Positions 1-64,000 of a stretch of 64,000 nucleotides of DNA are shown in pieces. This DNA comes from Cystobasidium ongulense (lineage: Eukaryota > Basidiomycota > Cystobasidiomycetes > Cystobasidiales > Cystobasidiaceae), in contig BQUP01000007.1 of assembly GCA_022835595.1 (NCBI GenBank), positions 868,001 to 932,000 of the forward strand. Direction: 5' to 3'. Position 1 is the stretch's first letter. Each line of letters opens with the position of its first letter. The notes below the pieces were generated by a model, which saw nothing but the letters and a program-made list of their open reading frames with translations, did not search any database and was not told where the DNA came from. The position numbers and the translations under genes are program-made.

Positions 1-1062
1 GAGGCGAGACAGTATCAGCAACACCAAGTACAGGGACGAGTGTGGCTTCTTCATCCAGAAAACGTAAACCTCAGACAACAGCGACTGCTTTGGCTGCGGG
101 TATAGATGAAAGCAGCTTGGATCGAAACGCAGACCCAGAAGATTTTGTTCCTGCAATGGCTCCTTCTGGTGGTTTGGTCACCTCTGAGAAATGGGCAAAT
201 GGCCTACCTGGTGGAAATGAACAGAGTAGATTGACTGCTTCGATGGCAAGCGCAGTAAATAGGCAGTTTCCAGTTGGACCGCCGCCAAAAGTGAGCATAT
301 TTAGTTTGATAGCATTCAAGCTCTGCCTTTTTTCTTGTACTAACATTCATTCTCCTGTCTGCAGACTGGAAGTGGCTTCTTGCAGCCTCAGCCTCTAGAT
401 AAGGACACTCCTCCACCGCGGTCATGGAAGAAAATCAAGCGCGAAATACTTGGACCATCTGGCGTACCTTACACCGTCATGGTTTGGCAAGGAGGTAAGT
501 TTAGTTTGTATCCATACTACTTAGTGGCTTTGCTGATCTCTACTGTCTGCCAGATAATGAATCCAAGTATTCTGACTACATGATTGAACACCCACGGCCT
601 GCACCTGTCGACCGGAAAGCAATAGCGCTACCCGCTATCGGAGGCGGTCTCGAAGCAGGCTCGCCTGTACCTGAAGGGTCGTATCCACCGTCAGATGGTA
701 CTCCCGCTGATGCAGCATCGGAAAGCGGCCCTTCGCAAAGTCACACAGGGACAAATACTGCAAGAGGCAATGCGCGTGGCAGAAGCAGAGCTGGGCGAGC
801 AGCTGGACCTAGGAAAAAGCCAGGCCCTCCAAAAAAGACCACTGCAGTACCTCCGCCCATAGTCGGCTCAAGCGCTGCTGCCTCAGCACCCGTCACTCCT
901 CTGCCAGATGCTCTCGCTCCCTCCGTAACCTCAGGTACGATGGATGCCGAGAATTCAGATGTCAGCTCCACATTACCAAAGCTAGAAGTACCGCCAGAAC
1001 AGCCATTACAAGTTGAGGCAAAGACTGAAGGTTCGACGGCCTCTCCTGCACCGGCAGCGTAG
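1..1062 (+). CDS. Partial nuclear protein, possibly INO80 subunit Ies4-like
   Basis: The reading frame is open at the left edge of the window, so the true start lies outside. I infer three exons: 1-290, 365-494 and 554-1062, joined by GT-AG introns of 74 and 59 nt whose phases agree. The middle of the protein has a compact conserved-looking stretch, RSWKKIKREI followed by SGVPYTVMVWQG. It resembles the short conserved box of the INO80 chromatin-remodelling subunit Ies4 (a basic/Trp start, then an aromatic SGxxY...W core). The rest is low complexity: Ser/Ala/Pro-rich with a basic RGRSRAGRAAGPRKKPGPPKK patch that could bind DNA or act as a nuclear signal. The Ies4 assignment is my inference from that short box; the coding call itself is firm. 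Confidence 0.6.
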
Positions 1063-1687
1063 CACTGGTAGCCTACAGTCCGGCGTCTGACTGCACAGCA
1101 TGACACCCCAGACCAGCGGAGTTCGGGTGCATTCTCTGAGTCAACATTGGCTGGTGTTCACACTTAAGCGCCTAGAAGACGTACGCCTTCTGTCACATGC
1201 GAAACGTCGGACCTCAGTGCTGGCGGCTTCGCTCGCAAATGTGGTAGGTTTGGGTATATCGCAAGTTTCCGATACAAGCAATGAATGTAGCATTCCACGT
1301 CCATAGACGGTGTTATCTGCTTTGATCGGCAGTCACTAATTGGAAGAATTTCCCATAAAAACTTCCCTTCTATCATCTAAGCTTCTCGTGTCCATTTCGT
1401 ATCCATAGACGTGGAAGGCAAAATGCTACTGAATGAAAACTTGTTGAATAGGTGACTAACGTCAGGACGCAACGTCATGACCAGTGCTCTCGTCTTCCAC
1501 CTATCTTTGGAAGGCTCTTGGGGTATAAAAGCGGGGGTCTCGAATCGAAATGCATCTCTCCTTTCCTCTCCTCATTCCCTTTCGCCTGTCAAATATTGAT
1601 ATCTAACTTTTAATTACCCTTGGAACTTCAAGGTTCACTCTTAAGTCACACACTGAAGCTCAAGTCCAACTGCACCCTTTCACCTCA
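1063..1687. other. Intergenic region with a core promoter
   Basis: No credible coding exon is visible here. The last 200 bases carry a TATA box and a pyrimidine-rich leader that fit the start of the next gene. Confidence 0.6.
1521..1533 (+). promoter_or_regulatory. TATA box of the following gene
   Basis: The sequence GGGTATAAAAGC is a near-consensus TATA element. It is followed within about 40 bases by a pyrimidine-rich stretch (CTCTCCTTTCCTCTCCTC) of the kind found at strong fungal transcription starts. It lies about 160 bases before the proposed ATG at 1688. Confidence 0.55.
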
Positions 1688-2541
1688 ATGCTACTTCACC
1701 ACCATTTTAATTTCAACATCGGGGTAACCTGCAACATCGACACTGTTGCGCATTAGCCTCCATCACTGTACAATCCGCTTTCTTCATCGTAACAACTGTA
1801 CTAAAGCAGGAAACTCGCTAATATCCTCAAATTGTCTATTTTCTCAGGCTCTTTTGAGACGCGAGCTTAAAGACGCTCATTGGCTCGGAGGTCTCCTAAC
1901 ATGGGCTGATTATCGCATGAAAGAAGGTGATAGAGCGAAAGGGATCGTGGATCGAGTGAGCACTGGAGTTGCAATTCTCTTGCAAATGAAGACTGATCTG
2001 TATAATTTTACAGCTACGTGCCAAGCTCCTCGTATACATCCAGCCGTTGCTAATACAGAAGGAACTGTACATCACTGCCAACGACCTTGACCGCGTTGTC
2101 GAGGCCTTGTTGAGCAAACGGCTCACCGAGGCCAAGCGAGCCAAATCAAAGGCACTCAAGGCCCAAAAGAAGGCTGACGACGATGCCAAACTTCAGGCAA
2201 TTGAGGTATGAACATTTGAATATCGAAAATTGTGTGAGTCTGTTCTGACGTAACTATCAATTCTAAAACAATAGGAGCTCGTCGGCCTCACTCAAGAAGA
2301 CAAAGAGGCTATGGCTCCGCTTGACGCGTACAACACCCAGCCGGCGGACGAAGTATGGGTACCTCAGGAGCTCTAGCAGAGCAACACCCTGGAGGAGAAG
2401 CGTGAAGCCTATACGGCTGCCCGAAATGCACTTGGTTGGCTGGCCAGCGATGTCACCAAACCTCGGAAGCGGGCTCGCACCCCCGACGACGAGGGGGAGC
2501 AATACACGCCTTACTACAAGCTCCGTCATCATGAACACTAG
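1688..2541 (+). CDS. Unknown charged nuclear-type protein, frame interrupted by one TAG
   Basis: Proposed exons are 1688-1723, 1848-1955, 2014-2205 and 2275 onward; the phases of all three introns agree. The protein is helical and charged, with a Lys/Ala-rich segment (LTEAKRAKSKALKAQKKADDD). I do not recognise the family. The frame meets TAG at 2374-2376, but the same frame stays coding-like afterwards up to the TAG at 2539-2541. That part includes a nuclear-signal-like KPRKRARTPDDEGE. A 27-nt GT-AG segment (2353-2379) contains the stop and would keep the frame if removed, giving DE then SNTLEEKREAY. So the product ends either at 2376 or at 2541. The first short exon is the least certain part. 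Confidence 0.5.
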
Positions 2542-3640
2542 ATTCAGAGCTGGCATTTCGTCGTTTCCAGACAATTCTCGGTTTTTATATGCCAGCCTTA
2601 TGATACAAGCATCTCATGAGTATCATATTGCATTCCTGGCATTTTCATTTGTTCTATATTATTATGCAAGACTTTTCATCAATTTCTGAGTATAGCGAAG
2701 GAATGACTTGAATTCAAGGGTTCTAGCTTCACTCATGTCATTAGTTTATATTTCTTTATAGCCCTGTTTTGATTTGCTTTAGTATTTTCAAAAAGCATGG
2801 CTTATGGGTTTAGGGTTTTAGATAGTCAGTATAGTCAGGTTTTTCGATTTTCTACACAACCAAGTCGTTCTGTTAGTTTTTCACCCTTTCTTTCAAAGTT
2901 TTAGCAATTTAGAACTAAGTTCTAAGGGGACGTTAGCAATACTGTAGCTTTAGTTAACGCATCGTCCCCCTCGCATGCAATAATATCGTTGCATTTCATC
3001 TGTCAATAAGCTAATTAGCTATGCTTGGGTGTTTTTCGCTGGACTTTTATAACGCTTTGAGACTCAGGATAGCCTTGCGGTAGCATTGGGGCCGCTGGAG
3101 AGCTATCGGGTCCGACTGAGAGTCCGCCAGGGACGGCGCTCCGATGTCTGGGCCCGAAGCAGTCCATGAAGCCCACTCTTGGATCCAAAGAACCGATCTA
3201 GACGTAAAGAACTGCGTAACATTTCCTCGTCGCGGTAAGGTGAAGAAACGCATATATCATAAACCATTGTATCATCACCAAGGGTTTCGGTTCGCTATCT
3301 AAGCCGGGAGTTGCTGCAAGCTTTCGTGTTGCAAGAACGGTTTGAAAGGCAATTAATGGAAATTAAAATGCAAAGTATATCCGCTATAAATAGTGAAGAT
3401 CGATCCCGCTGATACCGGGCGGACGGACATGTCGCTGATAATCGAGGTACACGTGTATATCTACCGCACTCTTGCTTGCACGAGGAGCAAGTGAGGCGCT
3501 GCTCATCTTGCCTCTCTTTCCTTTGCTTTGCTTGCTCCAGTCCTCTGAGCACCACCCGTCTTCGTCCTGCCCAAGTACAGTAAGCGCGATGTTCTGATCA
3601 GACACGCCATCGTCAAGACAATAACACGTGCACTTTCAGG
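2542..3640. other. Gene-free interval
   Basis: About 1.1 kb without a supported gene. Positions 2580-2900 are AT-rich and probably hold the 3' untranslated region of the previous gene. A TATA-like element (GCTATAAATAG) sits near 3384-3393, about 250 bases before the next ATG. Small minus-strand ORFs between 3295 and 3605 look like chance. Confidence 0.5.
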
Positions 3641-4918
3641 ATGCGTGTTCTCATCAGTGGTTCGGGCGTCGCTGGACCTACTTTAGCTTGGTTCTTGTCC
3701 AAAGCAGGCCATCGCGTTGATGTCGTCGAGAAAGCGAAGAAGCTCCTTCCTCACGGCCAAAATGTAGATATCGAAGGTAGTGCACTAAGAGTTATCCAGA
3801 AGATGGGATTACTAGATGAAGTGAAAAGAAATAACACAACAGAGCAAGGAACACAATTCATTGATACTAGCGGACAACCATTCGCTCCTTTTCCCGTGAT
3901 CAAACGTCAGCAAGCTAGTTTTACGTCTGAATACGAAATCTTGAGGGGAGACTTAGCAGCTATTCTACACAATGCTGCAAAGGAATTCGATAACCTTACT
4001 TATCACTTCGATACTGTTATTAAGAAAGTCATCTCAAACGACGAGAAAAGCGTCAAGGTCGAACTTAGCAATGGTGAAATTGGAGAATATGATATTCTGG
4101 TTGCTGCAGATGGACAATGGTCAAAAGTTAGAAAGCAATGCTTCCCTGCAGAAAGCATCAAGGTCATCGATATGAACATGTACGCTGTATACTTTACTAT
4201 CCCACGCATTTCTTCGGACAACAATTGGTGGAACATTTACATCGCAGGTCAATCCAAGACTGTAGCTTTGAGACCTGATCCGCACGGCACCACACGAGCC
4301 ATGTTCACTCTCATGCCATTAAACGAAGCACAAAAGCAAGCATGGCAATCAGCTTCCAGAGCAGGTCGAGAAGCTCAACAAGACCTCATCAGAAGTGAGT
4401 TTAAGAATGCAGGTTGGCAAGCTGAGCGAATTATACAAAGCATGGAAGACGCACCAGACTTCTACTTTCAAGCTCTGCAGCAAATCAAAATGGATAAATG
4501 GTCAATTGGAAGGGTGATCTGCCTTGGTGATACTGCTTCTGCCCCTACTCCTCTCACTGGTATGGGTACTACGTTGGCACTTACGGGAGCACATCTATTA
4601 GCTGGTGAACTTAGTAAACTGAAAGAAGGAGACCATCCAAAGGCAGCTTTCGAATCGTATGAAAGTATGTACAAACCTTGGGTCGAGAAGCAGCAGTCCA
4701 TCCCTTGGTTCGTGCCAGGAGTCGCTCATCCAAATTCAGCTCTCAAGCGGCGGATCTTCAACACTTGCATAGCCGGTATATCTGCAATTGTCGCGAAGGT
4801 TACTTCTACACCTTGGTTAATGAGCAAGATTGAGGCAGAGAAAGAAGCAGACGAGATCAGGGAAGATTTCCCGCTTCCTCACTATCCTAGTCTGGAAGGA
4901 CAGAGCATTAAAATATAG
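3641..4918 (+). CDS. FAD-dependent monooxygenase (PHBH/TetX-like), intronless
   Basis: A single 425-residue open frame encodes a complete class A flavoprotein monooxygenase. At the N-terminus is the Rossmann nucleotide-binding motif GSGVAGP (residues 7-13), with the acidic strand-2 end VVEKAKK. The mid-protein DG motif is DILVAADGQWSKVRKQ, and the FAD ribityl-binding GD motif is ICLGDTASAPTPLTGMG around residues 292-308. These are the three signatures of the p-hydroxybenzoate hydroxylase fold, which uses NAD(P)H and O2 to hydroxylate aromatic or polyketide substrates. The length fits TetX-like and zeaxanthin-epoxidase-like members. No signal peptide or membrane anchor is visible. It is the only multi-domain gene here with no intron, and it is richer in A and T than its neighbours. 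The substrate is unknown. Confidence 0.93.
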   Translation: MRVLISGSGVAGPTLAWFLSKAGHRVDVVEKAKKLLPHGQNVDIEGSALRVIQKMGLLDEVKRNNTTEQGTQFIDTSGQPFAPFPVIKRQQASFTSEYEILRGDLAAILHNAAKEFDNLTYHFDTVIKKVISNDEKSVKVELSNGEIGEYDILVAADGQWSKVRKQCFPAESIKVIDMNMYAVYFTIPRISSDNNWWNIYIAGQSKTVALRPDPHGTTRAMFTLMPLNEAQKQAWQSASRAGREAQQDLIRSEFKNAGWQAERIIQSMEDAPDFYFQALQQIKMDKWSIGRVICLGDTASAPTPLTGMGTTLALTGAHLLAGELSKLKEGDHPKAAFESYESMYKPWVEKQQSIPWFVPGVAHPNSALKRRIFNTCIAGISAIVAKVTSTPWLMSKIEAEKEADEIREDFPLPHYPSLEGQSIKI

Positions 4919-5107
4919 AGATTGGGCTTAGTCCTGAGTTGGTTCAAAGAGATGACTATTTGTTGTATGTGAAGTTGACTTGTGCTTGATTGCAATTGCA
5001 AGATAAAGATTTTCTAGATCAATGCTGCGAGAGATAACGAGCCATGCTTTGATTCTTTTTTTTTTTCACTCTGACAGCTTCATATTGTGACAGAGAGGTA
5101 TGATACC

Positions 5108-6532
5108 TTAAGCGGAAGCGCTTCCGGAAATGTAGAACCATTTCTACAAAGCGAGTAGGGGACATGTCAGCTAACATTCCGACTTTCCCCTGCTGCTAGA
5201 AAGACAAGCTTATGCTTACCTGGATGGAAGGATCGATAGGAGCAGGTGGCTTTCTAGCGTCAGGACCGACCTTTCGGTTGATCTCATCAGGTGAGATGGC
5301 ACCGGGCGAGTTCTTGTTGGTGGTAGTCTCGCTGTAACAGAGGGAGAAGCAAATTGCTGGTTAGCCAGGTAAAATGAGGAAAAGTCTGTCGAATGCAAAC
5401 GTGCATGGAGACCTCGTGAGTGGCATGGTCAGCCTTGCCGGAGATGAGTTTCTTCCAGGCTTCGTTGCACTCGTGGATGATCTCGGTGGCGTATCTCTTG
5501 TTCTTGGCTTCGCCGGAGAAGGCGAACTGGTTCTCGGGCTGCAGGAAAGATAGTCGGAAGCTGTCAGTGTAGGATAACATGTGGAGGAGATAAGATCAAG
5601 CTACCTTTCCGTCAGGAATTTTGTAGATTCGGAACCATTCATTGGTAGCGCGGATGAGGCCTGGGAGGTGTCTCTCGACGTCTTCAATGTCGTTTAGCTT
5701 GGGAGCGAGCGGGTCGTTGACATCAATGACTAGGACCTTCCAGTCTGTCTCGCCTTCATCGAGGAGAGCCATGATTCCGAGAACCTTGACCTGCTTGATC
5801 TGACCGCAGTAGCCGACAGCTTCACCGATTTCGCAGACGTCGAGAGGATCATTGTCTCCCTTTGCCTTTGTCTCTGGGTGAGTGGCAGTTGGGTCTTCCC
5901 AAGTCTGTGCATGTCAACAGCGCAGTCAGTATATGGCAGTTGCAGAGTCTATCGTTCTCCATGACGCACCTGAGGGAAGGCACCATCTATGAGGAGACAC
6001 CGGGCAAGCGCGGGTCAGTGGGAAGGTCGCAGAATACAAGCAAACAGGCGAAGGCCTGCTCACAGTTCCAGATGTAACCGTGGTGAGGGAAGCAGTTTCT
6101 AACGAATCTTAGCTTTCCCTTCTTTGTGTCCTGGAGGATGGGGTTCAGGGCTTCGTTCTTTGAGATTTCCATCTTTGCGTTGGTCCAGCGGGGGACCTCG
6201 ACGACCATGTTGAGGATGGTCTGATGGGGATTGTAGATGGGATGCTGTCAGTACTGGAGTGGTGTGATGTGCTACTAGACAGCCCGCAGCCATGCCCGCT
6301 GCCGCTCTGGCGGGCTGAAAGTGAAAGCCAGCGCACCTTCTGCTCGTTGGCCCATAGCGGGATGTCGTGGAAGGGCGAGAGGAGGGTGCCGGTAGCCTTG
6401 TCCTCGATGAAGACGCGGTGCTCTGCAGAATGGACAGTCTGTGTTCAGGGTAGGCTTGCAGCCTCGAGGACCTCCATGCCTGCACGCACCAAAAGTGTTG
6501 GGAGCACCAATGACACGAGTCGAGTACTCCAT
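5108..6532 (-). CDS. IPP1: Soluble inorganic pyrophosphatase
   Basis: This is family I inorganic pyrophosphatase, which hydrolyses PPi to phosphate in the cytosol. Eight exons give 290 residues, close to yeast Ipp1 (287): 6490-6532, 6337-6422, 6064-6220, 5970-5986, 5605-5904, 5413-5538, 5220-5327 and 5108-5143. The signature [13 protein letters not shown] carries the Mg-binding aspartates, followed by [14 protein letters not shown] and [18 protein letters not shown]. The N-terminus [14 protein letters not shown] and C-terminus [11 protein letters not shown] also match the family. Exon 4 is only 17 nt and encodes YGAFPQ. The donor of exon 6 has two phase-compatible choices, so a few residues there are uncertain. 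The gene runs divergently from the pyruvate carrier gene, with 203 bp between start codons. Confidence 0.95.
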
Positions 6533-6735
6533 GGTAGCAGAGTGAGGGGATGGTCTGGCCGCAGATGCGATGTGTCTGCTGTGCTCGGAGAGTCGTCTGA
6601 ACGCTCTGCTCATGCACTTGTTGGAGGTGTCGAGCGATGTGGATGGTGGGAAGGAAAGAGCTCTTGCATTCGAGTGCTGGATGGATGATGGCCTTCTTGC
6701 TCACCTCAATCAGATAACTTATATCCTACTACACC
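6533..6735. promoter_or_regulatory. Bidirectional promoter, pyrophosphatase / pyruvate carrier
   Basis: The 203 bp between two divergent start codons must hold both promoters and both leaders. No clear TATA box is visible. Two housekeeping metabolic genes sharing so short a region suggests joint constitutive expression. Confidence 0.5.
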
Positions 6736-7400
6736 ATGGCAGCTCAAGCACAGGCGAGCAAGGCCGTCAACCAGGGCTGGATGAACAGTCCTGCAGGTCC
6801 CAAGTGGGTGCCGTCGTCCATTCATGCTGGCTTCCATACTTGACCATGCTGATAGACGTCCACACGCAGGACCATCTTCTTCTGGGCGCCGCTCTTCAAA
6901 TGGTGGGCAATCACACCACCAACACCATCCTCTCATTCATGCAGACTAACCCCGACCTACCCTCCAGGTGCCTGGTCGCCGCTGGAATCAAGGACATGGG
7001 CCGTCCTGCTGAGAACATCTCGATTCCTCAGAACATTGGTGGGCATTGAGCACATCCACCTTCCGAAAACGAGCACAACTGAGTGACAAATGTATACCCG
7101 CAGCTCTGACAGCAACAGGCCTCATTTGGGTCAGATACTCCTTCGTCATCACACCCGTCAACTACTCGCTCGCGGCGGTGAATGCCTTCGTCGGCGCTAC
7201 GGGAGGATACCAGCTCTTCCGTGCTCTCAAGTGCGTCCAGGACTCGTAACAGGCACATTTATTACATGATTTACTAACAACCAACTGCTTTTCATTGCAG
7301 ATGGAGACAGGAAAACCCAGAACTAGCTGCTGCGCGAGATGCAGATGCAAAGATCAAGACACCTGTACCAGAGAAGACTGTAGAGAAGCTCGGCGCATAG
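6736..7400 (+). CDS. MPC2: Mitochondrial pyruvate carrier subunit (MPC2-type)
   Basis: Five exons (6736-6803, 6870-6902, 6968-7038, 7104-7230, 7301-7400) encode 132 residues, with all phases in agreement. The family core is clear: WMNSPAGPKTIFFWAPLFKW, then AAGIKDMGRPAENISIPQN, then ALTATGLIWVRYSFVITPVNYSL. This protein forms the heterodimeric pyruvate carrier of the inner mitochondrial membrane, importing pyruvate for the TCA cycle. The N-terminal side and the GLIW.R.S.VI.P.NY box are the best-conserved part of MPC2/3 proteins. A TTACTAAC branch point sits before the last exon. The C-terminal tail (ARDADAKIKTPVPEK) is a short charged extension. Confidence 0.93.
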
Positions 7401-7728
7401 GCTTGGCTTGATGTGAGCATGCAGCATATAGCAGGTCTGATCTGATTGAATGGTTATATTATGTCGTATTGACGCGAGGAGCGTGTCTATGCTTGCGCAA
7501 AGACCGTCTAAGCTCGCCTGACAGCATCTCGGCTCGGCGTGGCGTTGTAGTGAACAACCCCGCCGGCCAGAATCGCAATTTGGCTGGGCAATCTGACTTC
7601 TCTACACTACAGCTACTGTCATCATCGCGTCGTATCTAACGTTATCACTGAATGGCCAGTTCGAGTGTCCATAGACCAAATTCCTGACTCTGTTCATTGA
7701 TCGCCCCCTAGCCCATTCAGAGTCAACA
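7401..7728. other. Intergenic spacer
   Basis: Contains the 3' end of the pyruvate carrier transcript and the promoter of the expansin-like gene. I see no coding exon. Confidence 0.6.
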
Positions 7729-9153
7729 ATGCTCAAATCTCTACTGCTACTATCAATTCTACAATCTGCACTAGCTCTCTCAAACGAACAATGGCAATCT
7801 ATAAGCGTGGGCTTAATGATGCAACGTTCCTACGATCCGACATGTCCTTCAACGCACGATCATCTTATGAAACGATCTGTCCGACAATCAAGGAGGGACT
7901 ATAAGCAGACTGTAGGAAGTATACAGCGTATGGATACTGGGGGCATCCTCCTACCGGGGGAGTTGGGAGATGGCCTGAGAATGGCGCCAAACGCTAGTAT
8001 GCAAGGCAAGCAGGCTGGCAATCATCAACATAAGAGACAAGAGGATGGGTTTCAGACTATCATCACTTGGTATACTGGAGGTGACCTGCTAGATCGTAGG
8101 CCTTACTGCTTGCGCGCGCTGGATAAATTGCAGAACATAACAAGGAGCTGACTTGTTCGTCCAGCTTCATGCCTGTCCGAGGGGAAATGGACACCCACGG
8201 ACGAGAGTATGATAGCTGCAGGTGTGTGCTTTAGAATCAATTTCAATAACGAAGGCCAAGCAGGAGCTAATGAACATTCCTCCTTCGCAGTAACGCTGAA
8301 TGTAAATGAAATTGCGCTGGTTTGCCTCAGCGTCAGTACCAATACTGACAGACATCCATCTTACCAGTGGGCGCAAAAGCCTCCCTGTGGATCTTTCCTA
8401 GAGCTTCGAAGGAAGAAAGAACTGCCTTCCACACGTACTCCGACTACTGCACCAACAGCAAAGCCAACCAAATATTCAGATTCAGTTATTGTACGAGTGA
8501 TGGATTCTTGTGCTGGTTGTAAAGCTGGTACTGCTCATGTGGATCTTACCAAAGCTGCATTCAAGTCTTTGTATGCTCTTGATATTGGGTGAGTGAATGT
8601 GAAATGCCTGACTACTCCAGGAGGAAAGGAAAGACTGATCATATTCGAGCATCATTGTAGGCTGGTAACGGAAATTGAAGTTAAGTTACTTAAGAACCCG
8701 CCTTTCGATAAATGGGGAAAGAAAGAGGTATGCTACGCCTCCCTTCGTAACTTTGTAGCTTCGACAGCTGACTCGACTGGCTTTTGGTTCGGTGTCTTGT
8801 CGATAATGAAGGAATCGCTATACGGTCCACAGAACCTGGGCGGCAAATCAAAAGCGTCCAGATCACCAGGAAAGAACAGTGGACCAGATTGGCAAGATTC
8901 AAGTTCAACAACGACAAGCAAGAATGGCTCTCCTAATTGGACTTCTGATGCTGCTCCTAGAGTTCTAGCTCGACCTACCCAGCAGAATCAAGTAACTGGA
9001 GACGGTTCAGGACAAGGTAAAGGGAAAGCGGGAACTAGTACCATGCCGTCTTATCCGAGTGGTAGTGGTGGAAGTAGTAAAGGTAGAAAAGCTAGCGAAT
9101 CGGAAAGTACTTCGGCGGATCAAGATGGACCTCGTAATTGGGGAGGCTGGTAG
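7729..9153 (+). CDS. Secreted expansin-like (double-psi beta-barrel) protein with low-complexity tail
   Basis: Exons 7729-8095, 8165-8588 and 8661-9153 give 427 residues. The N-terminus MLKSLLLLSILQSALAL is a signal peptide. The centre reads TWYTGGDLLDPSCL, then WTPTDESMIAA, CGSFLEL, VRVMDSCAGCKAGTAHVDLT and AFKSLYALDIG. This is the double-psi beta-barrel of barwin/expansin/RlpA-type proteins, with the VxDxC...HxDL motif and paired cysteines. Such secreted fungal proteins loosen or bind cell walls. Between the two barrel halves lies an insertion of about 50 residues (from GVCFRINF to SYQW) that could hide a further unresolved intron. The final 110 residues are Gly/Ser/Lys-rich. A KR at about residue 104 may be a Kex2 site that removes a pro-segment. 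Confidence 0.82.
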
Positions 9154-9285
9154 AATCCCGTCGCTCATATTATTACTTTGTTCATGTGTCATGGTCTTGT
9201 ATGCCTTCATAGAGCCTGCATGAGATCAATACTTCCGCTGTTCCGACTACTGGAAAATGTAGTGGCAACGCAGCTTTAACGCGTC

Positions 9286-11556
9286 TTGCCTTTCCTGCAC
9301 CAACTTGCAAGAATGACAATGGAGCTCGACGATGGCCTAGACGGAGGCTCCAAGAAGCCTGCGGACGCATCGAATGGTGCAGATGCCCGTCTATCCATGC
9401 TGGAACTCGAGACTCGAGCTGTGGAATGGCCTGGAGGTGGGTGTAGCTGTTTTGACCCGGGCTTGCGAGTGGCAGCGCTGAGAGTGGTCTGGCATCACAC
9501 ACAGCCGTCCAGTCTCTGGTCAATACGGTCTTTGAAGATGGTGACTGTACGCATACTTTAAACCCTGCCAGTGTCATTTGGCAGTCACCTGGAGCTGATA
9601 TAGACGTCTGACCACCTCGATCATCCTCGTGTTGGAATATCAACAGTGGAAGAAGCGTACTCAATGGTGACACAGAACACTGGCGATGCACATCGACCTA
9701 ACGCGTAGGCTATCCTCTCCTTGAGCATCATTCCATCCGCGCTGATCCTGGGTTGCTGTAACATTTTACCTTCCAGCGACACGGTTCTCCAGCTAGTAGC
9801 ACTCGCGCTAGAACCCGAAGCATGTCTCCCAAAGTCCAGGAATAATGAAGATGATGACTTTGAAGACGCCTACGCATTGAAATCACATCATGCATCTCAG
9901 AAAGCTCTCATTCAAATACGGAGATGGTTACAGCAACCTAGTCCTTCTCGAGTATTGGCTTCGCTACCGCGGCGTGTCGATCCTACATATGCCCCTGAGA
10001 GACTAAGGTACACCTTCGTAGACGATGAAGATGATCAATTGAAGCCGCTCCAGGTCATGGCGAAGCGCGTGGCACTTTGTGACGACATATGGCTCCTACT
10101 TTCGAAAGGCTTGCAAGATCAAGACAAACCTAGGAGTTATGGTCTCGATGAGTTGGCTGAAGAAGCTCGTTTCGGACTACGTGATTCATCATGGGATCTG
10201 CTCAAGCTTCTCGTAGAAGCATGGCGTCTGGAGAGCGACTATCTGGTTGACGGTAAGCTTTATTCCCTATGATTATCGAAGAGATGCCTTGCTAACAATC
10301 CTTGAACAGATGCGAAAGAAAAGCTGCATTACTCCCCCAGTCTCCTGGCGCAATTTAAGCTCCCTACAGCAGGCGGACGACCCACAGATTTTACTGTCTG
10401 CATGAACATCATCTTCCAACCTTTCAAGGACTTACATCTTACCAACATTCAACGAACAGAGCACATGGCGACTTCAATAGGTCTCCTTGCTTTGATGGCA
10501 GACCTATCGTCGGCAAATATGCTAGACAAGACTGCATTACAAAGTAGCTTTTGTGAATCTCTGTATCAATCTAGAGTACCAAATCTACAAGAATTCGTAA
10601 TAGTAAGCACGCGCATGTTGTGGTTTCACCTAATAAGATGCTGATTTGTGTTGCAGTCGTGTTTCCCAGATCAGCATGCTACCAAGGTCGAGCTCCTCAA
10701 TTCCTACCTTACAAAATATTCCGCTTCTACATCAACGTCCTTTCCACCGCCGCCTAAGAAGCATGCGGTAGTCAGCGCCCTGCCAACGCCATCGACTTCT
10801 CCCCCGAAACCATTCTCTTCCGCAGCCCCATCTTCGTCGAGAGCAACTGCAACATCGTCCCAGCGTGAAGTCATCGAAATCGATAGCGACACCTTTAGCT
10901 CTGATTCGGATGTTGTCTGCCTCACACCCATAATCAAGAAAGTCCCTGCCAAACCGAAGGGGAAAGGCTCACCTGTCAAGGCAAAGCCTTCTGCTCAATC
11001 CTCACCTGTCAAAGGGAAGCCTTCTGCTCAAGCCTCACCTGTGAAAGCGAAACCATCTGCACAAGTACCAATGGGAGCGATGGATACATCGACATCACCT
11101 CAGTCCTCTCAGGATGTCAAGCCAAGCATGGCTGCTCTTTTGGACCCACTCTTAGCAAGACCAAAAGACGTGATAGACAAGATGACAAAGCTTATCCCAA
11201 GGGAAATGGTCAGTCTTGCGACGGATGCTCCGGCTCCGAAGATGCACAGTTCCAAACGTAAAGCAGGGAATGGTGATCGTTCCTCAGATGGCAAATCTAT
11301 TACACCAGCGATGATAAATGCGGAAATCAAGTTTGCGACCATCAAGCTCGAAATTGTTCGCGTTTATATCGCATATGCACAAACGAAACAAGCGATAGAG
11401 GTTCTGCAAGATTGGAAGAATAGCACAATGGGTTCTCTTTTAAGCAAAGGTGTTAGAGGTCATCGACACCTCCTTCACTCAGCAGAAGGCAACCTGCCCC
11501 CGACTTTGGCAGCCTGGGAAAGACGAGAGCAAGCTATAATTGAGTGTTTGCTGTAA
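9286..11556 (+). CDS. Unknown protein with SUMO-interaction motif and tandem SPVKAKPSAQ repeats
   Basis: Four exons (9286-9546, 9709-10252, 10310-10602, 10657-11556) splice in phase to 665 residues. I do not recognise the family. The first two thirds look like a helical folded domain. Around residue 437 is REVIEIDSDTFSSDSD, a classical SUMO-interaction motif: a hydrophobic VIEI core followed by acidic and serine residues. It is followed by three tandem copies of an 11-residue unit, (S)SPVKxKPSAQ, at about residues 471-502. The SPVK element is a proline-directed kinase site and is also found in histone tails. A helical C-terminal segment ends at ECLL. The layout suggests a nuclear scaffold. 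The ATG at 9313 is an alternative start. Confidence 0.75.
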
Positions 11557-11701
11557 CCAAAGCAGAAATGAATTATTATCCGCTTCATGGGAACAGACGC
11601 GGCAGAAAAGTCTTGAGTCTTGCGAGACCATGGCTATATGCTACACATCTACTTCTGCTGGGTATATGAAAAGATGCCTTAGAGGTGGAGGGGCAGGTTG
11701 C

Positions 11702-12973
11702 TCAATGGGCATATGAAGGTGGAGTGCGATATTTACGTTCATCATCATCGGTATCTTCTTGCTCTTCTTCAGGAGTTCTTATCTGCACTACGCCTTTACC
11801 GCTTCGTGTCCTCCCGATAGCCATTGGCGATCCTGCTCTCTTCGAATTCTCCAGCATCTCGCTAGGTCTCGTTAGAGGACCCGCTGCTGGAGCAGGACGA
11901 GTATAAGAGTTGAAATTATGATATTCACCTCCATCTGATAGATTAGTCGTAGATCTCGTATGGCTGTTGTTGAGACCATAGGCTGGAGTTGGGAAGCCAA
12001 TATGACCAATATCGGCTGGAGCTGGATAGGAGACTTTGCCTTTTTTAGATACTTTGGCATTGGAGAAGGCGATTGGAAGTTCCGGGCGCTTTGATTTGTC
12101 AGAGTCGATGATAGAGCGATGCTTTCGGATGGAAGTACCCATGATGAGAGACAGCAAGAGGTTTATGATGCCTAGAACGAAGAGGAACCAAGCTGCAATC
12201 ATAGCAAAGGCTTGTACGCTGCGAGGAGGAATGCCAAAATGAGGCCAAGCAGAAAAAATTGCGAAAGAATTTTCAGCTTACTTTGTGCTGAGAATGCTGG
12301 TCGACACCCAGAGCATGGCACAGCCCAAGAAACCGGTCGAAGCATCTTCAGACAAGGGAGGGAAGAAACGTAGAAAGAAATTTGTGATGGGGGTCCAAGG
12401 GATAGATAGCTCGGATAGCAGCAAAAGAACGAGAACAAGCAGGTTGAGGAATCGGAACAGTGTCTGTATAGGGATGTGTCGATTGCCGTCAATGTCGGAC
12501 AAGTTTCAAGCCTCTACGCTTTGGTGAAAGCCGTGCACATACCGAAAACAAGATACCAGCTGCGTGATCTGGCACGCTGGTCCATTCTACATATCCACAG
12601 GCTTCTCTGAAGGATTGGACTTGGACATCGCTCGCATTTGCAGAGGCAAACAAGTTTGCTGGCAGGACTGAAGTCTGGTTGACGGCCGCATCAGATCTGG
12701 GATGAACGGCCTTGATGTATCCTTGGATGTTGCTGCAGCAAAGTGTTTTCTTCAGCTGAGTAATATTGAGTGGTAGGTAACCTCTTCTTACCGGATCATC
12801 TCTTGCATCTCGGCGCCCAGCACCATGCAAATTGCAATAACCCCAACAATCCGAACGATGGTGATGAGGACAAATCGGATGACCTTGGGTGCGAAGCTTT
12901 CGAGGCGTTAGCACTGACTTCCTGACGCATCTACTGGTAGATCTACTCACAAAGCTTTGATGTTGAAAGCCAT
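11702..12973 (-). CDS. Four-helix fungal membrane protein (DUF7598-like)
   Basis: Exons 12951-12973, 12792-12896, 12543-12732, 12282-12463 and 11702-12218 give 338 residues in phase. Four hydrophobic helices are visible: VIRFVLITIVRIVGVIAICM; one around GILFSTLFRFLNLLVLVLLLL; one at TGFLGCAMLWVSTSIL; and FAMIAAWFLFVLGIINLLL. The loop between the first two helices carries NQTS and NAS glycosylation sites, so it probably faces outside. The C-terminal 120 residues are a polar cytoplasmic tail rich in Ser, Thr and Pro, ending in an acidic EEEQEDTDDDE patch. The arrangement matches a family of uncharacterised fungal four-pass proteins that I know as DUF7598. Its function is unknown. Confidence 0.78.
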
Positions 12974-14241
12974 GGTGAACGAAGATAGATAGTCAAAGTG
13001 AAGTATGCAGTTGCAGCTGATGTCGATAGCGGCCGGCGCTAAGAAAGCTGAAGGATTGGAGTGTATGCAGCAAGAAGAAGAATGAAGAGAGAATGAACGA
13101 GAAGAGAGCCAGTCGAACTCGCGTCAGTGTTCAGCTGGCCACTGATGTGAGCAACGCTTGGTGCCATCAAGCTTTTCACGGTCATGACCTTGTGTGTTTT
13201 TCGGATGAAGAAAAGCCGGACAAGAGGATTTGCAAGTGTCTTTGTCGTGCTGTGACAGCAAGATGGCTTGTCCTTGTCATGAACAAAGTATGGCTTGTGT
13301 GGTGTATGGCGCTTTGGCCTGACGGCTTTTGTGTTCGGTTCGGCTATGAAGTGTGGTCGGTTCGCGCGCACAAACCACGAGAACAATGTTTTGAACGGGA
13401 ACGAGCTTCAAACAGCATGTCGAGGCTGTCCATTGCAACGCTTTTGTCTTGTGAATACTAGCGAGGACATTAGATGGTTTATGGTTGATGAAATCGGTCT
13501 GTGAAGACCTGGCTAATTTGCCTGTTATTTGCACTTTTGCCTGCTGCAGCAGCAGCAATCGCCACCAAGCTTGCTCCCGCCCCAACGGCAGGCGTCGCGC
13601 AACATACTGGAGCTTATACAGCAAGAGCAAGTAGAGTACTTGAATGCTCATGGTATCACACCTGTTTCCGACCCTCCCTGCCCTGCTCACTGACGGCCTA
13701 CTCTGCAGATTTAATGCTTTTGGGCTAATTCCTCAGGACAACCCCCCGATGTCACTTGTTGATGGCCAATACTTGCTGTTAATCATCTCACATACCTTGC
13801 TTGCGTGTCGGAATGTGCGTTCGCGCTGCTAGTGACGCCTTGCGCGTTCCTTGGAGAAGCCTCCAGCTTCAAATCCTGCCACGCGCTGTCAACATCAACC
13901 AACGGGACCAAGATCTTCCCCAGGCCGACCTCGCAGTCAGGTAAGACGCGTACGAATTCTTACCAGAAAGTTCATCAGCGGCTAGAGGTGTGCTCCTCTT
14001 GTCGCCTCCTTTCAAAGCCTTGTATTTCAGACTGTACGCGTGCGTCTTCTAGAAGTTCGTCCAACTCGACAGTGAAGCACGAAGAGCTTTTGGCAGACAG
14101 GTCAAGGTCGTCAGAGATACAAGGTGAGTTAGACTGCTATTCTGTAGCAGTCTGTTTGGACTTTTCTAATCTGTGACTTTCTTCCTCTGTCATGTAACTC
14201 ATTTCTTGCTTGGCTCGCGCTCCTCCATCGCGCTTTTAGCG
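12974..14241. other. Gene-free interval
   Basis: About 1.27 kb upstream of two divergent genes. Several short ORFs exist on both strands (for example 13093-13461 plus and 13277-13690 minus), but they overlap each other, lack good splice context and show no recognisable domain. Most of this stretch is probably promoter and leader sequence. Confidence 0.45.
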
Positions 14242-15023
14242 ATGGCTTCCTCGGAGCTTAATTCGAACGAGACCTCCGTAAGCTTGACAAAGATTCATCA
14301 AGTAGCGATGTTGACTGTACGTCCTCCCAGTAAGTTTCTTACTTGTAGAGTGCTCTGGCTTTGCTGTCTAAAACCCAGCAGCGTCTCCAGAAGAGCTTTG
14401 TTAACTGGTGCATTTATCTATTATCAGGCTTGTCTTCCAGCGACCCCTCCCAAGCGGAGCAATCGGGCATTCAGCTCCAGGATCAACCTCTCCTAGCCAG
14501 CACTACTCCTCCAGTCCCACTTCCTGCTCCTCGTAAGCCTCGAAGAACCAAGATTAAGTGGTACAAGCCCGGGGATCTTGTAGTGCATCAACCAGTCGGC
14601 ATCTTTACCCGAGAAAGGCAAGGTCGCGACTCGCTTAAAAAAGTATTAGAAGAGCTACATGGACCTCCTGACCCTCCCAAGCGTTGTCGTCAAGGACACT
14701 CGCTCAAGGATCTCTTTTGCCCGCCAACAACCAGGTACGGCCCTGGTCCTTTCACCATACATATAGAAAATGGATATATTTTCGTCGAGGACGTCCAGGA
14801 AACGATGAAGTGGCAGGCTGATCGCGAGGCAAAGTGGGCTGCTGCTCGTCTGCTTAAACAAGCCAGCAGCGCATCGGCTAGCCAACTCCCAGCCTTAGGC
14901 GCCAAGCAAGGTCCGCAGGCACCAGCAAAGAAGTCCAAGCCCACCACTTCTGCACCCAAGAAGAAGGCACCCAGTAAAAGTGAAAAGACCACTACTGCGG
15001 CTAAGAAGAAGGCAATCAAGTGA
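14242..15023 (+). CDS. Unknown small nuclear-type protein with lysine-rich tail
   Basis: Two exons (14242-14277 and 14349-15023) join in phase to 236 residues. The centre has a compact, possibly folded block: RRTKIKWYKPGDLVVHQPVG, then a basic helix, then YGPGPFTIHIENGYIFVEDV. The last 50 residues are almost entirely Lys, Ala, Pro and Ser (KKSKPTTSAPKKKAPSK and similar), like a linker-histone tail. I do not recognise the family. The basic tail suggests a chromatin or nucleolar role, but that is only an inference from composition. The short first exon is less certain than the second. Confidence 0.6.
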
Positions 15024-15328
15024 AGGTGAACTTTCAGAGTGGTGGTAAATAGCGTGAAAGCGCTTGAGAAGGGGTCTTTCAACGACCAGTAGCGAGAGCA
15101 GACCAAGCATGTACATACCTAAGTTCAGATCCTTTCGTTCTTTACGTACGCAACAGTCACTTATCATTCTGCCTTTCTTTGAACCATTGCAACTGATTTG
15201 CTTAAATTACGATTGGATTCTTCGGTATAGACTTTGTGTCTCGTCATGATCACTATCCGATCCTTTCCGTCACATAATTCGATCTCAAGGGTACTATTAT
15301 AACGATGATATGAAACGACAGTGCTTAA
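15024..15328. other. Convergent 3' spacer
   Basis: A 305-bp spacer between two converging genes. It should contain both 3' ends. No coding potential is seen. Confidence 0.6.
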
Positions 15329-17792
15329 TTATTCAACCATGCGCTCTTGGACGATGGGCTGACCAAACTTCTCAGCGTGTCTAGCCGCGAGTTGATCTTC
15401 ATCAACGACTTGACCAAGCTGTAGACCATACCTGGCCAATGCAAGGAGTCCGTCGATATCCTTCGGTCCGGTATAGTGTTTCTTGCCCTTCAGGAGCCAA
15501 GTAGCTCCAGAGATACCCAGGATGAGGAATACGACGCAAATTACGTAATTCATTGATACCGCAGTCACTGGAATGGCAGGAGGGAACGTGAAGAACACTA
15601 TCGCATTAAATATCGAGTCAGTCTTCGGTTCGGCGCGATCGGGCTGAGCCAACTCAAAACCCTTACCCGAAGTGAAGCAGACGAAGAACAATGCCAAGAC
15701 GTTGATGACGTATCCAAATTTACCAAGGTTGAATCGTCTCTTCGGGAACCCTTCGACATCCAAAATGTGGCGACCTCGGAATACGAGAATTGCGACTAAA
15801 AAAGAAACAATCATTAGTATGCTTCGAGGTTTGCGATGGTACACATGGGCGTACTTGGGACTGGAAAGACACAGAATTGTTGTCAGCTTGTTCTAGTACG
15901 CTGCTGTGGCTGCTTCTGACTCACTGCCGTAAGAAAGATTGAGGAATACGACCGAAGAACTGAGAATGGCATTGAGTGCACTAGAGGATCCAAGATAAAT
16001 AGCACCGAATGCGATAGGAATGAGGGAGGCAACAATGAGGGCAACCAGCGGTACATTTAACCCTCTGACGACCACCCCAATCGCCCTAGAGAACGGAAGA
16101 CCACCGTCTCGTGCGAAAGCCCAGGTCATTCGACTGGCTGTAGTGACGGCACCTGTGCAAGCAAAGAGTTGGCAACCAATACAGATGACTTGTAGACAGG
16201 TCTGTGGGCAAAGAGTCAGTGTAGTTCAGGTAGACTTTCGTTTGCATTACTCACTGCACCAATTCTGCTCGATGTTGCCTGGAAGTATGCCTCGAGTAAT
16301 GGACCATTTCGGGAAGTAAGAAGAGCGTCGTAGTCGGAGATGCTATTTAGTAGACATCAGTTATGCTTTCCTTGAAGGCCCGAGCAGTATAGCAGGCAGA
16401 CTCACGAGTATAGAAGGCAGATCAAGTAGATGAAGCCCGAGACAGTACCGATGCCAATGGCAGAGACCATGGCAATTGGGCAATTCCATTCAGGGTTTGG
16501 TACTTCTTCCGCAAGATGCATGACTGAATCGAAAGCTGTAAGGGCGAATGCGGATTGCAGGAGGCCGAGAATCCATGAAATGCCGGTAGGCCAGCCAGTC
16601 TCGCTGATTGTCGTGGCGAAAACGAACTCGGTAGGTTGGTAGTGATCACGACCTGTCACGAGGACAGTAATGATAGTCATGACGACACCGGTCAGGGACC
16701 AGAAGAGAGCGGTGGTATTGATATATGGCAGGAGCTTGACGGCGAAGGTGTTGATTGAGAAGGCGATGATGACCCGTGTTGACGCCAAACAGGGACAGTC
16801 AGCAAGGCTTTCGTGCATCTGGTATACGAAGTAGACTTATAAATTAGGTATACGACATAGATCAACCAAGGCTTGACCGTATAATCAGGATGCCACAGGG
16901 CGACCAGACCTAATCAAAGCCATGATAAGCAGTTGCCTTTCATTGAGTGTTGGAAATTGACCGTTCTCACCAGTAATAAGCTGTCCAGCCAGACTTCCGT
17001 TCGTACCGACGAGTGCCCACCATCCTGCATAGGACGACTGATCAGTACTCTCCTTGCTTTGGTATCGCTGTGCGTTACTCACCGGCAACAGCGAACCAAC
17101 CGTCCACCCAGGCGGCCATTGGAGCCCAATCCGGTCGCGCTAGGAGAGCAGCGAAATGATATTGTCCACCGACGGTAGGGTAGACAGAGCACATTTCTCC
17201 CAAACTAGCGGCCATACAGAAGGTCAGGAAGCCTGAGACCCACATGCCCTGAAGCAGATAAATATAGCATTAGTAGGTGGCGAGATAGCCTCTCGGGACG
17301 TCAATACGAGTTTCTCGAGCTTCTTCGTTGACAAGGATGCACCGAAACCTCCTCTAATGACCACTTGTATAGCAAGAAACTCACGTATAAGGCGGCGGTC
17401 GGTCCTCCAGACGGCTAAAAAGAAAGGTCGATCGGGCCCCGGTTTCAGCTTGCAAAACGGCCTGGGCGGATTTATCCATTCTGGGACTGGAGAAGGAAAA
17501 CATACCAGTACAAGACTGAGCGAGGCAGCAGCAGCAGTCCATGTGTTCAGGATGGCAAAGGCAAGACCTGATGGTAGTGTGAAGTGGAGTGTTTTCTGGC
17601 GTTAGCCTCCTATCGGTTGAGCAATTCAGCGGCCAATTGCTACGGGCCGGACTCACCTAGAAGAGATAGCAAGGAAAAGCCTCGATGAAGCTGCTGTTCT
17701 GTAGGCTTGTGATGTCCAGCTCCACTTTCCACCGCTGTCTGCACATTGCCCCCTTTGACAGGCGTCACGCTCTTTTCACCCATCGGTTCCAT
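15329..17792 (-). CDS. Amino acid/choline/GABA permease (APC superfamily)
   Basis: A 12-transmembrane APC-family permease of the fungal GABA/choline type, expected in the plasma membrane. The N-terminus GFSLLSLLGLAFAILNTWTA is the family's first helix; PSGGPTAALYG, CSVYPTVGGQYHFAA and TTASRMTWAFARDGGLPFS are further signatures. Exons: 17657-17792, 17506-17567, 17385-17414, 17083-17248, 16971-17024, about 16854-16909, about 16406-16818, 16255-16342, 15925-16201, 15855-15860 (6 nt), 15667-15795 and 15329-15597. The sixth junction (about 16819-16853) is uncertain, because the only phase-compatible intron I find is 35 nt. The 69-nt intron 15598-15666 has no stop and keeps the frame, so it is easy to miss; removing it restores FTSVFFTFPPAIPVT. 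The substrate cannot be read from sequence. Confidence 0.9.
15855..15860 (-). other. 6-nt microexon (TCCCAA) in the APC permease
   Basis: With introns 15861-15924 (64 nt) and 15796-15854 (59 nt), both GT-AG, this six-base exon adds one Pro and keeps the frame: SYGIPIAILVFRG. Skipping it as one 129-nt intron would give SYGIAILVFRG and lose the helix proline typical of the family. Confidence 0.55.
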
Positions 17793-18715
17793 GTTCGATG
17801 TGTGTGTAGTTGGGCTATGTCGGTTGGAGAAGGAGTAGGGAGGGAGACGAATTCCCACAGGAAGGGTATTCTGAAGAAGCCTTGCGAGTGCGGTATTGAG
17901 GAAAGAAGAAGGGCTGTCCTGTATTCTATGTTCTCCCAGGATAATAAAGTCGTGAGAAGATAAGCAAGCTTGGAAAAGGCGATATTAATATGCACCGTTG
18001 TTTTCAGTTATCTTCCCCAGCAATGATAAATAAACCGAGATTTGTGGGTTAGCTTTTTGCAGCTGCTGCAAGGCAGGCTGGGTGGCCTGGGGCGGGCTAC
18101 AACGGCCCCCGCGTGACCTTCCTTTTGCCAAATGTCCAGGCTTCCATTTGTAGACCCAGAATAGCAATAGACCGGCGCGGGGGCGTGCGGCCGAAAAGGA
18201 GGAGCTGGCGTGAGTCGCTATAACATGTGTAAATTCCCGTAACTTATCTACAGTACCTACTGTACCTATCATAACCTTTTGCATTTTCGAGAAAGTGATG
18301 TAACAAACAGAGGCCCGCACCAAGATCCCTTTTGTATTATACGAATTGACCTAGGTCATGGGCTTCCCAAGTATAGTGAGAGTTGCTTGCTTCCGTGTCA
18401 GTGTCGGCCTTTTCTCATTTGCACGTGCTTTGTTACGGTATTGATGTTTCTACATCCTGCAGAGTGCAGCATAGCGAAGAGCCCAGCGAGTGTCTCATTC
18501 GTCAACTGTACAGTATGGACAGACACAGATAGTAGTGCCTGCGATGGAAGCCAGAGGATTAGCGAGATGATGCGTGCAATGAAGCTGGAGACGGCACAAG
18601 GCGGAAGCTCTGCTTCTTGCAATTCAAGCAAAGCGACCAAGCCTAGCACAGCCCGGTGAAGTCTCCAGCGCGGTAGAGCCTCATAGAGGTACTGTTGATA
18701 TCACAGACCAGCGAC
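17793..18715. other. Divergent intergenic region
   Basis: A 923-bp region between the permease start (minus) and the next plus-strand gene. Short ORFs at 18279-18659 and 18398-18649 overlap on opposite strands and look fortuitous. A CACGTG element lies at about 18421-18426. Confidence 0.5.
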
Positions 18716-19802
18716 ATGGGTCTGAATATCAACTACACCCGACGTAGCACCCACCTGAATCATGGCCTGGCGAAGCGCAAGCTGGAGGAGCGGCGTGAGA
18801 AGCAGCAGCTCGCCCAACACAGGATGGAAGAAGCAGTAAAGCGAGCAGTCCGCAGCACGGCAGGAGCGAGCACCGAGACCTGCAGCACCGCTGCCAATAT
18901 CAACGGCAAACGATGGGCATTCAGCCATGCTCGACGTGAGGGTGATCGGAGAATGGGTGCAGCTGTAGCATACAAGTCGGCGCTGACTGCCTCTGGTGGG
19001 TATTTCAAGCATACATAGCGTAGGAGGGACCTCCTCTGAATCTCTTGCTCCAGCTTACGCAGTGCTGCCGCCTGAAAAGCTTGCAGAAAAGAAACACCAG
19101 CTCCTCGCCACTCAAGACTGGTCTAGTCTGTCCAGAAGCAATAGTCCAATTACAAGGTCGCGCTCTGTGACACTTTTGCAGGAGCATACAAAGCCCAAGA
19201 CGCCTGAGGTCAAGTTAGAAACTCGAAGTTCTACCCGTTGCCCCGTCTCTCTGCCTAAGCCGAGGTTGGTAGCTAAGCTGGAACCTGTGCCTGAAGTGAA
19301 GATGGAGGTCAAAAGTGAAGATATCTCGCAGCAAGAATCATCCTCCATCGACATCTACATGCCGTCTTCTCCACCCCAACAGGGCATGACACATTCCGAC
19401 TCTATACAATCGAATTTCTCGTCTTCTTTCAGTGGAAATCCAGAAGGCCAAGCGGATGTAAAGCTTTCATCCCAAACACTGTCAGCCATACTGAGCACTC
19501 AAGACTCAATCGCTACACAAGGGACTGGTACGGAAGTTTCTGTCAAAGTAGAGATCAAGGAAGAGAAGCCTGTAGAACCTTTCCTAGACTGGAGTATCAC
19601 TCCCAAAGCAGGCCTGCAGCACCTCGGTCCGCCTTTCGCCTACCTTGCACACATCCGAGACCTCGACAGCAAATCTATCGCATGTGCCTTCCTGCTGCCC
19701 TGTATGGTTGGGGATGGAAATTCGCCTTTTGTCTACGATGGCATTCAGCGCAGCAGCGATTATCTCGGTATGTCGTTTGCAGGACCCGACATGGAGGACT
19801 GA
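18716..19802 (+). CDS. Unknown protein with six SUMO-acceptor (PsiKxE) motifs
   Basis: Exons 18716-18995 and 19054-19802 give 342 residues. The N-terminal half is a basic helical region (LAKRKLEERREKQQLAQHRMEEAVKRA). The second half is Ser-rich and acidic, and contains six matches to the SUMO acceptor consensus: VKLE, AKLE, VKME, VKSE, VKVE and IKEE, in two clusters at about residues 146-180 and 258-262. The C-terminus is more hydrophobic and possibly folded (LDWSITPKAGLQHLGPPFAYLAHI). I do not recognise the family. The density of acceptor motifs points to a nuclear protein regulated by sumoylation. The start at 18716 gives a clean first exon, but an upstream ATG cannot be excluded. Confidence 0.7.
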
Positions 19803-20357
19803 GATGTAGAAGGAGGTGAGATGAGGCGTTCTGATTCTGGTCTAGTCACGTAGTCTGAGTGTCCCCAGTCTGCGAAGATTGAAAGCAGTGTAGGCCGTGC
19901 CAGTGTAGCATAGTTCGAAAGCAATGTCAATGCGAAGTACTTTGCCTAAAGGTGCATTTGGCTGTGTGTACTTGCATGCATCGTAGGAGATGCTGGGTAC
20001 GTTCGGTATTATTGGTCTTCGAAAGCAGTCTTCGCATGCGTGCATCCCGTTCATCTTGCAGTCCATCAGCCTTGCTCATCAGAGGCCAGCGAGACACCTG
20101 CGTGGCTGTGGGTAGAGACCATTGTTCACTTGAAAACTCTTCTATCGTTCCGCATGCTCCTCCAAGAATAATTCGACAATTGCACTAAAGCAAAGGGCTG
20201 CATCTGTCTTTTCGAAAACTTGAAGGTGTGGCTCTGCCGGACCGCAATACTCTACACTCCACCCTTCAGGCATTTCAAGGCGAGCACCAGCAATACACGC
20301 GAACGCTCAACCTGGTACCACCCCACTCCTCCCCCTTCCCATTTATTTCCATCCAGC
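19803..20357. other. Intergenic region
   Basis: 555 bp without a supported exon. It should hold the 3' end of the previous gene and the promoter and leader of the Def1-like gene; the last 60 bases are pyrimidine-rich. Confidence 0.55.
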
Positions 20358-23300
20358 ATGGCAGACCGTGGAGTCCGCAGGCGAGGCCGTGGATTTGGTG
20401 CAAGAGGCGGCTTCAAGCGACCGCACAACACGCACAGCGAGCAGGAGGACGACTTTGAAGGCCCCGAGATCAAGCAGCTGCGCGAGAAGCACGGTGAATC
20501 AGTCTCGCTTGTCCAGGCTGTCTTCCCTGACTGGGACGAGGTCAGCGTGCTCTATGCTCTCGGTGAAGCCGGGGGATCCGTCGAGCTGGCCATTTCTCGG
20601 ATAGTAGAGGGTGAGCGAGACCCACTCAGGCCTGAATATAGCTACAAGCAGACCCGCTGATATCCACTGTAACGCTGCATTGCTTTCGTGCCGTCTTGTC
20701 TTGCCGTCTCCCAGGTCAAGCAGAGCAATGGGGATCAGTCAAGCCAAAGAAGCAACAGCAAAAGAAGGAAGCGTCAACCGTAGAGACAGCTGCAGACGGT
20801 CAAGGGTCGTCTACAGGTGCAGCTGTACGGGGCTCATTTGGCGGCCGCGGTCGTGGTCGTGGTGGTAAGTCTCTTTGTTCAGTCTCTCGAGACTGACGCC
20901 TTTGGGTCATTCTGCCTGGAAATTTCAAGCGGGCACGCGTATTGACCTGAGCTAACCATACAATGTTTGCGTCTGCTCCCATCGTACAGAGTTCAGAGGT
21001 GGACGTGGTGGCTTCAGAGGTGCTGCAAGAGGCGGACGCGGTGGAGCCGTCGCCGGACGACAACCCTCGAACGGCCAAGTTACAGTTACGGAAGTCACAG
21101 ATGTCGCTGCCAGCGCAGACGGCACAGTCACGACTACGACCGTCACAGAAGCTGAAGGGGAGGGAATTGCCGAGGTGTCTGTCCAAGAAACATCTACAGA
21201 CGCTGAAGGAACGACAGTGCAGGTGCAAGAGTCAGTCGCTGTGGTCGAAAAGCCACAGCAGCCAACAAAGCCAACGAACGGCTGGGCACAAAAGGGCAAA
21301 GCACCTGCTTCTTCACAAGCACCACCAGCAGCAGCACCAAAACAAGTCAGCCAGCCAGCAGCTAAGCTATCATGGGCACAAATTGCGAGGTGAGTCTTCC
21401 AACCCAGACCTTCCAGCTTGTCTTACATGAAGGGTTTCGTCGACTAATTCTGCCAACGTTATTCAGACCACCACCACCCAAGGTTCAACCCGTCCCCGCA
21501 CCACAAGCTGCTCCTGTGCAGCAAGCACCGGCTCCTGTCGAGCCAGCTATCGTTGTCGCAGAAATCTCAACGGAACAGTCAGAACCAGTTATTGTCATTG
21601 CAGAGGTCGAAGCTGCCGAGCCTGAATCTGCTCAAACAGCACCTCAAGACCCATGGTCATCCACGCCAGCTGCAGCTGTTCTAGCTGGAGAGCCTCAAGA
21701 GCCAACGGAGCCCGAAGCGCTCCCCGTCGGTGAAGGCTGGGCGGATAGCATCATCGCTAAGAACGACTATGCTCAGAGCCACCAGGCCTCATCAGAACAA
21801 CAGGCTGCTCAAGAAGAACAGCACCAAAGAGCACAAGCAGCAGCTCCTCCCGCTGGCGTCAACCCTGCCGGAGCGCTCGATGTCCACACACCAGCTGCCA
21901 ACGATCTTCCATCTCAGCAACTACCTCCCCAAACCGACCGTATGGCCGCACCGCCTGGACTAAGCAAGCGCGCTTCTGCTGTCAGGGGCAAGCAAGATGC
22001 ACCAGTCGTCATGCCTGGCTCGACTCCTGATATCGAGAGAATCGGCGTTCAATTTGGAAGCTTGAACCTTTTCGGCAGTATTCCCACCGAGGCCGCTGTT
22101 GAAGAACAACAGCCTCAGCAGCAAGTACAGCAGTCGCTCTACGAAACTCCTGCTGCTCAGCAACAGCAAGAGGAGTACCAGCAACCTCCTCAGAGCCTGC
22201 AAGATCTAGATGCTCAACAAGCTCCGGCTCCTTACGATATCCAGCAACAAGCGCAAGCTCAATATTACCAGAGCCAAGCTCAGAAGCAAGCGCCTCAATA
22301 TGGCGGCGTCTTCGACAGAGTCGGCTCTCAGCAACAACAGCAGCATTATCAACAACCTCAGCAGCAACAGCAGGCACCTGCCTCTGCATACTCGAGCAGA
22401 TACCAACCTTTCGGCCAGTCTGCTCAGCAACATCAGCCACAAGCGCAAGATCCTTTCGCGTCTGTAACATCGCCTTACCTACAGAACTCTGCTCGAGCTG
22501 GATCGGCACAACAGCAGTCTAGTTTACCTTCGTTAGCTGGCGCCGACTCAATCTCGCCTTACTACTCCTCGCAACAAGCTCAGAACCTACAAACACACCA
22601 GGGTACTCAGACTCAGGCTCAGCAACCTGCGTTATCTCCCGTTCCGAACGCTCGAGAGTCTGCAGGCTCAGTGCCTCCTCAGCAGTCTGCTTATGGCGGT
22701 TTCACCTCGGCTATTGGACAAGCTACTCAAGGTCAGCAGCCTCAACAGCCGCAGCAGGGATACCCCAGCGATTACTCCAGCTACTATGGCATGCAGGACC
22801 CGACCAGAAATCTTGTAGGTGGTGTTCGTTTCAATCGATTGACTGTACGGCGTGCTAAATTGTTCTATCTCGAATACAGCAAAGCTACTATGGCCAGAGC
22901 GAACAACCTGCTCAGCAACAGCAATACCGACCATCAGCTACTGATGATTTGACCGCTAAACTTGGTGCCAGCTCTACTACCGCTGCACCTGGTCTCGCCG
23001 CCCAGCAGCAACAGCAACTGGGACAGCAACAGCAGCACTATAACCCAAACATGATGGGAGGTTACAACTACCCATACTACCCTTATGGCGGCTATGGCAA
23101 TCCAAGCTACGGTAACCCCAATTACCCAGCCTATCCTTCTCATCAAGCTCCTTACAACTATGGTGCTTACGGTGGCCAGAATCGCAATGCCTATCAAGGT
23201 GGTGCAGGTGCCAATCACTCTCAACAGAACTCTACTGGTGCATCCAGCAATTCGTACAGCCGGACTTCTGGTCTCACTGGCTACGTAAACAATGCTGCCA

Positions 23301-23503
23301 GTGGTCTGACTGGAAACGCCGGTGCTCCTCACGCTAGCGGCTTCGGGTCTAACGCATACGGTAGCTTCGACACATCTTCTCGAGGCTTGTCTCAGGGCGG
23401 CAGCGCTCAGTCCGGTGTCCAAGGCTTGGCTCAAGGACAGCAAGACCGAAGTGGATCGAACAGCGATGCTTTCGCCGACCCTCGTTACTCTTCCAACTAT
23501 TAA
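20358..23503 (+). CDS. DEF1: Def1-like CUE-domain, glutamine-rich protein (RNA polymerase II degradation factor)
   Basis: Five exons (20358-20610, 20715-20864, 20990-21389, 21467-22814, 22880-23503) give 924 residues. After a basic start (RRRGRGFGARGGFKRP), residues about 36-84 form a CUE-type ubiquitin-binding helix bundle: IKQLREKHGESVSLVQAVFP, DWDEVSVLYALGEAGGSVEL and AISRIVEG. RGG-type repeats follow (FRGGRGGFRGAARGGRGG), then an SWAQIAR/PPPPK linker. About 500 residues are dominated by Gln, Ala, Ser, Pro and Tyr and end in a Tyr/Gly-rich region. This is the layout of Def1, which links the ubiquitin ligase machinery to stalled RNA polymerase II. The RGG repeats are an extra feature that may bind RNA. 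The long polyQ track is coding, not a separate repeat element. Confidence 0.82.
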
Positions 23504-23938
23504 GCTAGTCGATTCTCGAGGTTGACTCCAGTGACTCGTCGCTTTCTATCGATCTACTCAAGTAATTATTGAATTTGGCAAACAGCAAAATCCTCAACTT
23601 ATGTGTCGCCCCTCCCCAAATCACCCCAATCGTGATAAACATTCTTTTTTGGTCTCTTTTTATTCCCCTTCTCTTCACAAAATGTATGATTAAGCGAAAT
23701 GAGACAAAATCGAACACAACGTTTAACAGGATTTCGCTATTCAAAGCACTACGAGCAGTGGCTTTGAGTCATGGTTGACAACTGACAGGGTAGCCAATGT
23801 TGAGCAGGGGCTACGTTGCATAGTACAAAACTCTCTATATTTTCGTTGGTGACTGGCCAAATCTAGGTATCTAACATATTCTATTGCTACAGCCAGAGCA
23901 CGCTGAGGCTACGGAATGCATTCCCCTTTCTTCTTCTA
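23504..23938. other. Convergent 3' spacer
   Basis: 435 bp between converging genes, AT-rich around 23560-23720. No exon is supported. Confidence 0.6.
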
Positions 23939-26154
23939 TTAAAATCTAGTAATATCTCGGCCAAACATCCAGTTCAACATCCAGTAAAAGGGTACTGTGA
24001 TCCTATTCCTCCACGATAACTGCATTGAGAAGTATGCGGAACGCCACAAAATCTGCGTATTACGAAGTGAAGTCAAGTTAGTGGACATTTCAAAGTATGA
24101 CAGCATTTGATGGACGTACGAAAGCTGCAGTCCCACTCGCGCTACCCCCACCTCCAGTCGAGCGGTCATATAATGCTTTCCAATCACCGAGGTATGCTAG
24201 ACTTCCTTGATTTTTCCATTTGAATTCTTGATCTGGTGGTGTCTTGCCTTTTGCCAATTTATTCAGCACGTCAATGACAAAATCTGCTTTTTGCGATGCG
24301 ACCTGGGCAGTAGCTGGTAGGATTGGCCCATCCTTGACCATGGCGCAATCTCCTATAGCCCAAACATCTTGCATAGGTTTGCCTTCTGCATCTAAGAGGT
24401 GGAGAGTGCCATCGGTGAGAATGGCTTTGTTCGTTTTGGACACTTTCTCTAGCTTCTGAATGAGCGGATTCAGTGCCAATCCCGTTGACCATACAACTAG
24501 GCCAGCAGGAACTAAACATCATATATCAATGAGTAAGTATAGGTGTCATAAGCGGTTCGGCTGTAGCTGCTTACCTTCTCCTTCTTCCTTGATGATCAGC
24601 TTAGTCTGTGACAGGCCGTTAATTAGCTACATTAGCTACCGCGTAAGTAACGCGCGTCGGAAGTGCATACCGCTTCGACCTTTTCGACATGATGGCCTTT
24701 CTTGAGTGTGATGCCCTCTCTTTGAAAACGCTTGGATGCGTACTCTTGTAGTCCCTCATCGAAACCACCGAGGATATGTTGACTGACTGAAAGATATGAA
24801 GCGAGGAATTAGGGCTATAGTTAGTCGATGCGCAAGTGGCCTTTGCGTACCTTCGTAGACAGATATAGAGGCTAGCTTATGAATTCTTGGATAATAGCGG
24901 GGCATATCCGTAGATAGCAGATCTGCCAGGGAGGTACACATGAGCTCGGTGATTGCTCAGGCGTTCGAGCAGTATCCTTCTGGCGTGGTCAAGGAACTAT
25001 GTTTTGTAATGACGCCGCGAAGCCGTCGACGCGAGCATGATGCATGTGCTAATGGATCTTGCGGCATCAAAACAGGGCATAGGCATTTGACGGTCTTCCA
25101 GACGCGTCTGCAACTATCTTTGGTATGGACATTTGAGCTCACCATGTAGTTCGGCCGCGAATTCGATTCCCGTTGGTCCACCCCCTACGATGGCAAAATG
25201 TAGTAACGCTCTCCGTTCTGTATCTGTCAGGTTCGGCGATGCAGCTTGTTCGAAACGTTCAATTATACGCATTCGTATCCGCCTAGCGTCACTGACATCC
25301 TTGAGGAAGGTAGCATGCTCTTTCACACGGGGTACACCGAAAGTCTGAGCATATGCTCCCACTGCGAGTACTATCCTGTGGGGTGAGTGGTGGGAGATGT
25401 ACCTTAGTCCGTTTGGATAGGTTGCGCATACAAGTCATAATTACTCACTTGTCAAACTTGACATGGAATTTATCACGGGCATCAGCATCAATACTAAACG
25501 GTGACCTGGTAGCCGTTGTCTATCCAGGTCAGATGGGGTCAGCAAGATATCGCACAGTCGCGCGGTGGCTGAATTCTAAATCGTGCGCACGCATAGTATT
25601 TGTTTCTTGTCAAAGTCGATGTCATCTGCCCATGCTTCGTGATAAGTTATTTGCTTGGCGTATTTGCGCACTCCTTCCACGGCGCATCGGAATTCGAGTG
25701 TACCGACTGCAGAGTGAGGCGCTTTGATATCAGCTATGCACCTTGCTACCCAGCGAACGACGCCAGACGACTCACCTGCAGCGCCGGCAAGCAAGGGCGT
25801 GAAGTTGAAATGGCCAACAGGGGATATCAGGGTGACGTCGTAGCGTCGCTTGTCCACTTCCTGGAGGCCTGGCCGCATGAATTGGATTCATTCAGTACGA
25901 CCTTCCACATTTTGCTGCAATACCGCAAACTGCCTACATTTATACCCTGCCCAGCCCGTCCCGAGTATAGCTGAGGAGTAGTATTAGGACGTACACCGTA
26001 CTCTAAGTGGTATAAAGCCTTGTCTCCACTTACCAAGCTTCTCCTTCGACAGCACAGTGGCGTGAGAGAATGCGCGACTCTTCTGGGTGATGCACCGACA
26101 GCTGGGAGCGAGCAGACGAGGCCGCATGCTGGATGAGGAAGCCAATCTAGCCAT
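23939..26154 (-). CDS. NDE1: Alternative (type II) NADH:ubiquinone oxidoreductase, mitochondrial
   Basis: Eleven exons splice in phase to 463 residues: 26034-26154, 25938-25970, 25776-25868, 25591-25706, 25449-25519, 25143-25375, 24851-24922, 24671-24786, 24575-24605, 24120-24511 and 23939-24052. The first exon is a basic, Ser-rich mitochondrial presequence. ILGTGWAGYKCLQ is the FAD-binding Rossmann motif, and FAIVGGGPTGIEFAAEL is the NADH-binding one. VW(S)TGLALNPL and VWAIGDCAMV complete the NDH-2 signatures. The C-terminal WRNRITVPFYWMLNWMFGRD is the amphipathic membrane-anchoring end. This single-subunit enzyme passes electrons from NADH to ubiquinone without pumping protons. Internal (NDI) or external (NDE) orientation cannot be decided from sequence. 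An in-frame upstream ATG at 26247 would extend the presequence. Confidence 0.93.
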
Positions 26155-26889
26155 AACTATGACTCGAGGTCTTTGCTGGCTTGCACACAAGGAAGACGAC
26201 TGCGAAAGTCGCACTGCTTCGAGCTCGTGCAATTTATCTACTCTCATGACATCAGGCAGATTTAAACGCGCAGATCAGTGCATGCATCCACGCCGTACGG
26301 TGGAAAGGCTCTCTCCTAAGCCATTGTAGAAGTAGACATTCACGCAGTGAGCTGTAGATGTAAACAAGTCTTCGCCTTTCGGGAACTGCTACCTACCATG
26401 CAGCCAGGATGATCGCGTTCCGACAAGACTGGAAGTGCAAATTTAGCGGCATAAGTTACGGCAACCCGAAAGCCACCCACTTGACAGCTCCGTAAAGATC
26501 CGGACCTGTACGTGTCGGACAATCCGTTCACGAAGCGTGCACCGGCTCGGATGTGATTCTCTTGGCTTTACCACAAGCTAGACCAAAAAGAATTGGCGCA
26601 GTTGAGCATTTCTAGAAATTCTAGTACGTACGGGCAAGTCGGCGGAAGACCAACTGATCAAAATTCAGCTGATCAGATTAGGACTGGCGGGGTGGGAAGA
26701 GAAAGCCTAAAAACTCTGCTGCAACAGGTGCTCCGCTCGTCAGACGCCTTTCTTGCCGCAGTGGAATCTTCCGCTTTCTTCCATTACTTTTTATCAAACT
26801 CGTCCTTCTTTCTCTGTCCTTGATCTTCCACCATCCACCTTTGACCTTTGGCATTTCCGCTAGCACACCCTGCTCATCTCATCGCAAGC
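26155..26889. other. Divergent intergenic region
   Basis: 735 bp between the NADH dehydrogenase and the siderophore transporter. Two CTGATCA elements stand 12 bases apart (about 26651-26673). They are not good GATA-factor sites, but they are a repeated palindromic core in the promoter of an iron transporter. No exon is supported. Confidence 0.45.
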
Positions 26890-29569
26890 ATGGCTACTCT
26901 GCGCGACGGTCACGCAGTCCATCTCCTCGACAAGACTTCGCCAGGTGTCAGGCGTATTCAAGCTATCGCCTCGTGCTTCACGACCTGGCACAGATGGGTT
27001 CTTTTCATCAGTATCTTCCTTGTGAGTCCCCGTAGTATAAGCTCTGGTCTCCCTTTCAACGACTGACACATTGACGTCCGGTCAGGTCGCCTATGCTTAT
27101 GGGTAAAGTCTCCTATAACTCTCTAGAGGTTGAAACTCCAGCTGAATTGCCCTATCTCCAGTCTCGATGGCACAGTGCGTTACACTTACCAAGGTAAAAT
27201 ACACGCTATATCCTATCCTGTACTATGACTCACCAGTGCTCTTGACGCAGGTTACGCCACGGCTGGTTTCGGGCAGCATAGCATGCTCGGCACAGTCAGC
27301 ACTATCCGTTCAATTGTCGCGTGTGCCATCCAACCGGCCTATGCCAAAGTCTCGGACGTTTTTGGGCGAATAACCATTTTAATCTTTTGCACCGTTCTTT
27401 ACGTTATTGGTAAGCTTTGCCAACCAGTCTGTTACAAAGGTTCGATACTGATATTTTATGTCATTGCAGGGACGATCGTCGAAGCTACCTCTCATAGCGT
27501 AGCTGGATTCGCAGGAGGTGCCATCTTGTATCAATTCGGCTATACTGGTATCATCCTGCTGGTAGAAATCCTCATCGCCGATACTACCACCTTGAGGAAT
27601 CGATTGTTCTTCTCCTACGTTCCGGCACTTCGTGAGTTTGACCCAGCTCCTGATCCCCTCGAGGGTGCTGGCGCATAAGATACCGACACCTTCCTCCACG
27701 TCTAGCTTTCTTAATCAATGCCTGGGTAGGAGGGTAAGTCGTGTTATGTTCAATCTGTAGTATCGAGAGGATTGTTTGCTGATGATAATAATGTATCTTG
27801 CAGAAATGTCACCAGTTCCACTCTAGAGACCACTACATGGCAATGGGGTATAGGTGAGTACGCCAGGAAGGTTATAGAGCACTGAGGGAGACGCTCACGT
27901 AATAATTTCCTTTCAAGGAATGTGGGCAATCATTTTCCCCGTCTGTACCGTTCCTCTCTTCTTCTCGTTACTGCACGCCGAGCGTAGAGCGAAGAAACAA
28001 GGTCTTCTCGAAGGAATTCCTTCGCCGTTCAAGGCATTCGGAAACAAGCAACAGATGATGGAACTCTTCTGGCAGATCGATCTCGTTGGTCTGATACTGC
28101 TCGCGGCCACTATGACCTTGATTCTTCTTCCGTTTACTCTGTACGCTGGGTTCAACTTGGAGAACTCTGACGCTACGACTGATGTCGTGGTCCTTGCCTC
28201 TAAAACAGTGCGGGAGGTGTGACCTCACAATGGAAGTCAGCGAAGATTATCTCCATGTTGGTCATTGGCTTTGTCGTCGCTCTTCCAGCTTTCATCTACT
28301 GGGAAAAGAAAGTCGCAAGACATCCTCTCATTCCCTTCCATCTACTTAGAGAGAGGACAATCCTTGCTGGTCTCACAATGGCAGTTATGCTGAACTGCTC
28401 CTGGTATCTTCAAGGAGATTATCTTTGTTCGTCATCCTCTTCCTGCTATTTTATATAATATTCTCTTCTTGACGCGTTGCTTTCATTTCAGATGCAATCC
28501 TTTATGTCGCTTTTGATCAATCTGTCCTTTCCGCTACTCGTATTAGCAGCGTGTACAGCTTCACTTCTGTATGCGTTGGTCTTACGCTGGGTCTCGTGGT
28601 ACGCTATTTCCGTCGACTCAAGTGGTTTATCGTGGCCGGTACATGTCTATACATGGTCGCTTTCGGAATGCTCATTCAATATCGAGGCGGAACTGGAGCG
28701 GCCAATGTTTCAGGTATGATTGGAGGGCAATTTATGCTAGGATTTGCAGGTGGCATGTTCCCCTATCCTACAGTAAGTCCCTTAGATCCTGTGTTCCAGA
28801 GTCGAACTAGGCTGAGCGATACATTACGTGTTTAGCAAGCTCTGGTACAAGCAGCAACAAGTCACGAGCAGGTTGCGATCGTAGGTTGCTTTCATCACAA
28901 ACCTGTTTGATGCCCATTGCTCATGCGCGATACTTGTCGTTGGCTTTATTTGGGAACGAAAAGATCACGTAAGTTCTGGTTGTAGAGTGTATCCACAGTC
29001 TGCATAGCTCACCGTTATGCGTCATCTCTCATCATCCCTAGTGCCCTATATTTGTCCATTTATAACGTTGGCTCGGCTCGTAGGTTTCTCCTCTAAATAC
29101 CAGATTACAAGCACGCCAACTAAACGTGACTTTCGTGGTCTATTCCAGTCGGCTTGACAATAAGTACCGCAATTTGGACAAATCAAATGCTTCCCAAAAT
29201 CTCAGATGCGCTCGCCCCTATCAATGCCACTCTGGCTCTTGATGTTTACGCCGATCCATACACTTTTGCGGATTCCTACCCGGTAGGGACACCTGAAAGA
29301 GATGCCGTCATTCACGCGTATCAGAATGTTCAGAAGCTACTCACAATCACCGGTATCTGCCTCGTATGTCTACTTCGCTGCACTACCTGTTTGAGAGGGT
29401 AGCATCACTGACGCCTCTCCCGCAGTCTTCGATCCTTATTGTCGCTTCTCTCTGCCTACGTGACTACTACCTGCCGGATACCCAATCTCGACCTGAGGCA
29501 GAAGAAGAATATGCCCATCGCGACGATGAGAGCGTTATTGACGGCAAGAAAGAGCCTGTCAGTCCGTAA
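26890..29569 (+). CDS. Siderophore iron transporter (MFS, ARN/Mir family)
   Basis: Fifteen exons splice in phase to 582 residues: 26890-27021, 27086-27102, 27162-27193, 27251-27409, 27470-27631, 27706-27733, 27804-27853, 27918-28140, 28209-28426, 28492-28772, 28836-28880, 28964-28968, 29042-29079, 29149-29363 and 29426-29569. The order of helices and the motifs [28 protein letters not shown] (MFS motif A region), [25 protein letters not shown] and [23 protein letters not shown] are typical of 14-helix siderophore:H+ symporters. The protein should import ferric hydroxamate siderophores at the plasma or endosomal membrane. No siderophore synthetase is in the window. Exon 12 is only 5 nt. Confidence 0.92.
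28964..28968 (+). other. 5-nt microexon (ATCAC) in the siderophore transporter
   Basis: The exon sits between GT-AG introns 28881-28963 (83 nt) and 28969-29041 (73 nt). Including it gives [19 protein letters not shown], matching the conserved VA(V/I)(V/I)TALYLxIYN helix of the family. No other combination of nearby splice sites that I found keeps both frame and motif. Confidence 0.6.
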
Positions 29570-30120
29570 GGGCATGACTGGCTTCCGGCTTCCACCTTGG
29601 AAAGACTTGGTCGTTGCTGTCGCTGTCGAATTGAAGCAAAGGACAAAAAGCATATCCCAGTCATATTGATCTTCATCATTTGATTGACATTAGACAAGCT
29701 TTCTTGAATGCCGCATGGATTTTAGATGCTCCTTTTGTTGATTTGGCAGACTAGATGCTCCTGTTTTTCGAATTGTCCACCGTAATGCAATGAAGTTTTG
29801 GTCCATGTTTACTCTTCATGTGTCTTTAACTCCACGCAAATGCCTTGCACAAGTCATTTCAATGAGTTGGAACAAAGCAGAACTCGAGCTTGAAGGAAAC
29901 GGTTCCTCCACCCGTTTTCAACGGCAAGCGAGCCGAGGACCGCCGTCGCTTTATCTGATTTGATAAAGGGTGCTTCTTTCGCCTTGCCTTTCCAGCAACT
30001 CACACCCGTCACACTGTGGATGGCCGGCCTGCCAGTCGTTATCCTTCCACTAACTACAACTCCGACCTCGTTTCTCCAAATATTTCAGGTGGCGTCTCTT
30101 CTGCGACAACACGGACAAGC
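29570..30120. other. Intergenic region
   Basis: 551 bp between two plus-strand transporter genes. It may include an untranslated leader; the frame is open from 30016 but has no ATG before 30121. Confidence 0.5.
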
Positions 30121-32505
30121 ATGGCCACGGAGAGCACGCCGCTGCTGGGAGTGTCTGATCTAGAGCGAAATGACTTTTCAGCCAGGCGACAGTCGCTCAA
30201 CGCCATCGCTGGTGGTCGCCAGAGCGAGTTTGGCGGTCCGAACAAGGGCTTGGACGAATTCAGAGCCACAGTTGCGCGCAACAGGCTGCTCTCGCGCTCT
30301 GAGCAGAGGCAGGACATCACAGAGCAGGTCAGGAAGATCATCCACGACGAGCCTGGCCTGGTAGCTCCTGCACAACGGCTGGATGTCACGACGAGCGTGC
30401 GAGAGGTCGGCATACTCGTAGCTTGGGTTGGTTTGCATATCATGATAATACTCTGCGATCACCCATGCAGGCCAAAATGCTGACAGCTGGTCCCTACGCC
30501 CTACAGTCCACCCCTCAGATCATCATCGGATTCTGCAGATACTCTATCGTGGGCGCGAACATCTTCTCACTGGGCAAACTTGGTGAGTTTGCTTTAGCCT
30601 TTTTGTCCAAGTTTGCCACCAGAATATAGAAGAGCTGACATGCTTCTTATCAAACGTTATCGCCGGCGTTCGCTACTCTCTGCTATCTTCCACCCATCAC
30701 CAACAGGCACGAAAGAGCTTGCTGCAGCCAACTTGGGCTTCCTCTCGAGCAATGTCGCAGGATACTCCATTATCATCGGACTGTAGGTGACCTCCATAGT
30801 GCATTCATTCGAAGATATGACCTTCTACTGAGCTTTACCGTACTATTGTCTACCCTCCCTCTTCACAGCGTCAGTGCCCTTGACACTCTCGCCAATCAAG
30901 CAGGCAAATCAGCAAGCCCAAAACTGGCTTCCTTATACGCCATGCGAACATTTATCGTCTGTATGATGTTCATGCCGTTCATCTTCCTATTCATGTGGAA
31001 TGCGGAGCCCTTCTTCAAGCTGGTCCTACATTCTTCGTCTGGCGGTGACGCCCAAGAGATTTTTCGACTCGCTTCGAACTACCTCAAGATCATGTCGCTT
31101 GCTATGCCTGCTGTCGCAGCGTATGAATGCTTGAGACGATACCTTCAAAGCTGCGGAAAGATGGTCGGACCAGCAATTGCCTTTGGCTTTGCTGCCTTTA
31201 TCTCAATATTCCTGAATTGGCTATTGGTGCATGGTCCCAAGCCATATCGGATAGGATTTCTAGGTGCTCCACTCGCTACCGTCTTAGCATATAATTTCGT
31301 AAGCGCTGTCGCTAGCTTCTTGTTATCTCAGCTAATCTAACATTACTTTCAGCTTCTGGTCTTCATGTCAATATATGCATACTTTGCGAGTCCCAAAGGC
31401 TCATGGGCAGGATTCACCAAAGAAATGTTCCGAGATTTGAAGATTGTCGCAGTTTTTGGTGTCGCAGGCGTAGCATCAACATGTTCCGAATGGTATGCAT
31501 TCGAGTTGATAGGATTCGCTGCTGCACTGTTCTCACCAGCTACACAAGCTGCAACTGCTATTTACTCTACCACTATCTCCATCTTTTACCAAATACCCCT
31601 TGGCTTGGGAACGGCGGGTGCTATCAGAGTGGGGAACTTGCTGGGGAGAGGTTTACCGCACAAAGCCCAAAGTACAGCGATATGGTATGTGATTTTTCCA
31701 TCCTGTCCTGCACGATCACTGTCGCAAGCAGGGCTAACATTGAACCCGTCACCACACAGCGGACAAATCTTGACACTAGCTGTAATGATCGTCAGCGCAA
31801 TTTTGTTGGTACTCTTCAAGAGTCAGTTTGGCCGCTTGTACTCGGACGATCCTGAAGTACTTGCTATAGTTCGAGACAATGTAAGCATTACTCTTGACAA
31901 GGTCCAACTCGCTCAAATTTGACTTGACATCTACTCACGGCAGGTCGTTCTCTTGGCTACTATCGTTGCCTTTGATGGCATTCAAGTAGGAAGCACCGAG
32001 GCTATTAGCTTGACTAGCCCTTCCCTGAGACACATTCTTCACGCAGGGCATCAACAGCGGCATTTTACGAGGTGCAGGTTTGCCCACTGCAGCAGCGCGC
32101 ATCAACCTGATGGCTTACTGGCTCTTTGGGTTGCCAGTGGTAGGCTCCGTCTTAAATTGTATCTTTTTCCGCCGGTAGACAGCTAACCCAACTCTACATT
32201 AGGGCGCCGTCGCGACATGGAAGCTCAAAAGCATTGGAGGACTCTATACTGGTCTTACAGCAGCTGTAGTGCTTGCCACAGGATGGATGTGCATCTTGAT
32301 TTGGCGAAACCACTGGGACGCTAGAGCAGCCGAAGCGATGGCGCGGATCAGTATACAAGATAGCGATGCGAAAGTGGCTCATACCCCCCCAAATGAGCGA
32401 GATGGTATGTATGAAGGAGGTCTGATTGAAGAGGAAGACGAAGAAGCGATAGAAGATGAAATGGCGGAACCGGTCACTGGAACGTCAGGCAAGACTCTTG
32501 TCTAG
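30121..32505 (+). CDS. MATE-family drug/metabolite:cation antiporter
   Basis: Nine exons (30121-30426, 30471-30582, 30707-30782, 30869-31298, 31353-31684, 31760-31880, 31944-31985, 32047-32139, 32203-32505) give 604 residues in phase. After a polar N-terminal tail of about 100 residues come the MATE signatures: SALDTLANQAGKS, SLAMPAVAAYECLRRYLQS, GFLGAPLATVLAYN, TAGAIRVGNLLGRG and INSGILRGAGLP. Twelve membrane helices are expected. Such proteins export toxic organic cations or metabolites using a proton or sodium gradient. The C-terminus ends in a highly acidic tail (EEEDEEAIEDEMAEP). The start MATESTPLLG is typical of fungal members. Exon 2's donor (GTTGGT) is weak but is the only choice that keeps the frame. 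Confidence 0.92.
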
Positions 32506-33262
32506 GTGTCTGTCAAGGAGATTTTCTTTCACGTCGGCAGGTGGATTTATCAAGCGGGTAGTAATCGTTATCGCAAGCATATTAGCAGCATTTGTTAATA
32601 ATCAGCAATCAAGTCGCTTATAAATTCTCAGTTTACTGCATACAATGTGATGAGATTTGGTAGTTGCCACTTCACAGGCTTAAATACAGCTACAGTCCAT
32701 CCACCATTTTGTGCAGCTTGTGCTTTTAGCGACTGATCCCTGGTCTAGCCAACACCGTCAAGTACACGCCTGCAGCAAAACAGCACAGCACGCGGTCCGG
32801 CACCAATTCGCAGCAATGCCGAATGCTCGTCGGCGACGCCATCAGTACCACTTTGCAAGCTGACCTCACCTTGAGGGAGCCTCATAACCGTGGGAGCAGT
32901 AGGACCAACGGGAAGAACATCAACACTCGGCTTGTATGTCAACTGGCAGATACACATGACTGCAGAAATCTACAAACCCCTCGACAGCGCCCAGCGCGCG
33001 GTCAGCAGACGGCTGACTGGCGAGGAAGCAGGAGCTCGGCGATGCGTGCTATGTTTTGCGATGCATACTGACAAGGCATAGTGCAACCAGCAGCATGTCT
33101 CAAGATCGCCAGCCTCTGCGCTTGTTGTCTCCGTACCAATCCATTTCACCTGCAGAAGCATCAATATTCAAATTACAACGCAAACCTCTCTCTCGAGCTC
33201 ACAGCTCAACACATCACCAGACAAGAAGCATTAACATCCAGCTACCAGCGGTAAATCCAGTC
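32506..33262. other. Intergenic region with a possible small unresolved gene
   Basis: Between the MATE gene and the secreted protein gene. The plus-strand frame 32893-33081 reads VGAVGPTGRTSTLGLYVNWQ and continues IHMTAEIYKPLDSAQRAVS. This looks more protein-like than chance, but I find no start exon that splices to it in phase. The opposite strand (32745-32957) is also open, so the call stays unresolved. Confidence 0.3.
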
Positions 33263-34542
33263 ATGCTGGTCACGTACCTGGCTATCCCTCTCTTTCTGGC
33301 CCTCTCCAGCACATCGGCTCCGACTCCCAATGATGTGGCAGATGGGACGTGGTCTGCTATTCACCACCGGCGCGCTGTCAAGGCGGAGGTGTTGAGAGAC
33401 CGCGGTTTGAATGCCAGCGGTCATGTAGATTTAAACGCAGACTCTCACCCAGGGAGAGACAAGAGGCACCATGATGACGGCCAAGACAACTGCGAAGAAG
33501 ATTGCAGCGGTTGTTGTAAATACGTGACAACGCCCAAACCAAACAAACCCAAAAAAGGCAGCATTCTCGGCGCATACAATAAACTAGGAACGTATGCTCA
33601 CGTGCGGTTCGCTTTGCCTGAAGACGGGCCTTTCCCAAAAGATGCGAAGGCTGGACCCGGACAGTCAGGTAGCGTCGCATGGGATCCTTATCAGCTTGAT
33701 ATCTCAGACTGTGGGCAAAGTACAGTCTGGAGCGGCAAACCCATAGATTGGCATGCTGAATATGAAGCTATGCAAGTGAACAGAGGTGCTCGAATAAAGT
33801 GCCAAACGTTCCTTTTGCAGTATCTCGCAAGTTAGTCCGAAAGGAACACACAGCGCACTCTGACTGACACACCGTTTACGTTTAGGAAAAAGTACAAGAT
33901 GATGGACAGGACTGGTTTGCAATACATACTTTTGATATCTTTTCGGAGCTGGCATGGTCGTCTAGTACGGAAACGCACACTCCTTTTTTGAAAGATACTG
34001 CTGGCAATCCGACTGCAGATACGGATACAGCCCTACACTATTCCTTCGAATGCAACAAGTACGATATATACGATGAGAATACGGATACCCAATATTTGGG
34101 GAAAAGGTGCTCAATAATGTCTAGGATGAATGGCAAAAATGAGAAATGCTTGCACGCAGAGATCACCCCCGGTAATTCGCGGGGCAGCGTTTCTGCAGTG
34201 CCATGTAACCGGGAGGACAATCTTCAAGTAAGTGAGCTGTCGTGTAGCTTGTTTCTGCTCTCCTGAAAACCCTTTACGCCGCTCTCTCCACAGCTCTGGC
34301 ACCTAATCGCTGCCAGCGAGGACTTCGACGTGAAGGGAATGTCAGAAGTAAGAATTGAAACCCCCATCCAAAAGTCCCAGATGTGCCTACATTGTACTCA
34401 TTTGACTAGCACTTGCGCCATGTCTTGCCAGTATACCCCTTACTCAGTGTGCAATGCCCGCCTCTGCTTCGCGATGTCCTGCCCTGTTGACTGTCGTATC
34501 AAACTGTTCGAGATAGCGTGCTGCCTCGAAGGAAAATCGTGA
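33263..34542 (+). CDS. Secreted cysteine-rich protein, possible lectin-like C-terminal half
   Basis: Exons 33263-33830, 33899-34227 and 34294-34542 give 381 residues. MLVTYLAIPLFLALSSTSA is a signal peptide. Dibasic sites (HHRR, DKR) follow at about residues 35 and 72 and could be cut by Kex2. The next part has a tight cysteine cluster (CEEDCSGCC). The middle exon reads HYSFECNKYDIYDENT, then GKRCSIM, KCLHAE and VPCNREDNLQLWHLI. The last element resembles the QxW repeat of ricin-type beta-trefoil lectins, so a carbohydrate-binding role is possible. The C-terminus has eight further cysteines in about 55 residues. I do not recognise the whole protein. The second exon's acceptor was chosen by phase, and an alternative cannot be ruled out. 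Confidence 0.72.
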
Positions 34543-34558
34543 TGATTTAGGTAGCACA

Positions 34559-36971
34559 CTATGTAAATAAGTCATCGCTACGACAGGGGTTTCGAGCCGA
34601 TTTGTTTGTGTCCGATCTTGGCCTTGGAGTATAAATGCCCACTTGCTGGAGGAGAAGCCAGCATAGGGACGCGCACCACATCCATAACGTAAGCTCCGTC
34701 TGCTTCGCAGCATTCTCCTCGATGTTTGCTTCCAGCCAGTCTTTTCTGGCAGACAGAGCGACCGTCGATTCACGTAGTTTTGGCAAAGCGCGGTCGACAT
34801 TGTCTTGTATGACCACCGCATTGGGATTTGCCACCTTCAATTGCGATTCGATTTGTTCGGCTGTGATATAATTCGAATGGAGCCCATATGGTACTCTAGC
34901 TGGGAGCTGTACAATGCCGACAATGGCAGAAGAAGGGTCATTGAACCCCATCTTGAGTGCATCAATAATGTACATTTGCGAGTTAGAGGCATCTGGAGCA
35001 TCCCCATTGGGAAGCAGCTGTGCTTCATCATATACATAAAACACAAGGAATCCATCATCTTCTGACCGGGGATTATTTCGAGGAATGAAAACCGGTTCTT
35101 GACCATGGACGCCTGAAGGAAGATCAAAGATCTGGATGTACTCGTCTCTCTTGCCCGCTTTTTGGGCAGCCAGTACGTCTGCAACACTCCGTTTATCTAC
35201 CTCCTCGAAGCGTTCAAGCTGACCGTCTTGTGCCATGGCTATGCCCTTCAAACGTAGACCTTCAACGTTGATCTTGACGATGCAATCGATCTTCGCGCCT
35301 TCCAATGCCGAATCGAAACAGCCGGCACGAAGTGTGCAACCATAGACGAATTGGTGCTGCCTCATAGAGTGAGCGTGAGAGACGACGGGGAAATCGAAAG
35401 GTATGGCGCTGAGACTGAATGCATGGGTGATTGGATTATCTTGTCGCAAGGGGTCGTCTGACGATATTGAAAAGCGCAAGTAGGTCAAGCGGACGACATC
35501 ACTCAGTTCGCGTGAAAGCTTTTCTTCCAACGCGGGTGCCTGCAAACCTCCAGCTGCAAATACCAACTTTGATGTTCTGAATCTGCAGCAATAGAAATTG
35601 ACTGCCACCAGCTTGTCATCTCCATCCGGCCCTTCGTACTGCTGACCGCCAAGACCCTCATCCCAGGCATCGGCTGTGTGGAAGATGAGAGATGGTTCGG
35701 GATCTTCAAACCATTGAACCTCGTCTTGATCGGCGCCATCGAAGTAGCGAGGTATGACGCCAAATCGACTTGTAAGTCCGCGGTTGAAATGCAACATAGG
35801 CTGCGCAAGGACTATATTGAGGGGATTCATGGTGAGAGGCAGATCTAGTATGATGGAGTGATGTAAGGATACACCAAAGTCGTGCATCATTTTAGGTCTG
35901 TCGACGCCGAAAATTGGAGCCTTAAAGGAAGGGGAATGAGAGCCATCCTTGTGAACGACGGAATGTGTCACGAAAGGTGGAGCAAAGCTGGAAATCGCAA
36001 GTTTAGCAAAGAAAGGCAATGTGCGCAAACAAAACCCACATGTTGTAACCGTAGAATACGAGATCACCTGTCACTGGGCAGACCTTAGGATGGCCAGTAG
36101 TCCATTCCTCCAACATCTGACCGGATTTGCCCAGTCTCTTTCCCACCACTTGCTTTCCAACCCCTAGACCTTCCCCTTTCTCATCGATGAACAACTCCCA
36201 TCCCTCTGTTTCCAGACCGGGTGCTCTTATCCTCATCATAGGCCCGGACTCGCAGGTCGCTAATAGCTTACGGTTATGGAAGAGAATTGAGGTATTTGCG
36301 ACGCTCAGCCGGGATAACGAAGACAGGTAGCATATCGAAAGCGTCCGAAGAAGGGTGATGAGAAGCTTCACCGGGTATGTCGAGATGGGTGCGATAAGAG
36401 ATGCTATTGTGGGAATTAAAGTTCTTCCTCGCCTGTGAACAATGTGCGTACTCTCAGCATACCATACCTGCTAAACAACGAGCGAATAGACCTACTTCTG
36501 CGATGCTAAAAGTACATCTGTCTGAACGAACTTGTTGACGTAGCAAGGTATTATTCCTCCCGCCTCTCGACGGAAGAAGACGCCTGCTAGCATTCCGTCT
36601 CCATCAAAGCTGGAAAGAGGTGGCGAATTGAGTAGGTGATCGCCGGCAAGTCAGTAAGTGAATCTAACCAAATGATCCAGCACAGCTCACAAGTGATATC
36701 CTGCTTCATCTGTCGGCGGAAAATACGCATTTGCACCATTTCGAATATATTGACCGCCTGCAAACTCTGGCGGTATGAAGCCTTCAAGAAGCTCGCAGGG
36801 AAGAAGATCGAATTCTTTGCGCACTGGGCGAAAGTTGCCAGCCAAGTAGGGGTGTCGTGAGTGTGCAGTTGTTTTCATTCCTTCGGCGGGTTGGACAGAA
36901 AGTTTCTGTGAGTGTTCCTGAAGGTGCTTATGCTGGACTCGTTCTTCCAAGCTTGCTACCGGGTCCTGCAT
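34559..36971 (-). CDS. Carotenoid cleavage oxygenase (CarT/RPE65 family)
   Basis: Exons 36691-36971, 36496-36609, 36040-36432 and 34559-35987 give 738 residues, rather long for the family. PPEFAGGQYIRNGANAYFPP and FDGDGML match the conserved N-terminal blade. Four iron-binding histidines can be placed: TTGHPK (with CPVTGDLVFYGYN), KMMHDF, SLIFHTADAW and YGLHSNYI. These enzymes use a non-haem Fe(II) centre to cleave a carotenoid double bond with O2. The fungal members make retinal or torularhodin/neurosporaxanthin precursors. An insertion after residue 130 (KRGRTLIPTIASLIAPISTY) contains a hydrophobic helix that may seat the enzyme on a membrane. The last 60 residues are not conserved-looking, and the C-terminal end could involve an unseen intron. 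Confidence 0.9.
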
Positions 36972-37436
36972 CTTGACAGCGAATAAATAGGTCCTGACAG
37001 ATCTTGATCACCTTCTCACGCTGGCGGTCCAGATGCGTACCCAGGGTGGCGTGCACACTCCAGATGGGTGTGTATGCGACCGAGGAGATGGTAAAGGAGA
37101 ACGAGTTGCTCTGGTGCTGAGAGCATTCAGCTGCATCAAAGCATCCTACAGTCACGATTTTCCCTGTTTATTTCTGCACTCACTCTTGGTGAGCTTTTTC
37201 CGAACTGAGGTCGCCGGACGTCATCAGAATTCCGGGTGGCGGACACACCCAGGCACTTTTGCGATCGTAAAAATAGCAATGTCCAATTTGATATAACTCA
37301 TGTAACTTTAGTTATGTGATTGTGCGGGCTTGGAACTGAAGTTATCAGCGCAGCCATCAGCGAAATTGCGTCTGGGTACGACGATACACGGTAGGAGTCC
37401 TCCCAAATGCTACAAATGGACGAGCAAGTCCAAAGA
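36972..37436. other. Spacer between two minus-strand genes
   Basis: 465 bp holding the 3' end of the kinase gene and the promoter of the carotenoid oxygenase gene. No exon is supported. Confidence 0.55.
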
Positions 37437-40400
37437 TCAATGTCGCGCCCAACGATTCGTTCCCAGGGTAGTGGCACGCCGAGCGAGGCCATCGCTTCTG
37501 CTGTCCTGTTGCTTCGCGGACTCGCTACCGCTCTGCATCTTCTGCCAGCGATCTCGCAGATTAGCAACCCCTTGATAAGCTTCCGAGTCGTCTTCCTCTC
37601 GTATTTGCGGGTGCCTGTCGTGCCTGTCAACAACAGGACTGCGTCTTCCAGGAACGTTCCCAGAATTTGGTGTTTGCGGACTGGGAAAATGCATACTTTG
37701 CGGCCGAGCACGGCTACTGCCTTCCTGAAATTGGCTTGGATTCCTAGACGAATCGTCTGTCGGAAATTGTCGAGCAGTTTGGTTAGCACTCGCTGTAGAG
37801 GCCGATATATGCGAAGTAGATGGCGAGAGTATTTCCTCCTCCGCGTTTAAGCTTGGATACCGCGAGCTGAAATCTTCTGTTGATGGAGTACTTGGAGCTG
37901 CTGCCGAGGCTTGCAAACTCCCCTGCCTTGACTGCCCGGTAAAATTCGGCTTGGGAGGCTTTGTTGGCTTATTCACGCTATTTGATCTGGTTCTATCCCC
38001 GTTGCTCATACCAGGAGATGGCTCAGATGTTGAGATATTCTCGTAGCGCGAGACGATACTAGAGATGCCCCCGCGTTTGGGTTTGGGCGCGAGGATGGGA
38101 GGCGCGTGCCCGTGCCCTGGGCTACGCTGGGTTTGAGGTGCGACTGCCGCGGAAGATTGCATTGGAGACGACGACCTTTCTGAGCTTGGTACGGTAGGAG
38201 ATGTCAAAGTACCATAGTGATGACCTGTCGGTTCTTCTGGTCCTTCATCATCCTCGCTATCGCTACTGGAAGAGGGAACCGCTGGGGACTGTGGTGCAGG
38301 TACATAGGTCGAGTTACCACTTCTACTGGTCCCGGATGCTTGTGTAGGTAGTGATGCGTCAGCCGCAGTAGCGGAACCCGATGATGCATGTCTGGATGGC
38401 GCAGAATGAGAACTGATCGCAAGCGAATTCAACCTCGTCGGAGCCTGACCTTCCAATTCTTCGACGTCGTCGCCAAGGAGATCCACTTGCTGTCGGGAAA
38501 CGCCATTTGAGATTGATCTTGGCGAACTGGATGTGACAGTGACGAGCCCAGCTGGTGGTGAGAAGCCGGTAGATTCCCAGTCGTCAATAGAAGGAAAGCG
38601 CTCAGCCTCTCTATGCTCCGTGTTCGCTTCAGTTCCTTGCGTATTCGCCATGCCCTGCGTAGACCCATCATCTTTCGATGAAGGAGTCCGTGAAAGAAGG
38701 TGGCTTTTGGATGTTACATTGTCTTTCTGCTTCCATTCATTCAGTAAAGTGGGTGAAGTTTGGCTAGCTCGACTGACCAAGTTTGGTTTTGGAGGCTTCA
38801 AAGGCGGTAGGGACACTGCTCTCTCTGTTTGTGTGCCTTCCTCCATAGCGGTAGTTGGCCTAGGAGCGTTTGGCACTGGAAGCGCCGGCCGTGGTCCAAG
38901 AGGTTTCCCCGGTGAAACGCGCCGCAAATCTTGCGAGGATGTCATAGGACGAGATGAAGGTTGTGAGAATTGTTGCATGTATTGCTGTACCTTTGGTCCA
39001 GTTGTAGAGGCTGACGTTGACTGACCGCTTCGCACGGCAGCTAAACTAGCAAGCGTAGGTTGCGCTTTGACGGTCGAGCCGGGGTTGGATAGTTCCTCAA
39101 ATAGGGCAGCTGTCGCCGCAGCAGTCTTGCTGGTCCCAGACTCGGGCGAGGCGACAAGGTGTTCACGTGGAAGAACGCTACCGGTGCTACCGGATATAGA
39201 AGGTGCGAAAGAGTCCGCAAAACCGGCATCTGGTCCGATGTATGGGTTGTGGCTACCGGCAGTGAGATGGTCATGGACGCTCGCAGCTGTAGGTGGTGTA
39301 TTTGAGGTGGTTATGGATGGCACATGCCATTCAGATTGTAGATTAGATGGCTGAGAGGATCCCGGTATTTGACCGCTTTTGTTCGGTCGCCCGCGCCTCA
39401 TAGGTGAGACTCCAAGTTGTTCTGGGGCCGATGCTGCGTTTGCTACCCTACTCTCAGAGTTACTATGCGCAGTAATGCTGTGGCCCGTACCAGAGGTAGG
39501 ACGCGAGCTAAAGCTTGGAGAAACGGCACCGTTGAGGCTTGCATGGCTTGGAGCTTGATGGATGTGAAGCGTATCCTGTTGCTGTTGCTGCTATGGCCCA
39601 TCAGCAGAGTGTTCATTAGACAAGAAGCCGAAGTAGAGATGGTATCTTTGCTCACATAGTCCTTGTTAGGCTTTACGCCTCTGAGACGACAAACTTGTTG
39701 ATGGACCTGCCAAGCCGTAGGGCGCTGTTCAATCGGCTCGACTAGCATGCTTGCTATCAGACTTCGAATGTCTTGCGAATAATTCGGGTAGCTCGGCATT
39801 TTATATTGGACATTCAGGATTGCCAGCGGGCCTTGTTCTTCGAAAGGTGTGGTGTAAAAGCAAAGCTTGTAAAGCAAGACACCGAGAGCCCATACGTCTG
39901 CCCGGCAATAATCAGTATTGCTACTTTCAGACTGCTTTTAAGCTTGCAGTGCACGACTTACCAGCTGGTAGGCCGACTTCCTTCCGTGACCAGACGTCGC
40001 ACATCTCGGGTGCCCTGTATTGTAGAGTTGTGGTCTTATTGAGCTCTGCTTCAAGTGCCTGTATTTCTTGCATAGACTGCGGCGGCCGCTTCAACGTTGT
40101 CGACGATCCAAAATCGCATACTTTATAAAAGTCTGGTCCAGCTAATAGTATATTTTCAACTTTAAGATCACGATGCATAAGAGGAGGATTGCGTGTATGC
40201 ATCCAGCACACTCCTTCTACGACATCGGAGAATATCTTGAGTATCTCGGCTTCGGTGAGTCGATTTTGTAAGCGAGTGTTCATTAGATCAATAATGCCTC
40301 CGCCTGAGCAGTATTCCATGAGGATGAAGACTTCGTAGCCTGTCGTGCCAGGGATAGGTGCTGCCGAGGCTTCGATGAGATTGACTATGTGCTTGTGGCC

Positions 40401-40978
40401 GCGAAGTAGTTTCTACGCAATAGAAAATTGGAACGTCAGGCTCGCATGCACAGCACCACTTAGACAAACTCGTGTTCAGCGTACCATCACGTCGACTTCC
40501 CATCGGACCTCTTTAAGAGTAGGCTTATCTGGAACTGCGACGCGTTTGAGGACATGGAGGACCTCGCTCGACCCGCCTGGAGAAGGTATAGGACGACTGG
40601 ATCGGACCACGTAGACATGGGCGAAGCCGCCTGTTGTTCCATGGAAGGACGAAAGGTTGAGAAAGAGTGCATATATGCATATGAGCGAGAAAAGTGATCG
40701 CGGGGTGTTGCAATAATGCCGAGCCATCAGCACAAGCAAAGCATTGAGGAAAATGAAGAGCACGACGGACCCTCGCTGAGGAAGCGCTCTATTGTGACTT
40801 CGTGCTCGCCAATCTTGACGCAGACTCCAGGCGGCAGTGTGCCCGGACGGACGCTGGCGGCTGCTTGCTGGTAGAGCTGCTGCTGGGCGCCAGAGAGGTA
40901 GGCGGCATACGACTGCTGAGGCGGCGACGCGGCATAGCCAGGCTGCGGAGGCGACTGCATGCCTGCCGTGGAGGCCAT
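37437..40978 (-). CDS. ARK1: Ark1/Prk1-type serine/threonine kinase (actin patch regulation)
   Basis: Exons 40771-40978, 40485-40630, 39962-40412, 39656-39897 and 37437-39590 give 1,066 residues. A Gln/Pro-rich N-terminus leads into a kinase domain. The glycine loop is FLSEGGFAHVYVV; lysine is in HVLKRVAVPD; the catalytic loop is MHRDLKVENILL; the metal motif is KVCDFGSST; the activation segment ends LQYRAPEM; the C-lobe has DVWALGVLLYKLCFYTTPFEE. The short activation segment and wording are those of the NAK family (Ark1, Prk1, Akl1; animal AAK1/GAK), which phosphorylates endocytic adaptors at cortical actin patches. The 700-residue tail is Ser/Pro-rich with several PPKPN and PPKPNF motifs that may bind SH3 domains, as Ark1/Prk1 tails do with Abp1. 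Confidence 0.92.
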
Positions 40979-41146
40979 TGTTGGGTGCGGCGTAGTGCAG
41001 CCAGCTGTCGTACTGTGGTGCTGGAAGTGCAGCGGTGGAAGCAGAGCAAGGCAACCCGCTATACGTGCCATGAGGCGGCAATCGAGTGCAGCAAGCAGCA
41101 GCTTGGGCTTGGAACAATCAACAACAACTGCTGTCCACTCGTGAAG
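40979..41146. promoter_or_regulatory. Compact divergent promoter, kinase / small unknown gene
   Basis: 168 bp separates the two start codons, so both promoters and leaders overlap in this stretch. Confidence 0.45.
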
Positions 41147-41888
41147 ATGGCAGACAGCACCACACTGGATCGATGTCAGTAGCATGCTCGCTGGCTTGCT
41201 CAGTTGCAGAAGAGGACAAGCTTCTGACGTACCTATACCGTCCAGCACGCCACTTTCTCATAGAGAGCTTTGCAAGCGGTGGGGGTGAAGCAGCAAGGGC
41301 TGAGAGTGTGTGAACCTAGTTTGAGAAAGCAGAGCTACACCATGGTGCTGACTGAGCTCTGCTGGCCCGCTTGTACAGTGCTCGGCAACCAGCTTGCACA
41401 ACTACTGCTCATGAAGCACAACGGCGAGGCCAACGCCGAGTTCAGAGAGGTAAGGCGCAACATCCAGGTTACTAGCCATCAATCTATTCGGTCCTGCTGA
41501 CCCTTCCACCCGCCCTGACTGCTGCAATTATGGATTACCGACTCTGTCTCACCGATGAACCATATCCATACATAACCTCGGTATACAGGACGTACGCACC
41601 TACGGCTTGGCAATGAAGAAAGACAACGTACAATTACGAGACATGTTAATGTACAACGAAGCAGATCTCAAGACTATAGTCGACAATGGCATAGAAGGGC
41701 TTCGAACGAAAGAACAGCGAGAAGAGCGTAAAGAGATACAAGCTGAAGCAGTAAGAGAGGTCGTCGGTGTCGATGCGATAAGGCCGTTACCTCTTGATGA
41801 GGACAGAGGAGAGGGTGAAGTCAAAGGAATGGGCCAGCCAAAGATAGCCGGTTTAGATGGCATCGAATTTGATACTGGGAACAGTTAG
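41147..41888 (+). CDS. Unknown small acidic/helical protein
   Basis: Three exons (41147-41174, 41379-41449, 41589-41888) give 132 residues with agreeing phases. The N-terminal half is helical: RLLGNQLAQLLLMKHNGEAN, then EFREDVRTYGLAMKKDNVQL and RDMLMYNEADLKTIVDNGI. The second half is charged (RTKEQREERKEIQAE) and then loops to an acidic end. The helical pattern suits a small coiled-coil partner in a complex, but I do not recognise the family. The first intron is unusually long for this region (204 nt), and the first exon codes for only nine residues, so the start is the weakest part. Confidence 0.6.
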
Positions 41889-42018
41889 ACTTAAATGAGA
41901 TCCGAATTTACCAAGGCAAGACCGGATCTATCGAATAAACGGTTTGCAGATGATGGCTAAATACAAGTATAAGGTGTCCCAAGATGCAAGTGAATCCAGA
42001 CTCGCATGTTTGAACTAC

Positions 42019-45000
42019 CTAATACCACGGTGTGGCCTGGAATTCCTGCCACCCCTGCCATCGCGATGCATCGGCTCTACTAAGCGCAATCCTCCTAGCT
42101 GCAAGCACTTGCTCATCTTTCCTTCGCATAGCCTCCATTTCAACTTCGCATCTCCTCTTCAACGCGAGAATTTGCTCCATCGTAAGATTGGCAAACTGCT
42201 GAGGCAATTGAGAGATGTCATGCAATAATGATGGAGGTGGTGGCGCTTGGGCTGCGAAGAAGCCAGGATGAGAAGCTAGTGTCGAATAGGATTGGTTGAA
42301 GGAAGGTCCAGCGAAAGCGAGGACTGGAGCTCCTGGGGTTGCTCTACTATTGCTGCTATGTTCCAGTGGCGTTTGTTGCGTCTGTTTTTCGACCATTGGT
42401 AGCTGAATTTCAGCGGCCGCTACCTGAACCCGTTCAGGATCGACCGCCACTTGAAACCCCACGACTGCCTCCTTCCATTGCACAGGCTCCGGTGCCATAG
42501 GCTGCAACACTTCCTTCTCCCGTACCTTCTCTGTGCCATGCGAGTCAGAGAAGAACTCGCCAAGGAAGTCTGTCGAGGTCTCTATGTCAGTGCGAATGCT
42601 ACAGCGCGATTTTGATCGCTTCTTACCTTGCCGTCCGACTTCACGCTCAGGTGTGGCGGATGAGATGAGTTGGTCTTTGTCTCTGCCCACTTCTATTGCT
42701 ACTTCGACATGGCTGTGATTGATTGGGTTGGTGATTGTCTCGCTAGCAGCTGCGACGACGATCTGTTCAGGTGGCTGTAATCCAAGGTGCGTCCTTATTG
42801 CCTGAATGCTGCTCGCAATCTCCGGTGAATCCGCATCATCGCTCTGCTCCGAGACCGCTATAAAGATCTCATAAACAAGGTTGGCATAGCTGGGCTGACC
42901 ATTTGCAAGAAGCGCAGTGATAATCTCTTCGGAATTTCGAGCAGCCAGCCCGACGGAGCCTTCTTTCAGGTGCTTCAGGAAATCTGAAACTCCCACTGAC
43001 GAGGTATGTAATTCAGCGTCAAGAAGCATGGCTTCAATCTTGCTTGCGGGCTTGATGTCGGCTTTCCGAAGCTCTGAAACGATATAAGCGGCTAGACTAT
43101 CTTCTTCTGTTTCCATATGGCCTTCGTACATGTCAAGCACATCTTTCAGTGTTTGCATCTTGATCGTAACATCGAGTTGTCTCATAAAATGCAGCACTGT
43201 GTCGCACCACCGTATGTATGCTCGCTCGTCGGCAGTAGCGGTATCTAAGTTGCATTCGACCACCGCTCGATCCAATGCTTCGCTCGCATCGGGAAGTGGG
43301 GACCACCGTGCCAAGGCATCTTTCGTGATGTGCAGTTTGAATGCTATCCATGGCAGGGAGCTAGACGACCTCAAAGCATGCTTCGCAAATAATCGGATAT
43401 GTTCTTCCGATAGCTTGATTGAAGGATCTTGTACAAGCGCTTGCAGAGCTTTAGCGAAGCCTTCCTTCTTTTGATGATGACCCAGTAGTCTAAACAAGTG
43501 AAAAGCGGGCGAGCGCATATCTCGAGATACTTGTCTTCGTTGCTCGATGTAATCTTCGGAATTGATCGCTAGATCTTCTTGCCATCTTGCATAGAACAAA
43601 CACGCCAATTGAGTAGCAGCCTGTCTCGTTTGTCGGGTAATGTCTGCTCTGCTTGCGTCTTGTATCAATACTTTGAGGAGGCTTATTGCTCTGTCGTCAT
43701 CGTTTAAAGTCCAGGAGAAAGATGGATCGTTCATGACAAGTGGCAGAATCCCTCTAGCTAAGTCGATGTCGCCTAGCTCGATGGCTAGGTGCAGAATCTG
43801 ACCCGAAGTGGCATTCGCATATATATTACTTCTTGAGATGTGTTCACTCTCCGGCGGATCAGCATCATGCTGCCCTTGCATTTCCTCTTGCGATATTGAT
43901 ATTTCGCCATCCAACGCCTCATTCTCCAAGCTATTCATTGCTTGCCCTGATGCTTCGTACTCTAGCTCAGCATTCTCCCAATGACCAGTGATCATTCGCG
44001 GAGCATGCCATTTCTTCTTAAAGTTTCTCGCATCTTTGTCACGTTCTTCCTTCGCTCGTAAGTGGGCAGCATTTCTTAGTGAAGGAGAATGATGTGAATG
44101 TGCTTCCATCCTTCTTTTTGCCATTTTAGCTATTCTATATAACTCTCTATCGGTTTCGTAACCTTGGCTCAGGTACTCGTCGTACAATTTTATTGCTTCT
44201 AATGCTTTGTGCAGTAATTGTACCGCTATTGAGGCTTCTTGCAAGGAGACGTCGCTTGAGTATGTTGAGAATTGAGCATTAGGGTGACTGAGCAGAAATC
44301 TCATTTTGTTCTTCACGAAAGAGAGGGCCACTTTGTCTTGATCGCCTTCTGAGCCTATGATGGCAAGCATATCGGGATGTTCATCGTTCATGTAGATTTG
44401 GTTGACTCTGGCTTGTATTGATTGCTTCTTCTTGAACCATTGGCCAATAGGATGCTCGCTACCTTCTGTTTGTGCGACGCGTCGGATGTGAGTATTGAGG
44501 GCCACCACTAGTTCGGGATCATGTGCGTTCATAGCCGACATGGCGACTATGATATCGCGTCCACATTCCTCGACATTGATCGGTAACTGATTGTCCCATG
44601 CACAGCTTGTGAGGGTTAGAGCCACTTCCACATTTCTCCGTTGCGCCAGGCCAGAAATTATCCTGCTGTAGATTTCCTTCATCCCTTCTGGCCGTGTAGC
44701 AGAACCATTCTGTCTAGACTTGGGGAGGTTCAATTTGACCCCGAGAGAAATTGCGAGGTCCGTAAAGTTCTCCGCCGATCCATATTCGCTTAAAATGTCC
44801 GTAACTCGCTCAATCTCCTGAAGCTCAACTTGAGTATACGGATCCAACATTCTCGCGATAACGACACATAGTTGCCGTGCAGATCTAAATTCTTTCCGAG
44901 AATGGGGCACATCCTTTTGTTGAAACCAGGAGTGAAGTAATTGTAAGGTGTCGCGCACTTCTTCAGTTGGTATTGAATCATGTTGCTGCCAAATCTGATA

Positions 45001-45756
45001 TATCGAATTTAGACGATCCCACAGTTGGCCTCTTCGCTTCAATTGCAGCGCCTTTTGTATTTTGGCAAGTTGAGAAAGAACATGTAAAGGTTGAGCCTTC
45101 CGGCGATCCAGTGGTAGAGCATTAAAACTACTCCAGGTATCTCTGGCTTGAAGTGCATTTGGATTCTGCAGTGCTCTCAAAAGCCAAGCTTCTGCTACCT
45201 CAGCGCTAAGGGGATCTCTCTTCGGCTTTTTGCCATGCTTGTGTCTACTTGTGCTTGCAGTCTGCTTGTCACAAGTCGACGAGGCACTCGGTCCTGTGCT
45301 TTCTTGCTGGTCTATAGAGCGATGATCGCTTGTCTGGGTGAAAGTCTGCTGGAAAGCAAGGACAGACAGTCAGGTCCAGCCAGTACCTCCCACGGCGACT
45401 CGAAATCGATTGAAGAGCTACTCACATCGAGTGTTTCCTGCTGCTCGCGACCTTTGCCCTTGACGTCGATAATTTTGAAATGCGTCAATGGCTGCCAGGC
45501 CTTCGACGTTAGCTCTGCGGAAGGCTTCTCTGTAGGCAAAAGCGAAACTCACAGGGGACGCAGACACATTGTCTTGTCCAGAGACATGCTTGCTTCTAGA
45601 AAAGTGTCGGCGCGAGCATGTGCAGTCTGCAGGGCGCTTCGCATTTGCAGATGGCTGCTGCTGCTTCCAAGCGGGCTGCTGCTGCTGTGGTTGCTCGTTG
45701 AAGCCGCGAGCAGCCCTGAGCACTCTAGCGGCTCTCCATGAGGATCTGGAGAGCAT
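42019..45756 (-). CDS. Mitochondrial helical-repeat (PPR-like) protein of unknown function
   Basis: Exons 45553-45756, 45426-45527 and 42019-45348 (with an optional in-frame 45-nt intron at 42582-42626) give about 1,200 residues. [20 protein letters not shown] is a strong mitochondrial targeting sequence: Arg, Ser and Ala with no acidic residues. The body is a long run of alpha-helical pairs (for example [20 protein letters not shown] and KLLIQDAS-like segments) of the pentatricopeptide/helical-repeat style. Fungal mitochondrial RNA maturation and translation factors often have this form. No individual PPR motif is clear, so a role in mitochondrial RNA is an inference. The C-terminal 200 residues are Gln/Pro/Ala-rich and end in a coiled coil ([20 protein letters not shown]). 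The acceptor before exon 2 is a double AG (acagag); the second AG keeps the frame. Confidence 0.8.
42582..42626 (-). other. Possible 45-nt stop-free intron in the helical-repeat gene
   Basis: GTAAGA ... ACATAG borders a 45-nt segment. Its removal changes [12 protein letters not shown]...IETSTDF to GRQETSTDF without a frame change. It contains no stop, so both the spliced and the retained form would be coding. Confidence 0.45.
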
Positions 45757-45938
45757 CTAGACCGTCCCTGACTGCTGTGCTGTATCCACGGCAATGCATC
45801 AAAGAACAAGCGAGATGCTGGATAGAGCGAAAACCACAAAGCCAATCGAGCACCTTTGCTCTTTCCGTGTCTGACTGGAGGAGAACAACCACAGCAACAG
45901 CAGCTCCTGGACAACATCACAAGGCTACACTCTACGCG
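45757..45938. promoter_or_regulatory. Compact divergent promoter, mitochondrial protein / centrin
   Basis: 182 bp separates the two divergent start codons. No TATA box is evident. Confidence 0.45.
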
Positions 45939-46808
45939 ATGTCATTGTATGCGGCGGCCGGAAAGGCGAAGGCTGCTCGAAGGACAGGGCATGCTGGTAC
46001 TTCGAGCGGTGTTGGAGGGCAATCTCTTGCAACGCGGCCTGATATCTCAGATGAACAACGGCAGGAGATACGAGAGGCGTTTGATCTATTCGTGCGTGTA
46101 TGCCATACAAGGTTCTCAATTGTGTTGACTTACAAGCTTGGCTTCAAACAGGACACAGACAAGGACGGGGCAATCGGATTCCACGAGCTCAAAGTCGCGT
46201 TACGCGCATTGGGATTTGACTTGAAGAAAGCTGAAGTACTAAAGCTACTACGAGATCACGATAGGCAAGGTTCTGGGCAGATGCAATTCGATGACTTTGC
46301 CAAAGTCGGTGGGTGGTCATTGTTTTGTACTCTGGTTTGGGATCACACATATTGACGCGTCGTTCACTATATAATTTCATACTTTGGCTCTCCCTTCTAT
46401 CAATTGATGCACTCTCACCGTATCTTAGTGACCGAACGGATATTGGCGAGAGATCCTCTTGATGAAATCAGACGCGCTTTCAGACTCTTCGACGATGATG
46501 GTACAGGGAGAATCTCAATTCGCAATCTGAAGCGTGTAGCTAAAGAGCTAGGGGAGAATCTAGATGACGAAGAGTTGTAAGTATAAATATTCCGGCATAC
46601 TCTAGGCTGAAAGACTGCTTAAAGCCTGACTGTCCTATTCTGACTCTGTCTGCTTCCCCAGACAAGCGATGATTGACGAATTTGACCTAGATCAGGACGG
46701 CGAGATCAGCGAGGCTGAATTTGTGAGTTTGAACATTGCTTATTGTACGTGCCAGTAGTACTGATGTCACGTCTGCTTCAGATCGCAATAATGACGGATG
46801 ACATCTAG
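45939..46808 (+). CDS. CDC31: Centrin (Cdc31), EF-hand calcium-binding protein of spindle poles
   Basis: Five exons (45939-46091, 46152-46308, 46429-46576, 46662-46722, 46782-46808) give 181 residues. A basic N-terminus of about 40 residues precedes [20 protein letters not shown], the classic centrin EF-hand 1. EF-hand 2 ([16 protein letters not shown]), EF-hand 3 ([20 protein letters not shown]) and EF-hand 4 ([16 protein letters not shown]) follow. Loops 1, 3 and 4 keep the acidic positions 1, 3, 5 and 12; loop 2 is degenerate, as in many centrins. Cdc31 is needed for spindle pole body duplication and also binds Sac3 (mRNA export) and Rad4/XPC. Confidence 0.95.
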
Positions 46809-47194
46809 GGTCCTCCCGCAAAGCACGCCTACGCTGTAAGGCACGATACCCTGGTACATACCCTGCTTGAGGCTGGTTCAGCAGATGAGTCCATTCGCCT
46901 CCTGATAATCACGTTGGTGTGCATTCTGTAGTTTCAGTCATCTCTGTTGTTGCATACAATTCATGAACATCCTGTCCTTAATTTGGGGACCTTGCGGTTT
47001 GGTGAGCTAAGGAATGGCGGACTGCGTGTAGCTGTCTCCTCTTGTTGAGACTGTATAGCCGTCCCCTTGCTAAAGTGATATCCATGTTGCTTTCCTATAT
47101 TGCGCGCGCAATCAAATCTACGATGACAGCCAAATTTCATGACGAATATCATGCATGTTACCGAAACATTGACATTGAGAGGCACCTAACTTGC
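46809..47194. other. Spacer before the secreted-protein array
   Basis: 386 bp with the end of the centrin transcript and the 3' flank of array copy A. The part from about 47060 resembles the 3' flanks of copies B and D (ATGTTACTTTCCTAT-type sequence), so the duplicated unit extends past the stop codon. Confidence 0.55.
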
Positions 47195-47902
47195 TTAATA
47201 CTGAGGTTGGATGGGTCGTCCGGGTAATTGCACACGAGCTCGAGCTACTTGCTTGCTCCTCTTGTTGAAACTGCCAGAGGGGGTCGGACTTGTGCAACCG
47301 AAAGGCGTGTTCTGGGATTGACCGGGAGCGCACTCGCAATTACCACTGGCGTTAATGAACCGATCAGTAGTCGAGCTGCAAGAGGGGCCTTCGGTTGCGT
47401 CGTATCTGATGAAGGGAATGCCAGGAATATGTTAGTCACAGTCCGCTAAAAGGTATACTTCAAGCCAAACGTGAGGGCGCTACGGACCTCCAGCTGACGC
47501 TCTTGATACCACTTAGGTTGCTCATTCCACTTGGATCGTACCTTAGGAAGATCCCGTAATTTCCGGCTGAAGTAGCCCGTATAGCGTTGTGAAAAGAGCA
47601 AATAGGTCACAGACGGATATCAGCTCTGGTGCATCATGAAGGCAAACCAAGAATGGTTATAGTTTTTACTACACAAGCTCACCGTCTACAACACCAATAC
47701 AGTTCGGGGTTTGATCGCAACTGGCCTTGCCTGCTTCTACATCCGCAGGAAAGAAATAAGTTATTCCGACGCGCGCGGCAAAGTTGACGCTGGTGACTGA
47801 AAAATCTTGGTAGGTGCCTTGAGCGCAAGCGATATCGGTGAGACTAGCAAGTAGTGCTAGGACCGCGGCTACCAGGATAGTGGGAGGAAAGGCCTTGAAC
47901 AT
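47195..47902 (-). CDS. Small secreted six-cysteine protein, array copy A
   Basis: Three exons (47683-47902, 47488-47566, 47195-47405) give 169 residues. The signal peptide is MFKAFPPTILVAAVLALLA and ends near ACAQG. The mature protein has six cysteines: CDQTPNC in exon 1, then GPSCSS, NCECAPGQ and FGCTS in exon 3. The C-terminus is basic: SFNKRSKQVARAR, then LPGRPIQPQY at the very end. A KR dibasic site precedes this tail and could allow Kex2 release of a short peptide. I do not recognise the family. Size, secretion and even cysteine number are what is seen in fungal effectors and in small wall-associated proteins. Exon 2 is the long form (79 nt), as in copy D. Confidence 0.82.
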
Positions 47903-48064
47903 TGATGCGGTTGGGATATGTTGTGTGGCTTGGGTAAGCCTGTGTTGGTGGTGAGCTGCGATAGAGTGGTTGCGAATTGAGGACTACAGGATCCGGATAG
48001 ACACGAAGTCCTTCAAGGGGCTCTGAATGGGATCATCTTTGGGGAGTCCCTAAGGTGTCGATGA

Positions 48065-48084
48065 TCACCAAAGTGATACTACCA
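48065..48084 (-). promoter_or_regulatory. Conserved proximal element of copy A
   Basis: TCACCAAAGTGATACTACCA lies about 165 bp upstream of the ATG. It is repeated exactly at 51163-51182 before copy C and with changes at about 49675-49694 before copy B. Its core ATCAC-CAAA-GTGAT is an inverted repeat, a shape expected of a dimeric factor site. Confidence 0.45.
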
Positions 48085-48140
48085 AGGTTTGAGAGGGCAT
48101 TTTTATGTAAATAGTCATCCCCTTAGACATATCGATTTTT

Positions 48141-48429
48141 CAATCAGTGCATCAAGTGAAAGACCTTTGGTTGACATTGCCGATCGCAGTAGCGCAGGGA
48201 GTCGCAGTCTTCTCCGCTCGCATGATTGTATTGGGCCGCAGGTCGAGATGCTGATCTGTCTTTGGTGGTTTCGCTTGCCGGTTCATATGCATTTCGGGTG
48301 AATGATTCTGAGATGATTGGTTTGAAACTAAAGGTGAGACTATCGTGCTTAGCATGCTGGAGGTTTTGACTGCCAATCCGCCGAGCCTTCTTGTGGCGCA
48401 ATATTTACGCAGAGATTCACTGCTTATTC
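48141..48429 (-). promoter_or_regulatory. Conserved upstream block, copy A
   Basis: This 289-bp block lies 240-530 bp before the ATG of copy A. It matches the block before copy C (51239-51527) almost base for base over its whole length. Shorter, more diverged versions precede copies B and D. Elements kept in all four include GTTGACATTG(C/T), GATCGCAG and CTTCTCCGCTCGCA. Confidence 0.7.
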
Positions 48430-48756
48430 CTGATGTTTGGTCCAGACCACAGCCAGCCTGCCGCTTCGTTCAACAGGCACCATATCTCCAATCCATGCGG
48501 CTAGAAAATAAATTTCTGGCAACTGACGAAGAAAGCGGAAGCGTGCGTCCTTGCTCTTTCTTCCACGACACTCCTTAGGCATTCTCTTAGACAAACCAAT
48601 GCCAGTATAACGATCCCCTTTGTCAAAGTAATGCCCATGTTACTTTTCTATGTTAGGCAAAGGCAATTAAAAACCACACTGACAACCACATATTATACAT
48701 ATGACGAAGATTCATGTATGCTATCAAAGTATTGATTCTGCGAGCGCCTGACTTGC

Positions 48757-49490
48757 TTAATACTGAGGTTGGATAGGTCGTCCAGGCAGCTGGACACGAG
48801 CTCGGGTCGCTTGCCTGCTCCTCTTAGTAAAGCTACCAGAAGGGCTTAGACCTGTGCAACCGAAAGGAGTGTTCTGGGTTTGACCGGCAGCGCACTGGCA
48901 GTTCCCACTTTTGTCTACGAATTGATCAATAGTCGAGCTGCAAGAGGGGCCTTCGGTTGCGTCGTACCTGATGAAGGGAAAACAAGAACGTACAAGTAAC
49001 AGTCCGTCAGCAATTGTCATAAAAGCTGAGGGCCGAGGCTGATTGTCGAGGCGCAACTGACCTCCAACTGATGGTGTTGTAAGTACTTCCAACAGCGGAA
49101 AGTCGTATGCCAGAGTCTGCATAGGACAGGAGTGAAACCGCGTCGGGTCCTTATTGTGCCGATATAGCGTTGTGGAATGAGTAAGAAAGTCGCATGTGGA
49201 TATCAGCTCTGGTACATCACAACGGAACACAAAGGACAATTGTGTTGCCACTACGCAAACTCACCACCTAATACACCGATACAGCTCGGAAGTGCATCGC
49301 AAACGGCCTTGCCTGTTGACAGATCTGGGTTATAGATTGTGAGATCTACCTTGAGCGGGGAGGCAAATTCGGTGTAGTCCCCGATGGCAAAATCTTGGTA
49401 GATGCCTTGTGCCGAAGCGATATCGGTGAGACTAGCAAGTAGAGCTAGGACTGCGGCCATCAGAATAGACGTAGGAAACCCCCCGAACAT
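48757..49490 (-). CDS. Small secreted six-cysteine protein, array copy B
   Basis: Exons 49265-49490, 49062-49116 and 48757-48967 give 163 residues. The signal peptide is MFGGFPTSILMAAVLALLAS. Cysteines occur in CDALPSC, GPSCSS, NCQCAAGQ and FGCTG. The second exon is the short form (55 nt, encoding DSGIRLSAVGSTYNTISW). The tail is SFTKRSRQATRARVQLPGRP followed by IQPQY, the same end as the other copies. An upstream in-frame ATG at 49601 would add about 37 residues ahead of the signal peptide and is unlikely to be used. Confidence 0.82.
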
Positions 49491-50265
49491 TGATACGACT
49501 GCGATGTGTTGTGTGACTTGGGTGAGCCTGTGTTGGGAGTGAGGGTAACCTGCAATATTATGATTTTGCAACGAGAACAACAGGGTGAACCACGCACGCA
49601 TGCACTAAACACGGAATCCATTCAAGGTGCTCTCAATGGAATACGTCCGCGGGGGATCCCTGAAGTATCAAGCCGCACCAAAGTGAGACTACCAAGGTTT
49701 GACGAGCATACTTTTCACGTGGATGGTCATCCCCTCAAACACATCGGCTGCACAATTAGTGTATCGGATTGTTGACATTGCCGATCGCAGCACCGCAAGG
49801 AGTCATTGGATTCTTCTCCGCTCGCAGCGATGATTTGGTCCGAAGGCGTTGGTTGGTGTCACTGATGTCATTTGTGGTCTCGTGTGACAATTCATCAGCA
49901 TTCTTGATGCTTCTGGAATGAATAGGTCCGAAACAAAAGCTGAGACTGTCGAAATATCTTGACCGCCGATGCCCAACTTCTTTGTGGCGCGCAATCAATT
50001 ATAGAGGAAGAGGCCAATATTATATCACGTTTCATCCTGAGGCCTAGCCAGGCCACAGCCAGTATTCTGATTTTAGCGGTACGACTGCTCGGCAAATGGC
50101 GATGTACACTCTGAGGCAAGTTGGCACCAGTATGTCCGTCGCTTTGCTGAGTGGTGTCCATGTTAGTTTCTATGTTGGCAAACCCTCCCTACAGTTACAT
50201 GTCATGCGAAAGTCTATGTATATTACTGAAATACTATTCTTGGAACTCTATCTACCTTGCAATAC
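49491..50265. other. Spacer between array copies B and C
   Basis: Contains the promoter of copy B, with a diverged version of the conserved block at 49753-49990, and the 3' flank of copy C. No independent gene is supported. Confidence 0.6.
49753..49990 (-). promoter_or_regulatory. Conserved upstream block, copy B (diverged)
   Basis: It keeps TTGACATTGCCGATCGCAG and TTCTTCTCCGCTCGCA, but the sequence between and after them is clearly diverged and partly deleted compared with copies A and C. Confidence 0.55.
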
Positions 50266-50991
50266 TCAATACTGAGGTTGGAGGGGTCGTCCAGGCAACT
50301 GCACACGAGCACGGGTCGCTTGCTTGCTCCTCTTGTTGAAGCTACCAGAAGGGCTTAGACCTGTGCAACCGAAAGGAGTGTTCTGGGTTTGACCGGCAGC
50401 GCACTGGCAGTTTCCACTTTTGTCTACGAATTGATCAATAGTCGAGCTGCAAGAGGGACCCTCGGTTGCGTCGTATCTGGTGAAGGGAACACAGGAACGT
50501 ATGAGTCACAATCCACCAGCATCTGTATTCCAGGCTGAGTGGAGAGAGGCTACTGACTTCCAGCTGATGGTCTGGAAGTAACTATCAGCACCGGTAATTT
50601 CTTGGCCAGATCCTGAGTAAGATAGGAGTTCAACGACGTAACGAGCTTATGGAGCCCATATAGCGTTGTGGAATGAGTAATAAAGTCGCATGTGGATATC
50701 AGCTCTGGTCTATCCAGAAGCAAACAAAGGACAATTATGTTGCCATTGCACAAGCTCACAGGCTAATGCACCAATACAGTTCGGAAGTGCATCGCAAATG
50801 GCCTTGCCTGCTGATACCGGTAGATCTGGGTTATAGATTGTAGCAAGTCTGTTGAGGGTGGCTGCAAACGTGAGGGAGTCTCCGACTGCGAAATCTTGGT
50901 AGGTGCCTTGAGCGGAAGCGATATCGCTGAGACTAGTAAGTAGAGCTAGGACCGCGGCTGCCAGGATAGTGGGAGGAAATGCCTTGACCAT
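50266..50991 (-). CDS. Small secreted six-cysteine protein, array copy C (possibly non-functional)
   Basis: By homology the exons are 50760-50991, 50558-50612 and 50266-50476. The signal peptide is MVKAFPPTILAAAVLALLTS. CDALPNC, GPSCSS, NCQCAAGQ and FGCTG supply six cysteines, and the tail LPGRP...QY is kept (PGRPLQLQY-like, ending in TGA rather than TAA). The last base of exon 1 is T where the other copies have G. With the usual acceptor the junction codon becomes TGA, a stop that exists only after splicing. Either this copy is a recent pseudogene or it uses another splice pattern. The rest of the frame is intact, which argues that any damage is young. Confidence 0.6.
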
Positions 50992-51844
50992 TGATGCGAT
51001 TGGCATGTATTGTGTGACCTGGGTGAGCCTTTGGTTATAGTGAACTGCGATAGAATGGTTGCGAAATGAGGACTACAGGATCAACCTTGCACGGATAGAC
51101 ACGAAATCCTTCAAGGGGCTCCCAACGAAATCATCTTTTGGGAGTCCCTAAGGTATCGATGATCACCAAAGTGATACTACCAGGTTTGACGAGGATAGTT
51201 TCGTGTGAGTAGTCATCCCCTCAGACACGCTGGTTGTTCAATCAGTGCATCAAGTTCAAGACCTTTGGTTGACATTGCCGATCGCAGTAGCGCAGGGAGT
51301 CGCAGTCTTCTCCGCTCGCATGATTGTATTGGGCCGCAGGTCGAGATGCTGATCTGTCTTTGGTGGTTTCGCTTGCCGGTTCATATGCATTTCGGGTGAA
51401 TGATTCTGAGATGATTGGTTTGAAACTAAAGGTGAGACTATCGTGCTTAGCATGCTGGAGTTTTTGACTGCCAATCCGCCGAGCTTCTTGTGGCGCAATG
51501 TTTACGCAGAGATTCACTGCTTATTCTGAGTCCAGTCCACAGCCAGTAGGCTGCCGTTTCCAAAGCCATCATACCTCCAGTACATCACGGCCAGATAATC
51601 AACTTAGTACCTCTGGCAAGCCACGAAGAAAGCTGAAGCGCGCGGCCGCTCTCTCGCGACACTTCTAGTGGACATGGCGATATATACTGAGGCAAACCAA
51701 CGCCAGCATGACTGTCCCTTGCTAGAGTAATGTCCATGTTACTTTTCTATGTAAGGCAAAACCACTCTATACTGACAGGTAAATATCAAGACGAAGTTGC
51801 AAGTGTGTTTCCGTAATCTTAAATCTGGGAGGCACCCAGCTTGC
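50992..51844. other. Spacer between array copies C and D
   Basis: Contains the promoter of copy C with its conserved block and proximal element, and the 3' flank of copy D. No independent gene is supported. Confidence 0.6.
51239..51527 (-). promoter_or_regulatory. Conserved upstream block, copy C
   Basis: The block is 289 bp long and near-identical to the one before copy A, and it sits at the same distance from the ATG. It is more similar to copy A's block than the coding exons of A and C are to each other. Confidence 0.7.
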
Positions 51845-52550
51845 TTAATACTGAGGTTGGATGGGTCGTCCGGGTAACTGCACACGAGCTCGAGCTACTT
51901 GCTTGCTCCTCTTGTTGAAACTGCCAGACGGGGTCGGACCTGTGCAACCGAAAGGCGTGTTCTGGGATTGACCGGGAGCGCACTGGCAATTACCACTGGC
52001 GTCGATGAACTGATCAGTAGTCGAGCTGCAAGAGGGGCCTTCGGCTGCGTCGTATCTGATGAAGGGAATGCCAGGGAATATGTTAGTCACAGTCCGCTAA
52101 AAGGTATACTTCAAGCCAAACGTGAGGGCGCTACGGACTTCCAGCTGACGCTCGTGATACCATTTAGGTTGCTCGTTCCACTTGGATCGTAACTTAGGAG
52201 AAACCCGATAAATCCGGCTGAAGTAGCCCGTATAGCGTTGTGAAAAGAGCAAGTAGGTCACAGACGGATATCAGCTCTGGTGCATCATAAAGGCAAATGA
52301 AGAATGGCTATAGTTTTTACTACACAAGCTCACCGTCTACGACACCAATACAGTTCGGGGTTTGATCGCAAGTAGCCTTGCCTGCTTCTACACCCCCAAA
52401 GAAATCAGTTAATACGACGCGCGCGGCAAAGTTGACGCTGGTGACTGAAAAGTCTTGGTAGATGCCTTGTGCCGAAGCGAGATCGGCGAGACCAGCAAGG
52501 AGTGCCAGGACCGCAGCTACCAGAATATTTGGGGAAAATATTTTGAACAT
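51845..52550 (-). CDS. Small secreted six-cysteine protein, array copy D
   Basis: Exons 52334-52550, 52139-52217 and 51845-52055 give 168 residues. The signal peptide is MFKIFSPNILVAAVLALLAG. Exon 1 (QGIYQDFSVTSVNFAARV and CDQTPNC), the long exon 2 and both introns match copy A closely. Exon 3 has GPSCSS, NCQCAPGQ and FGCTG, then SFNKRSKQVARAR and LPGRPIQPQY. It is the upstream-most member of the array. The first 300 bp before its ATG differ from the other copies more than the coding part does. Confidence 0.82.
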
Positions 52551-53684
52551 TGAAGCGAATTGGAAAGTGTTGCGTGATTTGTATGAACTTCTGTATGTAC
52601 TGAACTGCTGTAGAAGGCTTTCGGAACGAAGACAAGAAGATCTATCCTGTACGAAGCTAAGAAGTACGATAGCCATTCAAACCTCTCAATGAAATCGCCT
52701 TCAGATGATCCCTGAGGGATCAATCATCGGCACAGTGGACAAAGTTTACCGTGAGTAGTTTCAGCTGAGTTGTCATCCCCTCAGACAATTGCCTGTAGGA
52801 ACAGTGCACCAAGTTGAGAACTTTCGTTGACATTGTAGATCGCAGTACCCAGTGAGTCGCAGTCTTCTCCGCTCGCATGATTGTATGGGCCGCAACTCGA
52901 GATGCTGATCTGTCCTTGGTGGTTTCGCTTGCCGGTTTATATGCATTTCGGGTGACTGATTCTGAGATGATTGGTTTGAAGCTAAAAGTGAGACTATCGT
53001 GCTTAGCATGCTGGAGTCTTTGACTGCCAATAATCCGCCGAGTGTAGCGTCCTATCGCTGAGAGCAAGTTCGAGCGAAGACAACGGAAGTATGAACGAAC
53101 TCTGCGAGTACTGATCATCACGATTTTGGGACCTTCCGCTTCGGTAAGCTAGTAGACAGCGGATTACCCGGGTGTGATTGTCTCGTCCGCCAAAGAACTC
53201 CACATGAACCTGTGTGGTCCTCCAGCAGGCAATGTACCTTGCTGCCTTGCCAAGGTGCACGATCTCTACCATACTTGATTATGGATTTGATTATGTAATC
53301 AGTGACCCCGATGTAAGAACTTCAATCCACACGGCATATCAGCGTAGTGCAAGGCAGCCTACAAGTATCGATACGCGAGTGTCAACTTCCAGCAGAACGT
53401 GGAGGCTTTCAAGTCCCCTGCAGCGCGCATGCATGAAAGAAGTGCTCGCATATGTAAAGTGCGATTATCGAAAGACTGGTCTGATCTGCTCTGACTCTGG
53501 CAGCGCGGGATGAGATGAGTCCAGGATAGACAGCCAGACTGCACCTCCTTGCATAGCCGTACCTGGCGTGCACTCTGCTGGGCGATACTGCGCTGGCTGC
53601 ACCCTCGTCTAGGCAACTCCGATATCAGAGAACGAAGGAGCACCATCTGCAAGAGCAGAGCAAAGCAGCAGGCGAGGAAGGCAT
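52551..53684. other. Spacer at the array edge
   Basis: Contains the promoter of copy D with its conserved block at 52800-53040, where homology to the array stops. The remaining 640 bp before the next gene hold only short overlapping ORFs on both strands. Confidence 0.55.
52800..53040 (-). promoter_or_regulatory. Conserved upstream block, copy D
   Basis: A slightly shortened version of the block: it keeps the elements GTTGACATTG, CTTCTCCGCTCGCATGATTG and the stretch around ATATGCATTTCGGGTGA, with small deletions. Confidence 0.65.
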
Positions 53685-55821
53685 ATGACCATGGAGCGGC
53701 GCAGGAGGGTAGAGCTACGCAGGAGTACCCCGATGAAGGAGTCCTACGACCTCCCCAAACCGCTGGCCGGTAATGGGTCGCCTTCTAACGGGACTGCTCG
53801 AGACGAGTACGATGAGAAGACCGGCAGCAGCTCTAGCAATGACAGCGACACTGGCAAAGCGAGCACAGTGGCTCCACTGTCTCCTCTGAGATTCATATGC
53901 GATCTCGACCACACTCAATTCGCCTGCAAAGGCATCACCCTCAACTTCACTGGCGGCATCAAACCCTACTCGCTTTCTGCCTTGTGGTTTACCGATGGCA
54001 CCCAGTCGAACCCTACGTGGGTATCATTGAAAGAGAAGACCTGGGATGAATCCTTCAACTGGAACAGTGAGTGCTGACCCTGCCTTGATTCTTCTGTATC
54101 GTCTTCTGACTGCTGCCCTCCTGCATGATCCAATTTCATGCTCGTTCAGTCCTCGCGCCCGTCAATTCCGAACTGCTCTTTACCATTACAGACGCACAGG
54201 GCAATGTCATCACCTCGGAAGATGCGATAATTGTCAAATCAAACAACCTAGGAATGGGCCGCGACTCATGGTGTCAGTATGTCTATAACAACGCACCTAT
54301 TCCAACAGCAGATACCGATGGATCCCATCGATACGCTTGGAATGCAACTTCGGGACAAGACAACGATGGTGATGGGGCCGTGGAGAATGGTACTTCGAGC
54401 GACGGTATTACAAGCGGAACTGCCACCTCTACTTTCGCTTCCAAAATTACGGCTACGAATTCGATAGATACCAACGCTACTGATATGAACGATAAGTCCA
54501 CTACCATGTAAGCACTTTCATCGCATTGCTTAGAATTTCCTATGGTCTGACTGACTCACTGACTTGGCCTCTTCTCTGCTTGTGCAACTGTCTTGGCTCT
54601 TACGTATCCATCCTGTGCCGAAACAGCTCGAAAGCCATTCACGACGCCAATCAAGCCAAGACAGTCGAAGGCGTCCTGGCCGCTCTACTAGGTCTATCTT
54701 TGATTGCACTTTTCGCGCTTTCCCTCCTCTTTCGCCGCACTCGCAAGCGTTTGCACGAAGCTCGATCTCAACTCGCCTCGACTCACAGCTCAACTGGTCA
54801 TTCCGGTAGCAATGGTGGTAGAGATATTGGTGCTATATCAGGGTACAAGTCTGAGAAAGCTGGATACGCTGCGGGACACTGCAGCACTTCTGGTGCCATC
54901 ACACCACGAGCAGGTCGCGATGGCGAACTTCGCAATCCCTTCGATGATCCTGCTGCATTAGTCTCAGGAGGGGGGCACAGGGAAGCAAGGAGCCCCTTCT
55001 TGAATGTCTTGGGAACACCAAACACAGATAGAGGAAGAATGTCAGTTACGTCACTCGTTTCTGCTGTTCCTTCAAATGGTGCTAGAAGTACAGCTGCGGA
55101 TTCAAGCATGTCTACGGAATTTTATCATACTTATAAAGCATCAACAATACCTCCTAGAGATCCCAATAATTCTAATAGTATGTTTGGAGATAGAATGAGA
55201 AATTTATTCGGAGCACCTTTGAGCTTCTTTAGCTCTGCCACGCCATCTCCTTCTTCCTCAACAAGCGTTATCGCAGGCTGTGGAGGTGGAGACACTTCTA
55301 GCGTAAACACGGATTACTATGGAGACAGGAATAATGTTAATCAGCAGTTGCACCCACAACGGCCTCCAACTACTCGATCCGAAGGAAGTGCAGAAACTAT
55401 TATCATCCCTATAACGAGGGTATCTACTGGATCAGATTTCAACTCTTCTGCTGGTTCAGAAACGCAGAGCAATCGACTAGCGCCCTCCTCAAGTGGGAGA
55501 AGTAGAGGATCGTCATCTAGCAACGCTGCTGATGAATCTAGTATTCACTCGAATGATGTTTACGATGACTCGGATGCAGCTTCCTTTTCGAATTTCAGTT
55601 ATATCGATACAAGAGCGGATGAAGCAGAGTCTACTTACAGACAAGGAGGGGCAAGTAGTAATGAAAGTGAGCAAGGTGTTACGGCCATTCAGAGATCACG
55701 GAATCCTTTCCGAGACCAAAGTCCAGATGAAAGAATGAGCAAGAGGAGAAGTTGGAATGGAAATTACGGGGATTCAGATGGGCAATTTTCCGACTCTACC
55801 ACTTCACTTGCTTCCAAGTGA
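53685..55821 (+). CDS. Single-pass membrane protein with Cys-containing extracellular domain
   Basis: Exons 53685-54066, 54150-54507 and 54627-55821 give 644 residues. The N-terminal half has a beta-rich domain: FICDLDHTQFACKGITLNFT, GGIKPYSLSALWFTDGTQSN and LLFTITDAQGNVIT. Ser/Thr/Asn-rich stalk sequence with several N-glycosylation sequons (NATS, NGTS, NATD) follows. One membrane helix (VLAALLGLSLIALFALSLLF) is followed by RRTRKR and a 350-residue Ser-rich cytoplasmic tail. The layout resembles fungal wall-stress-sensor-like type I proteins. No signal peptide is visible at the proposed start, so a further 5' exon may exist upstream. The family is common in basidiomycetes but uncharacterised as far as I know. 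Confidence 0.75.
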
Positions 55822-56457
55822 TAGAAATGACAGGATCTTGACTGTCTATTGAAAGAGTTAATTTTAGCATATTCGGCGTTACATACATCACATGAACCCG
55901 AGAAGTATCGTTAGTGTATCAAATAGCACCCGACATGGGTATTGTAGAATTTGAATTGATAGCATTGTCCAGCAAGCGTGCACAGGCTCGATACAGATAG
56001 ATCGGTCTAACCACCACAGTATTATCCATCTTTGGACATGGCGGTATTTTCATGTCATTATCTGACCTTGTAGCATCACATATTAGACTATTACATAGGG
56101 CTGTTCTTCTTTCTTTCTAGTATATCATAACCACAAATACAGGATAGTTACTTCGGTCAACGATACAGGCAGGTGAACGTGCCCGAAGGCATCCAACTGC
56201 CTGACTTCTCCGACATACGACTGCGGCTGTGCTACTGACAGCATTCGTACAACGAGGGCTGCATCGCCATACACCGCCGTCCGACACCATCCAAAGAGAA
56301 GTCGTTCGGAAGGTCTACGCGTACCTACATGGTGCAGGGCTTCGCAGCACAGCGTTGCACGAGAAGTGGATTGCGCAGAGATGCAGTCTTCGCATCTTTC
56401 TCTCCTTCACATCAACCACTCACTTCACATTCGCCTCACAGATAGTTTCAAAACATC
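55822..56457. other. Intergenic region
   Basis: 636 bp, AT-rich in its first half. It holds the 3' end of the membrane protein gene and the promoter of secreted paralog 1. No exon is supported. Confidence 0.55.
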
Positions 56458-57369
56458 ATGCTCTTCAAGCTACCTGTCGTCGCTGCTGCTCTCTCCACCC
56501 TCGTCGGTCTCGCTGCGTCCTCTCCAGTTGGCGCAGGCGAGCATGCTCCAGCTCTAGTAGACCGATCTGTAATGCTAGGTGATGGTGTTGCTGACCACCA
56601 CGAGCTCATCAAGAGAGCCCCAGGACCTTGTCAGTAGCAACTCTCCCTGTGTATGTTGTACTTCCGACCTCGGCTGATGCCAAACATCTCTGCAATGTAT
56701 CACAGCTGGACAGCTTTTGAAACCTGTTGGTGACGAATGGTTGTACACTGAGGTCGGCTGGCCAGGCGCAGGTGAGCCGTTTTCACCTTGCCTCTTGCGA
56801 TGTAGCCACTTTTCGGGAGTGGACTTGGAGTTGACCTGGCGTATACCATATTCTCTTCATTCTTCCCTTGCAGGCTTCCACTTCATCTACAAGCCTGCAT
56901 ATGTCAAGAATCCGAACGCCAACTGCGTAAATCAACGTCAAGCTTGCTGGGCTAGCACTAAGTGGCTGCAAGTGAGCCTTGTGAGCGTGTCTGATCCGAA
57001 TCGAGTCTACGAGGTACGTATCCGTCACATCCCTGCAACCAAGGTGTACGCGAGAGGAAACCTGTCGCTGAAAACAGTGACGTCTGTTCTCCGCTTAGCT
57101 TGCCGATTATGTGCACACCTCCGTAGAAAGCCCAGGTGCTAACATTGACACCTGGCTCGGCATACCTCAAGAAGCTGTCTGTGGTGACTATCGAGTTAGA
57201 GTCATTGAAACTCAGCGTTACTTCAACCAATGGGTCACTTTCCAGTGCGTATGTATGCTCAAGTGGAGGAGTTCATGTACTGACAGTCTTCCTGCCCTCG
57301 CTTCATAGGTCTGCCGCACCTCTGGTTCACATGCAATGCCTCCGATACGCTGGCCCATCTGCACCGTAG
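56458..57369 (+). CDS. Secreted protein, tandem paralog 1 (five exons)
   Basis: Exons 56458-56629, 56706-56771, 56874-57013, 57099-57244 and 57309-57369 give 194 residues. The signal peptide is MLFKLPVVAAALSTLVGLAA. A pro-segment ends in LIKR, a Kex2 site. The mature part reads GPSGQLLKPVGDEWLYTEVG, WPGAGFHFIYKPAYVKNPNA, CVNQRQAC, WLQVSLV, IDTWLGIPQEAVCGDYRVRV and WVTFQSAAPLVHMQCLRYAG. Four cysteines are shared with paralog 2. The overall beta-sandwich-like pattern (W...G.F..IY.P, then V.L) recalls Kre9/Knh1-like wall proteins, but that link is weak. Function is unknown. Confidence 0.82.
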
Positions 57370-58500
57370 ACGAACTCGTCCTTCTTTCCTAAGGTCTGCT
57401 ATTTAATTACTTTCTTTCCTCTTCTTTCAGTTCTCTGATGTGGGATAAAATTGGGGTGCAATTGCTCGCCGGCATTGGATGTTGCACTAGCGACTGGAAA
57501 TGCTACGGACGTTAATGCAGAACAGGTCGCATGCGTTGCATGGTCTGAAGGACAAGTGTCGGTTGCAGAATATTAACGGTAACTCGACCAACCTGAACAA
57601 ATTCGGCAGGCTGAGGCTGTGCAATTACGGCATCCTCGCAGTGTCCTTCCTGCCGTGCCCATCAGGAGGTGCGACGTTAACAGCGGCCTCGGTATAACTT
57701 GATGAGGAGGTCAAGGTAGAGGTAAGTACTGTTAACATAGGCTTGAGGACAACCTTGGGTAAGGCCAGTTGCGATGATCGACGTCGACATCGGTCCGTCG
57801 GGAAGCTCAAGCGGCAAGCAAGATGACGGGTCTGTCGTCGTCTCACTTCATATGGAACAACGGACTTGGCTGAGCTGACAAGCGGAGCGAACGATGAAGG
57901 TGTACAATTCCGACTGGAGGTGGTCGTCATAATCTGCCAAGACGTTCACGTGAATTGCAAGTAGTAAACCATGACACCGGGTTACCGGTCTGTGATACCA
58001 GCCATTCACACCATCTCAGTGAGAAGAACTCGGCAACTCGTGTATCCTGCAAACCCTACAATTGATTATGAGCGCCTTACTACGCAAATGAAGCTGACCC
58101 CTGCATGCTGTACATTGCCCTTCAACTACCGGTAATTCTCTAACTCGATCAAGCAGTATCCCAAATGCAGGAACGCATGGCGGAGAGCAAGACTGGCCAG
58201 ACAGAGCTGACAGATGTGGCATTGTACAAATCGATTCTCGAGACGTATTGGGACGGACTTACAGGTTAATCTCTATTGAAACGATTCTTCTTCGGCACAC
58301 TCACAGGCTGTGTTTGCTGCCGGAAAGCTTAATGCACTGGAAAAATGACGGAGAGGAGATGACCGGAGTGGAATTACAGTATAAATACTGGTTCGCTAAT
58401 CCGTGCTGCTCTTCTCTTCTCTCTACCACACTTCCCATTCCAGTCACTACTACTGCATCCACTCTCAAACAGCACAAAATCTCAAGAAACCCAATTAACC
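57370..58500. other. Spacer between the two secreted paralogs
   Basis: 1,131 bp without a supported gene. I looked for a third, broken copy of the family and found no matching motif. Small ORFs at 57500-57697 and 57625-57930 run on opposite strands and show no domain. Confidence 0.5.
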
Positions 58501-59332
58501 ATGCTCTTCAATATTCCAGCATTCGCCGCATCGGCATTCGCCCTAGCTGGCCTAGTTGCCTCCTCCCCTATCCAGGCAGAGACTGCATCAACTCTCGTTG
58601 TACGCGGTGATGAACCTGGTCCTTGTAAGTCTGCTCTCCTTGAAGGGTACCATTCGACATGGTATTAGCGGAGGCTGACGCATTATGAAATCCATCCTCG
58701 GCAATTCTTTCACTATCAATTTGATCCTGTTTATTGAACGTGAAACAGCTGGACAGCTACTCAAGCCAGCTGGAGAAACATTGATTCCAACCGAGCTCAA
58801 CTGGTCAGGCGCAGGTAAGCGGCACTTCCTTTCCTGAATTGAATTCAAGCGACAGGATCTGATTTTCGAATGCATCTGTTTTCTTCAACACACACAGGAT
58901 TCAACTTCGTTTACAAGCCCGTCCACCAGAAGAACCCAGATCCTGACTGTGTGAACCAACGTCAGGCATGCTCCATTGAAACAAGATGGTTGGAAGTCAG
59001 CCTCGTGCGCGAAACCGACAAAGCCGAGTTCAACGTAAGTACCTGTTCTGCCTCTCCAGAAGCGACGGCTACCCAAGAGCAACGACTCACCTCTGTGTTT
59101 TATTCCCATTCTTTGCTTACTGCTACAGCTTGCAAGCTTCCTGCAAGCGAATAAAGATGACCCGTCTGCCAACATTGATGTCTGGCTCGGTGTACCCAAG
59201 GACGCAACATGCGGTGACTATCGAGTCAAAGTCATTGAAAACCAGCGCTATCACGACCAATGGATTAGCTTCCAATCAGCTGCGCCACTTGTCCGCATGG
59301 GATGCCTCCGCTACTCCGGACCCGGCCAGTAG
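58501..59332 (+). CDS. Secreted protein, tandem paralog 2 (four exons)
   Basis: Exons 58501-58624, 58749-58814, 58898-59034 and 59129-59332 give 176 residues. The signal peptide is MLFNIPAFAASAFALAGLVA. The mature part is collinear with paralog 1: PSGQLLKPAGETLIPTELNW, SGAGFNFVYKPVHQKNPDPD, CVNQRQAC, WLEVSLV, IDVWLGVPKDATCGDYRVKV and WISFQSAAPLVRMGCLRYSG. The KR-terminated pro-segment of paralog 1 is shortened here (TLVVRGDEPGP). The first three introns are at the same positions as in paralog 1; the last one is absent, so its exon 4 covers exons 4 and 5 of the sister gene. Confidence 0.85.
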
Positions 59333-59722
59333 TTTAAATCCTCAATGGGGAGTTGTGATTAGCAGTATTATTCGGTCTTTAAAAGGCTGGTACTTGCTAC
59401 TGCACCTCTCTCAATGGTTCTCCTGTTAAGCACGCACGTGCTTTGTCGGAAAGAGAACACGGACAATTTATGCATATTCGATTCATTCACATCATTAAAA
59501 GTATGGGGGTTGCACCAGAATGTGTTACGCTCGCTTTATTGGTGTTTGTTGTAGATTTATTTAGAGCCAGTCTATTGCATTAAATGCAGCCAGTCTATTG
59601 CATTGAATGCAGACGGTGCTTGTTTGAGGTCCTACTGCTTCGCGCAGATTGGTTTCACTGATATAAAGGCATTGTGACGATGCTACACATCGCCAACCCT
59701 GGCATAGCCGTCCACAGTCGCT
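59333..59722. other. Convergent 3' spacer
   Basis: 390 bp between converging genes. A short direct repeat (AGCCAGTCTATTGCATT, about 59569-59606, two copies 21 bases apart) is visible. No exon is supported. Confidence 0.55.
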
Positions 59723-60866
59723 TTATATCCAGCCTCCATCGATTGCAACAACAGCATTCGTGATGAACTGTGCTCGTGGACCTAGTAGATAAGCGAGCTG
59801 ATGTCCAATGTCCTCCGCGGCTGGTGAAATAATGCTTGTCAGGTAGAGCGTCTAAGAATGAACAAGGGCTGGAAAAAGAAACACCCACTTCCCAAGCGTT
59901 TCAGCAAAATGGCGTCCAGGATACCTAGCTCTAGCAGTTTGGCATTGAGATCCTCAATTGGCGCGTCTAGGCTAATATTGGTACCTTGTCTGGTCAATGG
60001 CGTATCGACTGGTCCAGGACACAGGCAGTTGCATCGGATCTTGTTTTTAGCTAAAGAGCGAAAGCCGTTGGTATATGAGCTTAGTAAGGTTATCAATAGG
60101 CAAGCTTACCTTGTTCAACGGCCACGCAGCGACTTATTCCTAAAACACCATGCTTGCTAGCTGTATATGCAGTAGCCTCGCGCTATACATCTCTCAATCA
60201 GTCTGAGTCGATGTTCGGCTGTTGTTCCCATTTTTACTCACATTACCGGCAGTGCTAGCTTTTGAGCCGACGTTACTGAAATGGACAGGGCGCAAGATTA
60301 GCCAGGTGTGAGGATTTGGTACGAACTGAATGGCACTTACACTATCGACCATCCTCCTTGAGGCGGGGCAACACCTTTCTGATTCTGAGCGACAAATTGC
60401 TTGACAGCACCTCTGTTCATGAGGAAGGTTCCGGTCGTATTAACTTTAAGCTCCTTCTCGAAAGATGCTAGGGTCATATCTTGGATCTCTTTGCCTTCAG
60501 AGAAAATACCTGCACAGTGAGCTAGGCCTTGCAATGTTGTACCATTGGCGGTGGCGGCTTCGAACAGCTTATCCACAGATTCTTCATTTGTGATATCGCA
60601 CTTGATGAAAGTGATTGTTGCCTTTGAGAACTGCGACTTGAGCTCTTCGACGGTCCTGTCTCCAGCCGCTTGGTTGAGATCAGCGAGAATCAAGCTCGCG
60701 CCCTGATATGCGAGAATGGCGGCTGTGGCCTTGCCCAAGCCAGAACCTGCGCCGGTACTACAGCAGCCACACGGTCAGTACCTTGGCTGGACAGTCGCGT
60801 CATTCAAGCTCACACTATGACAGTCCAGCCTTTGAAAAGCTCTTGTTCTGGTGTTATGTCGATCAT
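59723..60866 (-). CDS. Short-chain dehydrogenase/reductase (classical SDR)
   Basis: Exons 60814-60866, 60341-60757, 60242-60275, 60110-60182, 59889-60050 and 59723-59820 give 278 residues, all phases agreeing. The cofactor motif is VTGAGSGLGKA (TGxxxGxG), followed by an aspartate in ILADLN that favours NAD(H). Then come HCAGIFSEG (the NNAG-equivalent), NVGSKAS (catalytic Ser), YTASKHG (catalytic Tyr and Lys) and CLCPGPVDTPL. The C-terminus AEDIGHQLAYLLGPRAQFIT and VVAIDGGWI is standard. The enzyme oxidises a secondary alcohol to a ketone or the reverse. It sits just downstream of, and on the same strand as, the Baeyer-Villiger-type monooxygenase. Confidence 0.92.
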
Positions 60867-61416
60867 CTTCGTTGAAAGAGTGTGTCGAGGTAGAGCTTGT
60901 GGAGAAGTAGCTTGCAAGAAGGAGAGGTACAGCTGTACTGAGAGTGATGGTGTCGACTGCTGCTGGACCAAGCTCATCTACCACCGACTCTCCAGCGACT
61001 TTGACCGCCGGAATGAGCAGCGGATATAGCTCGCGGAACTGACTTCCATCGCTTCACGCTGCATGGCCATGCGGGACAATGTTGGGCCGCACCACAGAGC
61101 ACAAGCGAGCTAAGTGAGAGGACTTGGGGGTGTACAGGCAAAGAAACCATGGGATGCTGGAACGGACGAGAGCGTGGCGTTTACTGAGGGACAAAGGCGT
61201 CGCGTCGCGCACGACGATTGCCAAACCAACACAAAAGAAAAAGATTTCGCAGCATGCTCGTTGCAGGTCTAATCTACATTGCCAACATGGCGAACAACCA
61301 AGTCTACAGCTGAAGGCTTCACTTTTATACATTGCAGGCCGGCAGCTATATGCGTCCAACCATCTAGAAGGCGTTTTGTTCTAGCGAAAGCCTCGAGAAA
61401 ACCAAATCATCCTAAC
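60867..61416. other. Spacer between dehydrogenase and monooxygenase genes
   Basis: 550 bp that must hold the monooxygenase 3' end and the dehydrogenase promoter. Small ORFs at 61054-61384 overlap on both strands and are not supported. Confidence 0.55.
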
Positions 61417-63680
61417 TCACAGCACCTGTTCGGGAGGTGCGTTGAGGTAAGGGGCCATGTCGACACCATAATCCGTCGTGTAACCGTTACCGATGAAGGA
61501 AAATCGATTCACTTTCGAGTCTGGGAACTTGATGTGTTCGTAATCATAATCTTCCCATCTTGGGTTCTTCATCAAATTTTGGAAGATCAAACCAGTTCCT
61601 GGCCAGGTGCCCACAACTCGCCCCGACTTCGTCCTATACCAGTTACGGCACAGACCACTCCACGTAGTGCGAAGCATAATAGCATCGGCGTGCTCGGCGC
61701 TATATCCGATCATAAAAGTCAGAGTCATGTTCCGAGTTGAATGAACCTCAGTCAAACTTACAACTCCTCAATCGCGCTCATTTGAGGGACCATTGCTTTG
61801 ATGTTCTGCCTCTGTATCTTGTTGATGGCTTCGATCACTGTGGACAAGGACTCACGTTAGTCAACCAGTAAACGTCACAGCGTAAAGCCTCCTTACTGTA
61901 GTCGCCCTCCACTTCGATAGGTGGCACGGCACAACCGTTGCCGCCGCAGTTGTAAGGACCATTAAAGATGAAGTAGTTCGGCATTTCTTCTATCGCAATG
62001 CTCATGTAGCTTCTTGGCTCTTCTGCCCATTTGTCACCAATTTCATATCCATTCCGACCTTTGAGCGTGAAGCGAGGCCGCCACGAGCAGTCGAAGCCAG
62101 TCGCACAGACAATGATATCGACTTTACGTTCCTTTCCATCAGCAGCGATGATTCCTTCGGGTGTGATCTCTTGGATTCTGAAGAGGGTGTCATGTTAGCA
62201 AGTGAGAGGTGGCAAAGAAATCCTAGGAAGGGTAAGCTTACTCTTTCGATACGACTTCCACATTGGCTTCTGTCAATGCTTCTAGGAATCCTAAGCCAGG
62301 TGATACGCGGCGACAGCCAATGTCCCAGCTGGGAATAAGCAGCTTGACAAGATCTGGTCTGTTTTGAAGCTTCTTCTTCATATGTGCAACAGCCTCTTCG
62401 CGGAATGCCAAGTTCTCCTTGCAACCAGTATGGAAAGTAGCGAAGAAACCATTTAACTGACTTTCAATGGTTTTTCGGTACATCTTTAGGTATTCAGCAT
62501 CTGTTGCAAAGCGCTTTCGGTCCGCCTCAGAGTACTTGAGATCGCCTTGATAGCTAGAAGATCGAAGTCAGATTAGATGTAAATCATTTAACAGCCATCA
62601 TCGAATTGATAGAACCAACTTACCCCTCAGCGTGATTCTCTTGCAGGAAATCCTCAGCTAATGGAGCTGGAACATATGTGGAACTTCGGATGTAGGCGTC
62701 CATGTGTGCTACCTTGGGTCTCATATTGGGAATGATCTGCACAGCTGAACTACCGGATCCAATGACCGCGACTCGTTTGCCCTCGTACTCCACGTTGTTG
62801 TCCCATTGTGCTGAGTGAAGGAGAGTACCCTTGAAAGACTGAAGACCATTGATCTCAGGCCACTTCCATGCATTGAGGAAACCACCACTAACAAAAAACG
62901 GGTGTCAATTGAGATGTGTCGGGATGATATTCCCTGCTTCTGGGCTCACCCGTTGATGAACACATCGGCAGAGTCTTCTACCGTCTGACCGTTGTTATCA
63001 AGCTTGAAGTTCCATTTTCCAGTCTCGTCGTCCCAGATAGCAGAGGTGACACGGTGTTGAAACTTGATGTACTGACGGGCTTTGAAAATGTCTGCACATT
63101 TGCGTAGGTAGTCAAGAATCTCGCTGCCGCCAGCGTAGTGCTACGATTGCACGAAAAAGTTAGCTCTTGTAAGGCTGACGCCAGGGTGTGATACTTACCT
63201 GCGACCAGGTAGTGTTGGGAAGGAAGCTGTAGGAATAGACGTGCGCAGGAATATCGCAAGCTACACCGGGGTAGGTATTCTCAAGCCATGTTCCACCGAC
63301 GTCGTGGTTCTTGTCGTAGATGACAAGTTCTACATTCTCGCATCTTTGCTGGAGACGATGAGCAAGGTATAGGCCAGAGAAGCCAGCGCCCATGCATACT
63401 ACGCGAATGGGGCGACGCTGATGATCATGGACAGTCTGTCAGCTGTCATTCTATCTATCTATAACCTTGATGGCCTACTCACAGTCTCAAAGGGTGTCTC
63501 CTGGACCTTGTACACTTCACCGACATCAGCACCGTTTGACCGTGGCTTGATGCCTAAACCGGGCACAGCAGTCGCAGCAGCAACGATCTTTTCGCCGAGA
63601 GGGTCCTTGCCGTTGATGTGGCCATTGCCATTGGCGTGTCCGTTTGTCTGGTGTGCAGCAGTCGCAGTTGAGCTGACCAT
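61417..63680 (-). CDS. Baeyer-Villiger-type flavin monooxygenase
   Basis: Eight exons (63483-63680, 63199-63417, 62950-63140, 62624-62887, 62242-62553, 61897-62177, 61762-61837, 61417-61699) give 607 residues in phase. An N-terminal extension of about 65 residues (NGHANGNGHINGKDP) precedes the FAD motif VVCMGAGFSGL. Then come DVGGTWLENTYPGVACDIPAH, the fingerprint FKGTLLHSAQW (FxGxxxHxxxW with Ser at the usual Thr/Pro position), the NADPH motif VAVIGSGSSAVQ and DIIVCATGFD. These are the marks of class B flavin monooxygenases, which insert oxygen next to a ketone to give an ester or lactone. Cyclic ketone or steroid-type substrates are common for this length, but the substrate is not readable here. 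Confidence 0.93.
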
Positions 63681-64000
63681 GATTCTCTTCTTCCTTGAAG
63701 GTGGGTGATGATCGGTGGATTGTCGCTTCAAGGCCAGGTGGATGCAGAAGAAAAGGATGGGTGGATGGGCAGGAATATGAACAACCTCGACTTGGTACTA
63801 AGATGCTAAGGCGGTCTGCAGAAGCTGAGGCGATATGCACCAGGAAAAGCGGATCTCCAGGATCTCCGCCACATCCCACCCAGCGGAGGTCGACCCCGGA
63901 GAGCTCATTTAGAACAAGAAATGCAATTCCGCATGGATCAGCTAGGAAAGTCACTCGGATATGGAAATGGAATGGTCCTCCTATTACCGAGGTATACAGG
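63681..64000. other. Right-edge upstream region
   Basis: 320 bp upstream of the monooxygenase ATG. The open minus-strand frame 63526-63954 is a shadow that overlaps its first exon. Two further in-frame start codons near 63731 are possible but less likely. Confidence 0.5.

What the first reader, a model, noticed from the sequence alone, without database searches (positions are those of the whole stretch)
46975..53040. Four-copy tandem array of an unrecognised secreted six-cysteine protein family
Seen directly: four minus-strand genes with the same three-exon structure, a signal peptide, six cysteines in fixed positions, and a repeat period of about 1.55 kb that includes promoter and 3' flank. 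I cannot match the family to any known domain. Inference: recent local expansion of a secreted protein under diversifying or dosage selection, as seen for fungal effectors or species-specific wall proteins. The spacing and shared flanks show that the duplications are segmental.
Basis: partly seen in the sequence, partly recalled or inferred. Interest (0 to 1): 0.75.

Follow-up and report, generated by a model that had tools for sequence, protein, structure and literature searches.

The report
Expanded secreted cysteine-rich yeast proteins
Four neighbouring fungal genes make related small secreted proteins of unknown role; they belong to a larger scattered family in the same genome that shares a private promoter-like DNA word and swaps pieces between copies, probably in a red yeast rather than a plant pathogen.

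Summary
Four minus-strand genes (47195-52550) fit one three-exon model with a hydrophobic N-terminus and six mature cysteines, at 1.50-1.59 kb spacing. They are not alone: three searches find 15 loci in four places: this array (A), a seven-locus cluster with two broken copies (B), three genes (C) and one (D). C and D have eight cysteines; A and B lack the same two. The only relative with a named organism is a hypothetical protein of Cystobasidium minutum, eight-cysteine, which runs through both splice positions. The host is thus probably a Cystobasidiomycete yeast, which weakens the plant-effector reading. New here: a 13-base word occurs 8 times in 19.8 Mb, 8 of 8 at 307-345 bases upstream of A or B genes; array copies are mosaics; the middle of the protein is weakly constrained (dN/dS 0.75) and the basic tail held (0.22). 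Positive selection is neither shown nor excluded. No Pfam match over a cut-off, no convincing PDB match. [quoted passage not shown] Function is inferred.

The parts
47683..47902 (-). copy A1, exon 1
   Evidence: gene model; exon match
47488..47566 (-). copy A1, exon 2
   Evidence: gene model
47195..47405 (-). copy A1, exon 3 with four cysteines and basic C-terminal tail
   Evidence: gene model; exon match
49265..49490 (-). copy A2, exon 1
   Evidence: gene model
49062..49149 (-). copy A2, exon 2 (one alternative open start of this exon exists)
   Evidence: gene model
48757..48967 (-). copy A2, exon 3
   Evidence: gene model; exon match
50760..50991 (-). copy A3, exon 1
   Evidence: gene model
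50558..50645 (-). copy A3, exon 2
   Evidence: gene model
50266..50476 (-). copy A3, exon 3
   Evidence: gene model; exon match
52334..52550 (-). copy A4, exon 1
   Evidence: gene model; exon match
52139..52217 (-). copy A4, exon 2
   Evidence: gene model
51845..52055 (-). copy A4, exon 3
   Evidence: gene model; exon match
48209..48221 (-). 13-base upstream word of A1, 307-319 bases before the ATG
49813..49825 (-). 13-base upstream word of A2, 323-335 before the ATG
51307..51319 (-). 13-base upstream word of A3, 316-328 before the ATG
52864..52876 (-). 13-base upstream word of A4, 314-326 before the ATG
48150..48420 (-). upstream block of A1 (the query)
51248..51517 (-). upstream block of A3, 98% identical to that of A1
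52817..53042 (-). upstream block of A4, 91% identical to that of A1 over query 36-260
49771..49951 (-). upstream block of A2, 70% identical to that of A1 over query 76-251

Best explanation
This is one of two amplified clusters of a lineage-specific family of small secreted, cysteine-rich, non-enzymatic proteins, probably of a Cystobasidiomycete yeast. Each protein enters the secretory path, folds around disulfides, shows a variable middle part on a conserved scaffold, and ends in a conserved basic tail. I think it acts outside the cell by binding a partner or surface (other microbes, wall or leaf polysaccharide), the variable part setting what is bound and the basic tail holding it to acidic polysaccharide or being clipped at the K/R-R site. 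Copies arose by segmental duplication with their promoters, are probably co-regulated through a shared upstream element, and stay a diverse but related set by exchange of segments between copies. Shown by computation: copies, one shared exon model, cysteine pattern, family size as a lower bound, relative, upstream word, mosaic pattern, constraint contrast. Inferred: transcription, secretion, disulfides, co-regulation, the exchange mechanism, binding.
For: 13 of 13 unbroken loci fit one three-exon model with phases 1 and 2 (splice sites were picked by eye, so the phases are partly by construction). P0007 of Cystobasidium minutum aligns across both junctions without intron residues. Over 13 models and P0007, cysteine columns 1, 5, 6, 7 and 8 are kept in 14 of 14 and column 2 in 13 of 14. 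The upstream word occurs 8 times in the genome, 8 of 8 at -307 to -345 of A or B genes, the reversed word once; about 0.6 expected. In those eight upstream sequences its 14-column invariant run exceeds each of 20000 shuffles, largest 9. A1 matches A3 rather than A4 at 170 of 200 informative sites before +98, and A4 rather than A3 at 185 of 220 after, 0 of 5000 permutations. Pooled dN/dS 0.75 middle, 0.22 tail, p = 0.0003.
Against: No expression, secretion or binding data. Structure models were poor (pLDDT 57 and 39) and covered parts only. Weak constraint in the middle also fits relaxed selection. The upstream word may be kept by exchange between copies rather than by function; B7 shows none in 620 bases, B2 has one mismatch, B4 was not assessed, and the C and D stretches have no convincing copy. 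The second donor of A and B models is GTCAGT or GTCCGT, not the usual form. B7's start has no counterpart in the others, so that model is the weakest.
Confidence: 0.42

Rival explanations
1. Structural or surface-active coat proteins: the family modifies the cell wall or the wetting of surfaces, and copy number serves dosage.
For: Some small secreted cysteine-rich proteins of Trichoderma act so (PMC8596622, passages seen). The part after the last cysteine has net charge +6 to +8 in 13 of 13 models. The shared upstream word suggests joint output.
Against: No cysteine doublets in the mature part of any model and no Pfam match for six members. Pure dosage does not predict a weakly constrained middle.
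Confidence: 0.25
2. Plant-directed effectors, as in tandem clusters of smut fungi: the copies diversify to escape recognition by a host plant.
For: Tandem array, small size, cysteines, variable middle part; single-pair dN/dS of the middle above 1 in 4 of 14 pairs. Smut effector families lie in such clusters (PMC4081816, passages).
Against: The relative with a named organism is in Cystobasidium minutum; [quoted passage not shown] The pooled dN/dS is 0.75.
Confidence: 0.12
3. Precursors of a basic peptide: a Kex2-like protease cuts after the K/R-R pair and frees the conserved C-terminal 20 or so residues as the active product, the rest being a leader.
For: A dibasic pair lies before the tail in 11 of 13 models; the tail is the most constrained part (dN/dS 0.22).
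Against: B6 and D1 lack the pair. One peptide per precursor. The C and D tails differ from the A and B tail.
Confidence: 0.13
4. Largely neutral amplification: unequal exchange makes copies, the middle is relaxed, and several copies are on the way to loss.
For: Two of seven B loci are broken; B7 lost a conserved cysteine and shows no upstream word; pN and pS of the middle do not differ clearly (p = 0.08).
Against: The tail is under clear constraint (pN against pS p = 9e-7); 13 loci keep a full model; 8 keep the upstream word.
Confidence: 0.08

Closest known systems
Hypothetical protein P389DRAFT_167481 of Cystobasidium minutum MCA 4210 (P0007)
   Same: Same length class (183 aa), start ending in AAQSYQDF, cysteine frame, place of both splice junctions, basic tail with PG. 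E 4.1e-57 to profile A5, made of C, D and three unnamed relatives.
   Different: Eight cysteines instead of six; groups with the C genes (91/88); 40% and 35% identical to the two array members compared, A4 and A3. It was not listed by the earlier search with profile A2, which held A and B members and scored a capped candidate list.
C and D genes of the same genome (C5:1905-1911k, C4:1901.8k)
   Same: Same three-exon model and phases, homologous over the protein.
   Different: Eight cysteines, shorter intron 1 (68-86 against 106-127 nt), different C-terminus, no convincing upstream word.
Small secreted cysteine-rich proteins (hydrophobins, cerato-platanins, HFS proteins)
   Same: Small, secreted-type, cysteine-rich, no enzyme domain found; a works-like comparison only (PMC8596622, passages).
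   Different: No Pfam match for six members and only two below-cut-off matches for P0007; no cysteine doublets in the mature part.
Tandem effector clusters of smut fungi (mig2, Tin, UhAvr1 cluster)
   Same: Clustered paralogues of small secreted proteins (PMC4081816 and PMC4836707, passages).
   Different: No sequence comparison with them was made; different fungal subphylum (inferred); no evidence of plant-induced expression.
CPL1-like cysteine-rich proteins (PF21671)
   Same: Also cysteine-rich proteins in this genome (11 matches, 8 over the cut-off).
   Different: Six members tested and P0007 carry no CPL1-like match.

Membership tests
Small secreted cysteine-rich proteins (a class by features) | Short protein, under 300 residues | tested here: met
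   168-177 residues in 13 of 13 models
Small secreted cysteine-rich proteins (a class by features) | Signal peptide | tested here: inconclusive
   Strongest hydrophobic stretch is N-terminal in 13 of 13; no dedicated predictor run
Small secreted cysteine-rich proteins (a class by features) | Four or more cysteines and no enzyme domain | tested here: met
   Six or more cysteines in 13 of 13 models; no Pfam match up to E 10 for the six of 13 models tried
Hydrophobins | Eight cysteines with CC doublets (recalled) | tested here: not met
   Array members have six mature cysteines and no CC doublet; no Pfam match for A4 and A2
CPL1-like PF21671 | CPL1-like domain | tested here: not met
   No such match; the domain's 11 places in the genome lie outside the 15 family loci
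Kex2-processed repeat precursors | Several repeated peptides separated by dibasic sites (recalled) | tested here: not met
   One dibasic region before the tail in most models, none in B6 and D1; no repeats seen in the models by eye
Plant-induced effector clusters | Expression induced on the host plant | not testable with these tools
   No expression data
Plant-induced effector clusters | dN/dS above 1 between copies in the exposed part | tested here: inconclusive
   Above 1 in 4 of 14 single pairs; 0.75 pooled over four pairs with no gene used twice
Family of Cystobasidium protein P0007 | Homology over the length with the same splice junctions | tested here: met
   directly for C and D, by alignment for A and B
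Family of Cystobasidium protein P0007 | Eight-cysteine frame | tested here: not met
   Columns 3 and 4 are empty in 9 of 9 A and B models and filled in 5 of 5 C, D and P0007; the array is a separate branch, and no outgroup tells whether the pair was lost or gained

The most novel reading that the evidence does not exclude
A free-living or mycoparasitic red yeast keeps a dedicated, co-regulated repertoire of variable secreted recognition proteins. A single private upstream word drives at least eight genes in two clusters, and segment exchange between copies shuffles the variable middle onto a fixed scaffold and tail, in the manner of cassette diversification but aimed at other microbes rather than at a plant or animal host. 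If the missing cysteine pair was lost on the amplified branch, that loss freed the middle part to vary.
Probability: 0.15. Interest if true: 0.65.

Novelty: new member of a known kind. Interest (0 to 1): 0.42.

Why it matters
Tandem arrays of variable small secreted proteins are often read as plant-effector arms races. A clear case in a yeast lineage without known plant disease would show that the same genome pattern arises in other settings. The private 13-base upstream word makes co-regulation directly testable, and the eight-cysteine relatives give a comparison for what the amplified branch does differently.

Tried and rejected
Other exon models: unspliced reading is closed in 9 of 9 A and B genes. 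With the other junctions fixed, ending intron 1 at the nearer AG before the CTGAT box is not open in A1-A4 (the branch-box reading is recalled). Open one-intron models exist on paper in each of the nine (11-73), so three exons rest on shared junctions and on P0007, not on frame alone.

Smut fungus (Ustilaginomycotina) as host: my first guess, which also shaped several paper searches; dropped after one search pointed to Cystobasidiomycetes. CPL1-like kinship: looked at and dropped. PAN/Apple-like kinship: considered from memory only; Pfam gives no support. PDB by sequence: two weak hits with A4 (afifavidins, E 0.022 and 0.023), two with the profile (E 0.14 and 1.3), none with P0007; none was judged meaningful.

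Structured RNA in the upstream block: folding no better than shuffles in 4 of 4 pieces, no Rfam match in 46500-53600. A second upstream word (CTGAGGGGATGAC): 2 places, upstream of A3 and A4, reversed control 1. Ribosomal RNA for naming the organism: 5.8S not found. Structure models of exon 3 and of P0003-P0005: too poor, so no fold search was made. Paper searches; no listing showed this family, but several were aimed at smut fungi and most listed papers were not opened.
Full report
Observation. The window holds four minus-strand genes with ATGs at 47902, 49490, 50991 and 52550 (A1-A4). One three-exon model fits all four; introns are 114-116 and 81-94 nt in phases 1 and 2. The repeat unit, with upstream and 3' parts, recurs at 1.50-1.59 kb. 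The proteins have 168-176 residues, a hydrophobic start, six cysteines in the mature part, and an almost invariant C-terminus ending in LPGRP(I/L)QPQY. A1 has a seventh cysteine in the signal region. Pfam gives no match for the two array members tried, A4 and A2.

Are the exons right? Splice sites were picked by eye from shared signals. Unspliced reading is closed in 9 of 9 A and B genes; with the other junctions fixed, the chosen end of intron 1 is the only open one in A1, A3 and A4, one of two in A2 and one of two to four in the five B genes; open one-intron models also exist in each. The outside test is P0007, an annotated hypothetical protein of Cystobasidium minutum (183 aa), which runs through both predicted junctions without intron residues. 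It supports the C and D models directly and the array by shared junctions: 13 of 13 unbroken loci fit phases 1 and 2, partly by construction. The second donor in A and B is GTCAGT or GTCCGT, not the usual form.

Family size. Three searches of the window's genome (19.77 Mb, 19 contigs) with A4, C2 and D1 as queries gave 31, 30 and 30 matches, which fall within 15 loci: A, four genes in this window; B, seven loci at C5:451-461k on both strands; C, three genes at C5:1905-1911k; D, one at C4:1901.8k. B2 has a frame break in its signal region and no standard donor after exon 1; B4 has a stop in exon 3 and no exon 1 that I could find. The other 13 give full models; B7, whose start has no counterpart, is the weakest. 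The search scores only the best candidates, so 15 is a lower bound.

Relatives elsewhere. With A4 alone only two proteins were listed, P0001 and P0002, both readable from the window itself. Profile A5 (C, D and P0003-P0005) listed six proteins, P0007 first at E 4.1e-57. P0008 is letter for letter a frame of the C locus stretch L025, and P0003 matches the corresponding C3 frame at 115 of 124, so the same or a near species lies in unnamed public contigs.

Cysteines. Over 13 models and P0007, six cysteine columns are shared, column 2 being lost in B7 alone. Two further columns are filled in 5 of 5 C, D and P0007 proteins and empty in 9 of 9 A and B proteins. I infer that the two are disulfide partners that came or went together; without an outgroup the direction is open. 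The tree separates A+B from C+D+P0007 with 100/100; P0007 joins the C genes with 91/88; A is one side of a branch in only 26% or 17% of 200 bootstrap trees, so A and B are not resolved.

Upstream word. In an alignment of about 620 bases upstream of ten A and B genes (B4 not included), a block is shared by nine; B7 does not align there. The word GCGAGCGGAGAAG occurs 8 times in the genome; 8 of 8 lie upstream of A1-A4, B1, B3, B5 and B6, in gene orientation, 307-345 bases from the ATG; the reversed word occurs once. By base composition about 0.6 would be expected. In those eight sequences (B2 and B7 dropped before the count) the longest invariant run is 14 columns against at most 9 in 20000 column shuffles; with B2 added it is 12, again against at most 9. 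Upstream identity in the five of 20 A-B pairs measured (A1-A4 with B1, B2, B3, B5 and B6) is 52-65%, so the word stands out. It could be a binding site (inference) or be kept by exchange. The C and D stretches hold no convincing copy, and RNA folding of the block is not better than shuffles.

Mosaic copies. Upstream of the gene A1 is nearly identical to A3 (100% in two 75-column blocks), but from about +49 to +690, introns included, it is 83-98% identical to A4 and 32-85% to A3. At 420 informative sites A1 is like A3 at 170 and like A4 at 30 before +98, then 35 and 185 after it; none of 5000 permutations is as uneven. The tests with A3 (444 sites) and A4 (308 sites) as query also give 0 of 5000. 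Rate differences alone do not readily swap the nearest relative, so exchange (conversion or unequal crossing over) is the likely cause.

Selection. Over four pairs with no gene used twice (A1-A4, A2-A3, B1-B3, B5-B6), pooled dN/dS is 0.39 in the signal region, 0.75 in residues 35-98, 0.34 in the exon 3 cysteine region and 0.22 in the tail; the region borders were set after seeing the alignment. The middle differs from the tail (p = 0.0003), the signal region (p = 0.01) and, barely, the cysteine region (p = 0.047). Within the middle pN is below pS, not significantly (p = 0.08). Against this, single pairs exceed 1 in 4 of 14: A1-A4 1.63, A1-A3 1.15, A3-A4 1.31, A4-B5 1.48. A1-A4 rests on 16 non-synonymous and 3 synonymous changes. 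Diversifying selection inside the array is thus possible and not shown. The method is simple and treats exchanged segments as independent.

Host. The relative points to Cystobasidiomycetes. Species of the genus are often pink and its type species is a mycoparasite (PMC6027198, one passage). The placement is an inference from one protein family plus size and composition.

Function. What is shown is a constrained scaffold and tail, a loose middle, co-duplicated upstream DNA and mosaic copies. I commit to an extracellular binding role at about 0.42; coat protein 0.25, peptide precursor 0.13, plant effector 0.12, mostly neutral amplification 0.08. Structure prediction on exon 3 (pLDDT 57) and on relatives of exons 1-2 with read-through intron (pLDDT 39) was uninformative.

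Verdict. A real but modest discovery: an undescribed secreted-type family amplified in one fungal genome, with a private upstream word as its most testable feature. None of the ten paper searches returned a listing that shows this family; of the listed papers I saw passages of eight and read none whole.

Noticed in passing
window 34559-36070 (-): Long frame with a strong match to carotenoid oxygenases (RPE65, PF03055, E 2e-51).
   Followed up: no
window 3584-4918 (+): FAD-binding monooxygenase-like protein (PF01494, E 2e-29).
   Followed up: no
window 45729-46580 (+): EF-hand protein (centrin-like is recalled), in at least two frames, next to the low-coordinate end of the array on the other strand.
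   Followed up: partly
G000 C2, C3, C7, C8 (L027-L034): Eight CPL1-like domain matches over the family cut-off in this genome, in cysteine-rich frames with varied upstream parts.
   Followed up: partly
L024 7504-8301 and L023 11-1198: A haem peroxidase (PF00141, E 4e-25) lies on one side of the B cluster and a POP1-like protein (PF08170, E 5e-30) on the other.
   Followed up: no
L025 7458-7868, and proteins P0003-P0005: In C3 intron 1 is 72 nt and open, so an unspliced longer frame can be read; P0003-P0005 appear to be such read-through frames of relatives. Whether retention is used is unknown.
   Followed up: partly
window 42019-45369 (-): 1116-residue open frame without a Pfam match at E 0.001.
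   Followed up: no
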